Assembly (NCBI RefSeq): GCF_001244545.1
Contig: NZ_LN852695.1
Span: 1-64,000 of the forward strand
Length of the DNA stretch: 64,000 bases
Reading direction: 5' to 3'
Source of the DNA: Candidatus Stoquefichus sp. SB1
GTDB taxonomy: Bacteria; Bacillota_I; Bacilli_A; Erysipelotrichales; Coprobacillaceae
Shown: piece by piece, positions 1-64,000 of the stretch
Layout: every line of letters begins with the position of its first letter
Position numbering within the stretch: position 1 is the stretch's first letter
Program-made: the position numbers and the translations under genes
Notes under the pieces: model-generated
What the model saw: the letters and a program-made list of their open reading frames with translations, nothing else
Databases searched by the model: none
What the model was told of the DNA's origin: nothing

Positions 1-11
1 CTCCCGGATTG

Positions 12-120
12 AACCGGCAGCCTGCTATTGTCGCACTTGCGCACTATCTTCGCCGCTGTGATGCTTAACTTCTGTGTTCGGTATGGGTACAGGTGTCTCC
101 ATCACCCTATCGCCACCGGA
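12..120 (-). rRNA. rrf: 5S ribosomal RNA
   Basis: The complement reads as a 5S rRNA with the conserved central part (ACCCATACCGAACACAGAAG). Its 5' end CCGGTGGC pairs with GCTGCCGG at the 3' end, which fixes the limits to within a few bases. It is the last gene of the rRNA operon, about 75 bases after the 23S gene. Confidence 0.93.
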
Positions 121-195
121 TCTCTTTCCTTCTCCTGAATGCACGAGCACTCAAAACTGAACAGCTCTCTAGCTTCTTTCTCCTTGAACCCTTCT

Positions 196-3110
<2,915 letters not shown>

Positions 3111-3339
3111 AAAGTGTTCAAGTTCTTTTTCTTGTTTTCTCTTTTGTTTATCTTAGTTTTTTGCAACTAGATGAATCGACCTTCAATCTCTTTCCTGATC
3201 TCGTTTCTTCTTCATCTATCTTCTTTTCTGTTGTAAAAAGTTTTTGCTAGTTTGCTATTCAGTTTTCAATGTTCCTGCCTTGAATGCACGCAACGCACAT
3301 TCAAAACTAAACAGATCTCCACGTCTTCTCTTCTCCCTA
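3111..3339 (-). other. 16S-23S internal transcribed spacer without tRNA
   Basis: About 230 bases between the 16S and 23S genes. No tRNA cloverleaf or TTCGANTC-type T-arm is seen, so this is a tRNA-less spacer. It holds half of each processing stem: CTGTTTAGTTTTGAATG after 16S can pair with the 16S leader, and CATTGAAAACTGAATAG before 23S can pair with the 23S trailer. Confidence 0.8.
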
Positions 3340-4865
<1,526 letters not shown>

Positions 4866-4978
4866 TATCTCCTAAACAATTTCTTGTTCTCTTGACTCTC
4901 TTTGTTTCTTCTTTCTCTTTTTGACGTGTTTCTGTTTAGTTTTCAATGTCCCTTGCCCTCTCTCTCGAGTGCTCATCT

Positions 4979-5007
4979 ATAATATCATCTCCTTTACCCT
5001 TTTGCAA
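4979..5007 (-). promoter_or_regulatory. rRNA operon promoter
   Basis: On the minus strand a -35 TTGCAA (5002-5007) and a -10 TATTAT (4979-4984) are separated by exactly 17 bases. About 70 bases of A-rich sequence lie upstream, as expected for an UP element. The leader of roughly 105 bases before 16S holds ATTGAAAACTAAACAG (about 4931-4946), which can pair with the sequence just after 16S to form the processing stem. Confidence 0.85.
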
Positions 5008-5103
5008 GTCTTTTTTTCATCTTTTTTTATTTTTTATTTTAACCTTTCTTTTCGATTTTTTTCGCAGTCGTTTTTTGTCTGTATTTATCAATAAAAAATG
5101 AAA

Positions 5104-5128
5104 AAGCTCATTCACTACGAATAAGCTT
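5104..5128 (-). terminator. Terminator of the importer operon
   Basis: Inverted repeat AAGCTCATTC / GAATAAGCTT with a 5-base loop, followed on the minus strand by a T-rich run. It overlaps the stop codon of the permease gene and lies just upstream of the rRNA UP element. Confidence 0.75.
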
Positions 5129-5824
5129 ATCCAACAAATAATCAATAAATAATATCATAATAACCAACCATATCGTCCATGAAAAGACACCGATCATATC
5201 AAATTGTATCCTTGCAAAATTAATTGCTCTCCCTACACCATATGGAAGTCCTGCCAATATTTCTGCCATTACAGCAACTTTTACCCCTAAGCTCAACGAG
5301 CTTTTTATCCCCGATAAAAAATTCGGCATAATAAGTGGTAAGTAGACATGAATCATTTTATCAAAAAATGGTGGATGATATAAAAGAATAACATCTTCTA
5401 AATCACTTCCAATATTTTCAAACCCTGAGATGAAATGATTATATAATAATGGAAAGACAACCAGAAACAAAACAACATATACTGTTTGTAAAGATGATGC
5501 CCACAATAACACCAATATAATAAACGATATATTAGGTACTGCTTGTAAAATAGATAAAACAGGCGAAACATATATCTCTATAATAGAGAAACGATAAGCC
5601 ACATATGCCAATCCAAATGCCATTATCACACTCACTAATACAACAATAATAACATGCGACAATGTCATAAGAAGCGTTTGATAAAAATCTGGCATCAATA
5701 ACATTTCAAACATTCTTTTTAAAGTGACTAAAGGATAAGGAATAATAATATCATTATGAATAGCAACTGCTAATAATTGCCAAATCAACAATAAATAAAT
5801 CGTTAAATGAATCTTATGTTTCAT
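5108..5824 (-). CDS. ABC transporter permease, NitT/TauT type
   Basis: A 238-residue, very hydrophobic protein with about six membrane segments, typical of the SsuC/TauC/ThiX permease family. The EAA coupling loop, read by the ATPase, lies about residues 150-180 (FFDKMIHVYLPLIMPNFLSG). It would carry a small molecule across the cytoplasmic membrane together with the adjacent lipoprotein. Its ATG overlaps the stop of that gene by one base (TAATG) and no good ribosome-binding site is present, so translation is probably coupled. No ATPase gene is in the window, so the importer must borrow one or have it elsewhere. The substrate cannot be told from sequence; aromatic or sulfonate compounds or thiamine precursors are typical for the family. 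Confidence 0.85.
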   Translation of the reverse strand: MKHKIHLTIYLLLIWQLLAVAIHNDIIIPYPLVTLKRMFEMLLMPDFYQTLLMTLSHVIIVVLVSVIMAFGLAYVAYRFSIIEIYVSPVLSILQAVPNISFIILVLLWASSLQTVYVVLFLVVFPLLYNHFISGFENIGSDLEDVILLYHPPFFDKMIHVYLPLIMPNFLSGIKSSLSLGVKVAVMAEILAGLPYGVGRAINFARIQFDMIGVFSWTIWLVIMILFIDYLLDKLIRSE

Positions 5825-6738
5825 TAGTTTGCTAACATATCATCACTATAATCAATTTGAAAAGCCTTTAAAATTGATTGCACATCTTCTTTTACTGAAC
5901 TTGCATCTTGATAATGGATATTTTGATTATTCCATGTTTTTGACGCAATTGCTGCACTTGGCACTCCAAATGTTTCAGCTCCGATTTTCTCAACCAGTTC
6001 TTCAATTTGATTATTTTCTTTAACAGCATCCGTATTTGTAAATGTATCAATTTGAGATAACAACTCTTTTACATCTGCTTTATTCTTAACAAACAAAGCT
6101 GCTTGTGGATAACCCGTTTGTTTTGATCCTGATTGTTTTTGATACAAATCCTGTAAAGATGCAACAATCTTTAATGTCTTTCCATTCTGTTTTGCTTTCG
6201 CAATTGTAGCCGTTGCTGCTGGTTCAGCCATGAGAGCATATTCACATTTACCTGCCAGCACTTGCGCCTGAACATCGCTAACCGCATTATAATAAGTTGT
6301 TTTTGCATTTTTCATGATATCATTTGAATCTTTTACAAGATTGAAAATCTTCCCAGGTACAGCTTGTTCTCCAAACGCTGCCAATTCATTATTATTAACT
6401 GCTTCGTTTTGAATCAAATAAAGATTTCCCCAAGTTAAAACACCAGCCAATTTATACTCCGTTTTTCCCTTTGCCAGCAATTGGCAGCCTAAATTAATAG
6501 GTGCAACAATAACATCATACTCACTATCACTTTTTATCAATTCGCTACTTAACAAATCACTGCCTTCAACAATACGAATCGAACCTTTTTTCATTACTTC
6601 TTCATAAACCCCCAAAAGAGACAAAGCCGGAGCCCCATTAGGGGTTAGTATTTTTACCTCTTCTGTTTTCTTTGATGATGTTGAACATCCTACCAAAAAC
6701 ATACTCATCATCACTATTATTGATAATATTTTCTTCAT
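5824..6738 (-). CDS. ABC transporter substrate-binding lipoprotein
   Basis: A 304-residue protein with a lipoprotein signal peptide (lipobox LVGC, about residues 14-17), then an NMT1/THI5- or SsuA-like periplasmic-binding fold. The start is the ATG at 6738. An in-frame ATG 15 bases upstream lies inside the ribosome-binding site GAGGAGG and is not used. It presents the ligand to the permease encoded directly downstream with one base of overlap. A TATAAT at 6764-6769 is a plausible -10 box. The family is clear; the ligand is not. Confidence 0.85.
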   Translation of the reverse strand: MKKILSIIVMMSMFLVGCSTSSKKTEEVKILTPNGAPALSLLGVYEEVMKKGSIRIVEGSDLLSSELIKSDSEYDVIVAPINLGCQLLAKGKTEYKLAGVLTWGNLYLIQNEAVNNNELAAFGEQAVPGKIFNLVKDSNDIMKNAKTTYYNAVSDVQAQVLAGKCEYALMAEPAATATIAKAKQNGKTLKIVASLQDLYQKQSGSKQTGYPQAALFVKNKADVKELLSQIDTFTNTDAVKENNQIEELVEKIGAETFGVPSAAIASKTWNNQNIHYQDASSVKEDVQSILKAFQIDYSDDMLAN

Positions 6739-6843
6739 AACTTTCCTCCTCATGCATGTTATTATTATAATCCATTTTGATTAACATTGCCACGAATATA
6801 CAAACTTTAAATAACATAGGAGATATTTTATCTATAATTGAAA

Positions 6844-6873
6844 AAACTTTACGATTTAAAAAACGTAAAGTTT
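6844..6873 (-). terminator. Terminator after the FAD-Rieske gene
   Basis: Ten-base inverted repeat AAACTTTACG / CGTAAAGTTT with a 10-base loop, followed on the minus strand by six Ts. It overlaps the stop codon of the oxidoreductase gene. Confidence 0.8.
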
Positions 6874-8236
6874 ATTGATTTTTCTTTTCTAATGGATAAA
6901 GACTTGGGCCTTCTAACAATTGTCCATAAGCATCATAAATAGATTGATGACACGGGCATCTCCAAGTTTGATCCTTTTTTTGAAATTCCACAATACATTT
7001 TAAATGCGGACAATAAGGAGACAAATAGTGTAATTGTCCTTTCTTATCCTTGTACACTGCAGTTAAATGTCCATTTATCCTTGTAACCATTCCATCTTGA
7101 CAATCCAAAACAGCAATTGATTTGTTTTGAAAACGATTTGTAATCATTCCCCGTTTTGATTCCTGCCACATTTTATACTGATATTTTTTTGAAAACGACA
7201 TTGAAAAATAATGACAAGAAAAGAGTTCTTCATAAGGATTGTCTCTTTCTAAAATTAAATCACAAATTAATTTTGCAGCTACCTGCGATAATGTCATGCC
7301 CCACTTTTGAAAACCATAAATAACAAATTCATTTGTATACTTATTCAAACGCCCTATATAAGGAATACCTCTTAATGGAATGCTATCTTGAGCATACCAA
7401 TCCTTAGAATCACGATGAATAACTAAGCTATCATTATGAGGCAAAGGTCGATAACTCTTTGTTTCATCCACACATAAATAACTCTCATTTCCCTTTTGCT
7501 CATCCACATAATCCACATATTCTTTTTCTTGAAACAATTTAAGAAAATAAAAACCTTTTTTTATAAACGGATATCTCGTCGCATGAATAAGATATCGACA
7601 TTGAATACGATGGTTATTAACATCCAACAAAAAAGAATCATCTTTTCTTTCAATTCGTGTCACTTCACTATGTTCATAAAAGGAGACACCCTTTTTTTCA
7701 CAAATTTGAATAAGACTATATAGATACTTAAGCGGATGAAAAATTGCTTGATGTTCTAGGCCAATTGAAGCGAGGTGTTTTTCATCTTTCACTGTTTTCA
7801 CACGTAATGAACGAAATATTTTATCCATATCATCAATAAGTGATACATACCCAGGATCATCTGTATAAATAAATGATGTATTTTCCTTAAAATCACATGC
7901 AATTTTTTCTTTCTGAATAATACTTTTTATTTCATTTAGAGCGTTTTGATTGGCTTGATAATATAAATAAGCCTGATGGATATCATAATGCTTTACAATA
8001 TCACGATATAAAGTATCATGCAAAGTCGTTATTTTGGCTGTTGTATGACCACTTGTATGACTTCCCATTTCATCCTTATCTAATACAATGACTTGAAATG
8101 GGCTATCTTTTAATTGATATGCCAAAGCAACACCACTTAATCCACCACCAATAATAACAATATCAGTTGATATATCTGTTTGAATTGTTTGACTTATTCT
8201 TTTTTTCGATGTTTTTTGCCAATATGACTGATTCAT
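6872..8236 (-). CDS. FAD-dependent oxidoreductase with C-terminal Rieske domain
   Basis: A 454-residue protein. The N-terminal dinucleotide-binding motif (IVIIGGGLSGVALAYQL, near residue 25) and a DAO/glycine-oxidase-like body bind FAD. The last 90 residues are a Rieske [2Fe-2S] domain with ligands in CPHLKC and CPCHQS. This architecture matches the YhfW-type family of Firmicutes (amine-oxidising flavoprotein plus Rieske), whose substrate is unknown. The start is taken as the ATG at 8236; an in-frame GTG at 8248 is possible, and neither has a strong ribosome-binding site. It lies about 45 bases after phoR on the same strand and has its own terminator, so it may be the last gene of the pho transcript. 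Confidence 0.85.
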   Translation of the reverse strand: MNQSYWQKTSKKRISQTIQTDISTDIVIIGGGLSGVALAYQLKDSPFQVIVLDKDEMGSHTSGHTTAKITTLHDTLYRDIVKHYDIHQAYLYYQANQNALNEIKSIIQKEKIACDFKENTSFIYTDDPGYVSLIDDMDKIFRSLRVKTVKDEKHLASIGLEHQAIFHPLKYLYSLIQICEKKGVSFYEHSEVTRIERKDDSFLLDVNNHRIQCRYLIHATRYPFIKKGFYFLKLFQEKEYVDYVDEQKGNESYLCVDETKSYRPLPHNDSLVIHRDSKDWYAQDSIPLRGIPYIGRLNKYTNEFVIYGFQKWGMTLSQVAAKLICDLILERDNPYEELFSCHYFSMSFSKKYQYKMWQESKRGMITNRFQNKSIAVLDCQDGMVTRINGHLTAVYKDKKGQLHYLSPYCPHLKCIVEFQKKDQTWRCPCHQSIYDAYGQLLEGPSLYPLEKKNQ

Positions 8237-8282
8237 GTTTATCACCACTTACATTCTTAACAGAAAAAGGAAGTTTTAAACT

Positions 8283-9968
8283 TTATTTGTTTAATACCTG
8301 TTGTGGTAAAATAATTTCTATCGTTGTACCATGTTCTAGCTCACTGCTTAAATGAATCGTCCCTTTATAATGAGAAACGATGTGCTTGACAATAGCCAAC
8401 CCTAGTCCAGTTCCTCCTCTTTGCTTACTTCTTCCTTTATCAACGCGATAAAATCTTTCAAAAACACGTGCTTGATCAGCCAAAGGAATACCAATTCCTG
8501 TATCTTTCACAACAATCTTCATCGCTTCATCTAATGGTTCAATAACCACCTCTACATATCCGTGATCCTTATTATATTTAATAGCATTTCCTATCAGATT
8601 ATTTAAAAGTGTATAAATTTGCTGATGATTTCCAATATAAGTCATATCTGCAAAATCAGTACAAACTGTAATATCATGCTTTGAAATTTCTACATCATAA
8701 CTTTCTAAAACTTCATCAACTACACTTTTCATTTTCATCGGCATCATTTCAACTTCAATATCCATATTTTCAATTCTTGATAACATCAATATATCATTAA
8801 TTAAAGTGGACATATTCGTTACCTCATTTTGAATCTTTTCAAGCATCATCTGTTTTTGATGTTCATCCACAACTAAACCTTGAGTTAATAAATCACTATA
8901 TCCTCGAATAGATGTCATTGGCGTTTTTAATTCATGTGAAACATTAGAGAAAAACTCACTACGCATCTTTTCCGCTTTTTTAGCAACTGTAATATCAACA
9001 AAAAGAAGTGTCGTCCCTAAATCAATTCTTGAAATATAACAAGCATAAATACTATGATTGATTTTGATTTGAATTTCTTGTTTAGGTACATTATTTTCTA
9101 AAGCATTTATGATATCAGGATAATAAAGATAATCCATAAATTGATCATATGGTTTCATATTTCCTAATATAGAAATAGCTTTTGCATTAATACTTAAAAC
9201 TTTATAATTTTCATCTAATAAAACAAAGCCCTCATTCATCTGTTTTAAAATTTCATCCATTTTAATACGTTCAAGTTTCACTTCACGCATAGATTTACGT
9301 AAACGATGAGAAAGATTATGAATTGTATCAACAATAATATTAAATTCTTGATAATCATACTGTTTTAAATCAAAACGAAAATCATCACTCATTTGATCTA
9401 AACTTTCACTAATTTCAATGATTGGTTTAGATATAGTAAAAGCAAGTTTTCTTGATAGAACATAAGCAATTCCAAAAGAAACAACCGCACTCATTGACAA
9501 AGCAGGAATCAATGCTGGAATATGATCAATTAATCCATTATAGGGTATTGACAAACGAACAATATAGTCCTGATGAGAAATAGCAGCATAAAGCATATTT
9601 TCATTCGTTGTTTCAGAACGCCTTTGGGCATAACCTTCCTTATATTTGATAGCTTCTTGAACTTCCTGTCTTGCCAAATGATTTTCTGAAATAGATTCTG
9701 AGACTGTATCAGCAACAACATTTCCTTGAATATCAATCACACTTATACGTGTTTGATCAGAATAAGCCAAAGGATTTAATTTTTCAATTTGTTCTTCTAA
9801 TGGTTTTTGATAATCTATAGCATAATCAATTAACTTTAATGAATACAACATATCTTGCTTTGTTGTTGCAAGAAGACTATTTGATATTAAGGTTGCTGAA
9901 ATAAAACAACTGCTCAACAATGCCACAATAACAATGACAATAAAATAATGGAGGATAGACTTAGTCAT
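8283..9968 (-). CDS. phoR: Phosphate-sensing histidine kinase PhoR
   Basis: A 561-residue sensor kinase. Order: membrane segment (residues 6-28), extracytoplasmic sensor, second membrane segment near 150-170, HAMP linker, PAS domain, dimerisation domain with phospho-acceptor His in FSNVSHELKTP, and a catalytic ATPase domain with N (NLIGNAIKYN), G1 (DTGIGIP), F (FERFYRVDKG) and G2 (GGTGLGLAIVKHI) boxes. The gene overlaps phoP by eight bases and has a good ribosome-binding site (AAAGGAGG). Assignment as PhoR, rather than another OmpR-type partner, rests on location directly after pstCAB-phoU-phoP and on the membrane-PAS layout. Confidence 0.9.
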   Translation of the reverse strand: MTKSILHYFIVIVIVALLSSCFISATLISNSLLATTKQDMLYSLKLIDYAIDYQKPLEEQIEKLNPLAYSDQTRISVIDIQGNVVADTVSESISENHLARQEVQEAIKYKEGYAQRRSETTNENMLYAAISHQDYIVRLSIPYNGLIDHIPALIPALSMSAVVSFGIAYVLSRKLAFTISKPIIEISESLDQMSDDFRFDLKQYDYQEFNIIVDTIHNLSHRLRKSMREVKLERIKMDEILKQMNEGFVLLDENYKVLSINAKAISILGNMKPYDQFMDYLYYPDIINALENNVPKQEIQIKINHSIYACYISRIDLGTTLLFVDITVAKKAEKMRSEFFSNVSHELKTPMTSIRGYSDLLTQGLVVDEHQKQMMLEKIQNEVTNMSTLINDILMLSRIENMDIEVEMMPMKMKSVVDEVLESYDVEISKHDITVCTDFADMTYIGNHQQIYTLLNNLIGNAIKYNKDHGYVEVVIEPLDEAMKIVVKDTGIGIPLADQARVFERFYRVDKGRSKQRGGTGLGLAIVKHIVSHYKGTIHLSSELEHGTTIEIILPQQVLNK

Positions 9969-10647
9969 ATTTATCCTCCTTTTCTATAAAGCGATATCCA
10001 ACTGAACGAATTGTTTTTATATATTTTTCACCATCGTCATTAAACTTTTTACGAAGTGAACGTATATGCACATCAAGTGCTCTTGATTCCCCAATAAAAT
10101 CATAACCCCAAATATTATTTAATAATTCATCTCTTTCAACAACACGTTCCTTATTTTCTATTAAATACAATAGCAACTGATACTCTTTATGTGTCAAATC
10201 AATAACCACATCATTTTGTTTAACTGTATGTGTTGATTTATCAATTGTTAATGTTGGTGTTTTCATAATCTTTGACTTAGGTTGAGCTCTTCTCAACAAT
10301 GTACGAACACGAGCACATAATTCAAGCACTCCAAATGGCTTTGTCATATAATCATCACTGCCACTATCTAATCCATGAATTTTATCGATTTCACTATCTT
10401 TTGCACTCAATATTAAAATTGGCATATAATGATTTGTTTCCCTGATTTTCTTAACTGCTGTTATACCATCCATTTGTGGCAACATCACATCAAAAATAGC
10501 CAAATCTGGTGTTTCATCATGGATTGCAACAATAGCATCAATGGCATTATCAAACAAAGTGACTTGATAGCCATTTGATTCTAATGACAATTTCACAATT
10601 TCCTGAATATTTTCATCATCCTCTATAACAAATATGCGCTCGTTCAT
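9961..10647 (-). CDS. phoP: Phosphate response regulator PhoP
   Basis: A 228-residue OmpR/PhoB-family regulator. The receiver domain has acidic residues near positions 9-11 and phospho-acceptor Asp53 (FDVMLPQMDG); the C-terminal winged helix contains the recognition region SLRKKF. It is the likely binder of the two 11-bp-period boxes upstream of pstS and pstC. The start is the ATG at 10647, six bases from AGGAGG; the in-frame ATG at 10653 abuts that site. The stop of phoU overlaps the ribosome-binding site and the 3' end overlaps phoR, a tightly packed operon. Confidence 0.92.
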   Translation of the reverse strand: MNERIFVIEDDENIQEIVKLSLESNGYQVTLFDNAIDAIVAIHDETPDLAIFDVMLPQMDGITAVKKIRETNHYMPILILSAKDSEIDKIHGLDSGSDDYMTKPFGVLELCARVRTLLRRAQPKSKIMKTPTLTIDKSTHTVKQNDVVIDLTHKEYQLLLYLIENKERVVERDELLNNIWGYDFIGESRALDVHIRSLRKKFNDDGEKYIKTIRSVGYRFIEKEDKYD

Positions 10648-10657
10648 TTCCATCCTC

Positions 10658-11317
10658 CTAAATCAGTCTTTGATCATTGACTGCCCCTGTTTGATTAAAT
10701 TCTAACCATTCACATATATTCACAGCATGATCCCCAACTCTTTCCAAATATTTGGCAATCATCAAAAAATCTATACAATAATCGATTCTTTCACTATTTT
10801 CTTTAAGAATGTCTGTGACTTCCTGTTTCACTTCTTGAAATAAAGCATCAATTTCATCATCCATTTTCATAACCATCTGAGCTGTTGATAAATCTTTTTT
10901 AATAAAAGCATCAATCGCTTCATGAACCATTAGTTTGGCTTTTTTAGCCATCATTGGAATATGTTCTACAGTTCGATAAGCATGTTCACCTTCAAAATTC
11001 AATAAAATCTCAGCTATATCTGCCGCCTGATCACCAATTCTCTCTAAATCAGTCACAATCTTTAATGCTGATGTAACATTTCTTAAATCACTAGCAATTG
11101 GTTGTTGTCTTAAAATCAGATTAAATGCTCTGGATTCAATTGATCTTTCCATATCATTAATTAAGCGATCATTATTCATAATCTCTTTTGCCAAAACTTT
11201 ATCCTGATGTTTAAAAGCATCAATCATATTTTCAATAGACACTTCAACCAAATGTCCCATCTTTGTTAAATCCACATTTAATTTACTTAGTTCTGAATCA
11301 AATAAAGTTCTCATCAT
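10658..11317 (-). CDS. phoU: Phosphate transport regulator PhoU
   Basis: A 219-residue, all-helical protein with the two PhoU repeats (each with an E-R-x-x-D-x-A metal-binding motif: LERIGDQAADI and LERVGDHAVNI). PhoU links the state of the Pst transporter to PhoR and shuts off Pho signalling in high phosphate. Length is normal. Ribosome-binding site GGAGG lies nine bases from the start. Position between pstB and phoP is the usual one. Confidence 0.95.
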   Translation of the reverse strand: MMRTLFDSELSKLNVDLTKMGHLVEVSIENMIDAFKHQDKVLAKEIMNNDRLINDMERSIESRAFNLILRQQPIASDLRNVTSALKIVTDLERIGDQAADIAEILLNFEGEHAYRTVEHIPMMAKKAKLMVHEAIDAFIKKDLSTAQMVMKMDDEIDALFQEVKQEVTDILKENSERIDYCIDFLMIAKYLERVGDHAVNICEWLEFNQTGAVNDQRLI

Positions 11318-11362
11318 CTTTCTATACCTCCATTATATTTGTTTTTACACCAAAACACAATA

Positions 11363-12118
11363 TTAACCAAAACGTCCAGTAATATAATCTTCGGTACGTT
11401 TATCTTGTGGTAATGAGAAAATATCCTTTGTTTTCCCATATTCAACCATTTCCCCAACGAGGAAGAAAGCTGTGTAATCGGCAATACGTGATGCTTGTTG
11501 CATATTGTGTGTTACAATCGCAATTGTGTATTTATTTTTTAATTCCATTAATAACTCTTCAATCTTTAATGTTGAAATTGGGTCTAATGCACTTGTTGGT
11601 TCATCTAATAAGATAACTTCTGGTTCTACCGCTAAACATCTAGCAATACATAAACGTTGTTGTTGCCCTCCTGATAACCCTAAAGCTGATGAATGCAAAC
11701 GGTCTGACACTTCTTCATATAATGCTGCTGCTTTTAAACTTTTTTCGACAATTTCATCTAATTGTTTTTTATTTTTAATGCCATGAATTCTTGGTCCATA
11801 AGCGACATTATCATAAATACTCATTGGAAATGGATTGGGCTGCTGAAAAACCATTCCTACTTTTTTTCTTAATACAGTTGTATCGACACGTGCATCATAA
11901 ATATTTTCATCATCCAAAGTCACTTCACCAGTAATCTTAACATTCTTAACATAATCATTCATTCTATTCAGTGTCTTTAAGAAAGTTGACTTCCCACATC
12001 CTGACGGTCCAATAAAAGCTGTTATCTTATTTTTTTCAATATTTAAATTCACATCTTTTAAAGCATGCTTCTCACCATAGAAAAGATTTAAATTCTTAGC
12101 TTCAATTTTTGTATTCAT
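11363..12118 (-). CDS. pstB: Phosphate ABC transporter ATP-binding protein PstB
   Basis: A 251-residue ABC ATPase that drives phosphate import through PstCA. It has Walker A (GPSGCGKST), signature [16 protein letters not shown], Walker B ([14 protein letters not shown]) and a switch His ([13 protein letters not shown]). The [16 protein letters not shown] segment after Walker A is characteristic of PstB. It starts four bases after pstA with AAGGTGG as ribosome-binding site. Confidence 0.96.
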
Positions 12119-12121
12119 CTT

Positions 12122-12985
12122 TTAATCCACCTTATTTACATCAAATTTTTTAGAAATCCATTTTGCTGTCATATTCAATATCAACACAATAACAATTAAA
12201 ATCAATGCAATTACAAATGCTGATTCATAATTTGCTTTTGCCATTTCCAAATACAACTGAATTGTTAATGTTCCCCCACTAGAAAACAAATGAGAAAAAA
12301 CATTTGTTGGTAACTGACTAAAACTTCCAGCTGTAAACAATAATGCTGCTGATTCAGCAACAATTCTTCCCATCGCAAGAATAATTCCAGTTAAAATACC
12401 AGGTATTGCACTTGGTAATAAGACTGTACGAATCATATACCATTTTGTAGCCCCAATTCCTAACGCTGCTTCACGATAACTTTTAGGAACTGCCTGTAAA
12501 GCAATTTGAGTATTACGGGCAATAATTGGTAAAATCATAATTGCTAGTGTGAGAGCACCCGTTAGTATTGAATAACCTAATTTTAGAAAACCACCAAAGA
12601 ATAACATACCAAATAAGCCATAAATAATTGATGGTATTCCTGCTAAAACTTCAGTTGTAAATGAGACTAATTCAACAAATTTTTTATTTGTTGCATATTC
12701 ATTTAGATAAATTGCACCACCGATACTAATTGGACCAGCAATCAGTAATGTCACAACAATCATATAAATTGTATTGATAATATTAGGTAAAATACCTACC
12801 GTATTTTCCAGAACACTCGTTTTATTAATTAAATAATCAAATGAGAAATGAGGAATTCCCTGAAAACAGATATATCCAATAATAACCACTAATAATAATA
12901 CTGATAAAAAAGTGCACAGTTGAATAAGTATATAAAGAATGTTATCACTTAAACGACTCTTTTTATTATAAATACTATTCTCCAT
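12122..12985 (-). CDS. pstA: Phosphate ABC transporter permease PstA
   Basis: A 287-residue permease with about six membrane segments and the BPD coupling loop (YREAALGIGATKWYMIRTVLLP). It forms the phosphate channel with PstC. The start is the ATG at 12985, eight bases from AGGTGG; an in-frame GTG at 12997 is less likely. It overlaps the end of pstC by eleven bases. It precedes pstB in the normal order. Confidence 0.93.
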   Translation of the reverse strand: MENSIYNKKSRLSDNILYILIQLCTFLSVLLLVVIIGYICFQGIPHFSFDYLINKTSVLENTVGILPNIINTIYMIVVTLLIAGPISIGGAIYLNEYATNKKFVELVSFTTEVLAGIPSIIYGLFGMLFFGGFLKLGYSILTGALTLAIMILPIIARNTQIALQAVPKSYREAALGIGATKWYMIRTVLLPSAIPGILTGIILAMGRIVAESAALLFTAGSFSQLPTNVFSHLFSSGGTLTIQLYLEMAKANYESAFVIALILIVIVLILNMTAKWISKKFDVNKVD

Positions 12986-13910
12986 CTTGTTTTCCACCTT
13001 TCAGGACAAATGTTAAAATCAGGTTAATCCCAATAATAAATATAAAGAGGACGAGTCCAATTGTGAACAATACCTCACGATGTACTCCTGCTGCATATCC
13101 CATTTCAGAAACAATCCCTGTCGTTAAAAATCGGACTGAATTAAATGGTAATGGAAAATTTACAGAATTTCCTGCAACCAGCAAGATTGCCATCGCTTCA
13201 CCGATTGCACGACCAACACCTAAAACAATGGCTGACATAATTCCATTCTTAGCCGCTGGTAATACAACTTTAAAAATTGTTTGCATTTGACTTGCACCTA
13301 GGGCTAATGAACTTTTACGATAATCATCTGGAACACTTCTTAAAGATGTTTCTGTGATATTAATTAGCGTAGGTAAAATCATAATGGCTAAAACAAGAAT
13401 TGCTGAAATTAAGTTCGATCCACCTGTAAACTGATGTGTTGAAGATGATGCAAAGATAAATAATTCTAATTTATACATTAATGGTGTAATAATGAGAATA
13501 CCTATCAGTCCATAAACAACTGAAGGAATACCAGCCAAAAGTTCAACTGCTGATTTGACAATATTTCTCACTCTTGGATTAGCAATTTCAGAAAGATTCA
13601 CTGCTGTTAAAATACCAATTGGCACACCTATACAAATAGCCAGGAAAACACCGACTATAGATGTTAAGATAATATTAAGAATCCCATATTGAGGTATCTG
13701 GGCTGTTGGTGTCCAAACATTGCTAAATAATATTTCTGTTAATCCAACTTTAAATATAGCTGGAGTCCCTGATATAAACATATAGATTGTAATAGATGCC
13801 ACAGCAACAATTGAAACAATTGCACAAACTGTAAAAATATAACTTGCTATTTTTTCAACCATTGATTTTGTTTTTCTATTACTTAAGATAGATACAATCC
13901 CTTTTTCCAT
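12975..13910 (-). CDS. pstC: Phosphate ABC transporter permease PstC
   Basis: A 311-residue permease with six predicted membrane segments, a long loop after segment 1, and the BPD coupling loop (YRKSSLALGASQMQTIFKVVLP). It pairs with PstA in the phosphate channel. It has a clear ribosome-binding site (AAAGGAG) and its own upstream Pho box (13980-14018). It can therefore be the first gene of a pstCAB-phoU-phoPR transcript separate from pstS, from which it is divided by a surface-protein gene. Confidence 0.94.
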   Translation of the reverse strand: MEKGIVSILSNRKTKSMVEKIASYIFTVCAIVSIVAVASITIYMFISGTPAIFKVGLTEILFSNVWTPTAQIPQYGILNIILTSIVGVFLAICIGVPIGILTAVNLSEIANPRVRNIVKSAVELLAGIPSVVYGLIGILIITPLMYKLELFIFASSSTHQFTGGSNLISAILVLAIMILPTLINITETSLRSVPDDYRKSSLALGASQMQTIFKVVLPAAKNGIMSAIVLGVGRAIGEAMAILLVAGNSVNFPLPFNSVRFLTTGIVSEMGYAAGVHREVLFTIGLVLFIFIIGINLILTFVLKGGKQDGE

Positions 13911-13979
13911 AGTAAACTCCTTTTGAATGTTTCATTCCTTAAATTCTCTCTCAGTTTATATCTTTTCATTCCATCTAAA

Positions 13980-14018
13980 TATCAACATTTTGTATAAAGT
14001 ATGTTAAGATTACGTTAA
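13980..14018 (-). promoter_or_regulatory. Pho box upstream of pstC (four 11-bp repeats)
   Basis: On the minus strand hexamers TTAACG, TTAACA, TATACA and TTGATA lie exactly 11 bases apart (14013-14018, 14002-14007, 13991-13996, 13980-13985). TTHACA repeats with an 11-bp period are the known PhoP recognition pattern in Firmicutes. The array is nearly identical in order and spacing to the one before pstS (17408-17446). Confidence 0.82.
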
Positions 14019-14040
14019 AAATATACATAATACAAAAATT

Positions 14041-14091
14041 AAAAAGCTGAACAAATAACCTTTTAAAGAATTATTTCATTACAGCTTCTTT
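14041..14091 (-). terminator. Terminator of the BspA-like gene
   Basis: Long interrupted stem (GAAGCTG ... CAGCTTTTT on the minus strand) with an inner AAATAA/TTATTT pairing and a T-rich tail. It separates the surface-protein gene from the pstC promoter. Confidence 0.6.
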
Positions 14092-14096
14092 TTGTT

Positions 14097-16127
14097 TTAT
14101 TCTTTTTTTCTTTTAAAACAAGTCATTACAGCTAATCCTGCTAATATCATTCCACTATACAATATTATAGAGCTATTATCTCCTGTTTTAACATCCGTTG
14201 TTTCTTGTGGTTTTATTTCCGGTATTGTTGGTTTAGAATTATTTGGTGTTGTTTTGTCTGGTTTTATTATTGGATCACTAGGTTTCTCTTTAATTGTAAA
14301 CTCTAATGTTAAACCTTTTGCTCCTAAATATATGTTTCCTTCAGCCACATCAAATGTCATTTTATATGTACCTGCATCTTTAACTTTACTCACTTCAACA
14401 CCATTCTTTTCTATTTTTTTGACTTGTGGTGTACCAACGCCTTCAAGTAAAGATGTTATTGTATAGGTGATTTCATTTCCTGTATAAGTTTCACTTGATA
14501 ACTTCACATTAAAGTTATTTGCTTGTAATTCTGCTTTCTTAATCCATTTGGCATAAACAGTTTTATCTTCTAATGTATATTTCTCTATCTTCGTCATTTT
14601 CTTATCAAAAGCTTCACTGTCATACCATCCATCAAAGATATATCCATTTTTAGTAGGTACAGGTAATTCATACCCTTCTAGGATTTCAAATTTATCTTGT
14701 TTACTTTCTAAAGTTCCACCATCTAATTCATACGTAATATTATGAGTAATAGCAGGTGTTAATGTATAAGTCTTATATTCATCCGATACCGGAATAATTG
14801 CATTATTACCATCAAGTGTTAATGGATTCCCATTTTCATCAATCCATAAATGATCGGCATCAACAGGAACATCCAATTCTTTTGCTGTCTTGACTTGAAT
14901 TTGAGATAAGTTAGGGGTATTACCAAAAATATAAGGAGTCGCAGAATTAACATTTGAAAAGACTAACCCTTTTATTCTAACAAGTGATTGGCAATCCTCA
15001 AACATGGCTGAAAATTCTTTATTTTTACTTTTATCAAAACTGAATAAATCAATTTCTTTTAATAAATAGCACGATTCAAACATACCACTCATATTTTCAA
15101 CTTTCTCTACATTAAAAGATGATACATCTAATTCAATTATTTTTTTACAAAAAGCAAACATAGCCTTCATATCAGTCACTTGACTTGTATCAAATTGAGA
15201 TATATCTAATCTGGTTAATGATTGACAATTAGAAAACATACTATTCATATTAGTGACTTTGCTTGTATCAAAATGTGATACATCTAATTCCTCTAAAGTC
15301 TGACAATTATCAAACATACTACTCATATTAGTGACTTGTCCTGTATTAAATGTAGAAACATCTAATTCTTCTAAAGTTTGACAACTATTAAACATACGAC
15401 TCATATCAGTCACTTGACTTGTGTCAAATGTGGATACATTTAATTCTTTTAAAGCTAGACAATTATCGAACATATAACTCACATCAGTGACTTTACTTGT
15501 ATCAAAACAAGATAGATCTAATGCAGTTAATAACTGACAATCATAAAACATCATACTCATATTAGTCACTTGACTTGTATCAAATGTGGATACATCCAAT
15601 TCTTTTAAAGCCCGACAACTATCAAACATACTACTCATATCAGTCACTCGACTTGTATCAAATGTGGATACATCTAATGCTTCTAAAGCCTGACACCCTT
15701 TAAACATACTATTCATATCAGTCACTTGACTTGTGCTTAACTTATCTAATCCTTTGATTGCTGTGAGTTTTGTTAAATTAAAGAACATTCTATGTAAACT
15801 CGTTGCTGTTACATTGTCTTTTATTTCAACCCTTGTTATAGAGTTGTAATGTTTATACCACGGTACTTTCCCATTACTATAAATTTCTTTCATCGTTCCT
15901 GTTCCACTAATTGTTAGTGTTGTCGTAGCATAATCATAATCAGCAACAACAGAATCCTCTTCACCTGTTACTCCTATTTTCCAATGTGTTTCATCTACAG
16001 CATAAGCATTCTTAAGCATATATGATGAACCAGTAATGACTAACAATACACTACACCATATCTTAAACTGCATAACTATAAATGAATTGGCTTTTAATCT
16101 GTACTTCCTTTTTAAATGATATTTCAT
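14097..16127 (-). CDS. BspA-like (DUF285) repeat surface protein
   Basis: A 676-residue secreted protein. A signal peptide of about 45 residues is followed by some ten repeats of exactly 26 residues (pattern FDTSxVTDMSxMFxxCxxL), the DUF285/BspA leucine-rich type. Then come one InlB-type B-repeat (GYIFDGWYDSEAF...YAKW), a bacterial Ig-like region, a proline- and lysine-rich spacer and a C-terminal anchor: KTGD, hydrophobic helix, KRKKE tail. The anchor resembles an LPXTG sorting signal but lacks LP. BspA proteins commonly mediate adhesion to host or bacterial partners. It sits between pstS and pstC, with its own terminator and a long upstream region. Confidence 0.88.
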   Translation of the reverse strand: MKYHLKRKYRLKANSFIVMQFKIWCSVLLVITGSSYMLKNAYAVDETHWKIGVTGEEDSVVADYDYATTTLTISGTGTMKEIYSNGKVPWYKHYNSITRVEIKDNVTATSLHRMFFNLTKLTAIKGLDKLSTSQVTDMNSMFKGCQALEALDVSTFDTSRVTDMSSMFDSCRALKELDVSTFDTSQVTNMSMMFYDCQLLTALDLSCFDTSKVTDVSYMFDNCLALKELNVSTFDTSQVTDMSRMFNSCQTLEELDVSTFNTGQVTNMSSMFDNCQTLEELDVSHFDTSKVTNMNSMFSNCQSLTRLDISQFDTSQVTDMKAMFAFCKKIIELDVSSFNVEKVENMSGMFESCYLLKEIDLFSFDKSKNKEFSAMFEDCQSLVRIKGLVFSNVNSATPYIFGNTPNLSQIQVKTAKELDVPVDADHLWIDENGNPLTLDGNNAIIPVSDEYKTYTLTPAITHNITYELDGGTLESKQDKFEILEGYELPVPTKNGYIFDGWYDSEAFDKKMTKIEKYTLEDKTVYAKWIKKAELQANNFNVKLSSETYTGNEITYTITSLLEGVGTPQVKKIEKNGVEVSKVKDAGTYKMTFDVAEGNIYLGAKGLTLEFTIKEKPSDPIIKPDKTTPNNSKPTIPEIKPQETTDVKTGDNSSIILYSGMILAGLAVMTCFKRKKE

Positions 16128-16477
16128 TTATTCCTTCCTCTCTTTCTGTTCGTAAAGGTACACATTAAATAACGAACTGATAATTAGAATAATCATAAGG
16201 AAATAGACTATATATTTAGATATTTCCTTTTTTTATGTTCTTATATATACGTCTATTAATGTGTACATTGTTGTACTATTTTAAGTATAAAACATTTTCA
16301 ATGATTTTTGTGGCTTGAATTAAAAAAGGAATTTCAGCGGATATTTTTACACTTTCTAACAACCGCAAAATAATAAATGTTTTTTTGTTCACATGCCTCC
16401 TATGCACAACTGACCAAAGTTTATTTATTCAGGTAAATAGAAAAAGGAAGCCATCAATTGACTTCCTTAACATTCAA
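16128..16477. other. Intergenic region upstream of the BspA-like gene
   Basis: About 350 bases without a gene. It holds a distant inverted repeat (GTACACATTAA at 16158-16168 and TTAATGTGTAC at 16256-16266). An inner repeat AAGGAAATA / TATTTCCTT (16197-16229) is followed by Ts on the plus strand. The pstS terminator is at the right edge. No convincing promoter for the minus-strand gene was identified. Confidence 0.5.
16444..16468 (-). terminator. Terminator of pstS
   Basis: AAGGAAG / CTTCCTT stem followed on the minus strand by TTTTT. It lies just after the pstS stop codon and suggests pstS is made mainly as a single-gene transcript. Confidence 0.8.
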
Positions 16478-17332
16478 CTATTTTTGTGGAACAACAAGTC
16501 CAACTTTTTTAATAACAGCTTGCCCTTTATCACTTGCAATGAAATCAAATACTGCTTTTACTTCTGCTTTTTGAGCACTGATTTCACCTTTTGTAGCCAT
16601 CACAAATGGTCTTTGTAATGCATAAGTTTTATCTAAGATAGTTGCTTCACTTGGTGCAACACCTTCTAAAGAAAGAACTTTTACTGTATCTTTACCTTCT
16701 ACAGTATCTAAAGATGCATATCCAATAGCTCCAGCAGTTTCTTGAACTTTTGCCACAACTGCTCCTGTTTCATTTAAAGTATTGGCATATTTACATTTCC
16801 CTTTGATCTCTAAGATATCTTCAAAACCATCTCTTGTTCCTGAACCGTCTTCACGACCAACAACTACGATTTTTTGATCAGCTCCACCAACTTCTTTCCA
16901 GTTTGTCACTTCACCAGTATAGATTTTTGCTAATTGTTCTTTTGTTAAATTTGTGACTGTATTGTTTTTATCAACAATCACAGCAATACCATCAATCGCA
17001 ACAATATTTTCTACTAAACCATCTGATTTTTCTTCATCTTTCAAAGCTCTTGATGAATTTCCAATATCAGCTGTTCCAGCGATAGCTGACTTAATTCCTG
17101 TTCCTGACCCTGTAAATTGTGCTTCTAATGTTAAATTTGGATAATCTTCTTTAATTGCTTCAGACAAAGCAGTTACCAATTTTTCCATTGATGTTGAACC
17201 ATCTAAACTGACTTTTCCACTAATGTTTGTGTTAGCATTGTCTCCCCCAGTTGTGTCTGCATCATTATTTCCACAACCAACTAAGCTCATACTTAACACA
17301 CATGCTAATAATAAAGCTCCTAATTTTTTCAT
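16478..17332 (-). CDS. pstS: Phosphate-binding lipoprotein PstS
   Basis: A 284-residue lipoprotein (lipobox LVGC, about residues 16-19) of the PstS family. Phosphate-binding elements include GSTSMEKL, GSGTGIKSA and GREDGSGTRDGFEDI. It captures phosphate outside the membrane for PstCAB. The start is the ATG at 17332, ten bases after AGAAGG; an ATG 21 bases upstream overlaps that site. It is preceded by a Pho box, followed by a terminator, and separated from pstC by a 2-kb surface-protein gene. Confidence 0.95.
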   Translation of the reverse strand: MKKLGALLLACVLSMSLVGCGNNDADTTGGDNANTNISGKVSLDGSTSMEKLVTALSEAIKEDYPNLTLEAQFTGSGTGIKSAIAGTADIGNSSRALKDEEKSDGLVENIVAIDGIAVIVDKNNTVTNLTKEQLAKIYTGEVTNWKEVGGADQKIVVVGREDGSGTRDGFEDILEIKGKCKYANTLNETGAVVAKVQETAGAIGYASLDTVEGKDTVKVLSLEGVAPSEATILDKTYALQRPFVMATKGEISAQKAEVKAVFDFIASDKGQAVIKKVGLVVPQK

Positions 17333-17407
17333 TTTTTTATATCCTTCTTTCATATATCATCTGTCCTTTGAGACATCTACAGTTTATCTCTTTTTAATCT
17401 TATGAAA

Positions 17408-17446
17408 TAGCAAAGTTTTGTATAAAACTTGTTAAGATTATGTAAA
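17408..17446 (-). promoter_or_regulatory. Pho box upstream of pstS (four 11-bp repeats)
   Basis: On the minus strand TTTACA, TTAACA, TATACA and TTGCTA are spaced exactly 11 bases apart (17441-17446, 17430-17435, 17419-17424, 17408-17413). The core TAATCTTAACA is shared with the pstC box. A TAAGAT 16 bases after TATACA could be the -10. Confidence 0.85.
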
Positions 17447-17570
17447 ACCATCTTTTCTCTATAAGTATTGTTCATATCAAAAAAAATATACGGTTATAAA
17501 ATGATAAATCATTTTTTAACCATTATTGATAATAAAAGCGTATAATAATATTAAGAAAGAAGGAATGATT

Positions 17571-17912
17571 ATGTCATTATTTATAAAGTTATTTTCATTT
17601 TTTATTCCTGGTATTATGATTATTTTTGGTTTGTTAATGTGGTTTGCTCCACCTCAAACAATAAACAATGTATATGGTTATCGCAGTAAAAGAAGTATGG
17701 CTAATCAAGATGCATGGACTTATGCACAAGTCTGCTTAGGAAAAACATGGTTACTTGTTGGTATTGTATTGGTTTTAGTTACAATCTTTTTACTTCCTCG
17801 TATCACAATTGATGAAGGCAGTTTGTTGATTACTATTTTAAGCATTCAAGTTGTATTTTTGTTTATTCCTATTGGTTGGGTAGAATTTTGCTTAAAAAGA
17901 TTAGATCATTAA
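17571..17912 (+). CDS. SdpI-family small membrane protein
   Basis: A 113-residue protein with three hydrophobic segments and the SdpI-family signature YGYRSKRSMANQDAWTYAQ after the first. SdpI of Bacillus subtilis gives immunity to the toxin SdpC, but most homologues have no known role. The start is the ATG at 17571, seven bases after AGAAGG; the ATG two codons earlier is too close to that site. It stands alone on the plus strand between pstS and the glycyl-radical gene; no toxin gene is nearby. Confidence 0.75.
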   Translation: MSLFIKLFSFFIPGIMIIFGLLMWFAPPQTINNVYGYRSKRSMANQDAWTYAQVCLGKTWLLVGIVLVLVTIFLLPRITIDEGSLLITILSIQVVFLFIPIGWVEFCLKRLDH

Positions 17913-17941
17913 TATCCTTTAAATAACTATATTATCTTTCA

Positions 17942-17970
17942 CTCATGATAGAAGCTATCATGAGTTTTAT
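17942..17970 (+). terminator. Terminator of the SdpI-family gene
   Basis: CTCATGATAG / CTATCATGAG stem with a 3-base loop, followed by TTTTATTTTG on the plus strand. Confidence 0.85.
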
Positions 17971-17984
17971 TTTGTCTAAAAGAA

Positions 17985-18011
17985 AAGAAACTGAATTTTC
18001 TTCAGTTTCTT
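17985..18011 (-). terminator. Terminator of the glycyl-radical enzyme gene
   Basis: AAGAAACTGAA / TTCAGTTTCTT stem, T-rich on the minus strand; it touches the stop codon. Confidence 0.8.
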
Positions 18012-20421
18012 ATAATGTTTGTTCAGTTCTTTCAATAATATCATCCTGTGTGGCTTTTGAGAGTACATTGAAGAATGCTGAATAACCTGCTACACGGACA
18101 ATCAGGTCTCTATGCTTTTCTGGATTCTTCTGTGCATCTATCAGTGTATCTCTAGATACTACGTTGTATTGAACATGATATCCATGCAATCTATTGAAGA
18201 ATGTCCTGATCATCATTTCTAGTTTTTGCTTGTTCTCTTCTGTTGATAGCATTTGTGGTGTCACTTTCTGATTCAATAAGACGCCACCTGTAATTTCATG
18301 AGTCGGTAATTTCGATACTGTCTTGAAGACTGCTGTTGGCCCGCTTTTATCCATCGCATGGGCTGGTGAGCATCCTTCAGCAAGTGGTGTCTTCGCCTTA
18401 CGTCCATCTGGTGTTGCCATGGTTCCTAATCCCTGTCCTACATTTGCTGAGATTGAAGATGTTCCAGCATAACGGATTCCTCCAATAGGTCCTCTGTTAT
18501 AACGTGTACTTGGATATTTCTTGATCTCATCAATATATGAATCATATGCATCAACAACCAGCTGATCAACATAGTCATCATCATTGCCATACTTAGGAGA
18601 TTCATTGATTAACATTCTTTGAATTCTCTGATTCTCTTCGCTTGTAAAGTCATCCTGCAAGGCATTCCATAACTGCTCTGGTGTGATTTTTTTCTCTTCA
18701 AAGACAAGTTTCTTAATGGCTGCAAGACTATCTGCCATATTTGCTATTCCAATCTGTAAACCTGAGATAAAGTCATAGACCGCTCCACCTTCTTTGATTG
18801 TCTTTCCTCTGCCGATACAATCCTGAGTTAAAGCTGAACATAATATATCCGGTACATCTCTTTCTGATGCCAGGTCTATGGCATTTTCGGTAATGACAGA
18901 TAGACGTGTGATTTCACGAATTGATTTATCCCATGCCTCCTGCAGTTCCTCAAATGACTTCATATCCTTAAAGTATCCGTATCCCTTGACAAAGCGTTTT
19001 CCCGAAGTCAAGTCGACACCATCATTCATAACTGCCAGCAGTATTCTTGGGAAGTTCTGATATGACATTCCTGTACATCTGTATCCCCATTTTCCTGGTA
19101 CCGCTGTTTCAACACAGCCAATTGCTGAATAGTTGTATGCATCTTCCTCTTTGACACCTAAATCAATAAAAGATGGAATGATGATTTCATCATTATTGAA
19201 CGCTGGCATTCCTGTTCCTAGTTTCATAACCTCAATACATTCATCAAAGAATGCCTTATCCAATCCATCATAATATCTGACAGTCAAGTTAGGCTGTGGC
19301 AGTCTTGTCTGAGCAACTGATCTTAATACTAAGAATGAAAGCTGATTAACAGCAGACTGCTTATCAGGTGTCTGTCCTCCGATTGTAACATTCTGATACA
19401 TTGGGCTTCCTGCACTGCTGTAGGTATGAGCCTGACTTCTGACCTTATTGATAGTGAGTGTCTTAATCCATAAGTTTGTAAGGAGTTCAACTGCTTCATC
19501 TTCAGTTATCTGTTGATTATCTAAATCTGCCTTTAAATAAGGATACATATACTGGTCAAAGCGTCCATATGATAATGAATGTCCATTAGATTCAATCTGT
19601 AATATTAATTGAATAAACCATACTGACTGAATTGCTTCTTTAAAACTATGTGCTGGTTCATAAGGAACCTTGGCACAAATTTGACTGATTTCTAATAATT
19701 CATCTTTTCTTTTTCCAGTAGCACTCTCTGATAATTCCTTGGCCAAATCACTAAATCTCTCTGCATAGGTCTTGACTGCTTCAATGACAATCAATACTGC
19801 TTTATAGAAAACATACTTATCGATATTTTCAGCAACACATAAATCCAGTTCTTCTTTTAACCTGCGTGTTCTTTCTTCATATCCTCGTAAGCCTATTTCC
19901 AGTAATGTCTGATAGTCAACTGCCAGATGAGCATCACCAGAATTGAGTTTCCCTTCCATTCCAAAGAAACCAGTTTCCATGAACACGCTCACTTCATCAG
20001 GCAATAGTGCTTCACCTTTGGCTCTTAGATTATTATTTTCCCAAAATGGAGCAATAGAACGTAAGTCTTCCTTTGTTTTTTCAGTAATATAGAAAACATC
20101 GCCATCTCTTTTTTCAAACAGATCCAATTCATTCATAACAAACTCTAATGTATACTCTGGAAAGATCGGTGCATCTTTATTAGACTCAGCCTGATTTCCA
20201 ACAATTAAGGTTTCATCTTCAATATAGATAGACATTTTCTCTAAAATATTTTTCAGCATCAATGCACGTTTCATAACGGCTGGCTGATTCTGATGAAGCT
20301 GGTATGCTTCTGTTGCAAGCAAAGCCCTTTGAGCACTGATATAAGGTTTCTTTTCTAAAACTGCTTCTCTAAATTCATTCATTCTTGGTGTTAATTTTCC
20401 AAAGTGTTCACTATTTTCCAT
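18010..20421 (-). CDS. Glycyl-radical enzyme of the YbiW/PflD branch
   Basis: An 803-residue glycyl-radical enzyme. The thiyl-radical Cys436 and base Glu438 lie in SAIGCVETAVPGKWGYRC, and the radical-bearing Gly779 in RVAGYSAF near the C terminus. The C-x-E motif marks an eliminating-type enzyme rather than pyruvate formate-lyase (C-C). The GWHD motif of glycerol/propanediol dehydratase and choline lyase is absent; PGKWGYRCTGMS instead matches E. coli YbiW as I recall it. YbiW and PflD are reported to open the ring of 1,5-anhydroglucitol- or anhydromannitol-6-phosphate, so a sugar-phosphate lyase role is the best guess. The start is the ATG at 20421, eight bases after GGAGG; an upstream in-frame ATG would place the operator inside the gene. 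The activase is divergent next door. Confidence 0.85.
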   Translation of the reverse strand: MENSEHFGKLTPRMNEFREAVLEKKPYISAQRALLATEAYQLHQNQPAVMKRALMLKNILEKMSIYIEDETLIVGNQAESNKDAPIFPEYTLEFVMNELDLFEKRDGDVFYITEKTKEDLRSIAPFWENNNLRAKGEALLPDEVSVFMETGFFGMEGKLNSGDAHLAVDYQTLLEIGLRGYEERTRRLKEELDLCVAENIDKYVFYKAVLIVIEAVKTYAERFSDLAKELSESATGKRKDELLEISQICAKVPYEPAHSFKEAIQSVWFIQLILQIESNGHSLSYGRFDQYMYPYLKADLDNQQITEDEAVELLTNLWIKTLTINKVRSQAHTYSSAGSPMYQNVTIGGQTPDKQSAVNQLSFLVLRSVAQTRLPQPNLTVRYYDGLDKAFFDECIEVMKLGTGMPAFNNDEIIIPSFIDLGVKEEDAYNYSAIGCVETAVPGKWGYRCTGMSYQNFPRILLAVMNDGVDLTSGKRFVKGYGYFKDMKSFEELQEAWDKSIREITRLSVITENAIDLASERDVPDILCSALTQDCIGRGKTIKEGGAVYDFISGLQIGIANMADSLAAIKKLVFEEKKITPEQLWNALQDDFTSEENQRIQRMLINESPKYGNDDDYVDQLVVDAYDSYIDEIKKYPSTRYNRGPIGGIRYAGTSSISANVGQGLGTMATPDGRKAKTPLAEGCSPAHAMDKSGPTAVFKTVSKLPTHEITGGVLLNQKVTPQMLSTEENKQKLEMMIRTFFNRLHGYHVQYNVVSRDTLIDAQKNPEKHRDLIVRVAGYSAFFNVLSKATQDDIIERTEQTL

Positions 20422-20438
20422 ATTTCTATCCTCCGTTA

Positions 20439-20450
20439 TTTCATTTGAAA
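20439..20450. promoter_or_regulatory. Operator copy 1 (GRE 5' leader)
   Basis: TTTCATTTGAAA: arms TTTCA/TGAAA around a 2-base centre. It lies between the GRE promoter and its ribosome-binding site. The same motif occurs at 20532 and 22681. Probably bound by the DeoR-family regulator encoded nearby. Confidence 0.65.
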
Positions 20451-20476
20451 GTTTTATTTCTTTCATTTTCATATAT

Positions 20477-20504
20477 ATGATAACATATTATTTGTTCGTG
20501 TCAA
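20477..20504 (-). promoter_or_regulatory. Promoter of the glycyl-radical enzyme gene
   Basis: Minus strand: -35 TTGACA (20499-20504), 16-base spacer, -10 TATCAT (20477-20482). The start of transcription would fall about 20470, some 25 bases before operator copy 1. Confidence 0.7.
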
Positions 20505-20531
20505 TAAATAATACATACAAAATATTAAAAA

Positions 20532-20545
20532 GTTTCATTTGAAAC
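20532..20545. promoter_or_regulatory. Operator copy 2 (activase promoter)
   Basis: GTTTCATTTGAAAC, the longest copy of the motif, with arms GTTTCA/TGAAAC around TT. It ends six bases before the -35 of the activase promoter and its centre is 94 bp from that of copy 1, about nine helical turns. Confidence 0.7.
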
Positions 20546-20551
20546 ATTTTG

Positions 20552-20580
20552 TTTACTTTCTAAGATGAACATGCTATGAT
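20552..20580 (+). promoter_or_regulatory. Promoter of the GRE activase gene
   Basis: Plus strand: -35 TTTACT (20552-20557), 17-base spacer, -10 TATGAT (20575-20580), 28 bases before the start codon. Confidence 0.7.
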
Positions 20581-20608
20581 AAATATATATTGAAAAGGAG
20601 CGATAATT

Positions 20609-21505
20609 ATGTCACAAGGAATGATTTTTAATATTCAGAAATTCAGTATTCATGACGGACCTGGTATTCGTACAACAGTTTTCTTAAAAGGTTGTCCCCT
20701 TCGCTGTCTTTGGTGTTCTAATCCCGAATCACAGTTAGATTATATTCAGATACTTTATGACCAAGACAAATGCTGTCACTGCCAGCATTGTGTACAAATT
20801 TGTCCTCAGCATGCCATTCAACATCTTGACAATAAAATTATCATTAATCACGAAAAATGTGTTGGCTGTCTACAATGTATCCATGAATGTCCTAATATTG
20901 CATTAAGTCATGAAGGTGAGTATCAGGATATTGATAATGTTGTTAAAATATGTTTACAGGACATAGATTTTTATGAAGAATCTCATGGTGGTGTAACCAT
21001 TTCTGGTGGTGAGGGAATGAGTCAACCTCGATTTGTTAAGGAACTGCTTCATAAATTAAAAAAAGAAAACATTCATGTTGCTATTGAAACAACTGGATAT
21101 ATTGAACCTACCTTATTTCAAGAATTAGCCCCTTTGTTTGATCTCCTCTTATTTGATGTTAAACATTATAATTCATCTCAGCATTTTCAAGGAACCGCAG
21201 TTCATAATGAACTGATTATTCAAAATCTAAAATGGGCTATTGATCAAGGTATTGAAGTTTTACCAAGAATACCTGTTATTCCTGATTTTAATGATTCAAT
21301 TGATGATGCGAAAGGCCTAGCTGAATTATTAGTATCTGTTGGTGCAAAACAAGTTCAGTTATTACCTTTTCATCAATTTGGTGAAAAAAAATACGAAATG
21401 TTAAACCGAGAATATACACTTAAAAATAAAAAAGCCCTCCATCCAGAGGACCTAAAAGATTATCAACAAATTTTTATTGATCACCATATTCATTGTTTTT
21501 TCTAG
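20609..21505 (+). CDS. Glycyl-radical enzyme activating protein (radical SAM)
   Basis: A 298-residue radical-SAM activase. The [4Fe-4S]/SAM motif is CPLRCLWC (CxxxCxxC, near residue 30). It is followed by an inserted ferredoxin-like domain with two cluster motifs, CCHCQHCVQICP and CVGCLQCIHECP, the mark of activases for non-PFL glycyl-radical enzymes; PFL activase lacks this insert. The SAM-binding GGE (ISGGEG) follows. It makes the glycyl radical on the divergently encoded enzyme. Ribosome-binding site AAGGAG lies eight bases upstream. Oxygen-labile chemistry, so an anaerobic lifestyle. Confidence 0.93.
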   Translation: MSQGMIFNIQKFSIHDGPGIRTTVFLKGCPLRCLWCSNPESQLDYIQILYDQDKCCHCQHCVQICPQHAIQHLDNKIIINHEKCVGCLQCIHECPNIALSHEGEYQDIDNVVKICLQDIDFYEESHGGVTISGGEGMSQPRFVKELLHKLKKENIHVAIETTGYIEPTLFQELAPLFDLLLFDVKHYNSSQHFQGTAVHNELIIQNLKWAIDQGIEVLPRIPVIPDFNDSIDDAKGLAELLVSVGAKQVQLLPFHQFGEKKYEMLNREYTLKNKKALHPEDLKDYQQIFIDHHIHCFF

Positions 21506-21520
21506 GAGCCTTGCTCCTTT
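21504..21520 (+). terminator. Terminator of the activase gene
   Basis: AGGAGC / GCTCCT stem with a short loop and a run of Ts on the plus strand; the stem begins at the stop codon. Confidence 0.75.
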
Positions 21521-21883
21521 TTAATAATGCATTTTTTCTGGTATAACACCTCTAACACCACCTTTAGGATCATCACAATCATGCAAATAGCGAGGAATCA
21601 AATGAATATGTAAATGCATAATAGATTGTCCTGCAACTTCACCACAATTCATACCTATGTTATATCCATTTGGATGATACATATTATCTAAATAAGCTTT
21701 CGCTTCATCAAGCAATGATAATAGTAAAATACGGGTTTGTTCATCAGCAACAAAGAAATGTTCAATATGCTTTTTAGGAATAATCAACATATGTCCCTGA
21801 CTAACAGGATTATCATCAAAAATCGCATATCCAACTTCATTTTCTAATATGTATTCTTTTTTCTCACAAAACAGACATTCCAT
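21521..21883 (-). CDS. HIT-family nucleotide-binding protein
   Basis: A 120-residue protein with the histidine-triad motif HLHIHLIPR (about residues 90-98), the catalytic site of HIT nucleotide hydrolases/transferases (Hint branch). An N-terminal CLFC could be half of a zinc site, as in many bacterial HIT proteins. Such enzymes typically cleave aminoacyl- or lysyl-AMP-type phosphoramidates. The ATG overlaps the stop of the DeoR gene by one base, so the two are co-translated. Confidence 0.9.
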   Translation of the reverse strand: MECLFCEKKEYILENEVGYAIFDDNPVSQGHMLIIPKKHIEHFFVADEQTRILLLSLLDEAKAYLDNMYHPNGYNIGMNCGEVAGQSIMHLHIHLIPRYLHDCDDPKGGVRGVIPEKMHY

Positions 21884-22641
21884 TAATTCACCTTCTTTAC
21901 AATCACATTTTGATTAAAAAGATATTCTTCACAATCTTTAGGAATGCCATCATCCGTTATGACACTATGAATATTTTGAATCGGCAATAGACTAACTGTT
22001 CCTACTTGATTAAATTTAGATGATTCCGTTAAGACAACCACTTTATTTGCTTGTCTCGTTAAATCTCGTACTGTTTCACTTCTCATATAATCATTTCCTG
22101 TAAAGCCAGATATTTCAGAAAAACCATCTGTTCCAATAAAAAATTTATCAACAAAAAATGTTTCAGCACATTTTCTAACCATTGGTCCAACCATAACTTG
22201 TGATTCTTTCTGATATTCTCCACCTAAAAGTACAATTCGAATTTTCCCAACTTTACGCACATAATCAGCAATAAATGCTGAATTCGTTATCAATGTAACA
22301 TCTTGTTTTGTTTGTGCCAATTCCAAGGCTAACAAAGCACAACAAGATCCTGATTCAATCATGACAGTTTCACCATCTGCCACTTCAAGAGAAGCTAACT
22401 TAGCTATTTTTTGTTTAATATCATAATGAAAAGCCAAACGATTATTTATATCATCACTAGAGTTTAAGGTTGCAAAGCCATGTGCTCTAACAATTAATCC
22501 TTTATTTTCTAATTGATCTAAATCTTTACGAATCGTCACTTGTGATACATTGAGAAGACTTGATAAATCTGTAACTGCAACTTTTTTTGTTTCTGTTAAT
22601 AATTCTAAAATTTTTGTATGCCTTTCTGACATTTTTACCAT
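21883..22641 (-). CDS. DeoR-family transcriptional regulator
   Basis: A 252-residue repressor. The N-terminal HTH (ERHTKILELLTETKKVAVTDLSS...VSQVTIRKDLDQLE) has the DeoR signature, and the C-terminal DeoRC domain senses a sugar phosphate (SGSCCALLAL, FIGTDGFS). The start is taken as the ATG at 22641, five bases after GGGTGA. A variant of the operator found at the GRE and activase promoters lies 40 bases upstream. It therefore probably controls itself and the GRE pair. A sugar-phosphate effector fits the proposed anhydrohexitol-phosphate substrate. Confidence 0.88.
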   Translation of the reverse strand: MVKMSERHTKILELLTETKKVAVTDLSSLLNVSQVTIRKDLDQLENKGLIVRAHGFATLNSSDDINNRLAFHYDIKQKIAKLASLEVADGETVMIESGSCCALLALELAQTKQDVTLITNSAFIADYVRKVGKIRIVLLGGEYQKESQVMVGPMVRKCAETFFVDKFFIGTDGFSEISGFTGNDYMRSETVRDLTRQANKVVVLTESSKFNQVGTVSLLPIQNIHSVITDDGIPKDCEEYLFNQNVIVKKVN

Positions 22642-22680
22642 TTCTATCACCCATTTCTTGTTTTAGATTAACATATCAAT

Positions 22681-22694
22681 GTTTCAAATGCAAC
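22681..22694. promoter_or_regulatory. Operator copy 3 (DeoR gene promoter)
   Basis: On the minus strand GTTGCATTTGAAAC, one base different from GTTTCATTTGAAAC at 20532. It lies about 40 bases upstream of the regulator's start and suggests autoregulation. Confidence 0.65.
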
Positions 22695-22737
22695 TTTTTA
22701 TTATTTCATTTTATAATCTTTTAAATAAAGAAAAAAA

Positions 22738-22918
22738 GCAATCCGAAGATTACTCTCTTTTAACCTATAATAGATAATCTCTATAATCATAATGTATGTC
22801 TTTATTTTATTTGGCTATAAAATTTTAACGACGATGAATAGGAGTATGAGGATAATTATAGTGATTGACTATTATAATCTTATAAGTTGCAAACGGAAGT
22901 TAGTCAATGCTAACTTAC
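22738..22918 (-). ncRNA. Probable iron-regulated small RNA
   Basis: A complete small transcription unit without a convincing gene: promoter TTGACA-17-TATTAT, predicted start near 22918, and a terminator GTAATC-TTCG-GATTGC followed by seven Ts (22731-22753). The product would be about 180 nt. The 20-bp palindrome AAGTTAG-N6-CTAACTT at its first bases is the same as the one at the feoA promoter, in the same position relative to the -10. Open frames inside are short and lack a well-placed ribosome-binding site. It may be an iron-sparing regulatory RNA like RyhB or FsrA in role. Read-through from feoB is separated by the terminator at 23041. Confidence 0.6.
22897..22916. promoter_or_regulatory. 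DtxR-type iron box at the small-RNA promoter
   Basis: AAGTTAG-TCAATG-CTAACTT, a perfect 7-bp-arm palindrome over the predicted transcription start. TTAG...CTAA half-sites are typical of DtxR/IdeR/MntR-family repressors. Two further copies precede feoA. Confidence 0.7.
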
Positions 22919-22924
22919 ATATTT

Positions 22925-22953
22925 ATAATACTCTTATATTCTAGAATTGTCAA
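22925..22953 (-). promoter_or_regulatory. Promoter of the small RNA
   Basis: Minus strand: -35 TTGACA (22948-22953), 17-base spacer, -10 TATTAT (22925-22930); one mismatch in all from consensus. Confidence 0.8.
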
Positions 22954-23040
22954 TGTTTTTTATACTTATTATACACAGAAATTCTATATTTGAATGATGA
23001 TTAGCTTTTCATATCATCATTATTTTTTTAAAAAAAATAA

Positions 23041-23058
23041 GAGCTAACGATGTAGCTC
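23041..23058 (-). terminator. Terminator of the feo operon
   Basis: GAGCTA / TAGCTC stem, followed on the minus strand by TTATTTTTTTT. It overlaps the end of the Cys-rich FeoB partner gene. Confidence 0.82.
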
Positions 23059-23241
23059 TTTCTTATATTCTTCAAATATCGATTGAGAGTGGTGACATAA
23101 TGATTGACTGCCACAACCACCACAATCTCCACCACATGATTTTCCACTTTTCTTATCCTTTCTTATTATTCTTATGCACTGAATAACTATGAGAATAAGA
23201 ATACATAGGACTATAAATGTTGATAAATTCATCACATTCAC
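23044..23241 (-). CDS. FeoB-associated Cys-rich membrane protein
   Basis: A 65-residue protein: one N-terminal membrane helix (residues 7-26), a basic stretch, then SCGGDCGGCGSQSLCHH with four clustered cysteines and two histidines. This matches the small Cys-rich protein family encoded after feoB in many Firmicutes (Pfam FeoB_associated). It could bind Fe(II) at the inner face of the channel; the role is not established. It starts six bases after feoB. Confidence 0.88.
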   Translation of the reverse strand: MNVMNLSTFIVLCILILIVIQCIRIIRKDKKSGKSCGGDCGGCGSQSLCHHSQSIFEEYKKELHR

Positions 23242-23247
23242 CTTCTT

Positions 23248-25380
23248 TTATGAATTGACAGAATATTGAACTTCTAGTTTTTCTGATGTTTTAACTTTTC
23301 TTAGCAATAAGTAAATAACTGCTATGATGACAATCAACGCAACAACTGTCCAGATTCCAAAAACACCATAAAGAATAAAGTTTCCAATTTGATAAATAAT
23401 CAAAGCAACTGCATATGCAAAGACACATTGATAGATAATCGCAAAAGCTGTCCATTTTCCATTATTCATTTCTCTTTTTATCGCTCCCATAGCTGCAAAA
23501 CATGGAGCACACAACAAGTTAAATGCTAAGAATGAATATGCAGATAAGGCCGTAAAACTCATGGCTAGTGTTCCCCAAATCTCTGTACCATCTTCTGCAA
23601 CTTCCGCAAAACCATACAACTGTCCAAAAGTTGCAACTACATTTTCTTTAGCAACAAGACCAGTTATAGTTGCTACTGCACCTTTCCATTCACCCCAGCC
23701 AAGAGGTGTAAATATCCATGCAAAAGTCTGTCCGATCATCGCTAACAAACTATGATTAATATCTTCAACCATAGCAAAGCCACCATTTTCAAATCCAAAT
23801 GATTGTAAAAACCAAATGACTATAGTCGATAACAAGATAACTGTTCCTGCTTTTTTGATGAAAGACCAGCCTCTTTCCCACATACTTCTTAAAACATTCA
23901 TTACTCTTGGTGCATGATAAGCAGGCATTTCCATAACAAATGGTGCTGGATCACCTACAAACATTTTTGTTTTCTTGAGGATAATACCTGAAATAATAAT
24001 CGCTCCGACACCTAAGAAATAAGCACTTGGTGAAACCCATGATGCACCATTAAATAATGCACCAGCAATCAATGCAATAATAGGCAGTTTTGCTCCACAA
24101 GGGATAAATGTTGTTGTCATGATTGTCATCTTACGATCACGGTCACTTTCAATTGTACGACTTGCCATGATTCCTGGGACCCCACAACCACTACCAATTA
24201 ACATAGGAATAAATGACTTCCCAGACAATCCAAATTTTCTAAAGAGACGATCCATAATAAATGCAACACGTGCCATATAGCCACAATCTTCTAAAATAGC
24301 TAAGAAAATAAATAACACAAGCATCTGTGGAACAAATCCTAATACTGCTCCAACTCCACCAACAATTCCATCAATAATCAAACTCTGTAACCAGGTCGCA
24401 CAATTGATTGCAGTTAAAAAGCCTTCAATAGCTGGTGGAATGATTTCTCCAAAAAGAACATCATTTGTCCAATCTGTTATAAATGTTCCAACTGTTGTGA
24501 CTGATACATAATAAACAATAAACATAACCAATGCAAAGATAGGTAAAGCTAAAATACGATTTGTCACAATTCTATCAATTTTATCAGATGTTGTTAATTG
24601 TTCACGATTAGCTTTTACATAACAGTCTTTCATAATATCCGTAATATAAGTATATCTAGCATCTGTAATAATACTTTCACTATCATCATCCAATTTCTTT
24701 TCAATCTTTTGAATTAAACTTTCATCATCTATATTTATCTTTAATGATGTGATGATTTTATCATCACGTTCAAACAGTTTTACACTATAAAAGAACTTTT
24801 TGTCTTGATCAATGGTTTTAGGTAATAAATATCCAATTTGTTTTAAGACTTCATTAATATCCTTATTATAAATATTTTTAACTTCAAAAGAACAATGAAC
24901 ACTCTCTCTTACCTTTTCCATCACTTTCTCAATCCCTTTATTCTTAAGGGCAGAAATAGGAACAATAGGACATCCTAATCTCTTTGAAAGCTTTTCATAA
25001 TCAATTTTATCACCACGTTTTTCAATAACATCCAACATATTAATAGCAACAACAACGGGTATTCCCAGTTCAAGTAATTGTGTCGTTAAATAAAGATTAC
25101 GCTCCAAATTAGAACCATCAATGATATTTAATATAACATCAACCTTTTCATTTAATAAAAACTCACGAGAAACAACTTCTTCTAATGTATAAGGTGATAA
25201 GGAATAAATCCCAGGCAAATCAGTAATTTTAATATCTTTATCACCTTTATATTTTCCTTCTTTTTTCTCAACTGTAACCCCTGGCCAGTTTCCAACAAAT
25301 TGATTTGCTCCTGTTAAAGCATTAAATAATGTTGTTTTCCCACTATTGGGATTTCCTGCCAATGCAACTTGTATAACCAT
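23248..25380 (-). CDS. feoB: Ferrous iron transporter FeoB
   Basis: A 710-residue Fe(II) importer. The N-terminal G domain has G1 (GNPNSGKTT, from residue 9), G3 (DLPGIYSL) and G4 (NMLD), followed by the GDI region and a membrane domain of two Gate repeats. Length is normal. It is third in the feoA-feoA-feoB order and is followed by the Cys-rich partner. The operon promoter carries two iron-box palindromes, so expression should rise on iron limitation. Fe(II) uptake suits an anaerobe. Confidence 0.97.
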   Translation of the reverse strand: MVIQVALAGNPNSGKTTLFNALTGANQFVGNWPGVTVEKKEGKYKGDKDIKITDLPGIYSLSPYTLEEVVSREFLLNEKVDVILNIIDGSNLERNLYLTTQLLELGIPVVVAINMLDVIEKRGDKIDYEKLSKRLGCPIVPISALKNKGIEKVMEKVRESVHCSFEVKNIYNKDINEVLKQIGYLLPKTIDQDKKFFYSVKLFERDDKIITSLKINIDDESLIQKIEKKLDDDSESIITDARYTYITDIMKDCYVKANREQLTTSDKIDRIVTNRILALPIFALVMFIVYYVSVTTVGTFITDWTNDVLFGEIIPPAIEGFLTAINCATWLQSLIIDGIVGGVGAVLGFVPQMLVLFIFLAILEDCGYMARVAFIMDRLFRKFGLSGKSFIPMLIGSGCGVPGIMASRTIESDRDRKMTIMTTTFIPCGAKLPIIALIAGALFNGASWVSPSAYFLGVGAIIISGIILKKTKMFVGDPAPFVMEMPAYHAPRVMNVLRSMWERGWSFIKKAGTVILLSTIVIWFLQSFGFENGGFAMVEDINHSLLAMIGQTFAWIFTPLGWGEWKGAVATITGLVAKENVVATFGQLYGFAEVAEDGTEIWGTLAMSFTALSAYSFLAFNLLCAPCFAAMGAIKREMNNGKWTAFAIIYQCVFAYAVALIIYQIGNFILYGVFGIWTVVALIVIIAVIYLLLRKVKTSEKLEVQYSVNS

Positions 25381-25434
25381 ACTTTTTCCTCCTATAGTTA
25401 CCCTAAACTAACTCGTTAATATTTTTTAATGCTG

Positions 25435-25653
25435 CTAAAGAACATCAATCATAGCAGCATCTGCTTTTCTTAAAGATAATTCATATCCTCTTACTGTCAC
25501 TTCTATAGGATCACCTAATGGTGCAACTTTTCTAACATAAACCTCAACACCTTTTGTAATTCCCATATCCATGATTCTACGTTTTATAGCTCCTTGACCA
25601 TTTAATTTCTTAACAGTCACGCGACTACCAACTTCAACTTCTTTTAATGTCAT
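25435..25653 (-). CDS. feoA: FeoA domain protein (second copy)
   Basis: A 72-residue SH3-like FeoA protein (TLKEVEVGSRVTVKKL ... IKRRIMDMGITKGVEV ... PLGDPIEVTVRGYELSLRKADA). The PLGDPI motif is the classic FeoA core. FeoA is thought to bind FeoB and modulate transport. Fourteen bases separate it from the other FeoA gene; about 55 bases from feoB. Confidence 0.92.
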   Translation of the reverse strand: MTLKEVEVGSRVTVKKLNGQGAIKRRIMDMGITKGVEVYVRKVAPLGDPIEVTVRGYELSLRKADAAMIDVL

Positions 25654-25667
25654 ATTTATCCCCCCTT

Positions 25668-25880
25668 TTAAATCATAATTTTTTTTGCAAGTTCTTCACT
25701 AATAGCGACTCTAGAATCTTTAATATTGACTATTATACTTCCTTTATTTTTAGTAATGATAGAAACTAAACTCCCTGGAACAAACCCCAGATTTTCAAGA
25801 TGACGTTTTGTTTCATTTCCACCACCTACTTTTTTGATAATATTTTCTTTATTTACATCAGCGAATGTCAATGGCATCAT
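25668..25880 (-). CDS. feoA: FeoA domain protein (first copy)
   Basis: A 70-residue FeoA-like SH3 protein, more divergent than its neighbour: it has NETKRHLENLGFVPGSLVSI and VNIKDSRVAISEELAKKI but not the PLGDPI motif. First gene of the feo operon. Tandem unlike FeoA genes before feoB are common in Firmicutes and may form a mixed regulator of FeoB. Confidence 0.88.
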   Translation of the reverse strand: MMPLTFADVNKENIIKKVGGGNETKRHLENLGFVPGSLVSIITKNKGSIIVNIKDSRVAISEELAKKIMI

Positions 25881-25923
25881 GACTACCTCTCTTTCTTATC
25901 ACTCTATAATACGACCGCTCATC

Positions 25924-25943
25924 AAGTTAGTTTCATCTAACTC
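25924..25943. promoter_or_regulatory. Iron box A in the feo leader
   Basis: AAGTTAG-TTTCAT-CTAACTC, an imperfect copy (last base) of the 20-bp palindrome. Its centre is 34 bp downstream of box B, between the promoter and feoA. Confidence 0.65.
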
Positions 25944-25957
25944 AGTGTTTTAAATAT

Positions 25958-25977
25958 AAGTTAGCATTATCTAACTT
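25958..25977. promoter_or_regulatory. Iron box B at the feo promoter
   Basis: AAGTTAG-CATTAT-CTAACTT, perfect 7-bp arms, directly after the -10 and over the expected transcription start. Same geometry as at the small-RNA promoter. Confidence 0.75.
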
Positions 25978-25984
25978 CATGTTT

Positions 25985-26013
25985 AGAATACTCCTCTTTT
26001 CCCAATTTGTCAA
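25985..26013 (-). promoter_or_regulatory. Promoter of the feo operon
   Basis: Minus strand: -35 TTGACA (26008-26013), 17-base spacer, -10 TATTCT (25985-25990). Confidence 0.8.
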
Positions 26014-26072
26014 TATATAGAAGCAAAAAAATAGATTTATTTTTACAGATATATTATAATAAGTAATTTAAA

Positions 26073-26096
26073 AGATACAGTCATCAAACTGTATCT
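26073..26096 (-). terminator. Terminator of the lipoprotein gene
   Basis: AGATACAGT / ACTGTATCT stem with a 6-base loop, then TTTTAAATT on the minus strand; it overlaps the stop codon. Confidence 0.78.
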
Positions 26097-27027
26097 AAAT
26101 CTGAATTTCAAAAGTATTTCCTTCAACAAACAAATGTATCATTCCTTTTTGTTTGAGAAGATTATTTTTAACTGGCATAGCCAAATACAATGTACGTGTT
26201 TCTAATGACTTAATATGATCTGTTTGTGAAAGTGATTTATGATTCTCACTTTCAATAATAATCTTTGATTTAATTTGTTGATTATCTACTAAATATTCAC
26301 AATAAAGATATTCATTAGGATCTAATGATATATCAGAAGTATTTTTTATATCCACCTGTAAAATAACAAATGTCTCATCATCATGATCTGTTGGTATATA
26401 ACTATAAAAGAAACCTTTATTTGATGGTTCTACTTTATCAGTTTTTAAAATATTGTTTAAAGCAATTTGAGATTGTTGAAGTGTTAAAATATCACCTAAG
26501 GATTTTGTATCATTATTCATAACATGTTGTTCAGTTAAAAATGTATATTGAAAATCATACTGATTTAAAACTTTAAAAATAATCGTTGCCTCTTCTTTAA
26601 TTTGATCATTAGGGACTTCACAATAAAGATGAATATATCTTGTTTCATTTGTTTTAATGGTATCAGTTGTACTCATTTGATTATAATTGATTGTTTCTAC
26701 AACCTGTTTCATCTCATATGATTCTTTATTCACTTCAAAATGACCAGCAAATATATCTTCTAATCTTTTTTCTTTTTTTGATAGATTAATTGTTTTAACC
26801 ACCATATCAATAAAAACATAATTATCTTGACTTGGTTCTATATACTTATATGTCTTATTTTTATTAGATGGTGCAATTTGCTGTGTAACCTCTGTTTTAA
26901 TCAATTCAAACTCTAATTCATCTTGATAAGTATATGCTTTAGATTCCTCAAAATCTGTTATCTCTGTTTGACTCTGGCAACCAAACAAACAGCAAACAAG
27001 AGCTATCAATATTCCTATTTTTTTCAC
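26095..27027 (-). CDS. Lipoprotein with two related Ig-like domains
   Basis: A 310-residue lipoprotein (signal LIALVCCLFGC, lipidated Cys near residue 17). The rest looks like two copies of one domain: both halves share a pattern of YTFIDMVVKTINLS/FVILQVDIKNTSD, a K-type extracellular beta-sandwich, and a TIKTNETRYIHLYCEVPND / HIKSLETRTLYLAMPVKN stretch. This resembles the DUF4352-like antigen fold. The function is unknown. The start is taken as the GTG at 27027, ten bases after AAGGGG; an upstream TTG is too close to that site. A single-gene unit with its own terminator. Confidence 0.7.
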   Translation of the reverse strand: MKKIGILIALVCCLFGCQSQTEITDFEESKAYTYQDELEFELIKTEVTQQIAPSNKNKTYKYIEPSQDNYVFIDMVVKTINLSKKEKRLEDIFAGHFEVNKESYEMKQVVETINYNQMSTTDTIKTNETRYIHLYCEVPNDQIKEEATIIFKVLNQYDFQYTFLTEQHVMNNDTKSLGDILTLQQSQIALNNILKTDKVEPSNKGFFYSYIPTDHDDETFVILQVDIKNTSDISLDPNEYLYCEYLVDNQQIKSKIIIESENHKSLSQTDHIKSLETRTLYLAMPVKNNLLKQKGMIHLFVEGNTFEIQI

Positions 27028-27118
27028 AATTATCAATCCCCTTTTTCTTTATTCTAGCATAATTTACATATAATTCCTATGAAACAATGAATGTCTTTAA
27101 TACTTTCATTCTATATAA

Positions 27119-27172
27119 AAGAACCTCTTCAATTCTGTGTTTATTGTTTTACACTTATCTTGAGAGGTTCTT
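27119..27172 (-). terminator. Terminator after the 67-residue gene
   Basis: AAGAACCTCT / AGAGGTTCTT arms around a 34-base loop, followed on the minus strand by TTATA. The stem is strong, the tail only moderate. Confidence 0.55.
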
Positions 27173-27177
27173 ATCTT

Positions 27178-27381
27178 CTATTTATTTAATTTTCTATTTT
27201 CTTTTAAATCCTTAACTGTCAATATTTCTTTGAGTTCAAAAATGGCAACTTTACATTCTTCATATCTACTTTGATCAATAAATTTTCCTATTTGCCTATA
27301 CATCATTGTTTCTTGTCTTTTATTTTGATATTGTGTTTCATCTTGATTTAAAATTAAATATACAGTATTACTGGACTTCAT
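27178..27381 (-). CDS. Small hypothetical protein
   Basis: A 67-residue hydrophilic protein, rich in K, E and Q, with no signal peptide, membrane helix or motif that I recognise. The ribosome-binding site AAGGAG is seven bases from the ATG, which supports a real gene. It follows the large surface-protein gene, with that gene's terminator between them. Confidence 0.55.
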   Translation of the reverse strand: MKSSNTVYLILNQDETQYQNKRQETMMYRQIGKFIDQSRYEECKVAIFELKEILTVKDLKENRKLNK

Positions 27382-27407
27382 CTTTATTCTCCTTATTTTT
27401 AAGAAAT

Positions 27408-27429
27408 ACCAAGAGATAACTCTCTTGGT
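27408..27429 (-). terminator. Terminator of the large surface-protein gene
   Basis: Perfect ACCAAGAGA / TCTCTTGGT stem with a TAAC loop, then ATTTCTT on the minus strand; seven bases after the stop codon. Confidence 0.78.
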
Positions 27430-27435
27430 ATAATT

Positions 27436-30400
27436 TTAAATGGTCTGCTTTCTTTTTATATAAATATAGCCACCAAGTACTAATGAAGATGATAAAAGCA
27501 TATAAAGAGGCATCATATCTGTATCATCATCTGTTTTGACTGATTTTTTGATCTCATTTGCTTGTTTCAATAATTCCTCATATGTCTTACCGCCTGAATG
27601 AATTAATAACTCATTGATAGCATTCTTTTCTGATTCACTTAATTGATTCCAAACTTCTTGACCAGAAAGAATCTGTGCATAATTAGATTGATTTGCAGTC
27701 TTATAGATATTCCTACTTCTATCACTTACATATTTATCAATAAAATCATTAGCATTTTGTTGAACCATTTTCTTTGCAGTTGCCAACATTTCTTCATATG
27801 TTTGTGTTGCTCCTGCAGCTTTTAACTCGGCATTCACTTTATTTTTTTGTGCTGCTGTTAATGCATTGAAATCCATTTCTCCATTTATAATTTTATCCAA
27901 GTTTTCTCTTGTTACAACTGTAATCAACTCATTTCTTGAATCTGTCATATGTATTTTAAGGAAGCCATCTGCTGTACCTTCTAACATTGCTTTTGCCTTT
28001 GCAAGCATTTCCTCATATGTCTGAGTTGATCCTGATGCTTTTAATTTAGCATTGACTTCATCTTTTTCAGATTGAGTTAAAGTACTATATTCACTTTCTG
28101 CTGATAAAATCGCATCCAATGTCTTTTGATTGACTTCTGTCACGACTTGATTATCAACTGTTAAATAATCCTTAACAAAAGTTGAAGCATTTTCCTTTGC
28201 TAACATATGTGCATCAGCTAACATTTCTTCATATGTTTGAGTCGCTCCTGCAGTTTTTAACTTTGCATTGATTTCTGCTTTCTGAGCATATGTCAAGGCA
28301 TTAAAATCATCTTCTCCTCCTATAATATTATCTAGTGTTGAAATCTTGACTTTCGTGATAATCTCATTATTTTGTGTCATATGATTTTCAATAAAGTGAT
28401 TCGTTGTTTCAGTAAGCATGACTTTCGCTTCAGCAAGCATTTCCTCATATGTCTGAGTTGATCCTGATGCTTTTAATTTGGCATTGACTTCATCTTTTTC
28501 AGATTGAGTTAAAGTACTATATTCACTTTCTGCTGATAAAATCGCATCCAACGTCTTTTGATTGACTTCTGTCACGACTTGATTATCAACTGTTAAATAA
28601 TCCTTAACAAAAGTTGAAGCATTTTCCTTCGCTAACATATGTGCATCAGTCAACATTTCCTCATATGTTTGAGTCGCTCCTGCAGTTTTTAATTTCTTAT
28701 TAATAGCATTCTTTTCAGATTGACTTAACTCACCAAACTCTTTTTCTCCACCTAAGATATTATCTAATGTTGATAATTTGACTTCCGTGATAATATCATT
28801 GTCTTGTGTCATGTGATTCTTAATAAATTTTGTAGAATATTGATCAAGATACTTATCTGCATTATCTAAATAATCCTGATAAGTTGTAAAATTAGATCCA
28901 TCTTTAATAATCTGATCAACAATAGCTTGTTGTTGAACTGTTAAATCCTTCCATGGTTCTTTTCCATTTAAAATCTGATCTACATTTTGACTTGTTGTTT
29001 CTTTATAAATAGGACCATCTTTTTCTTTTCTAATATATTTATTAGCAAACTCTTCACCTATTGCCTGATTTTTTTCATTATCAATAGATGTTTTAGCATT
29101 CTTTTCTAATGTTTCAACATCACTAATACTGTTTGATTGAGTGATAGCATCTTTAGCTTTACCTACTACTTGATCAATTTCTTTATTTAATTTTGTCTTT
29201 TGTGTATCTGATAAATCCAGTTTAGCAATTTCATCTTTTTTTGTTTTAGCATACTGTAAGATATTTTCATTTGCCTTATTCTTTGCGTTTTGTAATTGGG
29301 CAGCTTCTTTTGTTTTTTGACTGCTGCTATCATATGCATTTTTAGCTGTCACTATAGCAGCAGATGACGACGCATCTTCTACTGCTTGTTTTGCTGTTGT
29401 GGATGCAGCATTAATTTGATTTATAAATGATTTCTTTTCACTAGCACTGAGGTTATTAAGTGCATTGATTTCCTCAGTTTTCTTTTTGACATCTAAATCA
29501 ATTTCACTTATCACTTTATTTTTTTCATTCTGTAAAATTGCTGTTTCTTTAGTTTTATTTATACTGTTTGTTAGGTTTGTTTTTATTGAATCAACATCAC
29601 TAGTATTGTCAGCATTACTTATCTGATTCTTAGCAGTTGCTATTGCTTGATCAATATCAGCTATGTATTTATCCTTTTCTGCTTTTGTTAAATATGACAA
29701 AGCATTGATTGCTGCTTTTTGTGTATTTGCATTTGTATCAATGTTATTGAGAGCATCTTGCTTAACTTTCATAAGTTTAGCTTCTGCTAATAACTCAGGA
29801 TAAGTTGTATCTGTTAATCTGTCATTAATTAATTTCTTTTGTCCATCAGTCATTGTATTATACGTTGATTCACCATTAATGATCTGTTGATAATTAGTAG
29901 TCGTTACTTTAGTATATGGAGCAGATTCGCCTCCTAAATAATTATTCATGAAAGCAACTGTTGTATCTATAATGCTATATGTCACTTCCTTTGTTCCACT
30001 ATAATTACCTTGCAATGTCACTTTTGCTTTATATCCACTACCAATCTTTGTTAATTCACCATATGTTATTGTATAATCTTTATCTTTTGTTAATGTTTTT
30101 CCTTCAACAATAACTGTAGGAATAGGAGATACTGCACTACCCGTATATCCATATGCCGTTTTATCCAAAGTTGCATTTATAGCAGCTTCACTTATTGATT
30201 TAGCAACAATTCTAAATTGAGATTCTACAGTTCCACTGTATGGTTTATTAAATGAAATCTGCATTTTTCCTAACCCTACATTAACATTATTTGAATAACT
30301 TATTGTATAATTTGTATTTTCACCAAGAAGAATATTGTTTCCTGTAGAATTGAAAATACTATCACTTCTTAATGAAATCGATGGTTTAGGTACAATAGCG

Positions 30401-30945
30401 CTACCTGTATATGAATATGAAGAACTGATATTACCAATATTTAAATCTTTTAATTGAATAATATTAGGCAAGAAATGGCTTGCCAGATATCCAATAGTAA
30501 TTTCAGTACCACCAGTAGCCATATCAGGTGGATAATGTTGTGTACCTCCACCACAATTCCATTTACTTCCATCCCATTTTGGAGCAAATCCAGCAAAATA
30601 TTGAATATTATTTGTATCAGTTGCAATAACAATAATATATGGAACCTGTGTTGCTATTGTTGTATTAAGTGTCAAAGTTTTGCCACTCACATTCGCTGTT
30701 AATTTTTGATAACTAGCAACAGGGTTACTAGAGTCAAATGCTATATTTGGATTGTCATTGTAATAAACAACTGCACTTCTTAAATTCGCACTATTTATTG
30801 TATTTAACGTTATATTGGCTTTAAGAGTATAAGCAGTATTTGCTTTAACAATATTCATATTCTGTAAGCCAACAGTACCCATTACAAGTACCATTATCAA
30901 AAACATGACTTTTACAAATTTACAAACTTGTTTTTTCTTTTTCAT
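27436..30945 (-). CDS. Large repeat-containing surface protein
   Basis: An 1169-residue secreted protein. Signal peptide (residues 1-35); a region of about 290 residues with two Ig-like/MBG-type beta repeats (YGYTGSAVSPIPTV, YTGSAIVPKPSI); a helical, DUF1542/FIVAR-like coiled region (about 390-640; for example AAINALSYLTKAEKDKYI); then about seven helical repeats of 70-75 residues ending in TYEEMLAxA. The C terminus is SVKTDDDTD, a hydrophobic helix and KRKQTI, an anchor close to a sorting signal but without LPXTG. Two repeat units are almost identical at the DNA level (262 bp, 432 bp apart), which allows length change by recombination. Ribosome-binding site AAAGGA. Probably an adhesin or cell-wall spacer. 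Confidence 0.82.
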   Translation of the reverse strand: MKKKKQVCKFVKVMFLIMVLVMGTVGLQNMNIVKANTAYTLKANITLNTINSANLRSAVVYYNDNPNIAFDSSNPVASYQKLTANVSGKTLTLNTTIATQVPYIIVIATDTNNIQYFAGFAPKWDGSKWNCGGGTQHYPPDMATGGTEITIGYLASHFLPNIIQLKDLNIGNISSSYSYTGSAIVPKPSISLRSDSIFNSTGNNILLGENTNYTISYSNNVNVGLGKMQISFNKPYSGTVESQFRIVAKSISEAAINATLDKTAYGYTGSAVSPIPTVIVEGKTLTKDKDYTITYGELTKIGSGYKAKVTLQGNYSGTKEVTYSIIDTTVAFMNNYLGGESAPYTKVTTTNYQQIINGESTYNTMTDGQKKLINDRLTDTTYPELLAEAKLMKVKQDALNNIDTNANTQKAAINALSYLTKAEKDKYIADIDQAIATAKNQISNADNTSDVDSIKTNLTNSINKTKETAILQNEKNKVISEIDLDVKKKTEEINALNNLSASEKKSFINQINAASTTAKQAVEDASSSAAIVTAKNAYDSSSQKTKEAAQLQNAKNKANENILQYAKTKKDEIAKLDLSDTQKTKLNKEIDQVVGKAKDAITQSNSISDVETLEKNAKTSIDNEKNQAIGEEFANKYIRKEKDGPIYKETTSQNVDQILNGKEPWKDLTVQQQAIVDQIIKDGSNFTTYQDYLDNADKYLDQYSTKFIKNHMTQDNDIITEVKLSTLDNILGGEKEFGELSQSEKNAINKKLKTAGATQTYEEMLTDAHMLAKENASTFVKDYLTVDNQVVTEVNQKTLDAILSAESEYSTLTQSEKDEVNAKLKASGSTQTYEEMLAEAKVMLTETTNHFIENHMTQNNEIITKVKISTLDNIIGGEDDFNALTYAQKAEINAKLKTAGATQTYEEMLADAHMLAKENASTFVKDYLTVDNQVVTEVNQKTLDAILSAESEYSTLTQSEKDEVNAKLKASGSTQTYEEMLAKAKAMLEGTADGFLKIHMTDSRNELITVVTRENLDKIINGEMDFNALTAAQKNKVNAELKAAGATQTYEEMLATAKKMVQQNANDFIDKYVSDRSRNIYKTANQSNYAQILSGQEVWNQLSESEKNAINELLIHSGGKTYEELLKQANEIKKSVKTDDDTDMMPLYMLLSSSLVLGGYIYIKRKQTI
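28001..28262 (-). repeat. Intragenic direct repeat, copy 1
   Basis: About 262 bp, nearly identical to 28433-28694 with only a handful of base differences. The period of 432 bp is 144 codons, in frame. Confidence 0.85.
28433..28694 (-). repeat. Intragenic direct repeat, copy 2
   Basis: Second copy of the repeat at 28001-28262. Recombination between them would delete or duplicate exactly two protein repeats without breaking the frame. Confidence 0.85.
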
Positions 30946-31133
30946 TTTCTTTTTCCTTTCTTGTTATTTTTATAGAATTTAAACAAAATTAACTGATTAT
31001 TTTTTATTCTTCTCATTGATCCCTCCCATATAACCAAATGCGACATAAACATACCAGTTTTCATATATTTATGTACGTAATATCATACTTAAACGGACTT
31101 TGTTCAAAGTTAATTTATAAAGGAAATTGACAT

Positions 31134-31162
31134 AAAAAAACTGATTATTATGCAATAATCAG
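31134..31162 (-). terminator. Orphan terminator
   Basis: Perfect CTGATTATT / AATAATCAG stem with a 4-base loop and seven Ts on the minus strand. No minus-strand gene ends here, so it may close an unseen small RNA or a lost gene. Confidence 0.75.
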
Positions 31163-31365
31163 CTAGTACTAAATGGTATAGGTTGACAAATTCTTTATTT
31201 TTAAAACAAGTAACACCCCAATGGTATGTGAATATTATAACAAAAATTGGAAATTGATACAATTAAATATTGTGATTTTATTGTGATATTCAAGATAACG
31301 AATTATTAAAACAATGCCATATGACTTATAGCCAGACATCAGATTGTTTCTTTTCTCCTGTTTAA

Positions 31366-31439
31366 AACTATATCTCATATTCTCCCTTCTATCAGATAGC
31401 ATATTATCTGTAAGTATGAGAAGAATCTGTTTTATAGTT
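31366..31439. repeat. Nested inverted repeat
   Basis: Three arm pairs in register: AACTATA/TATAGTT, TCTCATA/TATGAGA, CAGATA/TATCTG. Together they allow one long interrupted hairpin of 74 bases, followed by ATTTTTC on the plus strand. No gene. Confidence 0.6.
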
Positions 31440-31651
31440 ATTTTTCAATAACCAGTCCGTTTCTTTCATTATAACCATCTACCCTTTCTCTGATTCATAT
31501 CATAACCATAATGATGTCCTAACTATCTTTTGTTAGATACTGTTATTAATGATATACTAGCATTTAGTGACAAGCAAACTGTAGTTTCTCCATCTTATCA
31601 GCTGTGACTTGTTGATTTGCTGACGCATCCAAATTTTTGATGGACAAAAAA

Positions 31652-31685
31652 AGATATAACAATATTATAAAATACTGCTATATCT
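31652..31685 (-). terminator. Terminator of serC-serA
   Basis: AGATATA / TATATCT stem then TTTTTT on the minus strand, just after the serA stop. Confidence 0.75.
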
Positions 31686-31693
31686 CTTTACAT

Positions 31694-32845
31694 TTAATCT
31701 ATAACTCTTACTTTAACAACATTTTCTAATGCATTAAAATCATCAATTCCAACAACATCATTTGTTTCAATAATAGTATAGGCATAATCACCCTTGGCTT
31801 TATTAACCATGTTTTCAATATTAATTTCTTGATTAGCTAAAAGAGTGGCAAATTGCGCTAACATGTTTGGTACATTTTTATGAATCAAACAAATACGATA
31901 TTTTGTGGTACGTGGTTCGTTAATAGTTGGGAAGTTAACTGAATTCACAATATTACCACTTTCTAGATAATCTTTTATCTCTTTTACTGCCATACGCGCA
32001 CAATTGTCTTCAGATTCTGGAGTCGAAGCACCTAAATGCGGTATAACAATCACATTGTCTTGATCAATAATATCTGGTGTTGCAAAATCTGTAATATATT
32101 TTGCAATCTTTCCATCTTGAACACCTTTGAGAACATCTTGAGAATTTACAAGATCTGCTCTAGCAAAGTTTAAGATACGGACACCATCTTTCATTAATGC
32201 AATATTTTCTGCATTGATAATCCCCTTTGTTTCTTTAGTACTTGGTGCATGTAATGTAATATAATCACATTCACTAAAAATAGTTTCCATCGTTCGAGCA
32301 TTTTTTACCCACTTGCTCATACCCCATGCCGCATTCACTGAAATATATGGATCATATCCATAAACTTCCATTCCTAATTTAATGGCTGCATTTGCAACAT
32401 TGACACCAATAGCACCTAATCCTATAACCCCTAATTTTTTACCTTCAATTTCAGGTCCTACAAATTGGCTTTTCCCCTTTTCAACCAATTTTGCAGCATC
32501 TTCATTCCCCTTTAAAGATTTAACCCAATCAATTCCTTCAACAACCTTACGTGATGATAAGAAAAGCCCACATAATACTAATTCCTTAACAGCATTTGCA
32601 TTCGCTCCTGGTGTATTAAAGACAACGATCCCCTCTTCGCTGCATTTATCTAATGGTATATTATTAACACCAGCACCTGCTCTGGCAATTGCTTTTAAAT
32701 TCGGATTTAATGGATATTCATGTAAAGATGCAGAACGTACTAAAATACCATCTTCTTCATCCATTTCTTCTCCCACTTGATATTTTCCCTCAAATAAATC
32801 AAGTCCTACTGGAGAAATCTTATTTAATAATTTAATTTTATTCAT
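31694..32845 (-). CDS. serA: D-3-phosphoglycerate dehydrogenase
   Basis: A 383-residue enzyme that oxidises 3-phosphoglycerate to 3-phosphohydroxypyruvate, the first step of serine synthesis. It has a Rossmann motif (GLGAIGVNVANAAIKLG), catalytic His in HLGAS, and a C-terminal ACT domain (YRICLIHKNVPNMLAQFATLL) for serine feedback. No intervening ASB domain, so the short form. It starts nine bases after serC with TAGGAG as ribosome-binding site. serB is not adjacent. Confidence 0.95.
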   Translation of the reverse strand: MNKIKLLNKISPVGLDLFEGKYQVGEEMDEEDGILVRSASLHEYPLNPNLKAIARAGAGVNNIPLDKCSEEGIVVFNTPGANANAVKELVLCGLFLSSRKVVEGIDWVKSLKGNEDAAKLVEKGKSQFVGPEIEGKKLGVIGLGAIGVNVANAAIKLGMEVYGYDPYISVNAAWGMSKWVKNARTMETIFSECDYITLHAPSTKETKGIINAENIALMKDGVRILNFARADLVNSQDVLKGVQDGKIAKYITDFATPDIIDQDNVIVIPHLGASTPESEDNCARMAVKEIKDYLESGNIVNSVNFPTINEPRTTKYRICLIHKNVPNMLAQFATLLANQEINIENMVNKAKGDYAYTIIETNDVVGIDDFNALENVVKVRVID

Positions 32846-32854
32846 AATAATCTC

Positions 32855-33940
32855 CTATTTATTCTCTTTTTCAAATTTTTTCATAAATTCAAGTAACGCT
32901 TCTACACCTTCTAATGACATAGCATTATAAATAGATGCACGAATACCACCTACTGAACGATGTCCTTTTAAATTAGACATTCCAGCAGCAATTGACTCTT
33001 TAACAAACTGAGCATCTAAATCCTTAGTAGGACAAGTAAACGTAACATTCATTAATGAACGATTATCTTTATCACTATGTGTCTGATAGAAATCAGTTGT
33101 ATCTAAATAATCATATAATAAATTTGCTTTTTCTTCATTTTTCTTTTGCATTGCTTCTAATCCACCTAATGAATCAATCCATTCAAGCATTAATCCTAAT
33201 ACATAGATTGAAAAAGTTGGTGGTGTGTTATACATTGAATCATTATCAGCAATCGTATCATATTCCATTAAAACAGGAATATTTTCTTTATGATCTGCAA
33301 TTAAATCTTCTCTCACAATAACAACGCCTAGTCCAGCAATACCCATATTCTTTTGCGCACCTGCATAAATCATTCCATAATCAGCAACATTGATTGGTTT
33401 AGACAAAATGTTAGATGACATATCAGCAACAATCGGAACTCCTTTTGTATCTGGTACATATTTCCACTCTGTTCCAAAAATTGTGTTATTTGCACAAAGA
33501 TGAACATAAGATGCATCTTCTCTTAAATCTAATTCTTCTTGTGTTGGAATATGTTTAAATCCATTGTCAGCCCCATTGTAAGCAATATGAATATCTCCAA
33601 ACTTTTTCGCTTCTTGTGCTGCCTTTTTAGAGAAAGCACCTGTAATAATATAATCAGCTTTTCCATTTTTCATTAAGTTTAATGGAATTGTTGAGAATTG
33701 TTGTGTTGCTCCACCTTGGATAAATAAGATTTTATAGTTATCAGGTATATTTAATACCTTTTTTAATAATGCTTTTGTTTCATTAAAGATTTCAAGATAG
33801 GACGATGATCGATGACTCATTTCCATAACGCTCATACCACTATCTTTATAATTCAACATTTGAGCAGCTACTTTTTCTAATACTGGTACAGGTAATGTTG
33901 ATGGACCTGCAGAAAAATTGTAAACTCTTTTTTGTGTCAT
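32855..33940 (-). CDS. serC: Phosphoserine aminotransferase
   Basis: A 361-residue class-V aminotransferase that makes phosphoserine from 3-phosphohydroxypyruvate and glutamate with PLP. The PLP lysine lies in YAGAQKNMGIAGLG. N-terminal VYNFSAGPSTLP and C-terminal GHRSVGGIRASIYNA are typical of SerC. First gene of the serC-serA operon with its own promoter. Confidence 0.96.
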   Translation of the reverse strand: MTQKRVYNFSAGPSTLPVPVLEKVAAQMLNYKDSGMSVMEMSHRSSSYLEIFNETKALLKKVLNIPDNYKILFIQGGATQQFSTIPLNLMKNGKADYIITGAFSKKAAQEAKKFGDIHIAYNGADNGFKHIPTQEELDLREDASYVHLCANNTIFGTEWKYVPDTKGVPIVADMSSNILSKPINVADYGMIYAGAQKNMGIAGLGVVIVREDLIADHKENIPVLMEYDTIADNDSMYNTPPTFSIYVLGLMLEWIDSLGGLEAMQKKNEEKANLLYDYLDTTDFYQTHSDKDNRSLMNVTFTCPTKDLDAQFVKESIAAGMSNLKGHRSVGGIRASIYNAMSLEGVEALLEFMKKFEKENK

Positions 33941-33971
33941 ATTTGACGTCCTCCTTTATAATGTTGTTGCT

Positions 33972-34000
33972 ATTATATTTGATAAAAACAAATTTGTCCA
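33972..34000 (-). promoter_or_regulatory. Promoter of serC-serA
   Basis: Minus strand: -35 TGGACA (33995-34000), 17-base spacer, -10 TATAAT (33972-33977). A perfect palindrome AATTGTATACAATT at 34044-34057, about 45 bases upstream, might be an operator. Confidence 0.75.
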
Positions 34001-34117
34001 GTAATTTTATTAAAAAATACAAATTTTATTATTTTTTTATTAGAATTGTATACAATTAAACACAATTCTTTATATTCTATGCTATTTTATGAAGAAAAGA
34101 ACTTTTTTATATAAATA

Positions 34118-34146
34118 AAATCACAATACAAAACATATTGTGATTT
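34118..34146. terminator. Terminator of the diguanylate cyclase gene
   Basis: AAATCACAATA / TATTGTGATTT stem with a 7-base loop. T-rich on both strands, so it can act both ways; the gene to its right ends at 34151. Confidence 0.8.
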
Positions 34147-34150
34147 TTCT

Positions 34151-34990
34151 TTAATCTTCCTTTGTTATCTGATAGTAATTATAATTTCTTTGTTGGTCAT
34201 GCTTAACATCATACATAGCCTGATCTGCTTTATCATAAAGTTCAATATAACTCTCTCCATCCTCTGGATATCTAGAAATACCAATACTTATTGAAAGCTG
34301 TTTAAACTCTAAATGTTCGTCCTTTAATTCATGAATTAAATTCTCAATCTTCAAAGTAAAAGAATGATAATGTTCTATATCTTTTACAAATACAATAAAC
34401 TCATCACCACCTACTCTTCCTAAAATATCTCCATAAAAAACATCTTGTAATCTTTTTGTCAACCACTGCAAAACTTTATCTCCATATAAATGCCCATAAT
34501 GATCATTAATATCTTTAAATCCATCAATATCCATCATCAATAACATACCACTATAGCATATCTTAAGTTGTTCACTTATTTTTTGTTCAACTGTCATTTT
34601 ATTAAATAACCCTGTAAAACTATCTCTTTCTGATTTTTCTACAAAATATTTCATTTGTCTAAACAAACGATCAACATTCGTTATTTTCCCAACAATATAT
34701 GTCTTTTCTTCATAAATATATTGATATTGTAATGTACACCATAATTCTTGTTTGTACTGACTTAAGACTCTTAAATAGAATTGACCATCCTGATATAACG
34801 ATTGTTCTTTAAATAGTGATCTTAATTGATCTTGTTCATAAGGATGTATGGTCTTAGGAATTTGCTCTTCATTCAGATAGAAAAATAATGATGAAGGATA
34901 ATAAATGATCTGATTGGTATGACAGTCATATTGAAATAAAACTGTATCTTTAAAGCTTTCTAGCAATTGTTCCCACATCATATATTTCAT
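34151..34990 (-). CDS. PAS-GGDEF diguanylate cyclase
   Basis: A 279-residue soluble protein. A PAS-like N-terminal half (about residues 15-115) is joined by a short helix to a GGDEF domain with intact active site GRVGGDEF (GGDEF at 194-198) and DxLTxL-like start DSFTGLFN. It should make cyclic di-GMP from GTP. The product-inhibition I-site RxxD, normally five residues before GGDEF, reads FYGD, so feedback inhibition is probably lost. Ribosome-binding site GGAGG, eight bases from the ATG. Two phased copies of a 30-bp element lie upstream (35004-35138). Confidence 0.88.
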   Translation of the reverse strand: MKYMMWEQLLESFKDTVLFQYDCHTNQIIYYPSSLFFYLNEEQIPKTIHPYEQDQLRSLFKEQSLYQDGQFYLRVLSQYKQELWCTLQYQYIYEEKTYIVGKITNVDRLFRQMKYFVEKSERDSFTGLFNKMTVEQKISEQLKICYSGMLLMMDIDGFKDINDHYGHLYGDKVLQWLTKRLQDVFYGDILGRVGGDEFIVFVKDIEHYHSFTLKIENLIHELKDEHLEFKQLSISIGISRYPEDGESYIELYDKADQAMYDVKHDQQRNYNYYQITKED

Positions 34991-35003
34991 TATACCACCC
35001 TCC

Positions 35004-35033
35004 TTTTGTTACAGGTTGTAGACAATTTGTAAC
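35004..35033 (-). repeat. 30-bp element, proximal copy
   Basis: On the minus strand begins GTTACAAATTGT and ends GTAACAAAA. Aligns without gaps to 35109-35138, and lies just before the ribosome-binding site of the diguanylate cyclase gene. Half-sites within it are 21 bp apart. Confidence 0.7.
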
Positions 35034-35108
35034 AAGAGAGGTATACTAATTTTAATAGATAGAATAGAGTAAAACATATTCAATACAATAGGATTATTGT
35101 TTTTTATA

Positions 35109-35138
35109 TTTTGTGACTAATATTCTACAATTTGTGAC
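35109..35138 (-). repeat. 30-bp element, distal copy
   Basis: On the minus strand begins GTCACAAATTGT and ends GTCACAAAA. Exactly 105 bp (ten helical turns) from the proximal copy. Confidence 0.7.
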
Positions 35139-35152
35139 ATATGATTAAAAAA

Positions 35153-35755
35153 TTAAATATGTTGCATTTCTTTAACTCTCCTTAAAAAAGTTTGATAAGA
35201 AATGCCAAGATGTTTAGCAGCCTGTCTTGAAGATATATCACCCTTATGCCATAACTTAGCATAAAAATAAAATTCTTCAGGCAGTTTTTTTCTTTGCGGT
35301 CCAAATTGTACACCTTTCGCCTTGGCTGCTGCAATGCCTTCAGCTTGTCTTTGGTGAATCATTTCTCTTTCGGTTTGAGCAACATAGCTCAATAGCTGTA
35401 AAACAATATCTGAAATAAGTACACCCATTAAATCACGTTCTTTTCGTGTATCTAATAATGGCATATCTAAAACAACAATGCTTGCTTGTTTTACTTTGGT
35501 TATCATCCGCCATTGTTCAATAATTTCATCATAATTCCTACCTAATCTATCAATGCTTTTAATGACAATAATATCATCTGGTTGTAACTTTTTAATAAGT
35601 CTTTGATATAATGGACGATTAAAATCTTTTCCTGATTGTTTTTCAATAATCATATGTGATGGTAAAACACCAAATGACTTCATAGCAATCACCTGTCGAT
35701 CTTCATTTTGATCTTTACTTGATACACGAATATATCCATAAACTGTTTTTTTCAT
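35153..35755 (-). CDS. Serine recombinase (resolvase/invertase)
   Basis: A 200-residue small serine recombinase. N-terminal catalytic domain with nucleophile Ser12 (YIRVSSKDQ) and the arginines of the RLGRN motif (IDRLGRNYDEI); long dimer helix; C-terminal Hin-like HTH (ISSRQAAKHLGISYQTFLRRVKEM). Members resolve transposon cointegrates or invert DNA. No transposase or other mobile gene is adjacent, so it may be a stranded or chromosomal invertase. No accessory cross-over site was confirmed. Confidence 0.88.
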   Translation of the reverse strand: MKKTVYGYIRVSSKDQNEDRQVIAMKSFGVLPSHMIIEKQSGKDFNRPLYQRLIKKLQPDDIIVIKSIDRLGRNYDEIIEQWRMITKVKQASIVVLDMPLLDTRKERDLMGVLISDIVLQLLSYVAQTEREMIHQRQAEGIAAAKAKGVQFGPQRKKLPEEFYFYAKLWHKGDISSRQAAKHLGISYQTFLRRVKEMQHI

Positions 35756-35848
35756 TCTGACCTCCTTTATTTATATTCATTGTAGTCAAAATGGAAATCC
35801 CCTATAACAAAATTATGAATTGATTTTGTTGTTTTTATATATGTTAAA

Positions 35849-35876
35849 AAGCAATGCATATGAGATTGCATTGCTT
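35849..35876. terminator. Terminator of the PTS operon
   Basis: AAGCAATGCA / TGCATTGCTT stem, T-rich on both sides. A second hairpin, ATACTTATGAAAT / ATTTCATAAGTAT (35897-35932, 13-bp perfect arms), lies between it and the glucosidase stop. Confidence 0.78.
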
Positions 35877-35896
35877 TCATTTCTTATTATTCATTT

Positions 35897-35932
35897 ATAC
35901 TTATGAAATAAGGGAGATAATTTCATAAGTAT
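35897..35932. repeat. 13-bp inverted repeat after the glucosidase gene
   Basis: Perfect arms ATACTTATGAAAT / ATTTCATAAGTAT with a 10-base loop. It lacks a T-run on the minus strand, so it may protect the 3' end of the mRNA rather than terminate it. Confidence 0.65.
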
Positions 35933-35941
35933 TGTGTTTCA

Positions 35942-37803
<1,862 letters not shown>

Positions 37804-37811
37804 TTCTATTA

Positions 37812-39053
37812 TTAAGAAGCTATTTTTTTATTTTCATCTTGCTCACAGCACTGTTTATCATAAACTTTAAAGAAAGGATAATAAATAACTGCTGTTGCTA
37901 TAAAACATATCAGATGCAGTATTAAACCACTTACTGATTTTAATGCTAATGGGGCATAAAAAAGAGAAGGCATTGTCATACGGAACGGTTCTATTGGAAC
38001 GGTGCAAAGACCCGAAGAGAAAGCAATCCAAACGATTATAGAATTGGCTAAGCCAGCAAACCAAAATGGAATCATTAATGTTGGATTAAAAGCAACAGGC
38101 GCACCATAAACAATCGGTTCGTTAATATTAAAGATAGATGGTATGAGTGCCGCACGTCCAACTGTCTTAACACGTTTTGATTTGGCTAAAAAAGACATAA
38201 ACAAACATAATGCTAAAGTCGCGCCTTGTCCCCCAATAAAACACATTTGGAAAACTTCATATGTGTGAATATTTGTTGGTGCTAATCCCTGAGCAACTAA
38301 AGCTAAATTTGCATTTTGTCCTTCCATCCATATTAATGATAATAAAGGATAGATAATCCAAGCTGAAATCCCAAAGGAATACATAAATAAAATCAATGCA
38401 ATAACCAATATAAATCCACCAAATGATTGCGAGAAGGCTGAAATTGGAAGTAATAGTGCTCTAATTGCTTCAATTAAATCAAACTCTAATGTAAATGTTA
38501 ATAATATTCCAAATAACAAACATAATGTCCATGGAATAATTGAATCAAACCATGTCACTATAAAAGAAGGTAAAGCTGAATCTTCTTTAAAAAATGAATG
38601 ATTTGCAAAAATATTGAAAACCATGGCAGTAATATATCCTGAAACCAATGCATTTAACATACCTCCAGCCCCAAGATTCGCTGTTGTTAAAACAAGATTT
38701 CCCTGTTCATTAAAACTTGGATATACCAGCAATAAAAACAAACCTAATCCAGCCAAACCAGCTTGTCTTGCTACTTTTCTATGTCTCTTTTTCTCCATAA
38801 TAATGCAAGGAAGCTGATATGCTAGAAATAATCCAAATAAACCAAAAGAAAAATTACTTAACATTGATAAATCTGGTAAAAATGAAAGTCCAAAACCTCT
38901 AAAAACACTAATTAATGTGGCAACTGATCCCACTAACGTCGCTGGAACAGCAGCAAGAATAGCTTCTTGTGTTGCACCAATCCATATATTTTGTCCAATT
39001 TTTCTAATTAATGGTGCAACATGCTCTTCCACATAATTCATAAACTTATTCAT
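37812..39053 (-). CDS. PTS cellobiose-type IIC permease
   Basis: A 413-residue membrane protein of the PTS lactose/cellobiose family, with about ten hydrophobic segments and the substrate-pocket region FNINEPIVYGAPVAFNP. It transports the disaccharide while IIB phosphorylates it. Second gene of the operon. Confidence 0.92.
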   Translation of the reverse strand: MNKFMNYVEEHVAPLIRKIGQNIWIGATQEAILAAVPATLVGSVATLISVFRGFGLSFLPDLSMLSNFSFGLFGLFLAYQLPCIIMEKKRHRKVARQAGLAGLGLFLLLVYPSFNEQGNLVLTTANLGAGGMLNALVSGYITAMVFNIFANHSFFKEDSALPSFIVTWFDSIIPWTLCLLFGILLTFTLEFDLIEAIRALLLPISAFSQSFGGFILVIALILFMYSFGISAWIIYPLLSLIWMEGQNANLALVAQGLAPTNIHTYEVFQMCFIGGQGATLALCLFMSFLAKSKRVKTVGRAALIPSIFNINEPIVYGAPVAFNPTLMIPFWFAGLANSIIVWIAFSSGLCTVPIEPFRMTMPSLFYAPLALKSVSGLILHLICFIATAVIYYPFFKVYDKQCCEQDENKKIAS

Positions 39054-39122
39054 ATACTCTTTGTATGATCATTATATTCGAAAATATAATTACATTTTCC
39101 CCTTTCCCAAAATTCTAAATAA

Positions 39123-39428
39123 CTATTGTAAAACCTCAATAATCTGATCAATAAGACCATCACCATTTAAAGCACCATAAACAATTCCATCAATAAGTAC
39201 AACTGGCACATCATATTCGCTTGCTATTTCTTTTATAGCCTCTAATCTGTGTTTAAAATGTGGTCCAACCATAACCAAATCAATATCATCTAAATAATCT
39301 TCAACTTCTGATTCACTTCTTGCTTTAATATGAAAATCAAGCTGTCTTACTTTTGCAGCAGTATTGGCATTCTTTGCCATAAAGCCACTCGAAGCACCAG
39401 AACCACAACATAAAAGTATTTTTTTCAT
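39123..39428 (-). CDS. PTS lactose/cellobiose-type IIB component
   Basis: A 101-residue IIB protein; phosphocysteine in LLCCGSGASSGFMA near the N terminus. The start is the ATG at 39428, seven bases after AAAGGAGG; a longer in-frame reading from 39527 would run across the promoter and is not used. First gene of the operon. Confidence 0.92.
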   Translation of the reverse strand: MKKILLCCGSGASSGFMAKNANTAAKVRQLDFHIKARSESEVEDYLDDIDLVMVGPHFKHRLEAIKEIASEYDVPVVLIDGIVYGALNGDGLIDQIIEVLQ

Positions 39429-39453
39429 GGTTTTTCCTCCTTTCCCTATTGTC

Positions 39454-39482
39454 ATCATATCAATCTGGTATAAATGTCTCAA
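39454..39482 (-). promoter_or_regulatory. Promoter of the beta-glucoside PTS operon
   Basis: Minus strand: -35 TTGAGA (39477-39482), 17-base spacer, -10 TATGAT (39454-39459). Confidence 0.72.
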
Positions 39483-39521
39483 ATATAAAAGAGTTCCTAC
39501 TACTGGAACTCTTTTATATTT
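39481..39521. promoter_or_regulatory. 41-bp palindrome between PTS operon and regulator
   Basis: Perfect 17-bp arms AAATATAAAAGAGTTCC / GGAACTCTTTTATATTT around a 7-base centre. It touches the -35 of both divergent promoters, the right place for an activator such as the adjacent PRD protein. It lacks the T-run of a terminator. Confidence 0.7.
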
Positions 39522-39548
39522 GTTCACAAATGGGGAATATTATACAAT
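39520..39548 (+). promoter_or_regulatory. Promoter of the PRD regulator gene
   Basis: Plus strand: -35 TTGTTC (39520-39525), 17-base spacer, -10 TACAAT (39543-39548). Confidence 0.6.
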
Positions 39549-39599
39549 GAAGTAAAATAAGCATAGTCATATTTTTCAGACAATTTTGGAGGTATCATA

Positions 39600-41531
39600 A
39601 TGAAGAACTCTCATAAAATTCTACACTATCTTTTACAAAAGAATGATTGGGTTAAGGGTAGTGAATTATCTCGCTATCTTGCCATATCACAAAGACAAGT
39701 TAGAAAATATATTTCTACAATTAATAGTAAAGAACAAATAATTATTTCAAGTTCTCAAGGATATAAAATTGATAAGAAAAAATATGATAACTTTCTTTAT
39801 AATCAAAAACATATACCTACAGAACAAGAAAAAAGACATGAATATATTATCCAAAAACTCATCACTCATCCCCATGGATATAATATTTTTGATTTTGCTG
39901 ATGAACTTTATGTGAGTGAAACAACAATTAAGAAAGATATTCAAATCATTAAATCTTTTATTGATAAATATAGACTTTCAATTGTTAGAAATAAAGATAT
40001 TGTGAAATTATTAGGTCATGAAGAATATATGCGTAAATTAATATACTCTTTTATCTCTGATTATTCTTTTCATACTCAATTTTTTCAGGAAGGTTTTCAT
40101 TTATTTGAAATTCAATATGATTATAATGAAATCCAATTAAAATTAAAGGATGCTATGAATCATTATCATCTTGTTTGTAATGATTTTTCTCTTAATAATC
40201 TAACAACACACCTTATCATTATTTTAAATCGAGTAGAGAGCGGATATCAGTTATTAGAAGAAATTGAAGATAATCAGATAACTGAATCTAATAGTTATCG
40301 TGTTGCTTTAATGATGAAAGATTATTTTATGGAAGAGTATGGTATTTTATTTAATGAGCCTGAATTAATGAATATTGCTCTTATTATTGCAAATAATATT
40401 AGTCAATCAAATATGATTAATTATGATGATCTCAATCTTCGTAATATTCATAAGTATGTAGATCATAAATATATTGAAATTACTAGAAATATCATTCAAA
40501 TGGTGGAAGAGAATTACTATTTAATTCCATTTAAAGAAAGTTTTATTTCTAAATTCATTTTGCATATTCAAAATCTTTTTTTCAGAGCTCATAATAATTT
40601 TCATGTTAAAAATCCATTAGCTGATACAATTAAAATGTCTTATCCTCTTATCTATGATATTGCTGTCTTTATTGCTCAACAAATTAAACAAAATTATGAT
40701 ATTGATCTTAATGAAGATGAGATTGCATTTATTTCATTTCATATAGGTTCATATTTTGAAGATAATTCCTTTACGAAAATGACCAGAGTTAATTGTGCTT
40801 ATATTTACATAGAATATTATGACTTTTATAAAACAACACTAAAAAAGCTTTGTCAAAGATTTCATGATAAGATCTCTATTGAAAAAGTAACACCCATAAG
40901 TAATTATATTGATGAAATAGATCCAAACATTGATTTACTTATACTTGATACTGGTATTAATACACATTTTCAAACAAAATCTGTTTATATTAAACCATTT
41001 TTAGATTTAGATGATTATCATAAGATAGAAGAAATTATTGAAGAAATTTCTTTTATAAAGCAACGTAACGAACTTAAAGATTATATTCTTAGTTTTTTCA
41101 ATGAACAATTATTTTACAAGAATCCTCCATTTATTGACAAAGATAACACGCTTCTTCAAATGACTAAAGATTTATCTCGTTTACATTATACAGGAAAAGA
41201 TTTTTATCATGATGTTCTCAATAGAGAAGCCCTTTCTTCAACCGCTTTTCATGATATTGCTGTTCCTCATGCCTTAACAGCAAAAAGTGCTCATAAAAGC
41301 TTTATTTCCATTGCTTTATTTAATGATGGCATTCTTTGGTCAGAAAATAAATATGTTCATGTTGTGGCAATTATTGGAATCAATGACAATTCAAGAAAAA
41401 TATTCTCTAAGTTTTTTGATCAATTAATTCATATATTTGATAATCCTGCCAATATTCAAAAACTTCTTGATACCCATAATTTTGATGAATTTTTTAATGT
41501 TATTAATCTACTTTTCTCATCTGATCAATAA
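39600..41531 (+). CDS. PRD-containing PTS-controlled activator (LicR/MtlR type)
   Basis: A 643-residue regulator: N-terminal HTH_11 (ILHYLLQKNDWVKGSELSRYL), a second Mga-type HTH (FADELYVSETTIKKDIQIIKSFI), two PRD domains carrying regulatory histidines, a degenerate GatB-like IIB region and a C-terminal IIA-type domain (active His in FHDIAVPHA). Phosphorylation by the PTS sets its activity. It is divergent from the beta-glucoside operon, so it most likely activates that operon. The IIB region lacks an obvious cysteine (LLILDTGINTHF). Confidence 0.88.
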   Translation: MKNSHKILHYLLQKNDWVKGSELSRYLAISQRQVRKYISTINSKEQIIISSSQGYKIDKKKYDNFLYNQKHIPTEQEKRHEYIIQKLITHPHGYNIFDFADELYVSETTIKKDIQIIKSFIDKYRLSIVRNKDIVKLLGHEEYMRKLIYSFISDYSFHTQFFQEGFHLFEIQYDYNEIQLKLKDAMNHYHLVCNDFSLNNLTTHLIIILNRVESGYQLLEEIEDNQITESNSYRVALMMKDYFMEEYGILFNEPELMNIALIIANNISQSNMINYDDLNLRNIHKYVDHKYIEITRNIIQMVEENYYLIPFKESFISKFILHIQNLFFRAHNNFHVKNPLADTIKMSYPLIYDIAVFIAQQIKQNYDIDLNEDEIAFISFHIGSYFEDNSFTKMTRVNCAYIYIEYYDFYKTTLKKLCQRFHDKISIEKVTPISNYIDEIDPNIDLLILDTGINTHFQTKSVYIKPFLDLDDYHKIEEIIEEISFIKQRNELKDYILSFFNEQLFYKNPPFIDKDNTLLQMTKDLSRLHYTGKDFYHDVLNREALSSTAFHDIAVPHALTAKSAHKSFISIALFNDGILWSENKYVHVVAIIGINDNSRKIFSKFFDQLIHIFDNPANIQKLLDTHNFDEFFNVINLLFSSDQ

Positions 41532-41583
41532 AGGATTATCATCTATAATATATTATTGATAGTAAATAAATAATTGCAAGCAT

Positions 41584-41634
41584 AGAAGATTGAAATGCAT
41601 TGAATATATCAATGAATTAAAATCTTCTTTTTTA
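41584..41634 (+). terminator. Terminator of the PRD regulator gene
   Basis: Outer stem AGAAGATT / AATCTTCT with an inner CATTGA / TCAATG stem, followed by TTTTTT on the plus strand. Confidence 0.75.
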
Positions 41635-41799
41635 TATTTTTCAAAAAAAAGAAGAAAAATGAAATTTTTTTGCGTATATATTAAGTAGGAGGGTTCTTTT
41701 TTTTACACTAAATAACATTATATTTACTATAAGCAATTTATATGTTATATTATTTTTAGAGATTACCCTCCGTTATCTAAAGAAAGCGAGGTGATCTAT

Positions 41800-42630
41800 T
41801 TGACATCTGATGTTTCTCTGTTTCGTCCCGATTATCTTGAAGCTCTTATGGATTTTCGACTCATAGATGATGATTTTATGACCATTGCCTTAGAAGATAA
41901 AGATTGTCTTGAACTCATCTTAAGTCTTATTCTCCATCGGCATATTTCCATTAAAAAATTTTTCAATCAACGTGTTCTTAAAAATCTATATGGTCGTGAT
42001 GTGAAAATGGATATACTGGCTATAACAGATGATAACCGTTACATAAATATTGAAGTCCAAAGAAGCAATTTTGGTGCTCATTTTAAAAGAGCGAGATATC
42101 ATCAAAGCCTTATTGATGCAAGTATCACAGTTACTAATGAACAGTGGCAGGATATACCTTCTGTTTGTGTTATCTTTTTTACAGAGCATGATTATCTCAG
42201 AAAAGGACTCTCACTCTACCATATCAATCGTACCCTTGAAGAAACAGGTGAGCACATTCAAGATGAAACGCAATTGATCTATGTGAATGCAAGCATTCAG
42301 GATGATACCCCAATTGGTAGGCTAGCACATGATTTCATGTGTAGGGATTATCATGATATGTACTACGAAGTCTTAAAGAATCGTGTGCGTTATTTCAAAG
42401 ACAGTGAAGGAGGCAAGTTAAAAATGTGTAAAATTATGGATGATATTAGAAGAAAGGGCGAAGAAGAAGGATGGAAAAAAGGTGTTCATGATGGTGAGAT
42501 AAAAACCAAAATAAATATTGCATTAAAGTTAATGGCTAAACAAAACATAACTTTTGAAGAAGCAATGAATTTATTAGATGTTTGTGAAGATGAACAACAA
42601 ATTTATAGAAAAATGATTTTTTCTTCATAA
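41800..42630 (+). CDS. Rpn-family PD-(D/E)XK nuclease / putative transposase
   Basis: A 276-residue protein of the Rpn/PDDEXK_2 family. The core nuclease motif is VKMDILAITDDNRYINIEVQ, with D and ExQ spaced as in RpnA. A charged C-terminal helical tail (KGEEEGWKKGVHDGEIKTK) is typical. Rpn proteins promote RecA-independent recombination in E. coli; the family is often annotated as transposase. The start is a TTG at 41800, six bases after a strong GAGGTG site; a GTG at 41791 lies within that site. No inverted-repeat element ends were found. Confidence 0.85.
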   Translation: MTSDVSLFRPDYLEALMDFRLIDDDFMTIALEDKDCLELILSLILHRHISIKKFFNQRVLKNLYGRDVKMDILAITDDNRYINIEVQRSNFGAHFKRARYHQSLIDASITVTNEQWQDIPSVCVIFFTEHDYLRKGLSLYHINRTLEETGEHIQDETQLIYVNASIQDDTPIGRLAHDFMCRDYHDMYYEVLKNRVRYFKDSEGGKLKMCKIMDDIRRKGEEEGWKKGVHDGEIKTKINIALKLMAKQNITFEEAMNLLDVCEDEQQIYRKMIFSS

Positions 42631-42640
42631 TTGTCAAAAA

Positions 42641-42671
42641 AGTGATAATCGCATCTTTTGTGATTATCACT
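42641..42671. terminator. Terminator between Rpn and PHP genes
   Basis: AGTGATAATC / GATTATCACT stem with an 11-base loop. The minus-strand side is followed by TTTTTT, so it mainly ends the PHP gene; it can serve both convergent genes. Confidence 0.8.
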
Positions 42672-42681
42672 TTACTAATCT

Positions 42682-43467
42682 CTATATTATTCTTTGCATT
42701 GCTTCCTTGATATAACTACCAACATCGCTTGGTTTATGTGCATCAGATGCGGTTATCAATTCAACATGATTTTTTTTCAATATCTCTAATAATTCATCAG
42801 ATAATCCCATATCTGGATGATTATATCTATAATAACAACCTACATTGTTTTCTGCTTTCATTTGATGTTTATTTAATAATTGAGCAAGCTTCTCATATGT
42901 TGGTTTCAAGTCATATGTTGGATAAATTTCAAACAATTTAATCGTATCTGGATGGGCAAGTTGTGTAAACAAATCAGATTCAATTAACTGAAAAACCAGT
43001 TCATAGTATCTCTTATAAATATGATTAACATCATATTTATCCCATAATAATTCTTTAGAAAATCCCATATCATATAATATACCATCAATAGAATGAATAG
43101 CCCCTACCACAAAATCAAAATGATACTGTGATAAAACATTTCTAATATACTCTTCATGTTGTGGAACATAACAGACTTCTAGTCCATATGTGACTTTAAC
43201 AGGTAGATCCATTGCTTTGACTTCTTCCATTAATTCAATAAAATCACTAAGATGATCTTTGAATTTCATCTTTTTATTTTCTAACCATGTTTTTTGAACT
43301 TCATATTGCTTTAATTCTTCATAAATAGGTTCAAATTCAATAAAACGATGTGTATGGTCTAATATTTGAATTTCATCCAATCCTTTTTGATGTGCTGATT
43401 CTACAAACTCTAATACATATTCTTTTGTTAGTGGTCCATTTTCTAAATGCATATGTCCATCTATCAT
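42682..43467 (-). CDS. PHP-domain phosphatase (HisK-like)
   Basis: A 261-residue PHP phosphoesterase with the full set of metal ligands: DGHMHLE, DHTHRF, GLEVCY, GAIHSID, LAHPD and ASDAH. It is closest in layout to histidinol-phosphate phosphatase (HisK). No other his gene is in the window, so the substrate is open; a related phosphomonoester is possible. A single gene on its own. Confidence 0.82.
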   Translation of the reverse strand: MIDGHMHLENGPLTKEYVLEFVESAHQKGLDEIQILDHTHRFIEFEPIYEELKQYEVQKTWLENKKMKFKDHLSDFIELMEEVKAMDLPVKVTYGLEVCYVPQHEEYIRNVLSQYHFDFVVGAIHSIDGILYDMGFSKELLWDKYDVNHIYKRYYELVFQLIESDLFTQLAHPDTIKLFEIYPTYDLKPTYEKLAQLLNKHQMKAENNVGCYYRYNHPDMGLSDELLEILKKNHVELITASDAHKPSDVGSYIKEAMQRII

Positions 43468-43573
43468 AAAATCTCCCCCTCTTTTTGCTTATTATATTTT
43501 TAAATACTTTATTTGTAAATAAAAATGATAAAAGTCATAATCTATTTATCCAAAACAGATTATGACTAACTCT

Positions 43574-45433
43574 TTAATCTAATTCAAATTGTCCAGTATA
43601 CAATTGATAATAACGTCCTTTTTGAGCAATTAACTCATCATGACTACCACGTTCAATAATTTGTCCATGATCCAATACCATAATAGCATTTGAATTTCTA
43701 ACTGTTGATAAACGATGCGCAATCACAAAAACCGTACGATTTTCCATTAATCGATCCATACCTTTTTCAATCAGTTTTTCAGTACGTGTATCGATAGAAC
43801 TTGTGGCTTCATCGAGAATCAATACTGGTGGATTCGCAATTGCTGCTCTGGCAATCGCAATCAATTGACGTTGTCCTTGTGATAAGTTTGCACCATCACC
43901 CGTCAGCATTGTCTGATAACCATCAGGCAAACGCTTAATAAAGCTATGGGCATTGGCAAGTTTTGCTGCATCAATGACTTCATCCATTGCCGCATTTAAT
44001 TTTCCATAACGAATATTATCTGCAATTGTTCCAGTAAATAAATGGGTATCTTGTAAAACAATAGATATTGATCTGCGTAGATCATCTTTTTTAATGAGTT
44101 TAATATCAATTCCATCATAAGTAATACTTCCACTTTGGATATCATAAAAACGATTGATTAAATTAGTAATTGTTGTCTTTCCTGCGCCTGTACTTCCTAC
44201 AAAAGCAATCTTTTGACCCGGTTTTGCAAACAGATTAATATCTTTTAAAATCGTAACATTTTCATCATAACCAAAAACAACATCATGGAAACGGACATCG
44301 CCAGTTAATGGAACCAATTCAACCTCTCCATTCTCACGAGGATGACGCCATGCCCAATGACCAGTATGATGTGAACATTCTTGTAATGTCCCATTCTCAT
44401 CTTGAGTGACACAAGTCAATGTCACAAGACCATCATCTATTTCTTCTTTTTCTTCCATCATTTCAAATATTCTTTCTGCTCCAGCCATGGCTGCCAAAAT
44501 AAAATTCAATTGTTGGGTAAATTGATTGACTGGTTGAGCTGTTTGTCTTACAAAAATCAGATATGAAGATAAACTTCCTAAATCCATCATTCCAGCAATC
44601 GTCATAAAGCCACCGACACAAGCAACAATCGCATAATTGAAATAAGAAATACTAACAACTGTTGGAATTGTTCTTCCTGAATATGTTAAAGCTTCTGTAG
44701 AAGCATGTTGTAAAGCTGCATTTCGACGATTAAACTCTTCTATATTTTGTGATTCATGATTAAAAACTTTAACAACTTTAACACCATCAACCATTTCTTC
44801 AATAAACCCATTGAGATTTCCTAAAGACATTTGCTGTTGTTTAAAGTAATATTTACTACGTTGACTTAAATATTGAATCAAAAAGTACATTGCAATCATA
44901 CAAACCAAAACAATTAATGAAAGCTGCCAATTTAAGACAAAAATTAAGATAAGTGTTCCGGTAATCATTATGAAACTTTGAATTAAATTATCAAAACAGT
45001 TATTAAAAGCATCTTGAACTGTATCTAAATCATTTGTAAAACGACTCATAATATTTCCATGCGTATGACTATCAAAATAACGTAATGGCAGTTTTTGCAT
45101 TTTATGAAATAAATCTTGTCTTATATCTTTGACTATCTTTTGAGATGTATGCACCATGACTTGTTTGTAAATCGCTGTAGAAGTTGCACCTACCGCATAA
45201 ACCATTGCCATAATGAGTACGAATGAAATTAAACCTTGATAATCTTGAGGTAAAATATAGCGATTAACGACAGTACGAATTTGAAATGTTCCCCATAGGT
45301 TTACTCCAGTACTCACCATAACTAATAAAGCAACGAATCCTAATGAATATTTATAATGTCCCATATACTTTTGAAAAGAGCCTAATGTTTTCCTTAAATC
45401 TTTAGGCTTTGCAGTTGTGATTTGTCTAGCCAT
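43574..45433 (-). CDS. ABC exporter half-transporter, catalytic-site subunit
   Basis: A 619-residue exporter half: six membrane helices (about 40-320) then an ATPase with Walker A (GSTGAGKTT), signature LSQGQRQLIAIARAA, Walker B (PVLILDEATSSID) and His switch (VIAHRLST). All catalytic residues are intact. Between the domains is a Cys/His/Trp-bearing insertion of about 35 residues (ECSHHTGHWAWRHP). It forms a heterodimer with the upstream gene product, and resembles BmrCD or LmrCD drug exporters. The start is the ATG at 45433, nine bases after AAGGAG; a longer upstream reading overlaps the first gene by 59 bases and is not used. The two genes overlap by eight bases. Confidence 0.9.
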   Translation of the reverse strand: MARQITTAKPKDLRKTLGSFQKYMGHYKYSLGFVALLVMVSTGVNLWGTFQIRTVVNRYILPQDYQGLISFVLIMAMVYAVGATSTAIYKQVMVHTSQKIVKDIRQDLFHKMQKLPLRYFDSHTHGNIMSRFTNDLDTVQDAFNNCFDNLIQSFIMITGTLILIFVLNWQLSLIVLVCMIAMYFLIQYLSQRSKYYFKQQQMSLGNLNGFIEEMVDGVKVVKVFNHESQNIEEFNRRNAALQHASTEALTYSGRTIPTVVSISYFNYAIVACVGGFMTIAGMMDLGSLSSYLIFVRQTAQPVNQFTQQLNFILAAMAGAERIFEMMEEKEEIDDGLVTLTCVTQDENGTLQECSHHTGHWAWRHPRENGEVELVPLTGDVRFHDVVFGYDENVTILKDINLFAKPGQKIAFVGSTGAGKTTITNLINRFYDIQSGSITYDGIDIKLIKKDDLRRSISIVLQDTHLFTGTIADNIRYGKLNAAMDEVIDAAKLANAHSFIKRLPDGYQTMLTGDGANLSQGQRQLIAIARAAIANPPVLILDEATSSIDTRTEKLIEKGMDRLMENRTVFVIAHRLSTVRNSNAIMVLDHGQIIERGSHDELIAQKGRYYQLYTGQFELD

Positions 45434-47159
45434 CAATCCCAGCTCCTTCCTCTTGAGAATAATAAATATCCTGATAAATAGCATTATTCTTTAATAGTTC
45501 ATCATGTGTCCCAATTGCGTGAATTTTTCCATCATCCATAATAACAATCTGGTCAGCATGTTTGATAGAAGAAACACGCTGGGCAATGATAATCTTTGTT
45601 GTTTCATTTAATTTTGCAAGTCCTTCACGGATATTGGCTTCCGTTGCTGTATCAACAGCACTTGTAGAATCATCAAGAATCAAGACTTTAGGATGTTTTA
45701 ATAATGCTCTTGCAATACATAAACGCTGTTTCTGTCCACCAGATACATTCACTCCACCTTGTCCTAAATCTGTCTCATAACGTTTAGGAAAATTATCAAT
45801 AAATTCATCTACACATGCTACATGGCATGCCCATTCAATATCTTCATCACTTGCATGTTCATTTCCCCACATTAAGTTTTCTTTAATCGTTCCACTAAAC
45901 AATGTATTCTTTTGTAAAACCATACCAACACTATCACGCAAATGTTCAATTGAATATTCTTTGACATTACGTCCATCAACTAGGACTTCGCCACTGCTGA
46001 CATCATATAATCTTGGAATTAATTGAACCAAACTTGTTTTTGCCGAACCTGTTCCACCAAGAATACCAATTGTTGAACCAGCTGGAATATGCAAATTGAT
46101 ATCACTTAATGCATACTCTTGAGCTTCTTCTTTATATTTAAAATTGACTTGATGAAAATCAATATCACCACGACGAACAATCAATTCTGTATTTTGTGGA
46201 TCACTGATATCAGGAATTTCATCAAGAACTTCAATAATACGTTCGCAACTTGCAATAGACCTTGTCAACATCAAGAAAACTGCTGAAATCATCATTAATG
46301 AATTTAAAATCTGCATAACATAACTTAAAAATCCAGTCAGTTCTCCAACTTTCATTGTTCCTGCAAAAATCATTTGTCCCCCAAAGAAAATAATACAAAC
46401 AATTGTTGTATACATCATATATTGAAATAAAGGCATATTCCAAACAGATGTACGAAAAGCATGTTCACTATTTGCTTTTAAATTTTCATTAATAGTTTCA
46501 AATTTTTCTTCTTCATAACCTTCACGAACATACGATTTCACCACTCTAATCGCATTTAAGTTTTCTTGAACAACTGTATTCACTTTATCAATACTTGCTT
46601 GCATTAGTCGATAGAGTGGACCCACTTTTCTCACAATAATAAAGAGTCCAATTCCTAAAATAGGTGTCACTATAATAAAAATCAAAGATAATTCAGCATT
46701 AATTGTAAATGTGAAAAACAATGCCATCAATAACATAACTGGCGAACGCACTAATGGACGGATACCATTACTAATTGCGGTTTGAAGAATTGTGACATCA
46801 CTTGTTAATCTGGTAATCAAAGATGAGGTTGAAAAATGATCAGTATTCTTGAATGAAAAATTCTGAACTCTTTGAAACTCATCTTTTCTAAGTTCTGCAC
46901 CAAACCCCTGCCCTGCAGTTGCAGCATATCGTGCATACATAATCCCTAACACCAATGCCAACAAAGCACAGATAATCATCTGCAATCCTTTCCATAAAAT
47001 ATAATTCTGATCACTATTAGCCACACCCACATCTATAATATCTGCCATTAATGTTGGAATGACCAATTCAAATGCTGTTTCTGCAATGACACAAAAACAA
47101 GCCATCAAAAAGGTCTTTCGATATGGTTTCATATATGGATATAAACGCTTAATCATCAT
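45426..47159 (-). CDS. ABC exporter half-transporter, degenerate-site subunit
   Basis: A 577-residue exporter half with six membrane helices and an ATPase domain. Walker A reads GGTGSAKTS, Walker B ends LILDDST (Asp in place of the catalytic Glu), and the switch loop has IIIAQRVSS (Gln in place of His). This is the non-hydrolysing site known from asymmetric heterodimers such as TM287/288 and BmrC. The signature NVSGGQKQRLCIARALL is intact. Second gene of marR-ABC-ABC, 16 bases after the MarR gene. Confidence 0.9.
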   Translation of the reverse strand: MMIKRLYPYMKPYRKTFLMACFCVIAETAFELVIPTLMADIIDVGVANSDQNYILWKGLQMIICALLALVLGIMYARYAATAGQGFGAELRKDEFQRVQNFSFKNTDHFSTSSLITRLTSDVTILQTAISNGIRPLVRSPVMLLMALFFTFTINAELSLIFIIVTPILGIGLFIIVRKVGPLYRLMQASIDKVNTVVQENLNAIRVVKSYVREGYEEEKFETINENLKANSEHAFRTSVWNMPLFQYMMYTTIVCIIFFGGQMIFAGTMKVGELTGFLSYVMQILNSLMMISAVFLMLTRSIASCERIIEVLDEIPDISDPQNTELIVRRGDIDFHQVNFKYKEEAQEYALSDINLHIPAGSTIGILGGTGSAKTSLVQLIPRLYDVSSGEVLVDGRNVKEYSIEHLRDSVGMVLQKNTLFSGTIKENLMWGNEHASDEDIEWACHVACVDEFIDNFPKRYETDLGQGGVNVSGGQKQRLCIARALLKHPKVLILDDSTSAVDTATEANIREGLAKLNETTKIIIAQRVSSIKHADQIVIMDDGKIHAIGTHDELLKNNAIYQDIYYSQEEGAGIDG

Positions 47160-47175
47160 TTATTCCCCCTTCTTT

Positions 47176-47604
47176 TTATCTTATTTCTTTACCACTTAAA
47201 TTAAAATACATTCTTTCTAAATAATTTCTAAACTGTTCTTTTTCATCATCACTAAAACCCTGTAAAGAAATCTCTTCAACTTCTAAACAATGAACATTCC
47301 ATTTTTCTAATGCACTTGCGCCTAGATCTGTTAAACGTAATTGATATGCCCGTTTATTACGAGGATTAATTTGACGAATTAACATTCCCTTTTCTTCTAA
47401 ACTATTCAATATTTTACTGACTGTTGCAGGCTCAACATCGCATTCAGTTGCTATATCTTTCAGTTTACATTCATTATGTGAAGAAATATAGCGAAGAACT
47501 TTGGGTTGTCCTGGAGACAAATTGAATTCATCCATATGCATACGATTTTTATTTCGTTGTGCATGAAATGTTTTAAATAAGAGAATATATAATGGCACTT
47601 TCAT
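47176..47604 (-). CDS. MarR-family regulator of the ABC exporter
   Basis: A 142-residue winged-helix regulator (KLKDIATECDVEPATVSKILNSLEEKGMLIRQINPRNKRAYQLRLTDLG). First gene of the exporter operon. Two palindromes lie right after the operon promoter, so it probably represses itself and the exporter until a ligand arrives. Ribosome-binding site AGAGGTGA lies four bases from the ATG. Confidence 0.92.
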   Translation of the reverse strand: MKVPLYILLFKTFHAQRNKNRMHMDEFNLSPGQPKVLRYISSHNECKLKDIATECDVEPATVSKILNSLEEKGMLIRQINPRNKRAYQLRLTDLGASALEKWNVHCLEVEEISLQGFSDDEKEQFRNYLERMYFNLSGKEIR

Positions 47605-47620
47605 GACTTCACCTCTTTTG

Positions 47621-47648
47621 TTAGTATACTAATTGTTAGCATACTAAC
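47621..47648. promoter_or_regulatory. MarR operators
   Basis: Two palindromes in tandem: TTAGTATACTAA (47621-47632) and GTTAGCATACTAAC (47635-47648), between the promoter and the start codon. Confidence 0.75.
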
Positions 47649-47675
47649 TATAATACTATATGCTCATCTTGTCAA
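47647..47675 (-). promoter_or_regulatory. Promoter of the marR-exporter operon
   Basis: Minus strand: -35 TTGACA (47670-47675), 17-base spacer, -10 TATAGT (47647-47652), overlapping the upstream operator. Confidence 0.8.
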
Positions 47676-47879
47676 GAAGTTGACATTAAGAAAACCTTAT
47701 TCCAGAATTAAAATGTTAAGTTCCACTCTAAAGTATTGAAACTAAATTTAAGTTTTTTTATTCAACAAAAATTTCTTATTATTATCCGGACTTTTTAATT
47801 TTATAACTTTCAAACAGTATAAAGCAAAATAATTATGAAGGATATTGCTTTATAGTCGTTTTTATTGAAACAAACATGA

Positions 47880-48158
47880 AAAACGGGAACACAAATTGTG
47901 TTCCCAGATTGGAACTTCCTCATTGGAAAGTCATAGTCCACATTATTTTACTAGCCCGTGGGTCAGGCTTAGGAGCCAATCACCTTCCTGTGGTTCATTT
48001 ATTAAACTCAGGTTCTTGTGTCACTGTTTTAATAAATAGTAGAATCGCTCAGACTCAGCTATCTACCACACCCTCTTATTATTGTCTTTATTTTACTATT
48101 GGTATTTCTACCTATTCATATACTATGCTTGTGAGCTAAACTAATGCTTCTCTTACAG
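47880..48158 (-). ncRNA. Structured RNA of unknown class
   Basis: A transcription unit of about 275 nt on the minus strand. It begins after a good promoter (TTGATT-16-TATAAT, 48164-48191) and ends in a strong terminator (GGGAACACAA / TTGTGTTCCC then GTTTTT, 47885-47905). Several stems are visible: GTTTTAATAAA/TTTATTAAAC around 48000-48036, TGTGGT/ACCACA closing a multi-branch region, a GGTA/TACC hairpin near the 5' end, and CTAAGCC/GGGCTAG. It is more GC-rich than the flanks. I see no gene with a ribosome-binding site. It does not match tmRNA, RNase P or SRP RNA in any motif I know; 6S RNA cannot be excluded. Its 3' neighbour is the marR operon, 200 bases on. Confidence 0.6.
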
Positions 48159-48163
48159 TATTT

Positions 48164-48191
48164 ATTATATCAGAAGATCTTCACAAATCAA
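48164..48191 (-). promoter_or_regulatory. Promoter of the structured RNA
   Basis: Minus strand: -35 TTGATT (48186-48191), 16-base spacer, -10 TATAAT (48164-48169). Confidence 0.75.
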
Positions 48192-48345
48192 TTAATTATA
48201 TTAAAATTTTTATAAACCAAACTGCTAATTAAACTGCAATAAAGTAACCTTAAGGAAGCATTTTATTTAATGATTGATGATAGATATTTGAAAGACTTTG
48301 AATTATCAAAGAAAATACATATTATAATAGTTTGATTTCAAAAAA

Positions 48346-48370
48346 TTGGGAACACAAATTGTATTCCCAA
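48346..48370 (-). terminator. Terminator of the traB-merR operon
   Basis: TTGGGAACACAA / TTGTATTCCCAA stem followed by TTTTTTG on the minus strand. The hairpin is nearly the same sequence as the terminator at 47885-47905. Confidence 0.8.
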
Positions 48371-48383
48371 ACTACCTAATGTA

Positions 48384-49412
48384 TCATTCATAATTCTTTT
48401 CTAGATACTCATATACTGATAACTCATTCTGTAAAAATGCTCTTTTCAAGTTATTTTTATCAACAATCTTAACATCATGATATTCTAGAATCTCATAAAC
48501 TGATTTTCTATCTTGATCAGCTTCATGATATAAAGAACTGTTCATTTCAAAACAATGACCATCTCGCATATAAAATTGATATCTAATATTATAATAAGTT
48601 ACAGGTCCAAAACCAAGACCACCCAACTTTTTTTCAGTAATCACATTAACATATTCAATATCTTTATAAAGATATTTTCTTGCTAAAGTATGAGTTGTAT
48701 TATTTAAAATAGCTTTTATACTTTTTAACTTCATTTTATAGCTATCAAAGACATAAAAATGAACATCTCCAAATTCATAATATTTTTCATTGAAAACAAT
48801 AAGTATAAAGCCTAGCCAAACCAATAGACATCCTACTATCCATATTCCCCATTGAATATGATTGATAAAATGTGCATTTTTTAAATATACAATCATCGCA
48901 ATAAATAGAAATGCAATCATTAAAAATGATAATACTCCTGATTTGATAAGTTGATAAGGTGTTGTTTTAACACCTATTGTTATTACTGGATATGGTTGCA
49001 TAAAACTAGCCACTTTTTGAAACAATGATTTCATATGCTTGTCTTCATTAGCTGACATCTCATAAAATTCCCCATCAACGACTGCATCTAATAAAGGAAT
49101 GTTTTTTTGATTTAGTTCAATACATTTTTGCTGTATCTCTTCTAAATTATCTACCTGAACTTGTAAAGTTTTAATATGTTGATTTAAAACTTTTTGAAAT
49201 TCATTTTGATTCTGAAGTATTCTTTCAATCATTTCTAATGAGATATCTAATTCTCTTAAAAAACGAATCTTTTTTAAAACTTTTAAATCCTCTACAGTAT
49301 AATTTCTATATCCATTTTCGTCTCATTGAGGGTTCAAGAAACCAAGTTTATCATAATATCTAATTGTCTGAGAATTCATTTGTAACATATTTTCTACTTC
49401 TTTAATTTTCAT
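48384..49412 (-). pseudogene. MerR-family membrane regulator broken by an in-frame TGA
   Basis: Reading from the ATG at 49412 gives a MerR winged helix (MKIKEVENMLQMNSQTIRYY, then KLGFLNP) with TGA at codon 30 (49323-49325). The same frame then continues DENGYRNYTVEDLKVLKKIR as normal MerR sequence and stays open to 48384, 342 codons in all. The stop is probably a CGA-to-TGA change. The C-terminal part has two membrane helices (about residues 165-215) and a soluble tail. Without read-through only a fragment from the ATG at 49232 could be made, and it lacks the DNA-binding domain. It follows the TraB/GumN gene by five bases, so the pair was probably one regulatory unit. Confidence 0.8.
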
Positions 49413-49417
49413 AATAA

Positions 49418-50335
49418 CTATTCTCCTCCTTGACTTGACATAGAAATAACATCATATCCATCTTGTTTTAATAATTCAATAATACCATTTTCACCATATA
49501 AATGCCTACACCCAATACCAAAAAAATGAATACATTCCTCTTCAATAGAACTCTTAATTTCATTTGTCATAAATATATTCCTATCCTCCCCTAACATTTT
49601 TTGATATAGTTCAGCTTCTTTTTTAAATTCTGTTACTGGCAATTTATTATTTCTTTTAAAATATTGTCTATTACCTGAATAATAAGCATCCAAGAATTCT
49701 TTACTATCTCGAATATAGCCTTCTCTATCTAATAATGATTCCATAATATAATTTGAACATTGTAAAGATATATCAGAAAATAATGAAAATTGTTTTTCTA
49801 AACTTTCAATTTCTTTAAAGTTATTTTTCTTATTTGCATAATCAAATATATATAAATCTATTGAATTCATTTCATTGCCATTGATATCTTTTAATATATC
49901 ATTCAAAGCATAAGATGATAAAGCCATAGCGTTAAGTGTTTCAATATTTGAATATCTTTTCAAAGAAAAGTACTCCTCTTTCACTTTATCCAACTCCTCA
50001 GTTAGTTTCATATCATCAATACTATTATCACTTAAATAGTGTGCATATGAATTATATTGACTTTGATCCAGCGTCACTTCTAACCAAATATTTTCACTTT
50101 CATTTAAAGAATCTTCTGTTACTTTATCTAAAGTTTTTATTTCATTTCTGCCAGGATGACACGTTCCTAATAAATAAGAGTAATTTCCTTTTGAATTCAC
50201 TATCTTATATAAAAATACACTCACATCAATAACTTCACCTTTCTCGTTGCCAAGAGAACATCCTGTCAAATTCATTACCACCACAAAACTCAATATAATC
50301 ATTAAAACTGAGTTCATTATTTTTTTGATATACAT
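49418..50335 (-). CDS. TraB/GumN-family lipoprotein
   Basis: A 305-residue lipoprotein (signal with lipobox LTGC, Cys near residue 26). The TraB/GumN fold is shown by YLLGTCHPG (GTxH motif), ENIWLEVTLDQS (the paired E-x-D region) and a C-terminal FFGIGCRHLYGENGIIELLKQDGY. The family is thought to be metal-dependent protease-like, and includes pheromone-shutdown protein TraB; the role here is unknown. Ribosome-binding site AGGAAGGG. It overlaps the Shine-Dalgarno of the broken MerR gene. Confidence 0.75.
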   Translation of the reverse strand: MYIKKIMNSVLMIILSFVVVMNLTGCSLGNEKGEVIDVSVFLYKIVNSKGNYSYLLGTCHPGRNEIKTLDKVTEDSLNESENIWLEVTLDQSQYNSYAHYLSDNSIDDMKLTEELDKVKEEYFSLKRYSNIETLNAMALSSYALNDILKDINGNEMNSIDLYIFDYANKKNNFKEIESLEKQFSLFSDISLQCSNYIMESLLDREGYIRDSKEFLDAYYSGNRQYFKRNNKLPVTEFKKEAELYQKMLGEDRNIFMTNEIKSSIEEECIHFFGIGCRHLYGENGIIELLKQDGYDVISMSSQGGE

Positions 50336-50693
50336 ATATATCCCTTCCTTTCAATCAAACCATACACCTTTCAACGACTATAAGGTCAATATCTTTTTTA
50401 ATATATTTAGATTTTTTTAGTCATATTTATTTGATTTACTGAAATACAATCAATCTTTATAACCGATTCTATCCTATTCAAACTCAGTTAAAATATTGTT
50501 ACTTTTTTATTGATATTTCTGAGTGTTCATATGCCATGTTTTATCAGTTAAATTAATATCCTCTTTAGTCCTTTTTTCTACTATCATTAAAGATAAGAAA
50601 TCAAAATTTATTTAAAGAAAAAAGTTTATATTATGATAGAGTTGGCATAATATGAAAATATAAATGAAACTATAAACAATAAGTATATCATTC
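50336..50693. other. Gene-free region between TraB and antitoxin genes
   Basis: About 360 very AT-rich bases between two divergent genes. I see no gene, RNA fold or clear repeat in it. A TTGACC near 50390 on the minus strand could be the -35 for the TraB gene, but no good -10 follows. Confidence 0.5.
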
Positions 50694-50710
50694 AATATGT
50701 AATACATATT
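50694..50710. promoter_or_regulatory. Antitoxin operator palindrome
   Basis: AATATGTA-A-TACATATT: perfect 8-bp arms around one base. It ends directly before the -35 of the antitoxin promoter, as expected for an autoregulated RelB-type antitoxin. Confidence 0.7.
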
Positions 50711-50711
50711 A

Positions 50712-50740
50712 TTGACAATGTATATACTATGTATTCTAAT
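50712..50740 (+). promoter_or_regulatory. Promoter of the toxin-antitoxin operon
   Basis: Plus strand: -35 TTGACA (50712-50717), 17-base spacer, -10 TCTAAT (50735-50740). Confidence 0.75.
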
Positions 50741-50762
50741 TTTAATAGAAGGAGTGGTGAAT

Positions 50763-51023
50763 ATGGCACAGACGACAATTAGTATAAGAGTGGATGAAAA
50801 TCTCAAACATCAATTAGAAAAATTCTGTGATGAGACAGGTTTTACAATATCTTCATTATTTAATATATTTTCAAAAACAGTGGTAAGAGAACAAAGAATT
50901 CCTTTTGCAATTGAATTAGATCCTTTTTACTCACAAAAGAACATTCAGTATTTAACAAATATAGTTGATGATATAAAGACAGGTAAAGCACATCTTGAGG
51001 AACATGAACTTATAGATGATTAA
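50763..51023 (+). CDS. RelB/DinJ-family antitoxin
   Basis: An 86-residue protein with a ribbon-helix-helix start (TTISIRVDENLKHQLEKFCDETGFTISSLFNIF), the RelB/DinJ type, and an acidic C-terminal tail that would wrap the toxin. The start is the ATG at 50763 after GGAGTGG; a longer frame from 50712 covers the promoter and is not used. The partner toxin gene just downstream is broken, so this antitoxin is now alone. Confidence 0.85.
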   Translation: MAQTTISIRVDENLKHQLEKFCDETGFTISSLFNIFSKTVVREQRIPFAIELDPFYSQKNIQYLTNIVDDIKTGKAHLEEHELIDD

Positions 51024-51025
51024 TT

Positions 51026-51261
51026 ATGAAATTACTTTGGGAAGATAGGGCATGGAGCGATTACCTATATTGGCAATCACAAGATAAAAAACATTAAAAC
51101 GTATCAATTCTCTAATAAAAGAAATACAAAGAGATCATTTTAATGGAAAAAGGAACCTTGCAGGATATTGAAGCAGAAGAATTGATAGCGAAAATAGAAT
51201 TGTTTATACTATTGATGATCCTTATATTCTCATAATTGCATGTAAAGGACATTATGAGTAA
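51026..51261 (+). pseudogene. Decayed YoeB/Txe-family toxin
   Basis: Begins MKLLWEDRAWSDYLYWQSQD, the hallmark start of Txe/YoeB RNases, two bases after the antitoxin. The frame ends early at TAA 51095-51097. Removing a one-base deletion in an A-run (51086-51091) restores TLKRINSLIKEIQRDHFNG. A short internal deletion follows, then NLAGY and a TGA (51169-51171) where the family has Trp, and then SRRIDSENRIVYTIDD to the normal end (ACKGHYE). Three separate lesions mean the toxin is dead. Confidence 0.88.
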
Positions 51262-51266
51262 TAAAT

Positions 51267-51288
51267 AAGGTGGGAGTATTTTCACCTT
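51267..51288 (+). terminator. Terminator of the antitoxin operon
   Basis: AAGGTG / CACCTT stem with a 10-base loop and TTTTTATA on the plus strand, just after the toxin remnant. Confidence 0.7.
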
Positions 51289-51347
51289 TTTATATTCTCA
51301 ATAACGCTATTACAAAGTTATCATGTTAAATCACAAAGATGTTTCAT

Positions 51348-51376
51348 TTGCCTGTTAAAAATACGAGTGTTATAAT
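51348..51376 (+). promoter_or_regulatory. Promoter of the cobW pair
   Basis: Plus strand: -35 TTGCCT (51348-51353), 17-base spacer, -10 TATAAT (51371-51376). No Zur-like palindrome was recognised. Confidence 0.72.
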
Positions 51377-51400
51377 ACAAAAAGAAAGAAGGGTATAAAG

Positions 51401-52462
51401 ATGAGTAAAGTAGATATTATATCAGGCTTTTTAGGAGCTGGAAAAACAACATTAATTAAAAAATTAATTAAAGAAAGTTTAAGCAATGAGAAAGTTGTTT
51501 TAATTGAAAATGAATTTGGAGAAATTGGAATTGATGGAAGTTTCTTAAAGGATGCTGGAATTGAGATTACAGAAATGAATTCTGGATGTATATGTTGTTC
51601 TCTTGTTGGTGATTTTAGTGAAGCATTAGAAAAAGTTGTTAAAGATTATCATCCTGATCGTATTATTATTGAACCATCAGGTGTTGGAAAATTATCTGAT
51701 GTTATTCAAGCGGTTATTAATGTTCATGATGAAGAACTTGTTTTGAATAGTTTTATCACTGTCATTGATGCTAAAAAATGTAAGACTTATTCATTGAACT
51801 TCGGAGAATTCTTTAACAATCAGATTGAATATGCTTCCTCAATCATATTAAGCAGAACACAGGATGTCGATCATGATAAAATTCATACAGCTATTGATAT
51901 TATTAAAGAACTTAATCAAAAAGCTAACATTATCACAACACCTTGGGAAGAATTAACTGGTGAAACAATTTTAAATGCTTTAGAAAATAAAGATTCATTA
52001 AAAGATGTCTTGTTAAAAGAAGCAGAAATTTGTCCAGTTTGTGGTCATCACCATGAACATGATGAACATCATCACGAACATCACCATGATCATGATTGTG
52101 AATGTAAACATGAACATCATGAACACCATCACGACCATGATTGTAAATGTGGACATGACCATCATGAACATCATCACCACGCTGATGAAGTTTTTACAAG
52201 TATGGGTAAAGAAACAATCAATACATATACACATGAACAGTTAGAAAATATTCTTAAAGATTTATCAACCCAACCTCAATTTGGACATATCTTACGTGCC
52301 AAAGGAATCTTACCTACACCAGATAAAAAATGGTTACATTTTGATCTTGTTCCTGGTGAATATGAAATTCGCTATGGTCCAGCCGATTATACTGGAAGAT
52401 TATGTGTTATTGGAAAAGATTTAGTTGAAGATAAAATTGATGAATTGTTTGGTATTGCATAA
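51401..52462 (+). CDS. CobW/P47K-family GTPase with His-rich loop (metallochaperone)
   Basis: A 353-residue COG0523 GTPase. Walker A is GFLGAGKTT (residues 9-17), the metal-binding CICC motif lies at 63-66 (SGCICCSL), followed by a Walker B-like IIIEPSGVGK. Residues about 208-262 are a metal-binding stretch dense in His, Asp and Cys (CGHHHEHDEHHHEHHHDHDC and similar), then the CobW C-terminal domain. Such proteins deliver metal, mostly zinc, to target enzymes under shortage. Ribosome-binding site AGAAGGG. The next gene overlaps by one base and encodes a relative without the CICC motif. Confidence 0.92.
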   Translation: MSKVDIISGFLGAGKTTLIKKLIKESLSNEKVVLIENEFGEIGIDGSFLKDAGIEITEMNSGCICCSLVGDFSEALEKVVKDYHPDRIIIEPSGVGKLSDVIQAVINVHDEELVLNSFITVIDAKKCKTYSLNFGEFFNNQIEYASSIILSRTQDVDHDKIHTAIDIIKELNQKANIITTPWEELTGETILNALENKDSLKDVLLKEAEICPVCGHHHEHDEHHHEHHHDHDCECKHEHHEHHHDHDCKCGHDHHEHHHHADEVFTSMGKETINTYTHEQLENILKDLSTQPQFGHILRAKGILPTPDKKWLHFDLVPGEYEIRYGPADYTGRLCVIGKDLVEDKIDELFGIA

Positions 52463-53403
52463 TGAAAACACGAATTTATTTATTTACAGGTTTTTTGGAT
52501 AGTGGAAAAACTTCATTTATTAATGATACATTAACAACAACTGATTTTTGTGAGGGTGAGAAGTCTTTACTGATTGTTAGTGAACAAGGTGAAATTGAAT
52601 ATAATCAAGAAGAAATTGAAGCTGTGAATTGTGATATCATCTATGTGAAAAGCGAAGATGAATGGACATATGAATTTTTTGAATCATTAAAGGAAAAATA
52701 TAATCCAACTCAGGTTTTAGTTGAATTAAATGGTATGTTTAATGTGAATCGTTTCTTAGCTTGTAGTCTTCCTGATGAATGGCAGGTTGTTCAAGTTTTA
52801 ACAACAATTAATGCGCAAACATTTGGTTTATATATTCAAAACATGAGATCTTTATTATTCCAGCATGTTGTTCATAGTGATTTGTTGATTTTTAATCGTA
52901 TTGATGATTCTATCAAGAAATCATTTTTAAGAAATAATATCAAAGCCATCAATTCTACTTGTCAGATTATTTATGAAAAAGAAGATGGTACTGTCAATAC
53001 ATTAGACGATGATGATTTACCATTTGATATTACTCAAGATGAATTAGAAATCAAAGATATTGATTTTGGAATATTTTGTATGGATGCTTTAGATCATCCT
53101 GATAAATATGCTGGAAAGACAGTCACACTAAAAGGAAAATTTATTGGTAGAGATAAGCAATTAGAAGATGGTTTTGTGATTGGCAGATTAGCAATGGTAT
53201 GTTGTGAAGAAGATACATCACTGATTGGTATGGTATGTGAACATCCAGCTGCTAAACAACTGATTCCAGATGAATGGATTCAAGTGAAAGGAAAAATAAA
53301 TCTTGAATTTGATTCTGATATTGGAGGGGAAGTGTGTATTTTAAAAGTGGAAGACTTGAAAGTCGTTCCACCTTTGGAAAATGAATATGTGACTTTTGAT
53401 TAG
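52462..53403 (+). CDS. CobW-like GTPase fused to a YcgQ-like domain
   Basis: A 313-residue protein. The first 185 residues resemble a CobW G domain (Walker A GFLDSGKTS, SEQGEIEYN, VLVELNGMFN), but the CxCC metal motif is missing. The last 100 residues (ALDHPDKYAGKTVTLKGKFI ... VIGRLAMVCCEEDTSLIGM ... IPDEWIQVKGKI) match the C-terminal OB-like domain of YcgQ/TIGR03943 proteins, which are usually separate and encoded with a YcgR permease. The start overlaps the previous stop (TAATG) without its own ribosome-binding site, so the pair is translated in fixed ratio. Probably the accessory partner of the chaperone. Confidence 0.75.
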   Translation: MKTRIYLFTGFLDSGKTSFINDTLTTTDFCEGEKSLLIVSEQGEIEYNQEEIEAVNCDIIYVKSEDEWTYEFFESLKEKYNPTQVLVELNGMFNVNRFLACSLPDEWQVVQVLTTINAQTFGLYIQNMRSLLFQHVVHSDLLIFNRIDDSIKKSFLRNNIKAINSTCQIIYEKEDGTVNTLDDDDLPFDITQDELEIKDIDFGIFCMDALDHPDKYAGKTVTLKGKFIGRDKQLEDGFVIGRLAMVCCEEDTSLIGMVCEHPAAKQLIPDEWIQVKGKINLEFDSDIGGEVCILKVEDLKVVPPLENEYVTFD

Positions 53404-53437
53404 AGGATTCTTATCCTCTTTTTTTATATAAATTATC

Positions 53438-54628
53438 TCATTCATTATGTTTTTCAAGTGAACAATCAATATATTGTTTTCTAATAACATATTGGTAGAT
53501 AAGATAAATGATACATACAATAACAAATAAAGTAATATAAGCTATTTTTAAACCAAATAATTCACCTATAAACCCAACTAATGGAAAATATATAATCATG
53601 GCAAGACTAAAGCCTAAAGATAAGACCGATAAAAGTGTAGCCCTTAAATGACTTTCTACTTTTTCATTAAGAAATGTTGTCATTGCAATATAGAGAATCG
53701 ATTCAAAGAAAGCCATTGTACATATAGCTAAAATAGATATTGGATAAAAAGGTATCCCAATAACTGATATAATAATTCCGATTGGTAAAACAATTAATAA
53801 TGTTTTTTGAGAATACTTTTTTAATATACGATAAGTTAATATTCCTGCAATCATACCAGCTATATTTTCTAATGCTAAAAAGATAGAAATCGAAGAGATC
53901 GATATACCCAATTCACTCCAATAATTTGTCAGATAATAATAACATGTTGTTAATGTTGCTGAAAACAGTGATGTGCTTAAAATAAGATAAAAGATTTGAT
54001 GATCTTTTTGAATCATTTGATAACTCATAACAACTTGTTGTTTCATATCATTTAAAATATTGGTTTTCACATAATCCTGATTCTTAATTTCTTTCATCTG
54101 CATTAATACACAAATAGATATCATCACAATAAGAATTGATAAGCCATAAGTCAACTGATAACTTAATCCAGCAATCATTCCACCTATTGTTGTAGCAAGT
54201 AAAGTGGCTATTTGAATAACAACTTCCCTTCTACCTTGTATTTTAGCAAAGGTATCCTGCTCACTTGTTTCCATCAACAAGTCATAAACATAAGCACTAT
54301 CTGTTCCAGATTCCATCGTATAAGATAAAGCCGATAGAATAAAAGAGAGGTAAATCAACCATTCAGATTGAGCCATCATCAACAACAAGATTGAAACTAT
54401 ATCAGTTATTCTCCCTAATAAACGACTCAATCGCCTTCCATATAAATCACTAATAATACCTGTTGGCATTTCACCCAATACCGATGTAATATGAAATAAA
54501 CTTTCACATATACCTACATCAATTAAAGAAAATCCTTTCACAATCAAAAACGTAGGCCAAAGCAATGATGTTAATCTAAAATTGAGTAAAAACTCAAATA
54601 GATAATTTAAATATAAATTCTTTTTCAT
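53438..54628 (-). CDS. MFS transporter
   Basis: A 396-residue major facilitator with about twelve membrane segments. The loop 2-3 motif appears as GIISDLYGRRLSRLLGR (motif A: GxxxDxxGRRxxL). It resembles efflux carriers of the drug/macrolide type. The start is the ATG at 54628, seven bases after AGGGG; an ATG at 54658 is within the terminator's T-run. It lies behind a leader peptide and an attenuator that look antibiotic- or translation-responsive. The stop is TGA. Confidence 0.85.
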   Translation of the reverse strand: MKKNLYLNYLFEFLLNFRLTSLLWPTFLIVKGFSLIDVGICESLFHITSVLGEMPTGIISDLYGRRLSRLLGRITDIVSILLLMMAQSEWLIYLSFILSALSYTMESGTDSAYVYDLLMETSEQDTFAKIQGRREVVIQIATLLATTIGGMIAGLSYQLTYGLSILIVMISICVLMQMKEIKNQDYVKTNILNDMKQQVVMSYQMIQKDHQIFYLILSTSLFSATLTTCYYYLTNYWSELGISISSISIFLALENIAGMIAGILTYRILKKYSQKTLLIVLPIGIIISVIGIPFYPISILAICTMAFFESILYIAMTTFLNEKVESHLRATLLSVLSLGFSLAMIIYFPLVGFIGELFGLKIAYITLFVIVCIIYLIYQYVIRKQYIDCSLEKHNE

Positions 54629-54635
54629 TATAAAT

Positions 54636-54656
54636 CCCCTTTTCTTTTTGGGGAAC
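54636..54656 (-). promoter_or_regulatory. Possible SD-sequestering hairpin before the MFS gene
   Basis: On the minus strand GTTCCCC (54650-54656) lies between the attenuator and AGGGG (54636-54640, the Shine-Dalgarno of the MFS gene). CCCC can pair with the SD, or GTTCCCC can pair back to GGGGAAC at 54709-54715. This adds a second level of control. Confidence 0.5.
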
Positions 54657-54685
54657 AAAAAAAGATTCCATAATAATATGGAACC
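54656..54685 (-). terminator. Attenuator terminator upstream of the MFS gene
   Basis: Minus strand: GGTTCCATA / TATGGAATC stem (54664-54685) followed by eight Ts. GGTTCC can instead pair with GGAACC at 54708-54713, directly after the leader-peptide stop, which would prevent termination. Confidence 0.78.
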
Positions 54686-54715
54686 TCTATCTATAATTTC
54701 TGTTTATGGTTCCCC

Positions 54716-54823
54716 TTATTTTGGGCGCACTCGTCCCTTGTTAGAAAAACCAAAATTTGAAGTTTCTGTGCGACGCCATGCATCATGAAATTGAACAATA
54801 TGATATTGTAAATCTGTATACAT
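54716..54823 (-). CDS. 35-residue leader peptide of the MFS gene
   Basis: A short frame with a near-perfect ribosome-binding site (GGAGGTGA, six bases from the ATG). The sequence starts MYTDLQYHIVQFHDAWRR and ends FSNKGRVRPK. An overlapping ATG at 54827 opens only 14 codons. The stop codon abuts the antiterminator arm GGGGAACC. In leader-peptide attenuation, a ribosome stalled by an antibiotic near the end of such a frame changes the fold downstream. The bulky, basic C-terminal end is suitable for stalling. The peptide's family is not one I can name with certainty. Confidence 0.72.
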   Translation of the reverse strand: MYTDLQYHIVQFHDAWRRTETSNFGFSNKGRVRPK

Positions 54824-54848
54824 GCATCTCACCTCCTCAATTATTTAT

Positions 54849-54877
54849 ATTTTAACACTTTTATCAATTATTGTCTA
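54849..54877 (-). promoter_or_regulatory. Promoter of the leader-MFS unit
   Basis: Minus strand: -35 TAGACA (54872-54877), 17-base spacer, -10 TAAAAT (54849-54854). It gives a 5' leader of about 210 bases before the MFS start. Confidence 0.65.
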
Positions 54878-54894
54878 TTGGCTCTATTGTCATA

Positions 54895-55506
54895 TCACTT
54901 AAATGCTTTTCTTATCAATATGAATAGGATTCCACTCAAAAACATAGCAATCAATAGTGGTAAATACATATATATGATACCAAAATGACTATTCATCATT
55001 GAAGAAAATTTCATATAAAACAAATTAAATGTTTGTGTATATGTTACAAAGTACTTAACTGGCAATAACGTAACAAGCCATATACATATACTCCAAAATT
55101 TCCAGTGTATTTGATCATTATGAAGTGTAATCACAAAATACTCAAATATACCTATCCCTACAATCTGAATAAACATACCTACTAATAACGAGAAAGAATT
55201 TTGATATTGATTCCATAATATATGTGCACTTATCACTCCAAATAAAACCATTAATAACGATATAACAAATACCTTTTGACATGTTTCATTCTCTTTTTGA
55301 TCATTCACAATAATATCCTTTAATAAATAATCCGTTGATACATGATAAAGTTCACTAATCATAACAATATTATTTAACTCTGGTTGACTTTCCCCTAATT
55401 CCCATTTACTGATAGATTGCCTTGAAACATTCAATTCATTTGCTAATTCCTGTTGTGACATACCTTTTTCTTTTCTTAATTTTAATAATTTATCTTTAAG
55501 TTCCAT
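54895..55506 (-). CDS. XRE-family regulator with membrane domain
   Basis: A 203-residue protein: N-terminal Cro/C1 HTH (LRKEKGMSQQELANELNVSRQSISKWELGESQPELNNIVMISELY), then about four hydrophobic segments from residue 85. This fused layout is widespread in gut Firmicutes and may sense membrane state. The start is the ATG at 55506, six bases after AAAGGAG; a longer reading from 55569 adds residues before the HTH and has no such site. It precedes the leader-MFS unit on the same strand. Confidence 0.85.
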   Translation of the reverse strand: MELKDKLLKLRKEKGMSQQELANELNVSRQSISKWELGESQPELNNIVMISELYHVSTDYLLKDIIVNDQKENETCQKVFVISLLMVLFGVISAHILWNQYQNSFSLLVGMFIQIVGIGIFEYFVITLHNDQIHWKFWSICIWLVTLLPVKYFVTYTQTFNLFYMKFSSMMNSHFGIIYMYLPLLIAMFLSGILFILIRKAFK

Positions 55507-55599
55507 TTCATACTCCTTTCTATGCATCTCTATCATAACAAATTCTTTGAAAGCATGCGACATAATCAACTAGGCATTTACGCACGTAACAGTTGCATA

Positions 55600-55627
55600 T
55601 TGAAAAAAGCTGATGAACAGTTATAAT
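55600..55627 (+). promoter_or_regulatory. Promoter of the aminotransferase gene
   Basis: Plus strand: -35 TTGAAA (55600-55605), 16-base spacer, -10 TATAAT (55622-55627), just before AAGGAGG. Confidence 0.75.
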
Positions 55628-55649
55628 ATAATTATTAAGGAGGCACTTT

Positions 55650-56873
55650 ATGAGTATTAAAAATAAAATGAATACACGTTTTAAAGATTTACAAGGGGGA
55701 TTATTTTCAAAAGTTACAAAAGCAGATGTTGGTGAAGGGGCTGGCCAACTTATCCAAAATGGCTATACAGTGATGGCTTGGGCTGATCCTTTCTTTCCAG
55801 ATCCTTCAATACCTGAATCTGTCAAAAAAACTATGATTAGTGAAATTCAAAATGGCTTTCCTTCACATTATACAATGCCTATGGGAGATCGAAAATTACG
55901 TGAAGTGATTGCCAAAAGGATTCAAAACACATATCACATGACATTAGACCCTAGCCGTAATATTCTTATTACGCCTGGTTCAGATTCCGGATTATTATAT
56001 GCCATGTTACCATTTTTAAATGAAGGTGATGAAGTGCTGATTCCTGATCCAAGTTATCCATCAAATTTTGTTAATGCAAAATTATGTGGAGGAAAAGCTG
56101 TTCATGTTCCTTTAAAACCTGAAAATGGATATCAATTTGATATTGATGAATTTGAAAAAAGAGTGACTGATCATACAAAAATGGTTCTGATTACCCATCC
56201 TAATAATCCAACAGGAACTGTTTTTAATAAACAATCTATTATGAGTTTATGTGATTTTGTAAAAAAACATGACCTTGTCTTAGTTTGCGATCAAGCTTTT
56301 GAAGATCATATTTATGATGATCGTGAAATGATTGCTCCTATGAGTGTTGAAGGAATGTTTGAAAGAACAATTACGACTTTTTCTATTTCTAAAGGATTAG
56401 GATTATCTGGGTTTAGAGTCGGATATATTGTTGCCAATGATGAATTAATGGATGTTTATTATGGAGGAGCTGTTAATGTTTTAGGAGCAACAAATACATT
56501 AGCTCAAAAAGCGGCTATTACTGCGTTAGAAGATGAAAGCATTATTCATGATTATCATGAAAGATTATTAAGAAGACGTGATATTGCTTATCGTATTTTA
56601 AATAGTATTCCTCATGTTAAAGCTATTTTACCTGAAAGTGGGATTTTATCATGGATTGATATTTCTGAACTTGGAACAAGTCAGGAGGTTGCTGCTTATC
56701 TTCTTGATAAAGCTCATATTTCAGTCAACGAAGGAACTCCTTATGGATTACAGGGCGAAGGATATCTTCGTATTGTTCATGCTTGTTTTTGGGATGATGA
56801 AGACGCTATCAAAGCATTGAATAAAATCAAAGAATGTCTAATTCAATTAGCTGTTGAAAAGAAATTAGATTAA
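55650..56873 (+). CDS. PLP-dependent aminotransferase, class I/II
   Basis: A 407-residue fold-type-I aminotransferase. PLP lysine in SISKGLGLSGFRVGY; cofactor and substrate motifs ITPGSDSGLLYAM, HPNNPTGTVF and CDQAFEDHIYDD. The nearest well-known groups are aspartate/alanine- and LL-diaminopimelate-type enzymes, but the N terminus (FSKVTKADVGEGAGQLI) is unusual and I cannot name the substrate. A single gene with its own promoter and terminator. Confidence 0.82.
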   Translation: MSIKNKMNTRFKDLQGGLFSKVTKADVGEGAGQLIQNGYTVMAWADPFFPDPSIPESVKKTMISEIQNGFPSHYTMPMGDRKLREVIAKRIQNTYHMTLDPSRNILITPGSDSGLLYAMLPFLNEGDEVLIPDPSYPSNFVNAKLCGGKAVHVPLKPENGYQFDIDEFEKRVTDHTKMVLITHPNNPTGTVFNKQSIMSLCDFVKKHDLVLVCDQAFEDHIYDDREMIAPMSVEGMFERTITTFSISKGLGLSGFRVGYIVANDELMDVYYGGAVNVLGATNTLAQKAAITALEDESIIHDYHERLLRRRDIAYRILNSIPHVKAILPESGILSWIDISELGTSQEVAAYLLDKAHISVNEGTPYGLQGEGYLRIVHACFWDDEDAIKALNKIKECLIQLAVEKKLD

Positions 56874-56880
56874 TTTTCAA

Positions 56881-56907
56881 AAGAAGATATTATAAATCTT
56901 CTTTTTT
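56881..56907 (+). terminator. Terminator of the aminotransferase gene
   Basis: AAGAAGAT / ATCTTCTT stem with a 7-base loop and a T-run. Confidence 0.8.
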
Positions 56908-56991
56908 GTTTATAGAGTCTATTTTATCAACTTATAACAAGTATATATTCATAATATAATTTGAACTTACAGTATCTTTCATGTATAATGA

Positions 56992-58149
<1,158 letters not shown>

Positions 58150-58151
58150 AA

Positions 58152-59177
58152 ATGAAACTAAGTGAATTTGATTATCATTTACCTGAAGAATTAATAGCAC
58201 AAACTCCCTTAGAAAAGAGAGATACTTCTCGTTTAATGGTATTAGACAGAAAAACAGAAACAATTGAAGATAAACATTTTTATGATATTCTTGATTATTT
58301 GCATGAAGGAGATATTCTGGTTAGAAATAATACGAAAGTTATTCCAGCAAGACTTTATGGAACAAAAGAAGAAACAAATGGTCATGTAGAAGTCCTATTA
58401 CTAAAAGATAAAGGTCAAGATATTTGGGAATGTTTAGTTGGTAATGCAAGAATTGTAAAAATGGACACAATGATTACTTTTGGTGATGGTTCTTTAAAAG
58501 CAAAATGTGTCTATATTGGTGAAGAAGGTATCCGTCATTTTCAAATGATTTATGATGGTATTTTCTATGAAATTCTAGATAAGTTAGGAACAATGCCTTT
58601 ACCTCCTTATATTAAAGAAAAACTTGAGGATCAAGATCGTTATCAGACAGTTTATGCAAAAATAGAAGGAAGTGCTGCTGCTCCAACAGCAGGTTTACAT
58701 TTTACAGATGAAATCTTAGAAAAAGTGAAAGCAAAAGGTATTCAAATTCTAGATGTCACATTACATGTTGGTCTTGGAACATTTAGACCTGTAAAAGTAG
58801 ATGATGTTTTAGAACATCATATGCATAGTGAATTCTATATGATTGATGAAGATGTTGCCAAAACATTAAATCAAGCAAAAGAAAATGGTCAACGTATTAT
58901 TAGTGTTGGAACAACTTCTACACGTACACTTGAAGCCAACTTCAAAAAATATGGAAAATTCAAAGCAACACAAGAAAGCACTGATATTTTTATCTATCCA
59001 GGTTATCAGTTTGTTGCGATTGATGCATTAATTACAAATTTTCATTTACCAAAATCAACACTTGTTATGTTGGTAAGTGCCTTTGCGAATAAAGATTATA
59101 TCTTAAGAGCCTATCATCATGCTGTAGAAGAAAAATATCGTTTCTTCTCATTTGGTGATTGCATGTTTATTCAATAA
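58152..59177 (+). CDS. queA: S-adenosylmethionine:tRNA ribosyltransferase-isomerase
   Basis: A 341-residue QueA. It moves the ribose of SAM to preQ1-tRNA to give epoxyqueuosine. Typical blocks: [23 protein letters not shown]-type N terminus, [25 protein letters not shown], and [17 protein letters not shown]. It starts two bases after tgt and is followed by queH with a one-base overlap. Confidence 0.96.
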
Positions 59178-59806
59178 TGAAAATTAACTATGATTTAAAG
59201 TTACAAGAAGAACTTGAAAAAATTAAAGGCACAAAACCATCTTTATTATTACATGTATGTTGTGGACCATGTTCTAGCAATGTTATTAAAGAATTATGTG
59301 AACATTTTGAAATTACTATTTATTATTCTAATTCCAATATCTATCCACCAGAAGAATATCAAAGAAGATTTCAGGAATTATTACATTTCATTGAAAGATT
59401 CAATCAGGATTTTCAACAAAACATTCAAGTCATTGAAGATAAGTATAATCACTCTGAATGGATGAGTCATATGTACCCATTGAAAGAATTACCTGAAGGT
59501 AGTTTAAGATGTCGTCTATGTTACAATTTAAGAATGAGAAGAACATTTGATTATGCAAAAATCAATCACTATGATTATTGGACAACTGTTTTAAGTATCT
59601 CTCCACATAAGAATAGTCAATGGATTAATGAAATTGGTGATAGTTGGCAAAGTGAAGCACCAAAATTTCTATATGCTGATTTTAAGAAAAATAATGGTTA
59701 TTTAAAATCTACTCAGATGACCAAAGAATATGAAATGTATCGACAAAACTATTGTGGTTGCATGTTTAGTTATGAAGAAATGTTAAAGAGAGAAAGTCAG
59801 AAATAA
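59177..59806 (+). CDS. queH: Epoxyqueuosine reductase QueH
   Basis: A 210-residue QueH (former DUF208), the non-B12 reductase that finishes queuosine. Cysteine motifs HVCCGPCSSNV, RCRLCYNLR and YCGCMFS bind the iron-sulfur/metal centre. The ATG overlaps the queA stop (TAATG). QueH in place of QueG is common in anaerobic Firmicutes. The upstream preQ1 pathway is not in the window. Confidence 0.93.
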   Translation: MKINYDLKLQEELEKIKGTKPSLLLHVCCGPCSSNVIKELCEHFEITIYYSNSNIYPPEEYQRRFQELLHFIERFNQDFQQNIQVIEDKYNHSEWMSHMYPLKELPEGSLRCRLCYNLRMRRTFDYAKINHYDYWTTVLSISPHKNSQWINEIGDSWQSEAPKFLYADFKKNNGYLKSTQMTKEYEMYRQNYCGCMFSYEEMLKRESQK

Positions 59807-59820
59807 CTTTCTCTCTTTTC
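59788..59820 (+). terminator. Terminator of tgt-queA-queH
   Basis: GAGAGAAAGT / ACTTTCTCTC stem with an 8-base loop and TTTTC on the plus strand; overlaps the queH stop. Confidence 0.8.
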
Positions 59821-61193
59821 TATTTTCCCAAAGTTTTACTTCTATCTGTATATGATGTATGTAACATATCTTCAGCTAAGTCACTCATCGGCGCTTGATA
59901 AAAATCTTGATATAATTGTTTGATTTCTGGATTCTCATGACTCTTTCTTAAAGACATAGATTGATCTCGATTGTATAATCCAGCAATGCGTTTTGCACGT
60001 AAAATATCTCCCTGGTATTGAGTATCTTTTGGTTGACCTCCACCACCAATGCAACCGCCAGGACAAGTCATGACTTCTATAAAGTGATATTGTTTATTAG
60101 ATGTTTTCATTTTTTCAATAAATGCACTCGCATTCTTTGTTCCAAAAATCACTGCAATATTAACCGTTATTCCATTAATCTCAACACTTGCTTCCTTGAC
60201 ATCATCTAATCCTCTTACTGGAGTATAACTCAACAAATCAGCAGGAGCACTCTGACCTGTCATAATTTCATAAGCAGTACGCAAAGCAGCTTCCATAACA
60301 CCACCTGAGTTACCAAAAATAACTCCTGCTCCACTAGCTTCTCCCATTAATGGATCAAATTGAGAATCTTCTAAAGAAGTAAAATCAATATTTTCTTCTT
60401 TTGCCCATTTTGCAAGTTCTCTTGTCGTAATGACATAATCCATATCACGCATATTATCAATTCCTAAATATTTACCAGCATCACACATTTCTTCTCTACG
60501 AATTTCATATTTTTTAGCGGTACAAGGTGTTACTGCAATATTGACAATTTTTGTTGGATCTAAATTCATTTTTTTAGCAAAATATGTTTTAACAGTTGGT
60601 CCTTGCATACCAATTGGACTCTTAGCTGTTGAAAGATGTTCACGCATATCAGGATGATATATTTCTAAATATTTCACCCATGCTGGACAACAACTTGTGA
60701 ATTGTGGTAAAGGCTTTGTTTGATTTGTTAAGCGACGTATTAATTCTGTACCTTCTTCCAAAATTGTTAAGTCCGCAGAAAAATTTGTATCTAAAACAAA
60801 TTGACCTCCCAGTTTTCTTAGTAATGCAACCATTTTCCCTTCCACAAAAGAACCATCAGGCATTCCAAATTCTTCACCTAATGCTATTCTGACTGATGGA
60901 GAAGTATTAAAAATAATGATTTTATCAGGATTTTTCATTTCTTCTTGAACCAATGGATATTCATAAGTTTCATGAATACTTGATACTGGACATACATTTG
61001 CACATTGTCCACAATTGATACAGACAGCTGTATCTTGTGTATCCTCTAAACGATATGTTCCATGAACGCCAATATAATCTTGACAAATTGTTTTACATTG
61101 ACCACATCGAATGCATTTCTCTTCATCTCTTTGAATTGATGGATTATCACATTCTATTGGTACACGAATATCCATTCCTAAATGTTTACTCAT
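59820..61193 (-). CDS. [FeFe] hydrogenase, monomeric
   Basis: A 457-residue iron hydrogenase. Two [4Fe-4S] ferredoxin motifs (CIRCGQCKTICQ, CINCGQCANVCP) precede the H-cluster domain with L1 TSCCPAW, L2 TPCTAKKYE and L3 EVMTCPGGCIGGGGQP. All four cluster cysteines are present. In the common group-A motifs L2 begins with Met and L3 has MAC, so Thr at these two sites is a variation. It may produce or consume hydrogen, or sense it. A 24-residue N terminus replaces the longer ferredoxin-type one. Ribosome-binding site GGAGG; maturases HydEFG are not in the window. Confidence 0.9.
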   Translation of the reverse strand: MSKHLGMDIRVPIECDNPSIQRDEEKCIRCGQCKTICQDYIGVHGTYRLEDTQDTAVCINCGQCANVCPVSSIHETYEYPLVQEEMKNPDKIIIFNTSPSVRIALGEEFGMPDGSFVEGKMVALLRKLGGQFVLDTNFSADLTILEEGTELIRRLTNQTKPLPQFTSCCPAWVKYLEIYHPDMREHLSTAKSPIGMQGPTVKTYFAKKMNLDPTKIVNIAVTPCTAKKYEIRREEMCDAGKYLGIDNMRDMDYVITTRELAKWAKEENIDFTSLEDSQFDPLMGEASGAGVIFGNSGGVMEAALRTAYEIMTGQSAPADLLSYTPVRGLDDVKEASVEINGITVNIAVIFGTKNASAFIEKMKTSNKQYHFIEVMTCPGGCIGGGGQPKDTQYQGDILRAKRIAGLYNRDQSMSLRKSHENPEIKQLYQDFYQAPMSDLAEDMLHTSYTDRSKTLGK

Positions 61194-61209
61194 ACTCTAT
61201 CCTCCTATA

Positions 61210-61228
61210 AATAGTAATCGTTACTATT
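61210..61228. promoter_or_regulatory. Palindrome after the hydrogenase -10
   Basis: AATAGTAA-TCG-TTACTATT, perfect 8-bp arms, over the expected transcription start. A candidate repressor site. Confidence 0.6.
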
Positions 61229-61256
61229 ATTATATCATTGTGACAAATATTGTCAA
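61229..61256 (-). promoter_or_regulatory. Promoter of the hydrogenase gene
   Basis: Minus strand: -35 TTGACA (61251-61256), 16-base spacer, -10 TATAAT (61229-61234). The -35 is part of a palindrome TGACAA-ATA-TTGTCA (61241-61255 on the plus strand). Confidence 0.82.
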
Positions 61257-61270
61257 TTTAAAAAGAAATC

Positions 61271-61290
61271 GTAATGATTATTTTCATTAC
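61271..61290 (-). terminator. Terminator of the alarmone synthetase gene
   Basis: GTAATG / CATTAC stem, then GATTTCTTTTTAA on the minus strand; overlaps the stop. Confidence 0.65.
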
Positions 61291-61988
61291 TGATTCCTTT
61301 GTCCGTGATTTAAACGATTATATATATTTTGCATTTTATGATCTAATTCAGATATATCAATTGCACACTGGATTAACTCATCTTTAATATCTTCTGGAAC
61401 ATTATTCTCAGTCTTATATCTTAATCTATGTTCTAAGGAAGCCCAAAAATCCATCGCAATTGTTCTAAGTTGTACTTCTACATGAATAGGTTGTGCTCCT
61501 TCTGCTAAAAATATAGGCACCTCTAATACCAGATGTAAACTTCTATAACCATTAGGTTTGGGATTTTGAATATAATCCTTTATCTTGATAAGTCTAATAT
61601 CATCTTGATCAATTAACAATTGTGCTACCACATAGACATCATCTATATAATTACAAATCACTCGAATTCCAGCAATATCATGAATATGATTCATAATCTC
61701 TTTTTCAGTTAATGTAATATCTTTATCAATTGCTTTTTTAATAATACTTTCTGGTTTCTTTAACCTAGATTCAATATGATGAATAGGATTATGATCAAAC
61801 TTTACTTTAAATTCAGAATCTAATATTTCCAACTTTGTTTGAATCTCTTTAATCCCTGCTTCATAAATTTGTTGCATACGCAATAAGCTATTCACATTAC
61901 TAAAAACTGGACTTTTAATAACCTGATTCAAAATATCTTTTTTTAAATTTTTGTTATCTAATAATCTTAATTTTTCTTTATTTACCAT
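61287..61988 (-). CDS. Small alarmone synthetase (RelQ/YjbM type)
   Basis: A 233-residue GTP pyrophosphokinase with a RelA/SpoT synthetase domain only. Motifs: HHIESRLKKPESIIKK (ATP site), DIAGIRVICNY, KPNGYRSLHLVLEVP (GTP-stacking Tyr), VEVQLRTIAMDFWASLEHRLRYK. No hydrolase, TGS or ACT domain. It would make (p)ppGpp under stress outside the ribosome-bound Rel pathway. A single gene. Confidence 0.93.
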   Translation of the reverse strand: MVNKEKLRLLDNKNLKKDILNQVIKSPVFSNVNSLLRMQQIYEAGIKEIQTKLEILDSEFKVKFDHNPIHHIESRLKKPESIIKKAIDKDITLTEKEIMNHIHDIAGIRVICNYIDDVYVVAQLLIDQDDIRLIKIKDYIQNPKPNGYRSLHLVLEVPIFLAEGAQPIHVEVQLRTIAMDFWASLEHRLRYKTENNVPEDIKDELIQCAIDISELDHKMQNIYNRLNHGQRNQ

Positions 61989-62146
61989 TTCTAATCACCT
62001 TACTACTATTTAATACAATAGACATGAACTCATAGTGAACTTATACTTCACAAATGAAGTATGAAGATATAATATTACTTTTTCATTAATTAACTCTTCT
62101 TTTACTAAAAATTAACAAATCATAACGATTAATCCGTCTAATAACT

Positions 62147-62174
62147 TTGTATTCCCTATATTTAATGTTATAAT
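62147..62174 (+). promoter_or_regulatory. Promoter of the GGDEF/EAL gene
   Basis: Plus strand: -35 TTGTAT (62147-62152), 16-base spacer, -10 TATAAT (62169-62174). Confidence 0.68.
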
Positions 62175-62212
62175 AAAATCAGTGTAAAATATCATGAATA
62201 GGAGGAGATTTT

Positions 62213-64000
62213 TTGTCTTGGAATATAGTTCCTGAGTGTGTATCTATCATTATTCTTATGATCATATGGATATACTCAAGAAAAGGAAGTGCTTTACCAA
62301 CTTTAAAGAATCAACTTTTCCAAAGTTGCTTTCTGATTACTTTTTGTGCAATGGCAACAAATATTTTATCTACTGTAATGATTCAATATCTGCATTTATT
62401 TCCTATTTGGTTAACTGAACTCATAACAACTCTTTATTTCATTTGTACACCACTTATGGGAATGATTTATTTTCTTTATTCTGCTTCTATTATTTATGAT
62501 AATGATTACTTATTCAAAGTTATGTTGATGGGAAGCATTCCTGGTATAGGTTATGTTATTTTGGTTTGTTTAAACCCTGTTCTTCATCTTTTATTTCAAT
62601 TAGATTCAATTAATGGTTATACTCGTGGTTCATTAATTGCTGTTACTTATATTATTTTTTACATATATTGCATAGCAAGTGTCATTATTGTCATGATTAA
62701 TAAAAAGAAGGTTGATTATCAAATTTATAAAATATTAACAACCTTTCCAATCATTGCTGTTATCGTTATTATTATTCAACAAATTTATCCAACTATTATT
62801 TTATCTGGAACTGCAGCAACAATGGCTTTATTAATTATTTATTTACATTTACAAAATAAGCAATTAACAATTGATTCAATTACGAATCTCCCTAATCGTT
62901 CTGAATTATTTTCTATGATGGAAATCTTAATTCATAAAAATAATCAAGCTCCTTTTATTCTTATGGTTATTTCTTTAAGAGATTTTAAAAGAATTAATGA
63001 GATCTATGGTCAATTAAAAGGAAATGAATTTTTAAAAATAATTTCACAATTTTTATGTACTATCACAAGTCGAAATCACGTATATCGTTTTAATGGTGAT
63101 GAATTTGCTATTCTCATTCCAGGTGATTCCCAAGAAGAGGTCAAGTCTATTACTCATAAACTGACTGAGAGAATGAATCATTCCTGGCAACTCCATGATT
63201 ATCGAATTCATATTTCTACAGTTATTGGTATCGCAAGTTATCCTTCTAGTGCTATCACTGCTGAAAAGTTAATTACAGCAGTTGAATATGCTGTCATTCA
63301 GGCAAAACATGATCCCCATAAAGACATTTATTATTGCGATTTAGAAATGATGAATTCTATTTCTAGACGTGATGAAATTATTCAAATATTAAAAGATAAG
63401 ATTGCTGATAAAAGTTTTGAACTCTATTATCAGCCAATTATTAATATGGAAACTGGAAAATTTCAATATGCTGAATCTTTACTCAGAATACCTGATTCAC
63501 CTCTAGGACCTTTATATCCAGATGAATTTATTCCGATTGCTGAAGAAACAGGATTAATTATTGAAATGACATATCAAATCATTGATAAAGTTTGTCAATT
63601 TATTCAATTACTGATTAATGATAATATAGAGATGACATCTATTCATATTAATTTTTCTGCTTCTCAATTTAATGAAGATAATCTTGTTGAAAAAGTAATA
63701 AATATTATTGAAAAAAATCAAATTCCTTTTTCCAAAATTAAAATTGAATTTACTGAAACAACTATTGCTAAAAACGTTCAGTTGGTGACTGACTTTACCA
63801 ATACCTTAGCTCAAAAAGGTATCCGCATGGGTCTTGATGATTTCGGAACAGGTTATTCTAATATTGCATCAGTTCTTGATATACCGTTTGGAACAATTAA
63901 ATTAGATAAGAGTTTAATATGGTCAGCTATTGAGCATCCTCGTTCTGCTATTATTGTAAAAAACTTAACACGTGCTTTTCAAGATTTAGGATTATCAGTT
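62213..64000 (+). CDS. Membrane GGDEF/EAL protein (partial, runs off the window)
   Basis: 596 codons are in the window and the frame is still open at the end. The start is a TTG at 62213, seven bases after AGGAGGAG; no ATG fits that site. The N terminus has about six membrane helices (to about residue 210). The GGDEF domain is degenerate (FNGDEF), so it probably binds GTP without making cyclic di-GMP. The EAL domain keeps its catalytic residues (AESLLR = ExLxR, INFSASQF, EFTETT, DDFGTGYS, IKLDKS), so it is probably an active phosphodiesterase. It would counter the diguanylate cyclase at 34151. Confidence 0.85.
   Translation, partial: MSWNIVPECVSIIILMIIWIYSRKGSALPTLKNQLFQSCFLITFCAMATNILSTVMIQYLHLFPIWLTELITTLYFICTPLMGMIYFLYSASIIYDNDYLFKVMLMGSIPGIGYVILVCLNPVLHLLFQLDSINGYTRGSLIAVTYIIFYIYCIASVIIVMINKKKVDYQIYKILTTFPIIAVIVIIIQQIYPTIILSGTAATMALLIIYLHLQNKQLTIDSITNLPNRSELFSMMEILIHKNNQAPFILMVISLRDFKRINEIYGQLKGNEFLKIISQFLCTITSRNHVYRFNGDEFAILIPGDSQEEVKSITHKLTERMNHSWQLHDYRIHISTVIGIASYPSSAITAEKLITAVEYAVIQAKHDPHKDIYYCDLEMMNSISRRDEIIQILKDKIADKSFELYYQPIINMETGKFQYAESLLRIPDSPLGPLYPDEFIPIAEETGLIIEMTYQIIDKVCQFIQLLINDNIEMTSIHINFSASQFNEDNLVEKVINIIEKNQIPFSKIKIEFTETTIAKNVQLVTDFTNTLAQKGIRMGLDDFGTGYSNIASVLDIPFGTIKLDKSLIWSAIEHPRSAIIVKNLTRAFQDLGLSV

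Follow-up and report, generated by a model that had tools for sequence, protein, structure and literature searches.

The window analysed here, a 64,000-nt stretch of the Candidatus Stoquefichus sp. SB1 genome, probably encodes a small RNA that stands under the same iron-controlled operator as the iron-uptake operon feo and blocks the translation of iron proteins when iron is short. Its unit lies on the minus strand, between feo and a gene for a DeoR-family regulator. Our computations establish the operator, a conserved and structured RNA, an exposed core within it, complementarity to the ribosome-binding sites of iron-protein genes, and homology to a gene for a Cys-rich protein. Judged from the sequence, scarcity of iron probably triggers synthesis of the RNA, which seems to keep iron-rich proteins such as ferredoxin from being produced. 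An iron-responsive small RNA had been proposed in the initial annotation of this DNA. Conservation, covariation and target matches sustain an iron-box RNA with an unpaired targeting region, whereas the assignment to DtxR/Fur-type control lacks support in the form given; the likely targets and the origin from a decayed gene are additions to that proposal.

The anatomy of the unit suggests how such a regulator might operate. With ample iron, a repressor bound to the palindrome would keep the promoter shut; in iron shortage, the RNA would be made and would fold so that ACUCCUAUUCAUC is left unpaired in a loop. The exposed core could then pair with the ribosome-binding sites of mRNAs for iron-rich proteins, stopping translation and sparing iron, with ACUCCUAUUC being the letters of the core proposed to be in direct contact with the target mRNA. 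Ferredoxin is the best supported of the proposed targets, followed by rubrerythrins and other Fe-S or iron enzymes. If this is true, a new iron-sparing RNA would control ferredoxin in anaerobes that rely on it. It would also be a traceable case of a protein-coding gene becoming a regulatory RNA, beside an operon with which it has common regulation and with the intact gene surviving in relatives.

The predicted transcription unit and its operator

The features of the unit are collected in Table 1. The near-consensus promoter, for which no strand had been given initially, lies on the minus strand, matches at 11 of 12 positions and is one of the two best within 10 kb; as a class, promoter-like sites show no excess (42 found, 55.6 in shuffles). 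The terminator placed about 180 nt further on is likewise there, with a 7-bp stem, a UUCG loop and a T run; it is absent from the output of the terminator scan, presumably because its stem has just two G-C pairs. No convincing gene had been seen at the locus, and we agree: no ORF is supported, the longest on the minus strand (29 aa) crosses the terminator, and the three reading frames through the core are without a start codon.

Table 1. Features of the small RNA unit and the neighbouring operon (positions in the window)
Feature	Position	Strand	Basis or remark
Promoter, TTGACA (22953-22948), 17 bp, TATTAT (22930-22925)	22925-22953	-	same arrangement with the box in other box-bearing homologs
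Iron box (operator) AAGTTAGCATTGACTAACTT, over the predicted transcription start	22897-22916		20-bp palindrome
Small RNA, predicted transcript of ~187 nt	22731-22917	-	start deduced from promoter; homologs
5' arm CTATAATTAT of the loop-closing helix, ending at the base preceding the core	22852-22861	-	covariation
Core CCTCATACTCCTATTCATCGTC, predicted unpaired anti-Shine-Dalgarno targeting segment	22830-22851	-	conservation, fold
Second conserved block GACATAC, remnant of K-S-R-H codons	22794-22800	-	
3' arm ATGATTATAG of the closing helix	22781-22790	-	covariation
Intrinsic terminator AGTAATC-TTCG-GATTGCT and T run	22731-22754	-	direct reading, fold
feo operon: feoA, feoA, feoB, FeoB-associated Cys-rich protein	23044-25880	-	same kind of box

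The palindrome takes the same position here as at the feoA promoter (26013-25985), where two boxes (25977-25958 and 25943-25924) lie 34 bp apart, and this geometry, too, had been noted correctly. Two exact palindromes occur in the window (300 dinucleotide shuffles average 0.003), and three with at most one mismatch (0.02 in the shuffles). With up to three mismatches the count is at chance level (6, with 5.1 expected), and genome-wide the 21 sites with up to two mismatches are fewer than the 73 found for the pattern read backwards. Given that there is no excess at looser matching, only near-perfect sites carry meaning. Copies with at most one mismatch are found in the whole genome at the small RNA, at feoA (two), before an ahpC-ahpF pair (one mismatch, at the promoter; contig 4, 347376; L001 5377), before a CydDC-like ABC transporter pair (two; contig 4, 542845-542893; L002 5346-5394) and at one further place. 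Box-like palindromes on contig 5 (L004 5266-5675), spaced at multiples of 78 bp, are coding repeats rather than operators; they lie inside the reading frame of a DUF285 repeat gene and were left out of the counts.

In other genomes of the family, a box precedes feoA in all eight feo operon starts that were read (G001, G006, G014, G017, G019, G022, G040 and G042). Boxes of the same type are also present in G025, from another family of the order (L019 1198 and 1500), yet the RNA was not found there; the operator thus seems to predate the RNA. The CydDC-like pair with its boxes is possibly an unrecognised iron transporter; in G040 a box precedes such a pair beside feo (L046 15185-15204), and in G017 the pair also adjoins feo. 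A different motif, of the TTTGAAAC type, lies upstream of deoR (22676-22710) and of a pyruvate formate-lyase-like gene (20520-20545) in the window, as well as upstream of deoR in several relatives, and is likely the operator of DeoR.

Candidate repressors of the box are two DtxR-family proteins, one encoded beside a second feoAB and one beside a ZIP transporter gene, and a PerR-like protein, the sole Fur-family member found in the genome, whose gene adjoins that of a rubrerythrin. No link was found between the box and any of the three. The second feoA-feoB operon (contig 4, 789856-791190; L007) has its DtxR-family gene on the opposite strand and shows no such box within three mismatches in the stretch examined. 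DtxR boxes have 19 bp, with one base between GTTAG and CTAAC. The half-sites here resemble them, but six bases separate the two in the boxes at both the small RNA and feoA, so that the spacing is not that of a DtxR/IdeR operator. Fur-type boxes are of the GATAAT type, from which the palindrome differs, and no Fur other than the PerR-like protein was found. The DtxR- or Fur-type control initially assigned to the locus thus lacks support in that form.

Given the box before ahpC-ahpF, which would link peroxide defence to the feo regulon, the RNA might base-pair as proposed while its box responds not to iron but to another signal, e.g. peroxide or manganese. The PerR-like nature of the only Fur-family protein and its rubrerythrin neighbour fit this alternative as well. 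We nevertheless consider it unlikely, since a box precedes the ABC transporter pair beside feo in G040 and is found at each of the feoA starts read from related genomes, and since the complementary targets described below are iron proteins.

Distribution, conservation and fold of the RNA

A DNA search with the locus gave matches in 8 of 40 genomes, its own included; four of the seven others share the core (G001, G007, G017 and G022) and three share other parts only, such as the feoA promoter or the terminator (G014, G019 and G025). The core pattern occurs in 10 of 43 family genomes, at one place each, and the reversed pattern in none of the 43. These ten matches are nine non-coding homologs and an intact coding gene in G014. 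A covariance model built from three Massilimicrobiota sequences matches 12 of the 43 genomes and adds a tenth non-coding member, G006, in which a box is found at the expected promoter position although the model carries no box information. A second model, built on ten sequences, matches 13 of 315 genomes from the order: the ten with non-coding homologs (G000, which is the genome of the window, G001, G006, G007, G017, G022, G040, G041, G042 and G048), the intact genes of G014 and G019, and a chance match in G278 inside an apparent gyrA. This last one and weak matches in G001 (contig 2), G022 (contig 19) and G014 (contig 38) were rejected, as they lie inside unrelated genes. The RNA spans four genera of the family, and named matches to it are Candidatus Stoquefichus massiliensis, Massilimicrobiota and Erysipelotrichaceae. 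Of nine exact contig matches, two (in a Pacearchaeota and a Spirochaetales MAG) are taken as chance, the DNA examined there showing no box with two mismatches or fewer.

The feoA palindrome is present at the promoter of nine of the ten homologs and at the same spot, singly in G000, G006 and G041 and in tandem in six, so that the operator is common to the RNA and the iron-uptake genes, as in an iron-sparing sRNA. Retention of the palindrome in close relatives, on which the initial annotation had let its reading depend, is thus seen in eight of the nine other genomes. The exception, in which the palindrome is missing, is G001 (Ca. Stoquefichus massiliensis), the nearest of those searched; its RNA comes after the final gene of the feo operon, whose own start has a box. 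The RNA unit lies away from feo in G007 and G041, and the G048 contig stops immediately upstream of it, which makes the pairing of box and RNA independent of the feo neighbourhood.

The predicted transcript folds at -38.3 kcal/mol (z -4.1 against shuffles). RNAfold structures of the first nine sequences follow a common plan of one or more 5' hairpins, a long helix closing the core-bearing loop, and the terminator, and in eight of the nine the helix touches the base preceding the core. In the model-based alignment of all ten, 95.6% of the cells form pairs and 26 cells have two-sided pair changes, compared with 9.2 in shuffles (none of 500 reaches 26) and at most 7 when the pairing is slid; the alignment, made with the covariance model from three sequences, leans towards that structure, and was used for the count because MAFFT misaligned the 3' arm. 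The anti-Shine-Dalgarno core ACUCCUAUUCAUC is nearly invariant among the homologs and is unpaired at 0.48-0.89, compared with 0.37-0.46 for whole transcripts, the lowest value (0.48, half exposed) being that of G041; ACUCCUAUU is identical in all ten.

This conservation bears on whether the transcript might instead be the mRNA of a short peptide, or a dual-function RNA that also encodes one. One frame is open for 47 codons in G017 and 53 in G042, and G017 has a 16-codon ATG frame. Given that no start-bearing frame is common to the ten, and that the open frames vary by species while the nucleotides of the core do not, we hold this to be very improbable.

Predicted targets

In the ten RNA-bearing genomes there are 57 occurrences of the exact 11-nt complement ATGAATAGGAG and 13 of a backward control; nine of the 57 are the RNA's own antisense, 37 precede a reading frame of at least 40 codons, and 11 lie elsewhere. 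Iron proteins are encoded behind 16 of the 37 ribosome-binding sites, compared with three among the 50 controls (Fisher p 4e-5 counted per site; 7 of 25 distinct families, p 0.013). Significance is overstated by tests run on related genomes, and ferredoxin itself was picked by searching. The 16 comprise seven ferredoxins, three rubredoxin-rubrerythrin fusions, two rubrerythrins, an iron alcohol dehydrogenase, a flavodoxin-ferredoxin type protein, a ferredoxin-fused aldo/keto reductase, and an NADH:flavin oxidoreductase, the latter counted for its four-Cys motif. Pfam served to assign 30 of the 37 proteins, the other seven being orthologs judged by near-identical first residues. The controls were 50 genes from a pool of 64, with the feo operon excluded, and their three iron proteins are a glycyl-radical activase, an FeFe hydrogenase and a serine dehydratase, the last counted on the basis of its family.

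All 16 iron sites fall in Massilimicrobiota (g17) and g7, with 16 of 26, against none of 11 in G000, G001 and G006. The search with the unpaired region suggested in the initial annotation hence yielded matches at iron-protein ribosome-binding sites in these two genera, and no enrichment in the genome of the window. At the level of sequence, complementarity between core and iron-protein genes is strong in g17 and g7 and weak or absent in g1 and g6.

For ferredoxin, a perfect 11-nt complement is present in 7 of 10 gene copies in RNA-bearing genomes and in 1 of 13 in others. The longest complements are 11 nt in seven copies and 10, 8 and 4 nt in the remaining three of the former group (with two copies from G040), and 11, 8, 7, 7, 7, 6, 6, 6, 5, 5, 5, 5 and 5 nt in the latter (Mann-Whitney p 0.002, uncorrected for relatedness; 23 genes, G042 being without a ferredoxin match at 1e-8). 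The one 11-nt site among the other genomes belongs to G014, which is without a stand-alone RNA and whose intact gene holds the same core. The ferredoxin site of G006 is complementary over 4 nt only. Core and ferredoxin site in G001 are both unlike those of the other genomes, yet a 9-nt complement is still formed; this is weak as a co-change, given that G019, which has no RNA, carries the same leader letters there.

Candidate targets in G000 itself are a TSCPD-domain gene, ferredoxin and an FeFe hydrogenase. For ferredoxin the match spans 10 nt and gives -15.5 to -16.0 kcal/mol, the mean over 204 unselected genes being -10.8 (sd 3.2); the FeFe hydrogenase at 61193 reaches -18.6, fifth of 204; the rubrerythrin site is not complementary to the core. 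The start of the TSCPD-domain gene is the best 15-nt hit (-25.3 kcal/mol), to which the stop codon of the gene in front contributes, and the site is only partly kept, with -19.6 in G007, -19.9 in G040 and -9 to -17 in nine others. As a target motif, the 15-nt full complement of the core was rejected, its genome-wide counts being at control level. So were rpoC and groEL, which recur among 9-nt matches and are not kept; the rpoC match comes cheap, because the stop codon of the preceding gene supplies letters.

Origin of the RNA and relation to known regulators

Given its homology to a Cys-rich gene that is intact in two relatives, the RNA looks like a decayed coding gene turned regulator. The model from three RNAs scores 49.4 bits (E 4.6e-8 for that genome) on the gene for the FeoB-associated Cys-rich membrane protein of G014, which sits directly after feoB and contains ACUCCUAUUCAUC. 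The Cys-rich gene of G019, at the position that the RNA occupies elsewhere, scores 26.6 bits (E 0.056 for that genome, weak alone). In most RNAs the ancestral frame reads I-V-x-L-I-L-L-F-I-V, which resembles the transmembrane stretch of the G014 protein, and then breaks off; the core apparently descends from these transmembrane codons. Despite the homologous DNA, the RNA locus does not have the ORF, start and Cys-rich tail of such a gene, and a start with a Shine-Dalgarno sequence is absent from the ancestral frame in nine of the ten non-coding copies, G017 having one, followed by 16 codons. The lesions differ, with a frameshift in G017 and an in-frame stop in the g7 genomes; in G040 the ancestral frame is open but has no usual start. 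A FeoB tree, some branches of which are weakly supported, places G014 and G019 beside Stoquefichus (g1) and G006 (g6), apart from Massilimicrobiota (g17) and G022/g7, and coding may thus have been lost more than once.

These observations allow for a tentative extension, which we regard as possible rather than probable: the pairing core might have been active already within the Cys-rich coding sequence. The ancestral feo mRNA, made only in low iron, would then have had a dual function, coding for the protein and pairing with the ferredoxin mRNA. Coding would have been lost separately in the lineage of Stoquefichus and G006 and in that of Massilimicrobiota and g7, so that the pairing segment persisted as a stand-alone RNA and gained its own iron box. 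The intact gene of G014, which has ACUCCUAUUCAUC alongside an 11-nt complementary ferredoxin site in the same genome, fits such a history, as do the FeoB tree and the genus-specific lesions. Homology to the intact genes of G014 and G019, and an ancestral frame that is broken or has no usual start, could also mark a transcribed but functionless remnant of the decayed gene. We find this hardly credible, as a nearly invariant core over four genera, compensatory changes, and a dedicated box in nine of ten homologs would be unexpected for a dead gene. Just as hard to credit is a cis-acting leader of deoR, which lies downstream in nine of the ten homologs: a terminator and an apparently separate conserved promoter come in between, deoR is split into two pieces in G040 (L046 6839-7527) next to an intact RNA, and none follows the RNA in G001.

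By the tests made, the iron-sparing RNA proposed here belongs to no known family. Rfam scans of the window locus and the nine other loci gave no match at gathering score (best weak match BTnc231, E 0.56), and thus no sequence-structure homology to IsrR, FsrA, RyhB or PrrF, families that we take to be included in this library. Among the open-licence PMC papers searched, no such RNA was found for these genera or this class of gut Firmicutes.

By analogy, the RNA may nonetheless work like FsrA or IsrR. FsrA of Bacillus subtilis is described as an iron-repressed and Fur-controlled RNA that binds Shine-Dalgarno sequences via a C-rich motif and works with FbpABC (PMC9410917); a Shine-Dalgarno pairing segment is predicted here as well, without the Rfam match. 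MrsI of Mycobacterium (named in PMC9410917), predicted to answer to the DtxR-type iron repressor IdeR, comes from an unrelated bacterial group. IsrR of Staphylococcus has two iron boxes at its promoter, a terminator, and three single-stranded C-rich regions that pair with Shine-Dalgarno sequences of targets rich in Fe-S proteins, among them those of nitrate respiration and TCA enzymes (PMC9410917, PMC11257911). Both IsrR and the RNA described here combine iron-box control, often with two boxes, a C-containing single-stranded region for Shine-Dalgarno pairing, a terminator, Fe-S-rich targets (predicted in our case) and a low-G+C Gram-positive host. They differ in the operator palindrome, in the single pairing core within one large loop as opposed to three C-rich regions, in the predicted targets, which are ferredoxin and rubrerythrin here, and in the origin from a feo-operon gene; neither the Rfam scans nor the gene neighbourhood revealed a relation. 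Finally, the G001 RNA, in the 3' part of the feo operon and without a box of its own, resembles 3'-end-derived sRNAs (reviewed in PMC9438474), whereas in nine of the ten genomes the RNA differs from these in having its own promoter and operator.

Follow-up and report, generated by a model that had tools for sequence, protein, structure and literature searches.

Comparison with known RNA-neutralised nuclease systems

A tandem-repeat RNA is the published mark of type III toxin-antitoxin systems, for which a working definition of the loci is also available (PMC5086642). In the AbiF/RCd22 system, an RNA neutralises a toxin other than ToxN both in cis and in trans (PMC12373285), which shows that a change of toxin is possible in loci of this kind. 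The locus described here lies in the window, by which we mean the whole stretch of 64,000 nucleotides that was analysed (Candidatus Stoquefichus sp. SB1, contig NZ_LN852695.1), and consists of a predicted RNA gene of about 280 nt on the minus strand (about 48157-47877). This RNA is probably an orphan antitoxin, a copy of the RNA half of a type III-like module without the toxin gene, and an antitoxin role is likely because the same RNA sits just before a predicted endoRNase gene in relatives.

The modules share with the type III systems ToxIN, CptIN and TenpIN the order of promoter, RNA, Rho-independent terminator and small nuclease gene seen in relatives, the pseudoknot of the RNA, the tandem-repeat RNAs present in many modules with a PBECR4 gene (PF18813), and the locations on phages and plasmids. 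The key differences are that the linked protein is PBECR4, which belongs to a group of predicted phage-type endoRNases (Iyer et al. 2017, PMC5512222), or a distant relative of it, and that the window type of RNA forms one long non-repeated fold and not tandem repeats. None of the linked proteins matched the ToxN, CptN or TenpN families in the Pfam, NCBIfam and PDB-sequence searches, which returned PBECR4 or nothing. The nuclease apart, the PBECR4 loci match the type III working definition (PMC5086642); the type III layout was found at three loci with the window type of RNA (L002, L006 and L029) and at most PBECR4 loci, but not at the window copy, which is followed by no toxin gene. AbiF with its non-coding RNA (RCd22/AbiFr) also has a structured RNA and a terminator before the gene of a non-ToxN RNase, but its protein is of the HEPN type (Abi_2) and its RNA is another one, and for the loci studied here we infer the neutralisation. 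Another structured non-repeat RNA placed directly before PBECR4 genes is the drum RNA (RF02958), which differs in sequence, and its covariance model gave no match in the window RNA or its homologues.

The RNA gene and its conserved fold

The original prediction described a structured RNA of no recognised family, perhaps a new one, with a good minus-strand promoter, a strong terminator, a GC content above that of its surroundings and no supported gene, and the results bear it out on each of these points. The sequence scan found a promoter (TTGATT-16 nt-TATAAT with an extended -10 TG, 48191-48164, minus strand) whose -10 box and TG are conserved, being kept in L008, L006, L002 and L048, and the terminator scan found an intrinsic terminator with a 10-bp stem and a T-tail (47906-47884, minus strand); the start of the RNA was estimated from the -10 box and its end was placed at the T-run. 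Two terminator-like sites occurred in 900 bases in comparison to 0.1 expected. The GC content of the RNA stretch was 0.36-0.39 in comparison to 0.23-0.25 for the flanks. The overlapping plus-strand ORF of 87 aa matched no protein family above cut-off, and the tandem-repeat search showed the window RNA to be free of repeat units. In the Rfam search, which had been proposed with 6S RNA first, no family reached its cut-off in the RNA stretch, and even a limit of E = 10 gave nothing better than chance; the covariance models of tmRNA, RNase P RNA and SRP RNA, whose signatures had been reported absent, stayed below cut-off at the locus and these identities were rejected. The 5' leader carries a hairpin, CATAGTATATGAATAGGTAGAAATACCAATAGTA (48127-48094, minus strand), which recurs in three otherwise different RNA types before PBECR4-type genes.

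The folding energy of the 290-nt stretch was -68 kcal/mol, with a z score against shuffles of -2.3 (-3.9 and -4.0 for two homologues), and since the single-sequence fold is only mildly above shuffles, comparative evidence was needed. Homologues were thus aligned and searched for compensatory changes, as had also been proposed. The pair counts were based on an unedited MAFFT alignment and the RNAalifold structure, to which we added the pseudoknot. In seven aligned copies, 98.1% of pair cells held standard pairs in comparison to at most 44.3% with slid partners, and 20 cells showed double changes in comparison to 7.7 in shuffles; the covariation score for the seven copies was 0.408 versus 0.238. 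Helices P4a, P4b and P6 showed full pairing within each sequence in 8-10 copies, and 48-67% after exchange of strands between sequences; these helices and the pseudoknot were read by eye in the 8-10 copies, which is supportive and no proof alone. The compensatory changes in the homologues prove the fold, pseudoknot included, and this stretch of the window encodes a real RNA of a new family, present in gut bacteria.

The conserved core (47907-48074, minus strand, as are all helices given here) matched our covariance model, R1, with 151.7 bits. It contains a junction-closing stem (GGU 48072-48070 with ACC 47994-47992) which is nearly invariant, hence beyond covariation testing. The core also comprises helix P3 (GTAGA 48066-48062 with TCTAC 48043-48039), helix P4 (ATTTATTAAA 48037-48028 with TTTAATAAAT 48006-47997), of which the sequence is variable and the pairing preserved in 10 homologues, helix P6 (AGGA 47989-47986 with TCCT 47974-47971), which shows strong compensatory changes, the pseudoknot P7 (GATTGG 47981-47976 with CCAATC 47912-47907), which shows one double change from G-C to A-U common to two copies, and the nearly invariant hairpin P8 (AGCCTG 47969-47964 with CGGGCT 47958-47953). 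With regard to the pairings named beforehand, the 11-bp stem at 48000-48036 is confirmed as helix P4, which shows covariation, and CTAAGCC/GGGCTAG corresponds to the conserved hairpin P8, but TGTGGT/ACCACA is retained in relatives only in part, the closing stem of the consensus being GGU/ACC.

Homologues and linked genes in relatives

By blastn in 98 relatives, the RNA was found in two further genomes, Thomasclavelia (G041) and Faecalibacillus faecis (G023), at three places each and with 68-82% identity (best E = 8e-17). The search with R1, which was built from the alignment of seven copies, added copies in G024, G034, G202 and G234; in G041 it showed a fourth copy, which is decayed. Coprobacillaceae and Erysipelotrichaceae thus have homologues of about 70% identity, in several copies per genome. 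Of 315 genomes from the order, 7 contain the RNA; the sister species (G001) lacks it, and R1 gave no match beyond the order among 296 sampled genomes of the class. Neither a blastn search of phage and plasmid records with a homologous RNA nor the RNA pattern search in viral contigs gave a match. Two matches were rejected as chance, one to the pattern in a deltaproteobacterium (L064), which looks coding and lacks the remainder of the RNA, and one to R1 inside a repeat-protein gene (L023); matches of about 30 nt at L004 and L005 were left out.

The gene that comes after the RNA and its terminator at L002, L006 and L029 belongs in each case to a single family, here called A4. Each of the three A4 genes found (two in the Thomasclavelia genome and one in the Erysipelotrichaceae MAG G202) comes immediately after an R1 RNA that has a terminator of its own, and the search of about 200 genomes from the order showed no further A4 gene. 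The family is nameless in the databases searched and below Pfam detection; the profile-profile comparison linked it to PBECR4 with a probability of 93.7 and an E value of 2e-7, and the PBECR4-type protein is presumably a toxic RNase. The predicted protein models, made to look for the BECR fold of an RNase, were poor (mean pLDDT 32.5 and 63.8) and the structure searches gave no telling PDB match; PADLOC gave no match, and scans of viral contigs with the proteins retrieved no related loci.

Six genuine copies of the RNA had no adjoining toxin gene, and three of these belong to a single genome that contains neither PBECR4 nor A4 genes. Orphan copies with the fold, and mostly with the terminator, were the window copy, three in F. 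faecis, L021 and L030. In the Thomasclavelia genome a second RNA copy follows each A4 gene, which places the gene between direct repeats of the RNA, and recombination between such repeats would leave a lone RNA. At L022 the RNA, terminator, RBS and ATG are retained and only an 8-codon frame follows, which looks like a module with its gene lost. The F. faecis copies retain the fold, and L022 and the second copies of the Thomasclavelia genome are decaying. A skipping-rope RNA (RF02924, 63.8 bits) was observed at L002 2939-3018 (plus strand), about 160 nt past the decayed second RNA copy.

PBECR4 genes and their upstream RNAs

Of 148 genomes from the order, 19 had PF18813 genes, which also occurred in three further families of the class, and most PBECR4 loci read promoter, non-coding stretch, terminator, RBS and gene. 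An intrinsic terminator at most 90 nt upstream preceded 23 of 33 PBECR4 or A4 genes in comparison to 6 of 60 control ORFs (Fisher 5e-9), by a strict scan which missed some visible terminators, such as those at L037 and L045. The RNAs before PF18813 genes are of several unrelated types. Tandem-repeat RNAs with units of 53-55 nt precede PBECR4 genes at several loci, and the repeat mark of type III systems was seen at L072, L075, L031, L043 and viral loci; L048 has a leader-sharing RNA type. The drum RNA was met in three places (L040 898-1005, minus strand; L073 2029-2134, minus strand; L074 184-295, plus strand), and in each of them a PBECR4 gene comes directly after it. The genome of the window has its own PBECR4 module (L008, G000:C5:600045; PF18813 79.6 bits, cut-off 27), 552 kb from the window RNA, whose RNA is of the repeat type, yet has the promoter and leader of the window RNA (81% identity over 107 nt).

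PBECR4 genes with an upstream RNA are also carried by an Erysipelothrix phage and by an E. faecium vanA plasmid (L075, NZ_OR234015), where the gene comes after two 55-nt tandem repeats and a terminator (1274-1474). A PBECR4-type match was observed in 74 Enterococcus plasmid records. The repeat pattern alone retrieved 31 viral contigs, of which 8 had a PBECR4-type gene close behind, and two sub-threshold group I intron matches were noticed near a viral PBECR4 module (L108 248-501 and 662-910, plus strand). PBECR4-like genes without an upstream RNA were observed at L046, L047 and L049, which may be a different group; at L046 and L047 the reading frame just upstream ends in an ffh-like tail. PBECR4 was unmentioned in the literature searched, the scope of which excluded subscription papers and preprints, and an earlier description of PBECR4 systems may exist.

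Proposed function and alternative explanations

In the mechanism that we propose, one promoter would drive the RNA of a module made up of promoter, structured RNA, intrinsic terminator and PBECR4-type endoRNase gene, as in type III toxin-antitoxin systems. Most transcripts would end at the terminator, so that free RNA would be in excess, while read-through would give a little nuclease; the folded RNA would bind the nuclease and hold it inactive, and the nuclease would be set free if the RNA were lost or swamped, as in a phage take-over or when the element is lost. The analysis establishes the RNA, its fold, its homologues and the gene order in relatives, and we infer that the window type of RNA binds and inhibits a PBECR4-type protein. 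The window copy, with fold, promoter and terminator all intact, may be a relic, or may still be protective against incoming cognate modules.

A rather unlikely alternative is that the RNA works on its own as a regulatory sRNA, and that nuclease modules borrowed it or landed beside it. The well-preserved orphan copies would fit such an sRNA, but its spread is patchy, at 7 of 315 genomes and none of the 296-genome class sample, with the sister species lacking it, and every A4 gene is linked to the RNA. Still less probable is a cis-acting attenuator or riboswitch-like leader controlling the gene behind the terminator. Such a leader would agree with the distance of 14-23 nt from terminator to downstream gene at L002, L006 and L029, but at the window no co-oriented gene starts within 270 nt of the RNA, marR has its own promoter-like site (47675-47647), and the tandem-repeat RNAs before PBECR4 genes are unlike riboswitches. 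The identity as a divergent 6S RNA, which had been suggested, was rejected and we give it almost no weight: 6S RNA (RF00013) is likewise a stand-alone RNA with promoter and terminator, but no tool result spoke in its favour, the fold is multi-branched with a pseudoknot, the locus has no covariance match to 6S, and the genome's own 6S RNA is at G000:C3:244863-245023 (55.2 bits, above cut-off).

The reading as an orphan antitoxin RNA can be extended, tentatively and with somewhat less than even confidence, to a wider proposal, in which PBECR4 proteins would be the toxins of a widespread, undescribed class neutralised by RNA, which has taken up many unrelated RNAs as antitoxins (tandem repeats, the pseudoknotted RNA of the window, drum), with a leader that is shared and swappable in one group of gut bacteria and toxin-less copies, such as that of the window, persisting as immunity RNAs against incoming modules. 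If true, a new toxin family and several RNA antitoxin families would join the few known type III-like systems, the drum RNA, an Rfam orphan, would gain a function, and the presence of PBECR4 genes on phages and enterococcal plasmids would be easier to explain. One nuclease family held by unrelated RNAs would be a directly testable case, and at the window an unannotated intergenic stretch would become a named kind of element.

The accessory segment around the window copy

In the sister genome (G001) marR adjoins cobW, and in the window a 3.6-kb accessory segment (47702-51339), absent from that genome, lies between the two. Besides the RNA, it encodes a membrane-type protein without a name, a member of the TraB family, and RelB together with a YoeB-like toxin that is broken. 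No PBECR4 gene or remnant of one was found in the segment, no toxin gene or remnant adjoins the RNA, and no A4-type gene was found in the genome.

Two nearly identical 21-bp terminators (one mismatch) were observed, one after the gene of the 282-aa membrane protein (48346-48370) and the other ending the RNA (47884-47906); they were considered as an insertion boundary, which was rejected, since the search for a relative sharing the terminator gave none. The RelB antitoxin gene (50757-51023, plus strand) is followed by a frameshifted remnant of the YoeB-like toxin (about 51026-51240), the name YoeB being our reading of the translated remnant, which makes RelB the second antitoxin of the accessory segment that lacks a working toxin.

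Follow-up and report, generated by a model that had tools for sequence, protein, structure and literature searches.

How is the expression of an MFS transporter gene controlled when the encoded protein offers few clues, and to what signal would that control respond? The question is raised by a locus in Candidatus Stoquefichus sp. SB1, within the 64,000-nt stretch of contig NZ_LN852695.1 analyzed here as a whole (hereafter, the window). The 396-aa protein matches Pfam MFS_1, but it reaches the cut-off of no specific NCBIfam family, and assigning a substrate by homology was abandoned since there was no informative relative. An earlier note, made from the letters of the sequence, had proposed that the gene is governed by a leader peptide and an attenuator. 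We examined this proposal by comparative analysis, pairing tests and RNA folding.

Results

Organization of the MFS Leader

The elements of the locus, all on the minus strand, are as follows.

54849..54877 (-), likely sigma-70 promoter, TAGACA-17-TAAAAT with TG before the -10 (consensus scan, 10/12 matches; promoter-grade matches occur at about chance frequency, 3 found vs. 2.5 expected)
54832..54837 (-), leader Shine-Dalgarno AGGAGG, 8 nt 5' of the leader ATG (sequence)
54716..54823 (-), leader peptide ORF, ATG at 54823, 35 codons plus TAA, MYTDLQYHIVQFHDAWRRTETSNFGFSNKGRVRPK (orthologs and homologous ABC-F leaders)
54755..54784 (-), conserved-motif codons, here DAWRRTETSN, the putative arrest segment (codon substitution pattern in 12 ABC-F leaders)
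54768..54784 (-), block A, GATGCATGGCGTCGCAC, family form GATGCTTTTTGTCGTAC (nearly invariant nucleotides)
54744..54751 (-), arm 0, GGTTTTTC, within the leader coding sequence, pairing with arm 1 in the locked OFF form (partner-swap test)
54723..54737 (-), block B, GGGACGAGTGCGCCC, an RNA-level element inside the arm 0:arm 1 helix (near-identical in most of 15 members)
54708..54715 (-), arm 1, GGGGAACC, adjoining the leader stop; partners are arm 0 (OFF) and the terminator arm plus arm 2 (ON) (partner swaps, folding)
54657..54687 (-), intrinsic terminator (54687-54662) plus U-run, its first arm holding GGTTCC (54685-54680) (scan, the single one found vs. 0.1 expected in shuffles; hairpin -12.5 kcal/mol)
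54650..54656 (-), arm 2, GTTCCCC, anti-Shine-Dalgarno segment, also capturable by arm 1 (partner-swap test)
54636..54639 (-), MFS Shine-Dalgarno core GGGG (predicted accessibility by folding)
53438..54628 (-), MFS transporter gene, 396 aa, ATG at 54628 (Pfam MFS_1, E = 1.2e-25)

Several of these elements had been described in the earlier note and were recovered here from the minus strand: the promoter, the 35-codon frame with its strong ribosome-binding site, and an antiterminator arm placed directly after the TAA (54715-54708). The terminator has a first arm that can be captured, as claimed, GGTTCC being complementary to GGAACC of arm 1; the second alternative pairing, over the MFS Shine-Dalgarno, is likewise available, since GTTCCCC of arm 2 is complementary both to GGGGAAC and to GGGG. 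The note's RNA logic had overlooked arm 0, however, and the attenuator holds together once the lock formed by this segment is added. When the 221-nt leader was folded, z was -5.3 and none of 200 shuffles folded equally well.

A Leader Family in Erysipelotrichales

A search with the leader peptide among 98 relatives gave two strong matches, each directly 5' of an orthologous MFS gene. The earlier note had named lack of conservation across relatives as grounds for refuting its reading; at 69% and 51% identity, the peptide passed. All three MFS leaders end in GRVRPK, and a 23-nt string, AAGGGACGAGTGCGCCCAAAATA, is identical across the three loci. A search of 316 genomes of the order for this string, allowing mismatches, brought up six more loci, all 5' of ABC-F genes, and most of them share the ending of the MFS leaders. 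A sequence model of the leader core gave strong matches in 15/311 genomes of Erysipelotrichales. The layout recurs at two orthologous MFS loci and 12 ABC-F loci. Because the model was trained partly on these same loci, an additional profile was built from the ABC-F leaders alone; the leader studied here was its best match in the 64-kb window (E = 2.5e-4), vs. a best E of 1.0 in the reversed window. A Shine-Dalgarno-like sequence precedes the leader start in 15/15 members, and the frame that follows it is open through block A in every one, so that each member is predicted to hold a short ORF with its own ribosome-binding site 5' of the regulated gene.

The family appears to be restricted in its distribution. 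In a pattern scan of 84,980 genomes, real matches were confined to Erysipelotrichales (Erysipelothrix, Anaerorhabdus, Breznakia, Dielma, Traorella, a MAG, and Stoquefichus), and matches outside the order lay inside large GC-rich ORFs where inspected. The leader-core model found no full-length match outside the order in a 395-genome sample of the class, where the single weak match was partial; other weak matches to the leader peptide or the model (E above ~1e-4) were partial or within unrelated genes where inspected. A mobile resistance cassette was considered and set aside, as plasmids had no match and a phage match was at chance level. Rfam gave no match above the gathering score in the window leader, its orthologs or six ABC-F loci. 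In a literature search that covered few subscription journals, neither the motif strings in this context nor any described leader from Erysipelotrichales (gut commensals, Erysipelothrix) was found. Apparently, then, the leader belongs to an undescribed family.

The leader is exclusive to one MFS clade and one ABC-F clade. The MFS ortholog occurs in 3/43 genomes of the family, with the leader in front of it in 3/3, and a ribosomal-protection-like ABC-F gene is preceded by the leader in 12/12 orthologs of the order. An ABC-F protein sharing 43-100% identity with that of Breznakia is encoded in twelve genomes, and the ABC-F leader occurs in exactly these twelve. The remaining ABC-F matches had ≤40% identity and lay, with few exceptions, in frames of ~620 codons; the genomes concerned are without the leader except for those that also hold the MFS or ABC-F version. 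The two ABC-F proteins tested in full scored 425 and 427 bits vs. the NCBIfam ribosomal-protection-like cut-off of 380. One locus, L105 (G219:C1:1893226-1894152), has an intact leader that matches the leader of Erysipelothrix sp. HDW6A; its ABC-F match spans residues 1-315 only and holds two in-frame TAG codons, on which account the gene looks broken.

Alternative Pairings Covary Among Members

Four segments recur in the family: arm 0 just 5' of block B, arm 1 just 3' of it, arm 2 after the terminator U-run, and the Shine-Dalgarno. The terminator lies between arm 1 and the gene in 15/15 members. Pairing energies were compared with those obtained after swapping partners, using one representative per close group (12) and 20,000 permutations. 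Each arm pairs better with its own partner: the mean for arm 0:arm 1 was -13.0 vs. -8.0 swapped (0/20,000), for arm 1:arm 2 it was -14.5 vs. -8.3 (0/20,000), and for arm 2:Shine-Dalgarno -10.4 vs. -7.9 (0/20,000).

Capture of the terminator arm, as the earlier note had it, stands for the MFS loci, where arm 1 complements the first arm of the terminator at -10.9 kcal/mol in all three. The pairing is weak elsewhere, and direct capture was rejected as a family-wide rule; the switch shared by most ABC-F members is instead release of the Shine-Dalgarno. Complementarity between linker and terminator also exceeds that of swapped partners (1/20,000 with the U-run included), and it may serve antitermination in the ABC-F members. 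Blocks A and B could pair with each other in 15/15 members (-8 to -14 kcal/mol); this helix would enclose arm 0, and in combination with arm 0:arm 1 a pseudoknot would result. As a proven helix, A:B was rejected: its covariation is not significant (p ~0.28), and blocks this invariant cannot reveal any.

Predicted Switching with Ribosome Position

Codons were numbered relative to the Asp codon of the peptide motif (D0), and to model the ribosome, RNA was masked as far as 16 nt from the P-site codon, counted from its first base. The antiterminator was computed on a transcript ending just after the first arm of the terminator. At the window locus, its probability was 0.11 on naked RNA and at most 0.13 through D+5, rose to 0.97-1.00 from D+6 to D+18, and was 0.00 from D+19 onward. 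Across all three MFS loci the corresponding values were 0.01-0.11 naked and 0.90-1.00 for D+6 through D+18, falling to 0 from D+19. D+6 is likewise the codon at which the other two loci turn on, with an OFF state that is less clean for some earlier positions (up to 0.81). At equilibrium, the finished terminator (-12.5 kcal/mol) beats the antiterminator (-6.3), and antitermination in the MFS loci must therefore be kinetic, depending on the order of folding during transcription.

The MFS Shine-Dalgarno was predicted to be unpaired with a probability of 0.00 on naked RNA, 0.12-0.29 at D+6 to D+10 and 0.00 with the ribosome on the stop codon. Its exposure in the MFS loci also rises at ~D+14 to D+17 and is likewise lost at the stop. 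A similar rise was seen in most ABC-F members, with little change in Traorella massiliensis and Dielma and a peak at D+6 only in Breznakia. In these computations, ribosome position sets mutually exclusive RNA structures. Together, the exposure and antiterminator profiles indicate that the conserved peptide segment ends where the switch is most responsive, although the window obtained by folding (D+6 to D+18) is wider than the motif itself.

Separate Selection on Peptide and RNA

The conserved part of the peptide is its middle, D-A-[FW]-C-R-T-I-T-F-T, and not its C-terminal end. In the 12 ABC-F leaders, codons T5-T9 show 7, 4, and 26 deviations at positions 1, 2, and 3, respectively, with 21 deviations synonymous and 9 not. 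Flanking codons are without this third-position bias (46, 35, and 44 for codons -8 to -1; 23, 22, and 23 for codons 10 to 14), and codons D0 to R4 barely vary, synonymous sites included. The MFS leaders diverge inside the motif (RRTETSN, CHTITFF).

Block B, GGGACGAGTGCGYCC, behaves differently: most members read it as GRVRP, Traorella and a relative read it as GTSAS, and Dielma reads it as RDECV; several members carry GQVR at the leader end. The third-position bias at T5-T9 and the reading of block B in three frames lead us to conclude that selection acts on the mid-peptide at the protein level and on block B, probably together with block A, at the RNA level. The case offers an unusually clear natural experiment on peptide- and RNA-selected parts of a leader, thanks to the three frames in which a conserved block is read. 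In five leaders (L043, L055, L049, L073, and L074), slight differences in the length between blocks A and B put block B in another frame; their C-terminal peptide is wholly altered and the nucleotides are kept, with block B itself also diverged in L074. Such frame changes rule out a C-terminal RVR macrolide-arrest motif as the conserved feature of the family.

Discussion

Taken at the MFS locus, conserved leader, covarying arms and folding behavior fit a ribosome-mediated attenuator of both transcription and translation, and we think it probable that ribosomes stalling mid-leader induce the MFS transporter. In the OFF state, the leader would be translated to its stop codon or be free of ribosomes; arm 1 would lie under the terminating ribosome or be locked in a pairing with arm 0, the terminator would form, and arm 2 would mask the Shine-Dalgarno of any read-through RNA. 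In the ON state, an inhibitor would stall the ribosome on D-A-[FW]-C-R-T-I-T-F-T with the P site near codon D+6, where it would cover arm 0 and leave arm 1 free to capture the first arm of the terminator and, afterwards, arm 2; RNA polymerase would then read through and the Shine-Dalgarno would be exposed. The strongest new support is that the same device stands before ribosomal-protection-like ABC-F genes in related bacteria; the pump is therefore probably induced by an antibiotic that halts ribosomes at a single conserved point of the leader peptide. A translation inhibitor, as the earlier note supposed, is the likely inducer, and the MFS protein may export that same drug.

It is conceivable that blocks A and B instead form a ligand- or protein-binding RNA akin to a riboswitch, the ORF being secondary, the arm 0:arm 1 helix a sensor stem and the terminator the output. 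The near invariance of both blocks in nucleotides, the retention of block B though it is read in three frames, the A:B pairing available in every member and a covarying stem around a conserved core, as found in riboswitches, all agree with this. We nevertheless consider it unlikely, because substitutions at T5-T9 are of the protein type (26 at third positions vs. 7 and 4) and every member keeps a Shine-Dalgarno-preceded frame open through block A. Moreover, a guanidine-type or other known riboswitch, brought to mind by the string GGGACGAGUGCG, was dismissed when a low-threshold Rfam search returned only chance-level matches.

Two further readings keep the stalled ribosome and change its cause. 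Arrest by a macrolide-type drug at the C-terminal R-V-R would draw on a known signal, as this is the +X+ macrolide-arrest motif (PMC10314930), three of three MFS leaders end in GRVRPK, and a stall at ~D+17 to D+18 also frees arm 1 in folding. The same nucleotides encode GTSAS or RDECV in other members, however, with GQVR in several, and no R/K-X-R/K is conserved at an arrest site across the family, RVR not being kept as peptide; we regard this reading as very improbable. Still harder to credit is amino-acid attenuation, in which the leader would sense a shortage of charged tRNA (e.g., for threonine, arginine, or cysteine) rather than a drug. The motif does place Thr at positions 5, 7, and 9 beside Cys-Arg, and any cause of stalling would flip the switch, but the leader has no run of regulatory codons, and the regulated genes encode a drug-efflux-superfamily transporter and a ribosomal-protection-like ABC-F protein, not biosynthetic enzymes.

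For the mid-leader attenuator that we favor, a phenicol or oxazolidinone is our guess at the inducer. Chloramphenicol and linezolid prefer Ala, then Ser or Thr, at the penultimate position (PMC8987054). Residue 5 of the motif is Thr, once Ala; with the P site at D+6, where the antiterminator turns on, it would be penultimate, which fits these context rules. We tentatively propose, as a possibility that could well prove wrong, that D-A-[FW]-C-R-T-I-T-F-T defines a new family of arrest peptides sensing phenicol/oxazolidinone-type drugs, carried as a portable module with frame-independent blocks A and B before two unrelated mechanisms, efflux and ribosome protection.

In ermC-type translational attenuators, four successive segments pair as 1:2 and 3:4 or as 2:3, driven by a stalled leader ribosome. 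The four-segment switching here is alike; the differences are a terminator that separates segments 2 and 3, and a longer leader in which the stall is predicted to fall ~20 codons deep. Closer in the genes regulated are the streptococcal mefA/msrD leaders (mefAL and MsrDL, the latter MYLIFM), which attenuate a macrolide efflux gene, mefA, and an ABC-F gene (PMC10314930). Those are two different short leaders in one operon; ours form a single family that stands before MFS genes in some genomes and ABC-F genes in others. In Clostridioides difficile, cplR resembles our loci: the ABC-F resistance gene is preceded by a uORF (MRI) and an intrinsic terminator, its Shine-Dalgarno is masked, and transcription and translation attenuation are combined; the uORF consensus, however, is three codons of unrelated sequence, the terminator stem itself masks the Shine-Dalgarno, and cplR is not known to have conserved RNA blocks like A and B (PMC10201436). 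Reportedly, vmlR of Bacillus subtilis likewise combines a uORF with both levels of attenuation of an ABC-F gene (PMC9226507), its very short uORF (consensus MIN, PMC10201436) being unrelated in sequence. The ABC-F uORF consensus sequences given in PMC10201436 are short, namely MR[I/M], MIN, MK[L/Q], and MAGN; compared with described ABC-F leaders (cplR, vmlR, vmlR2, lsaA, msrD), the family has leaders of ~35-43 codons with DA[FW]CRTITFT and does not share their consensus. Attenuation of efflux and ABC-F genes (mefA/msrD) and dual attenuation (cplR, vmlR) being on record, the kind of control is already known; what appears to be new is the leader family, with its length, its RNA blocks and its use by two types of gene in different genomes.

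If the proposed mechanism is correct, it would define an inducible-resistance sensor for Erysipelotrichales, both gut commensals and Erysipelothrix, and would tie an unannotated MFS transporter to an antibiotic response by way of its control region and not by its own sequence.

As for the surroundings of the locus, the gene immediately 5' of the leader (54898-55518, minus strand) encodes an XRE-type HTH protein whose C-terminal segments are hydrophobic and which may be a membrane-bound regulator. Two tandem genes for CobW-type GTPases lie at 51401-53403 (plus strand); long His-rich stretches in the first and a C-terminal DUF1980 domain in the second suggest metal handling.
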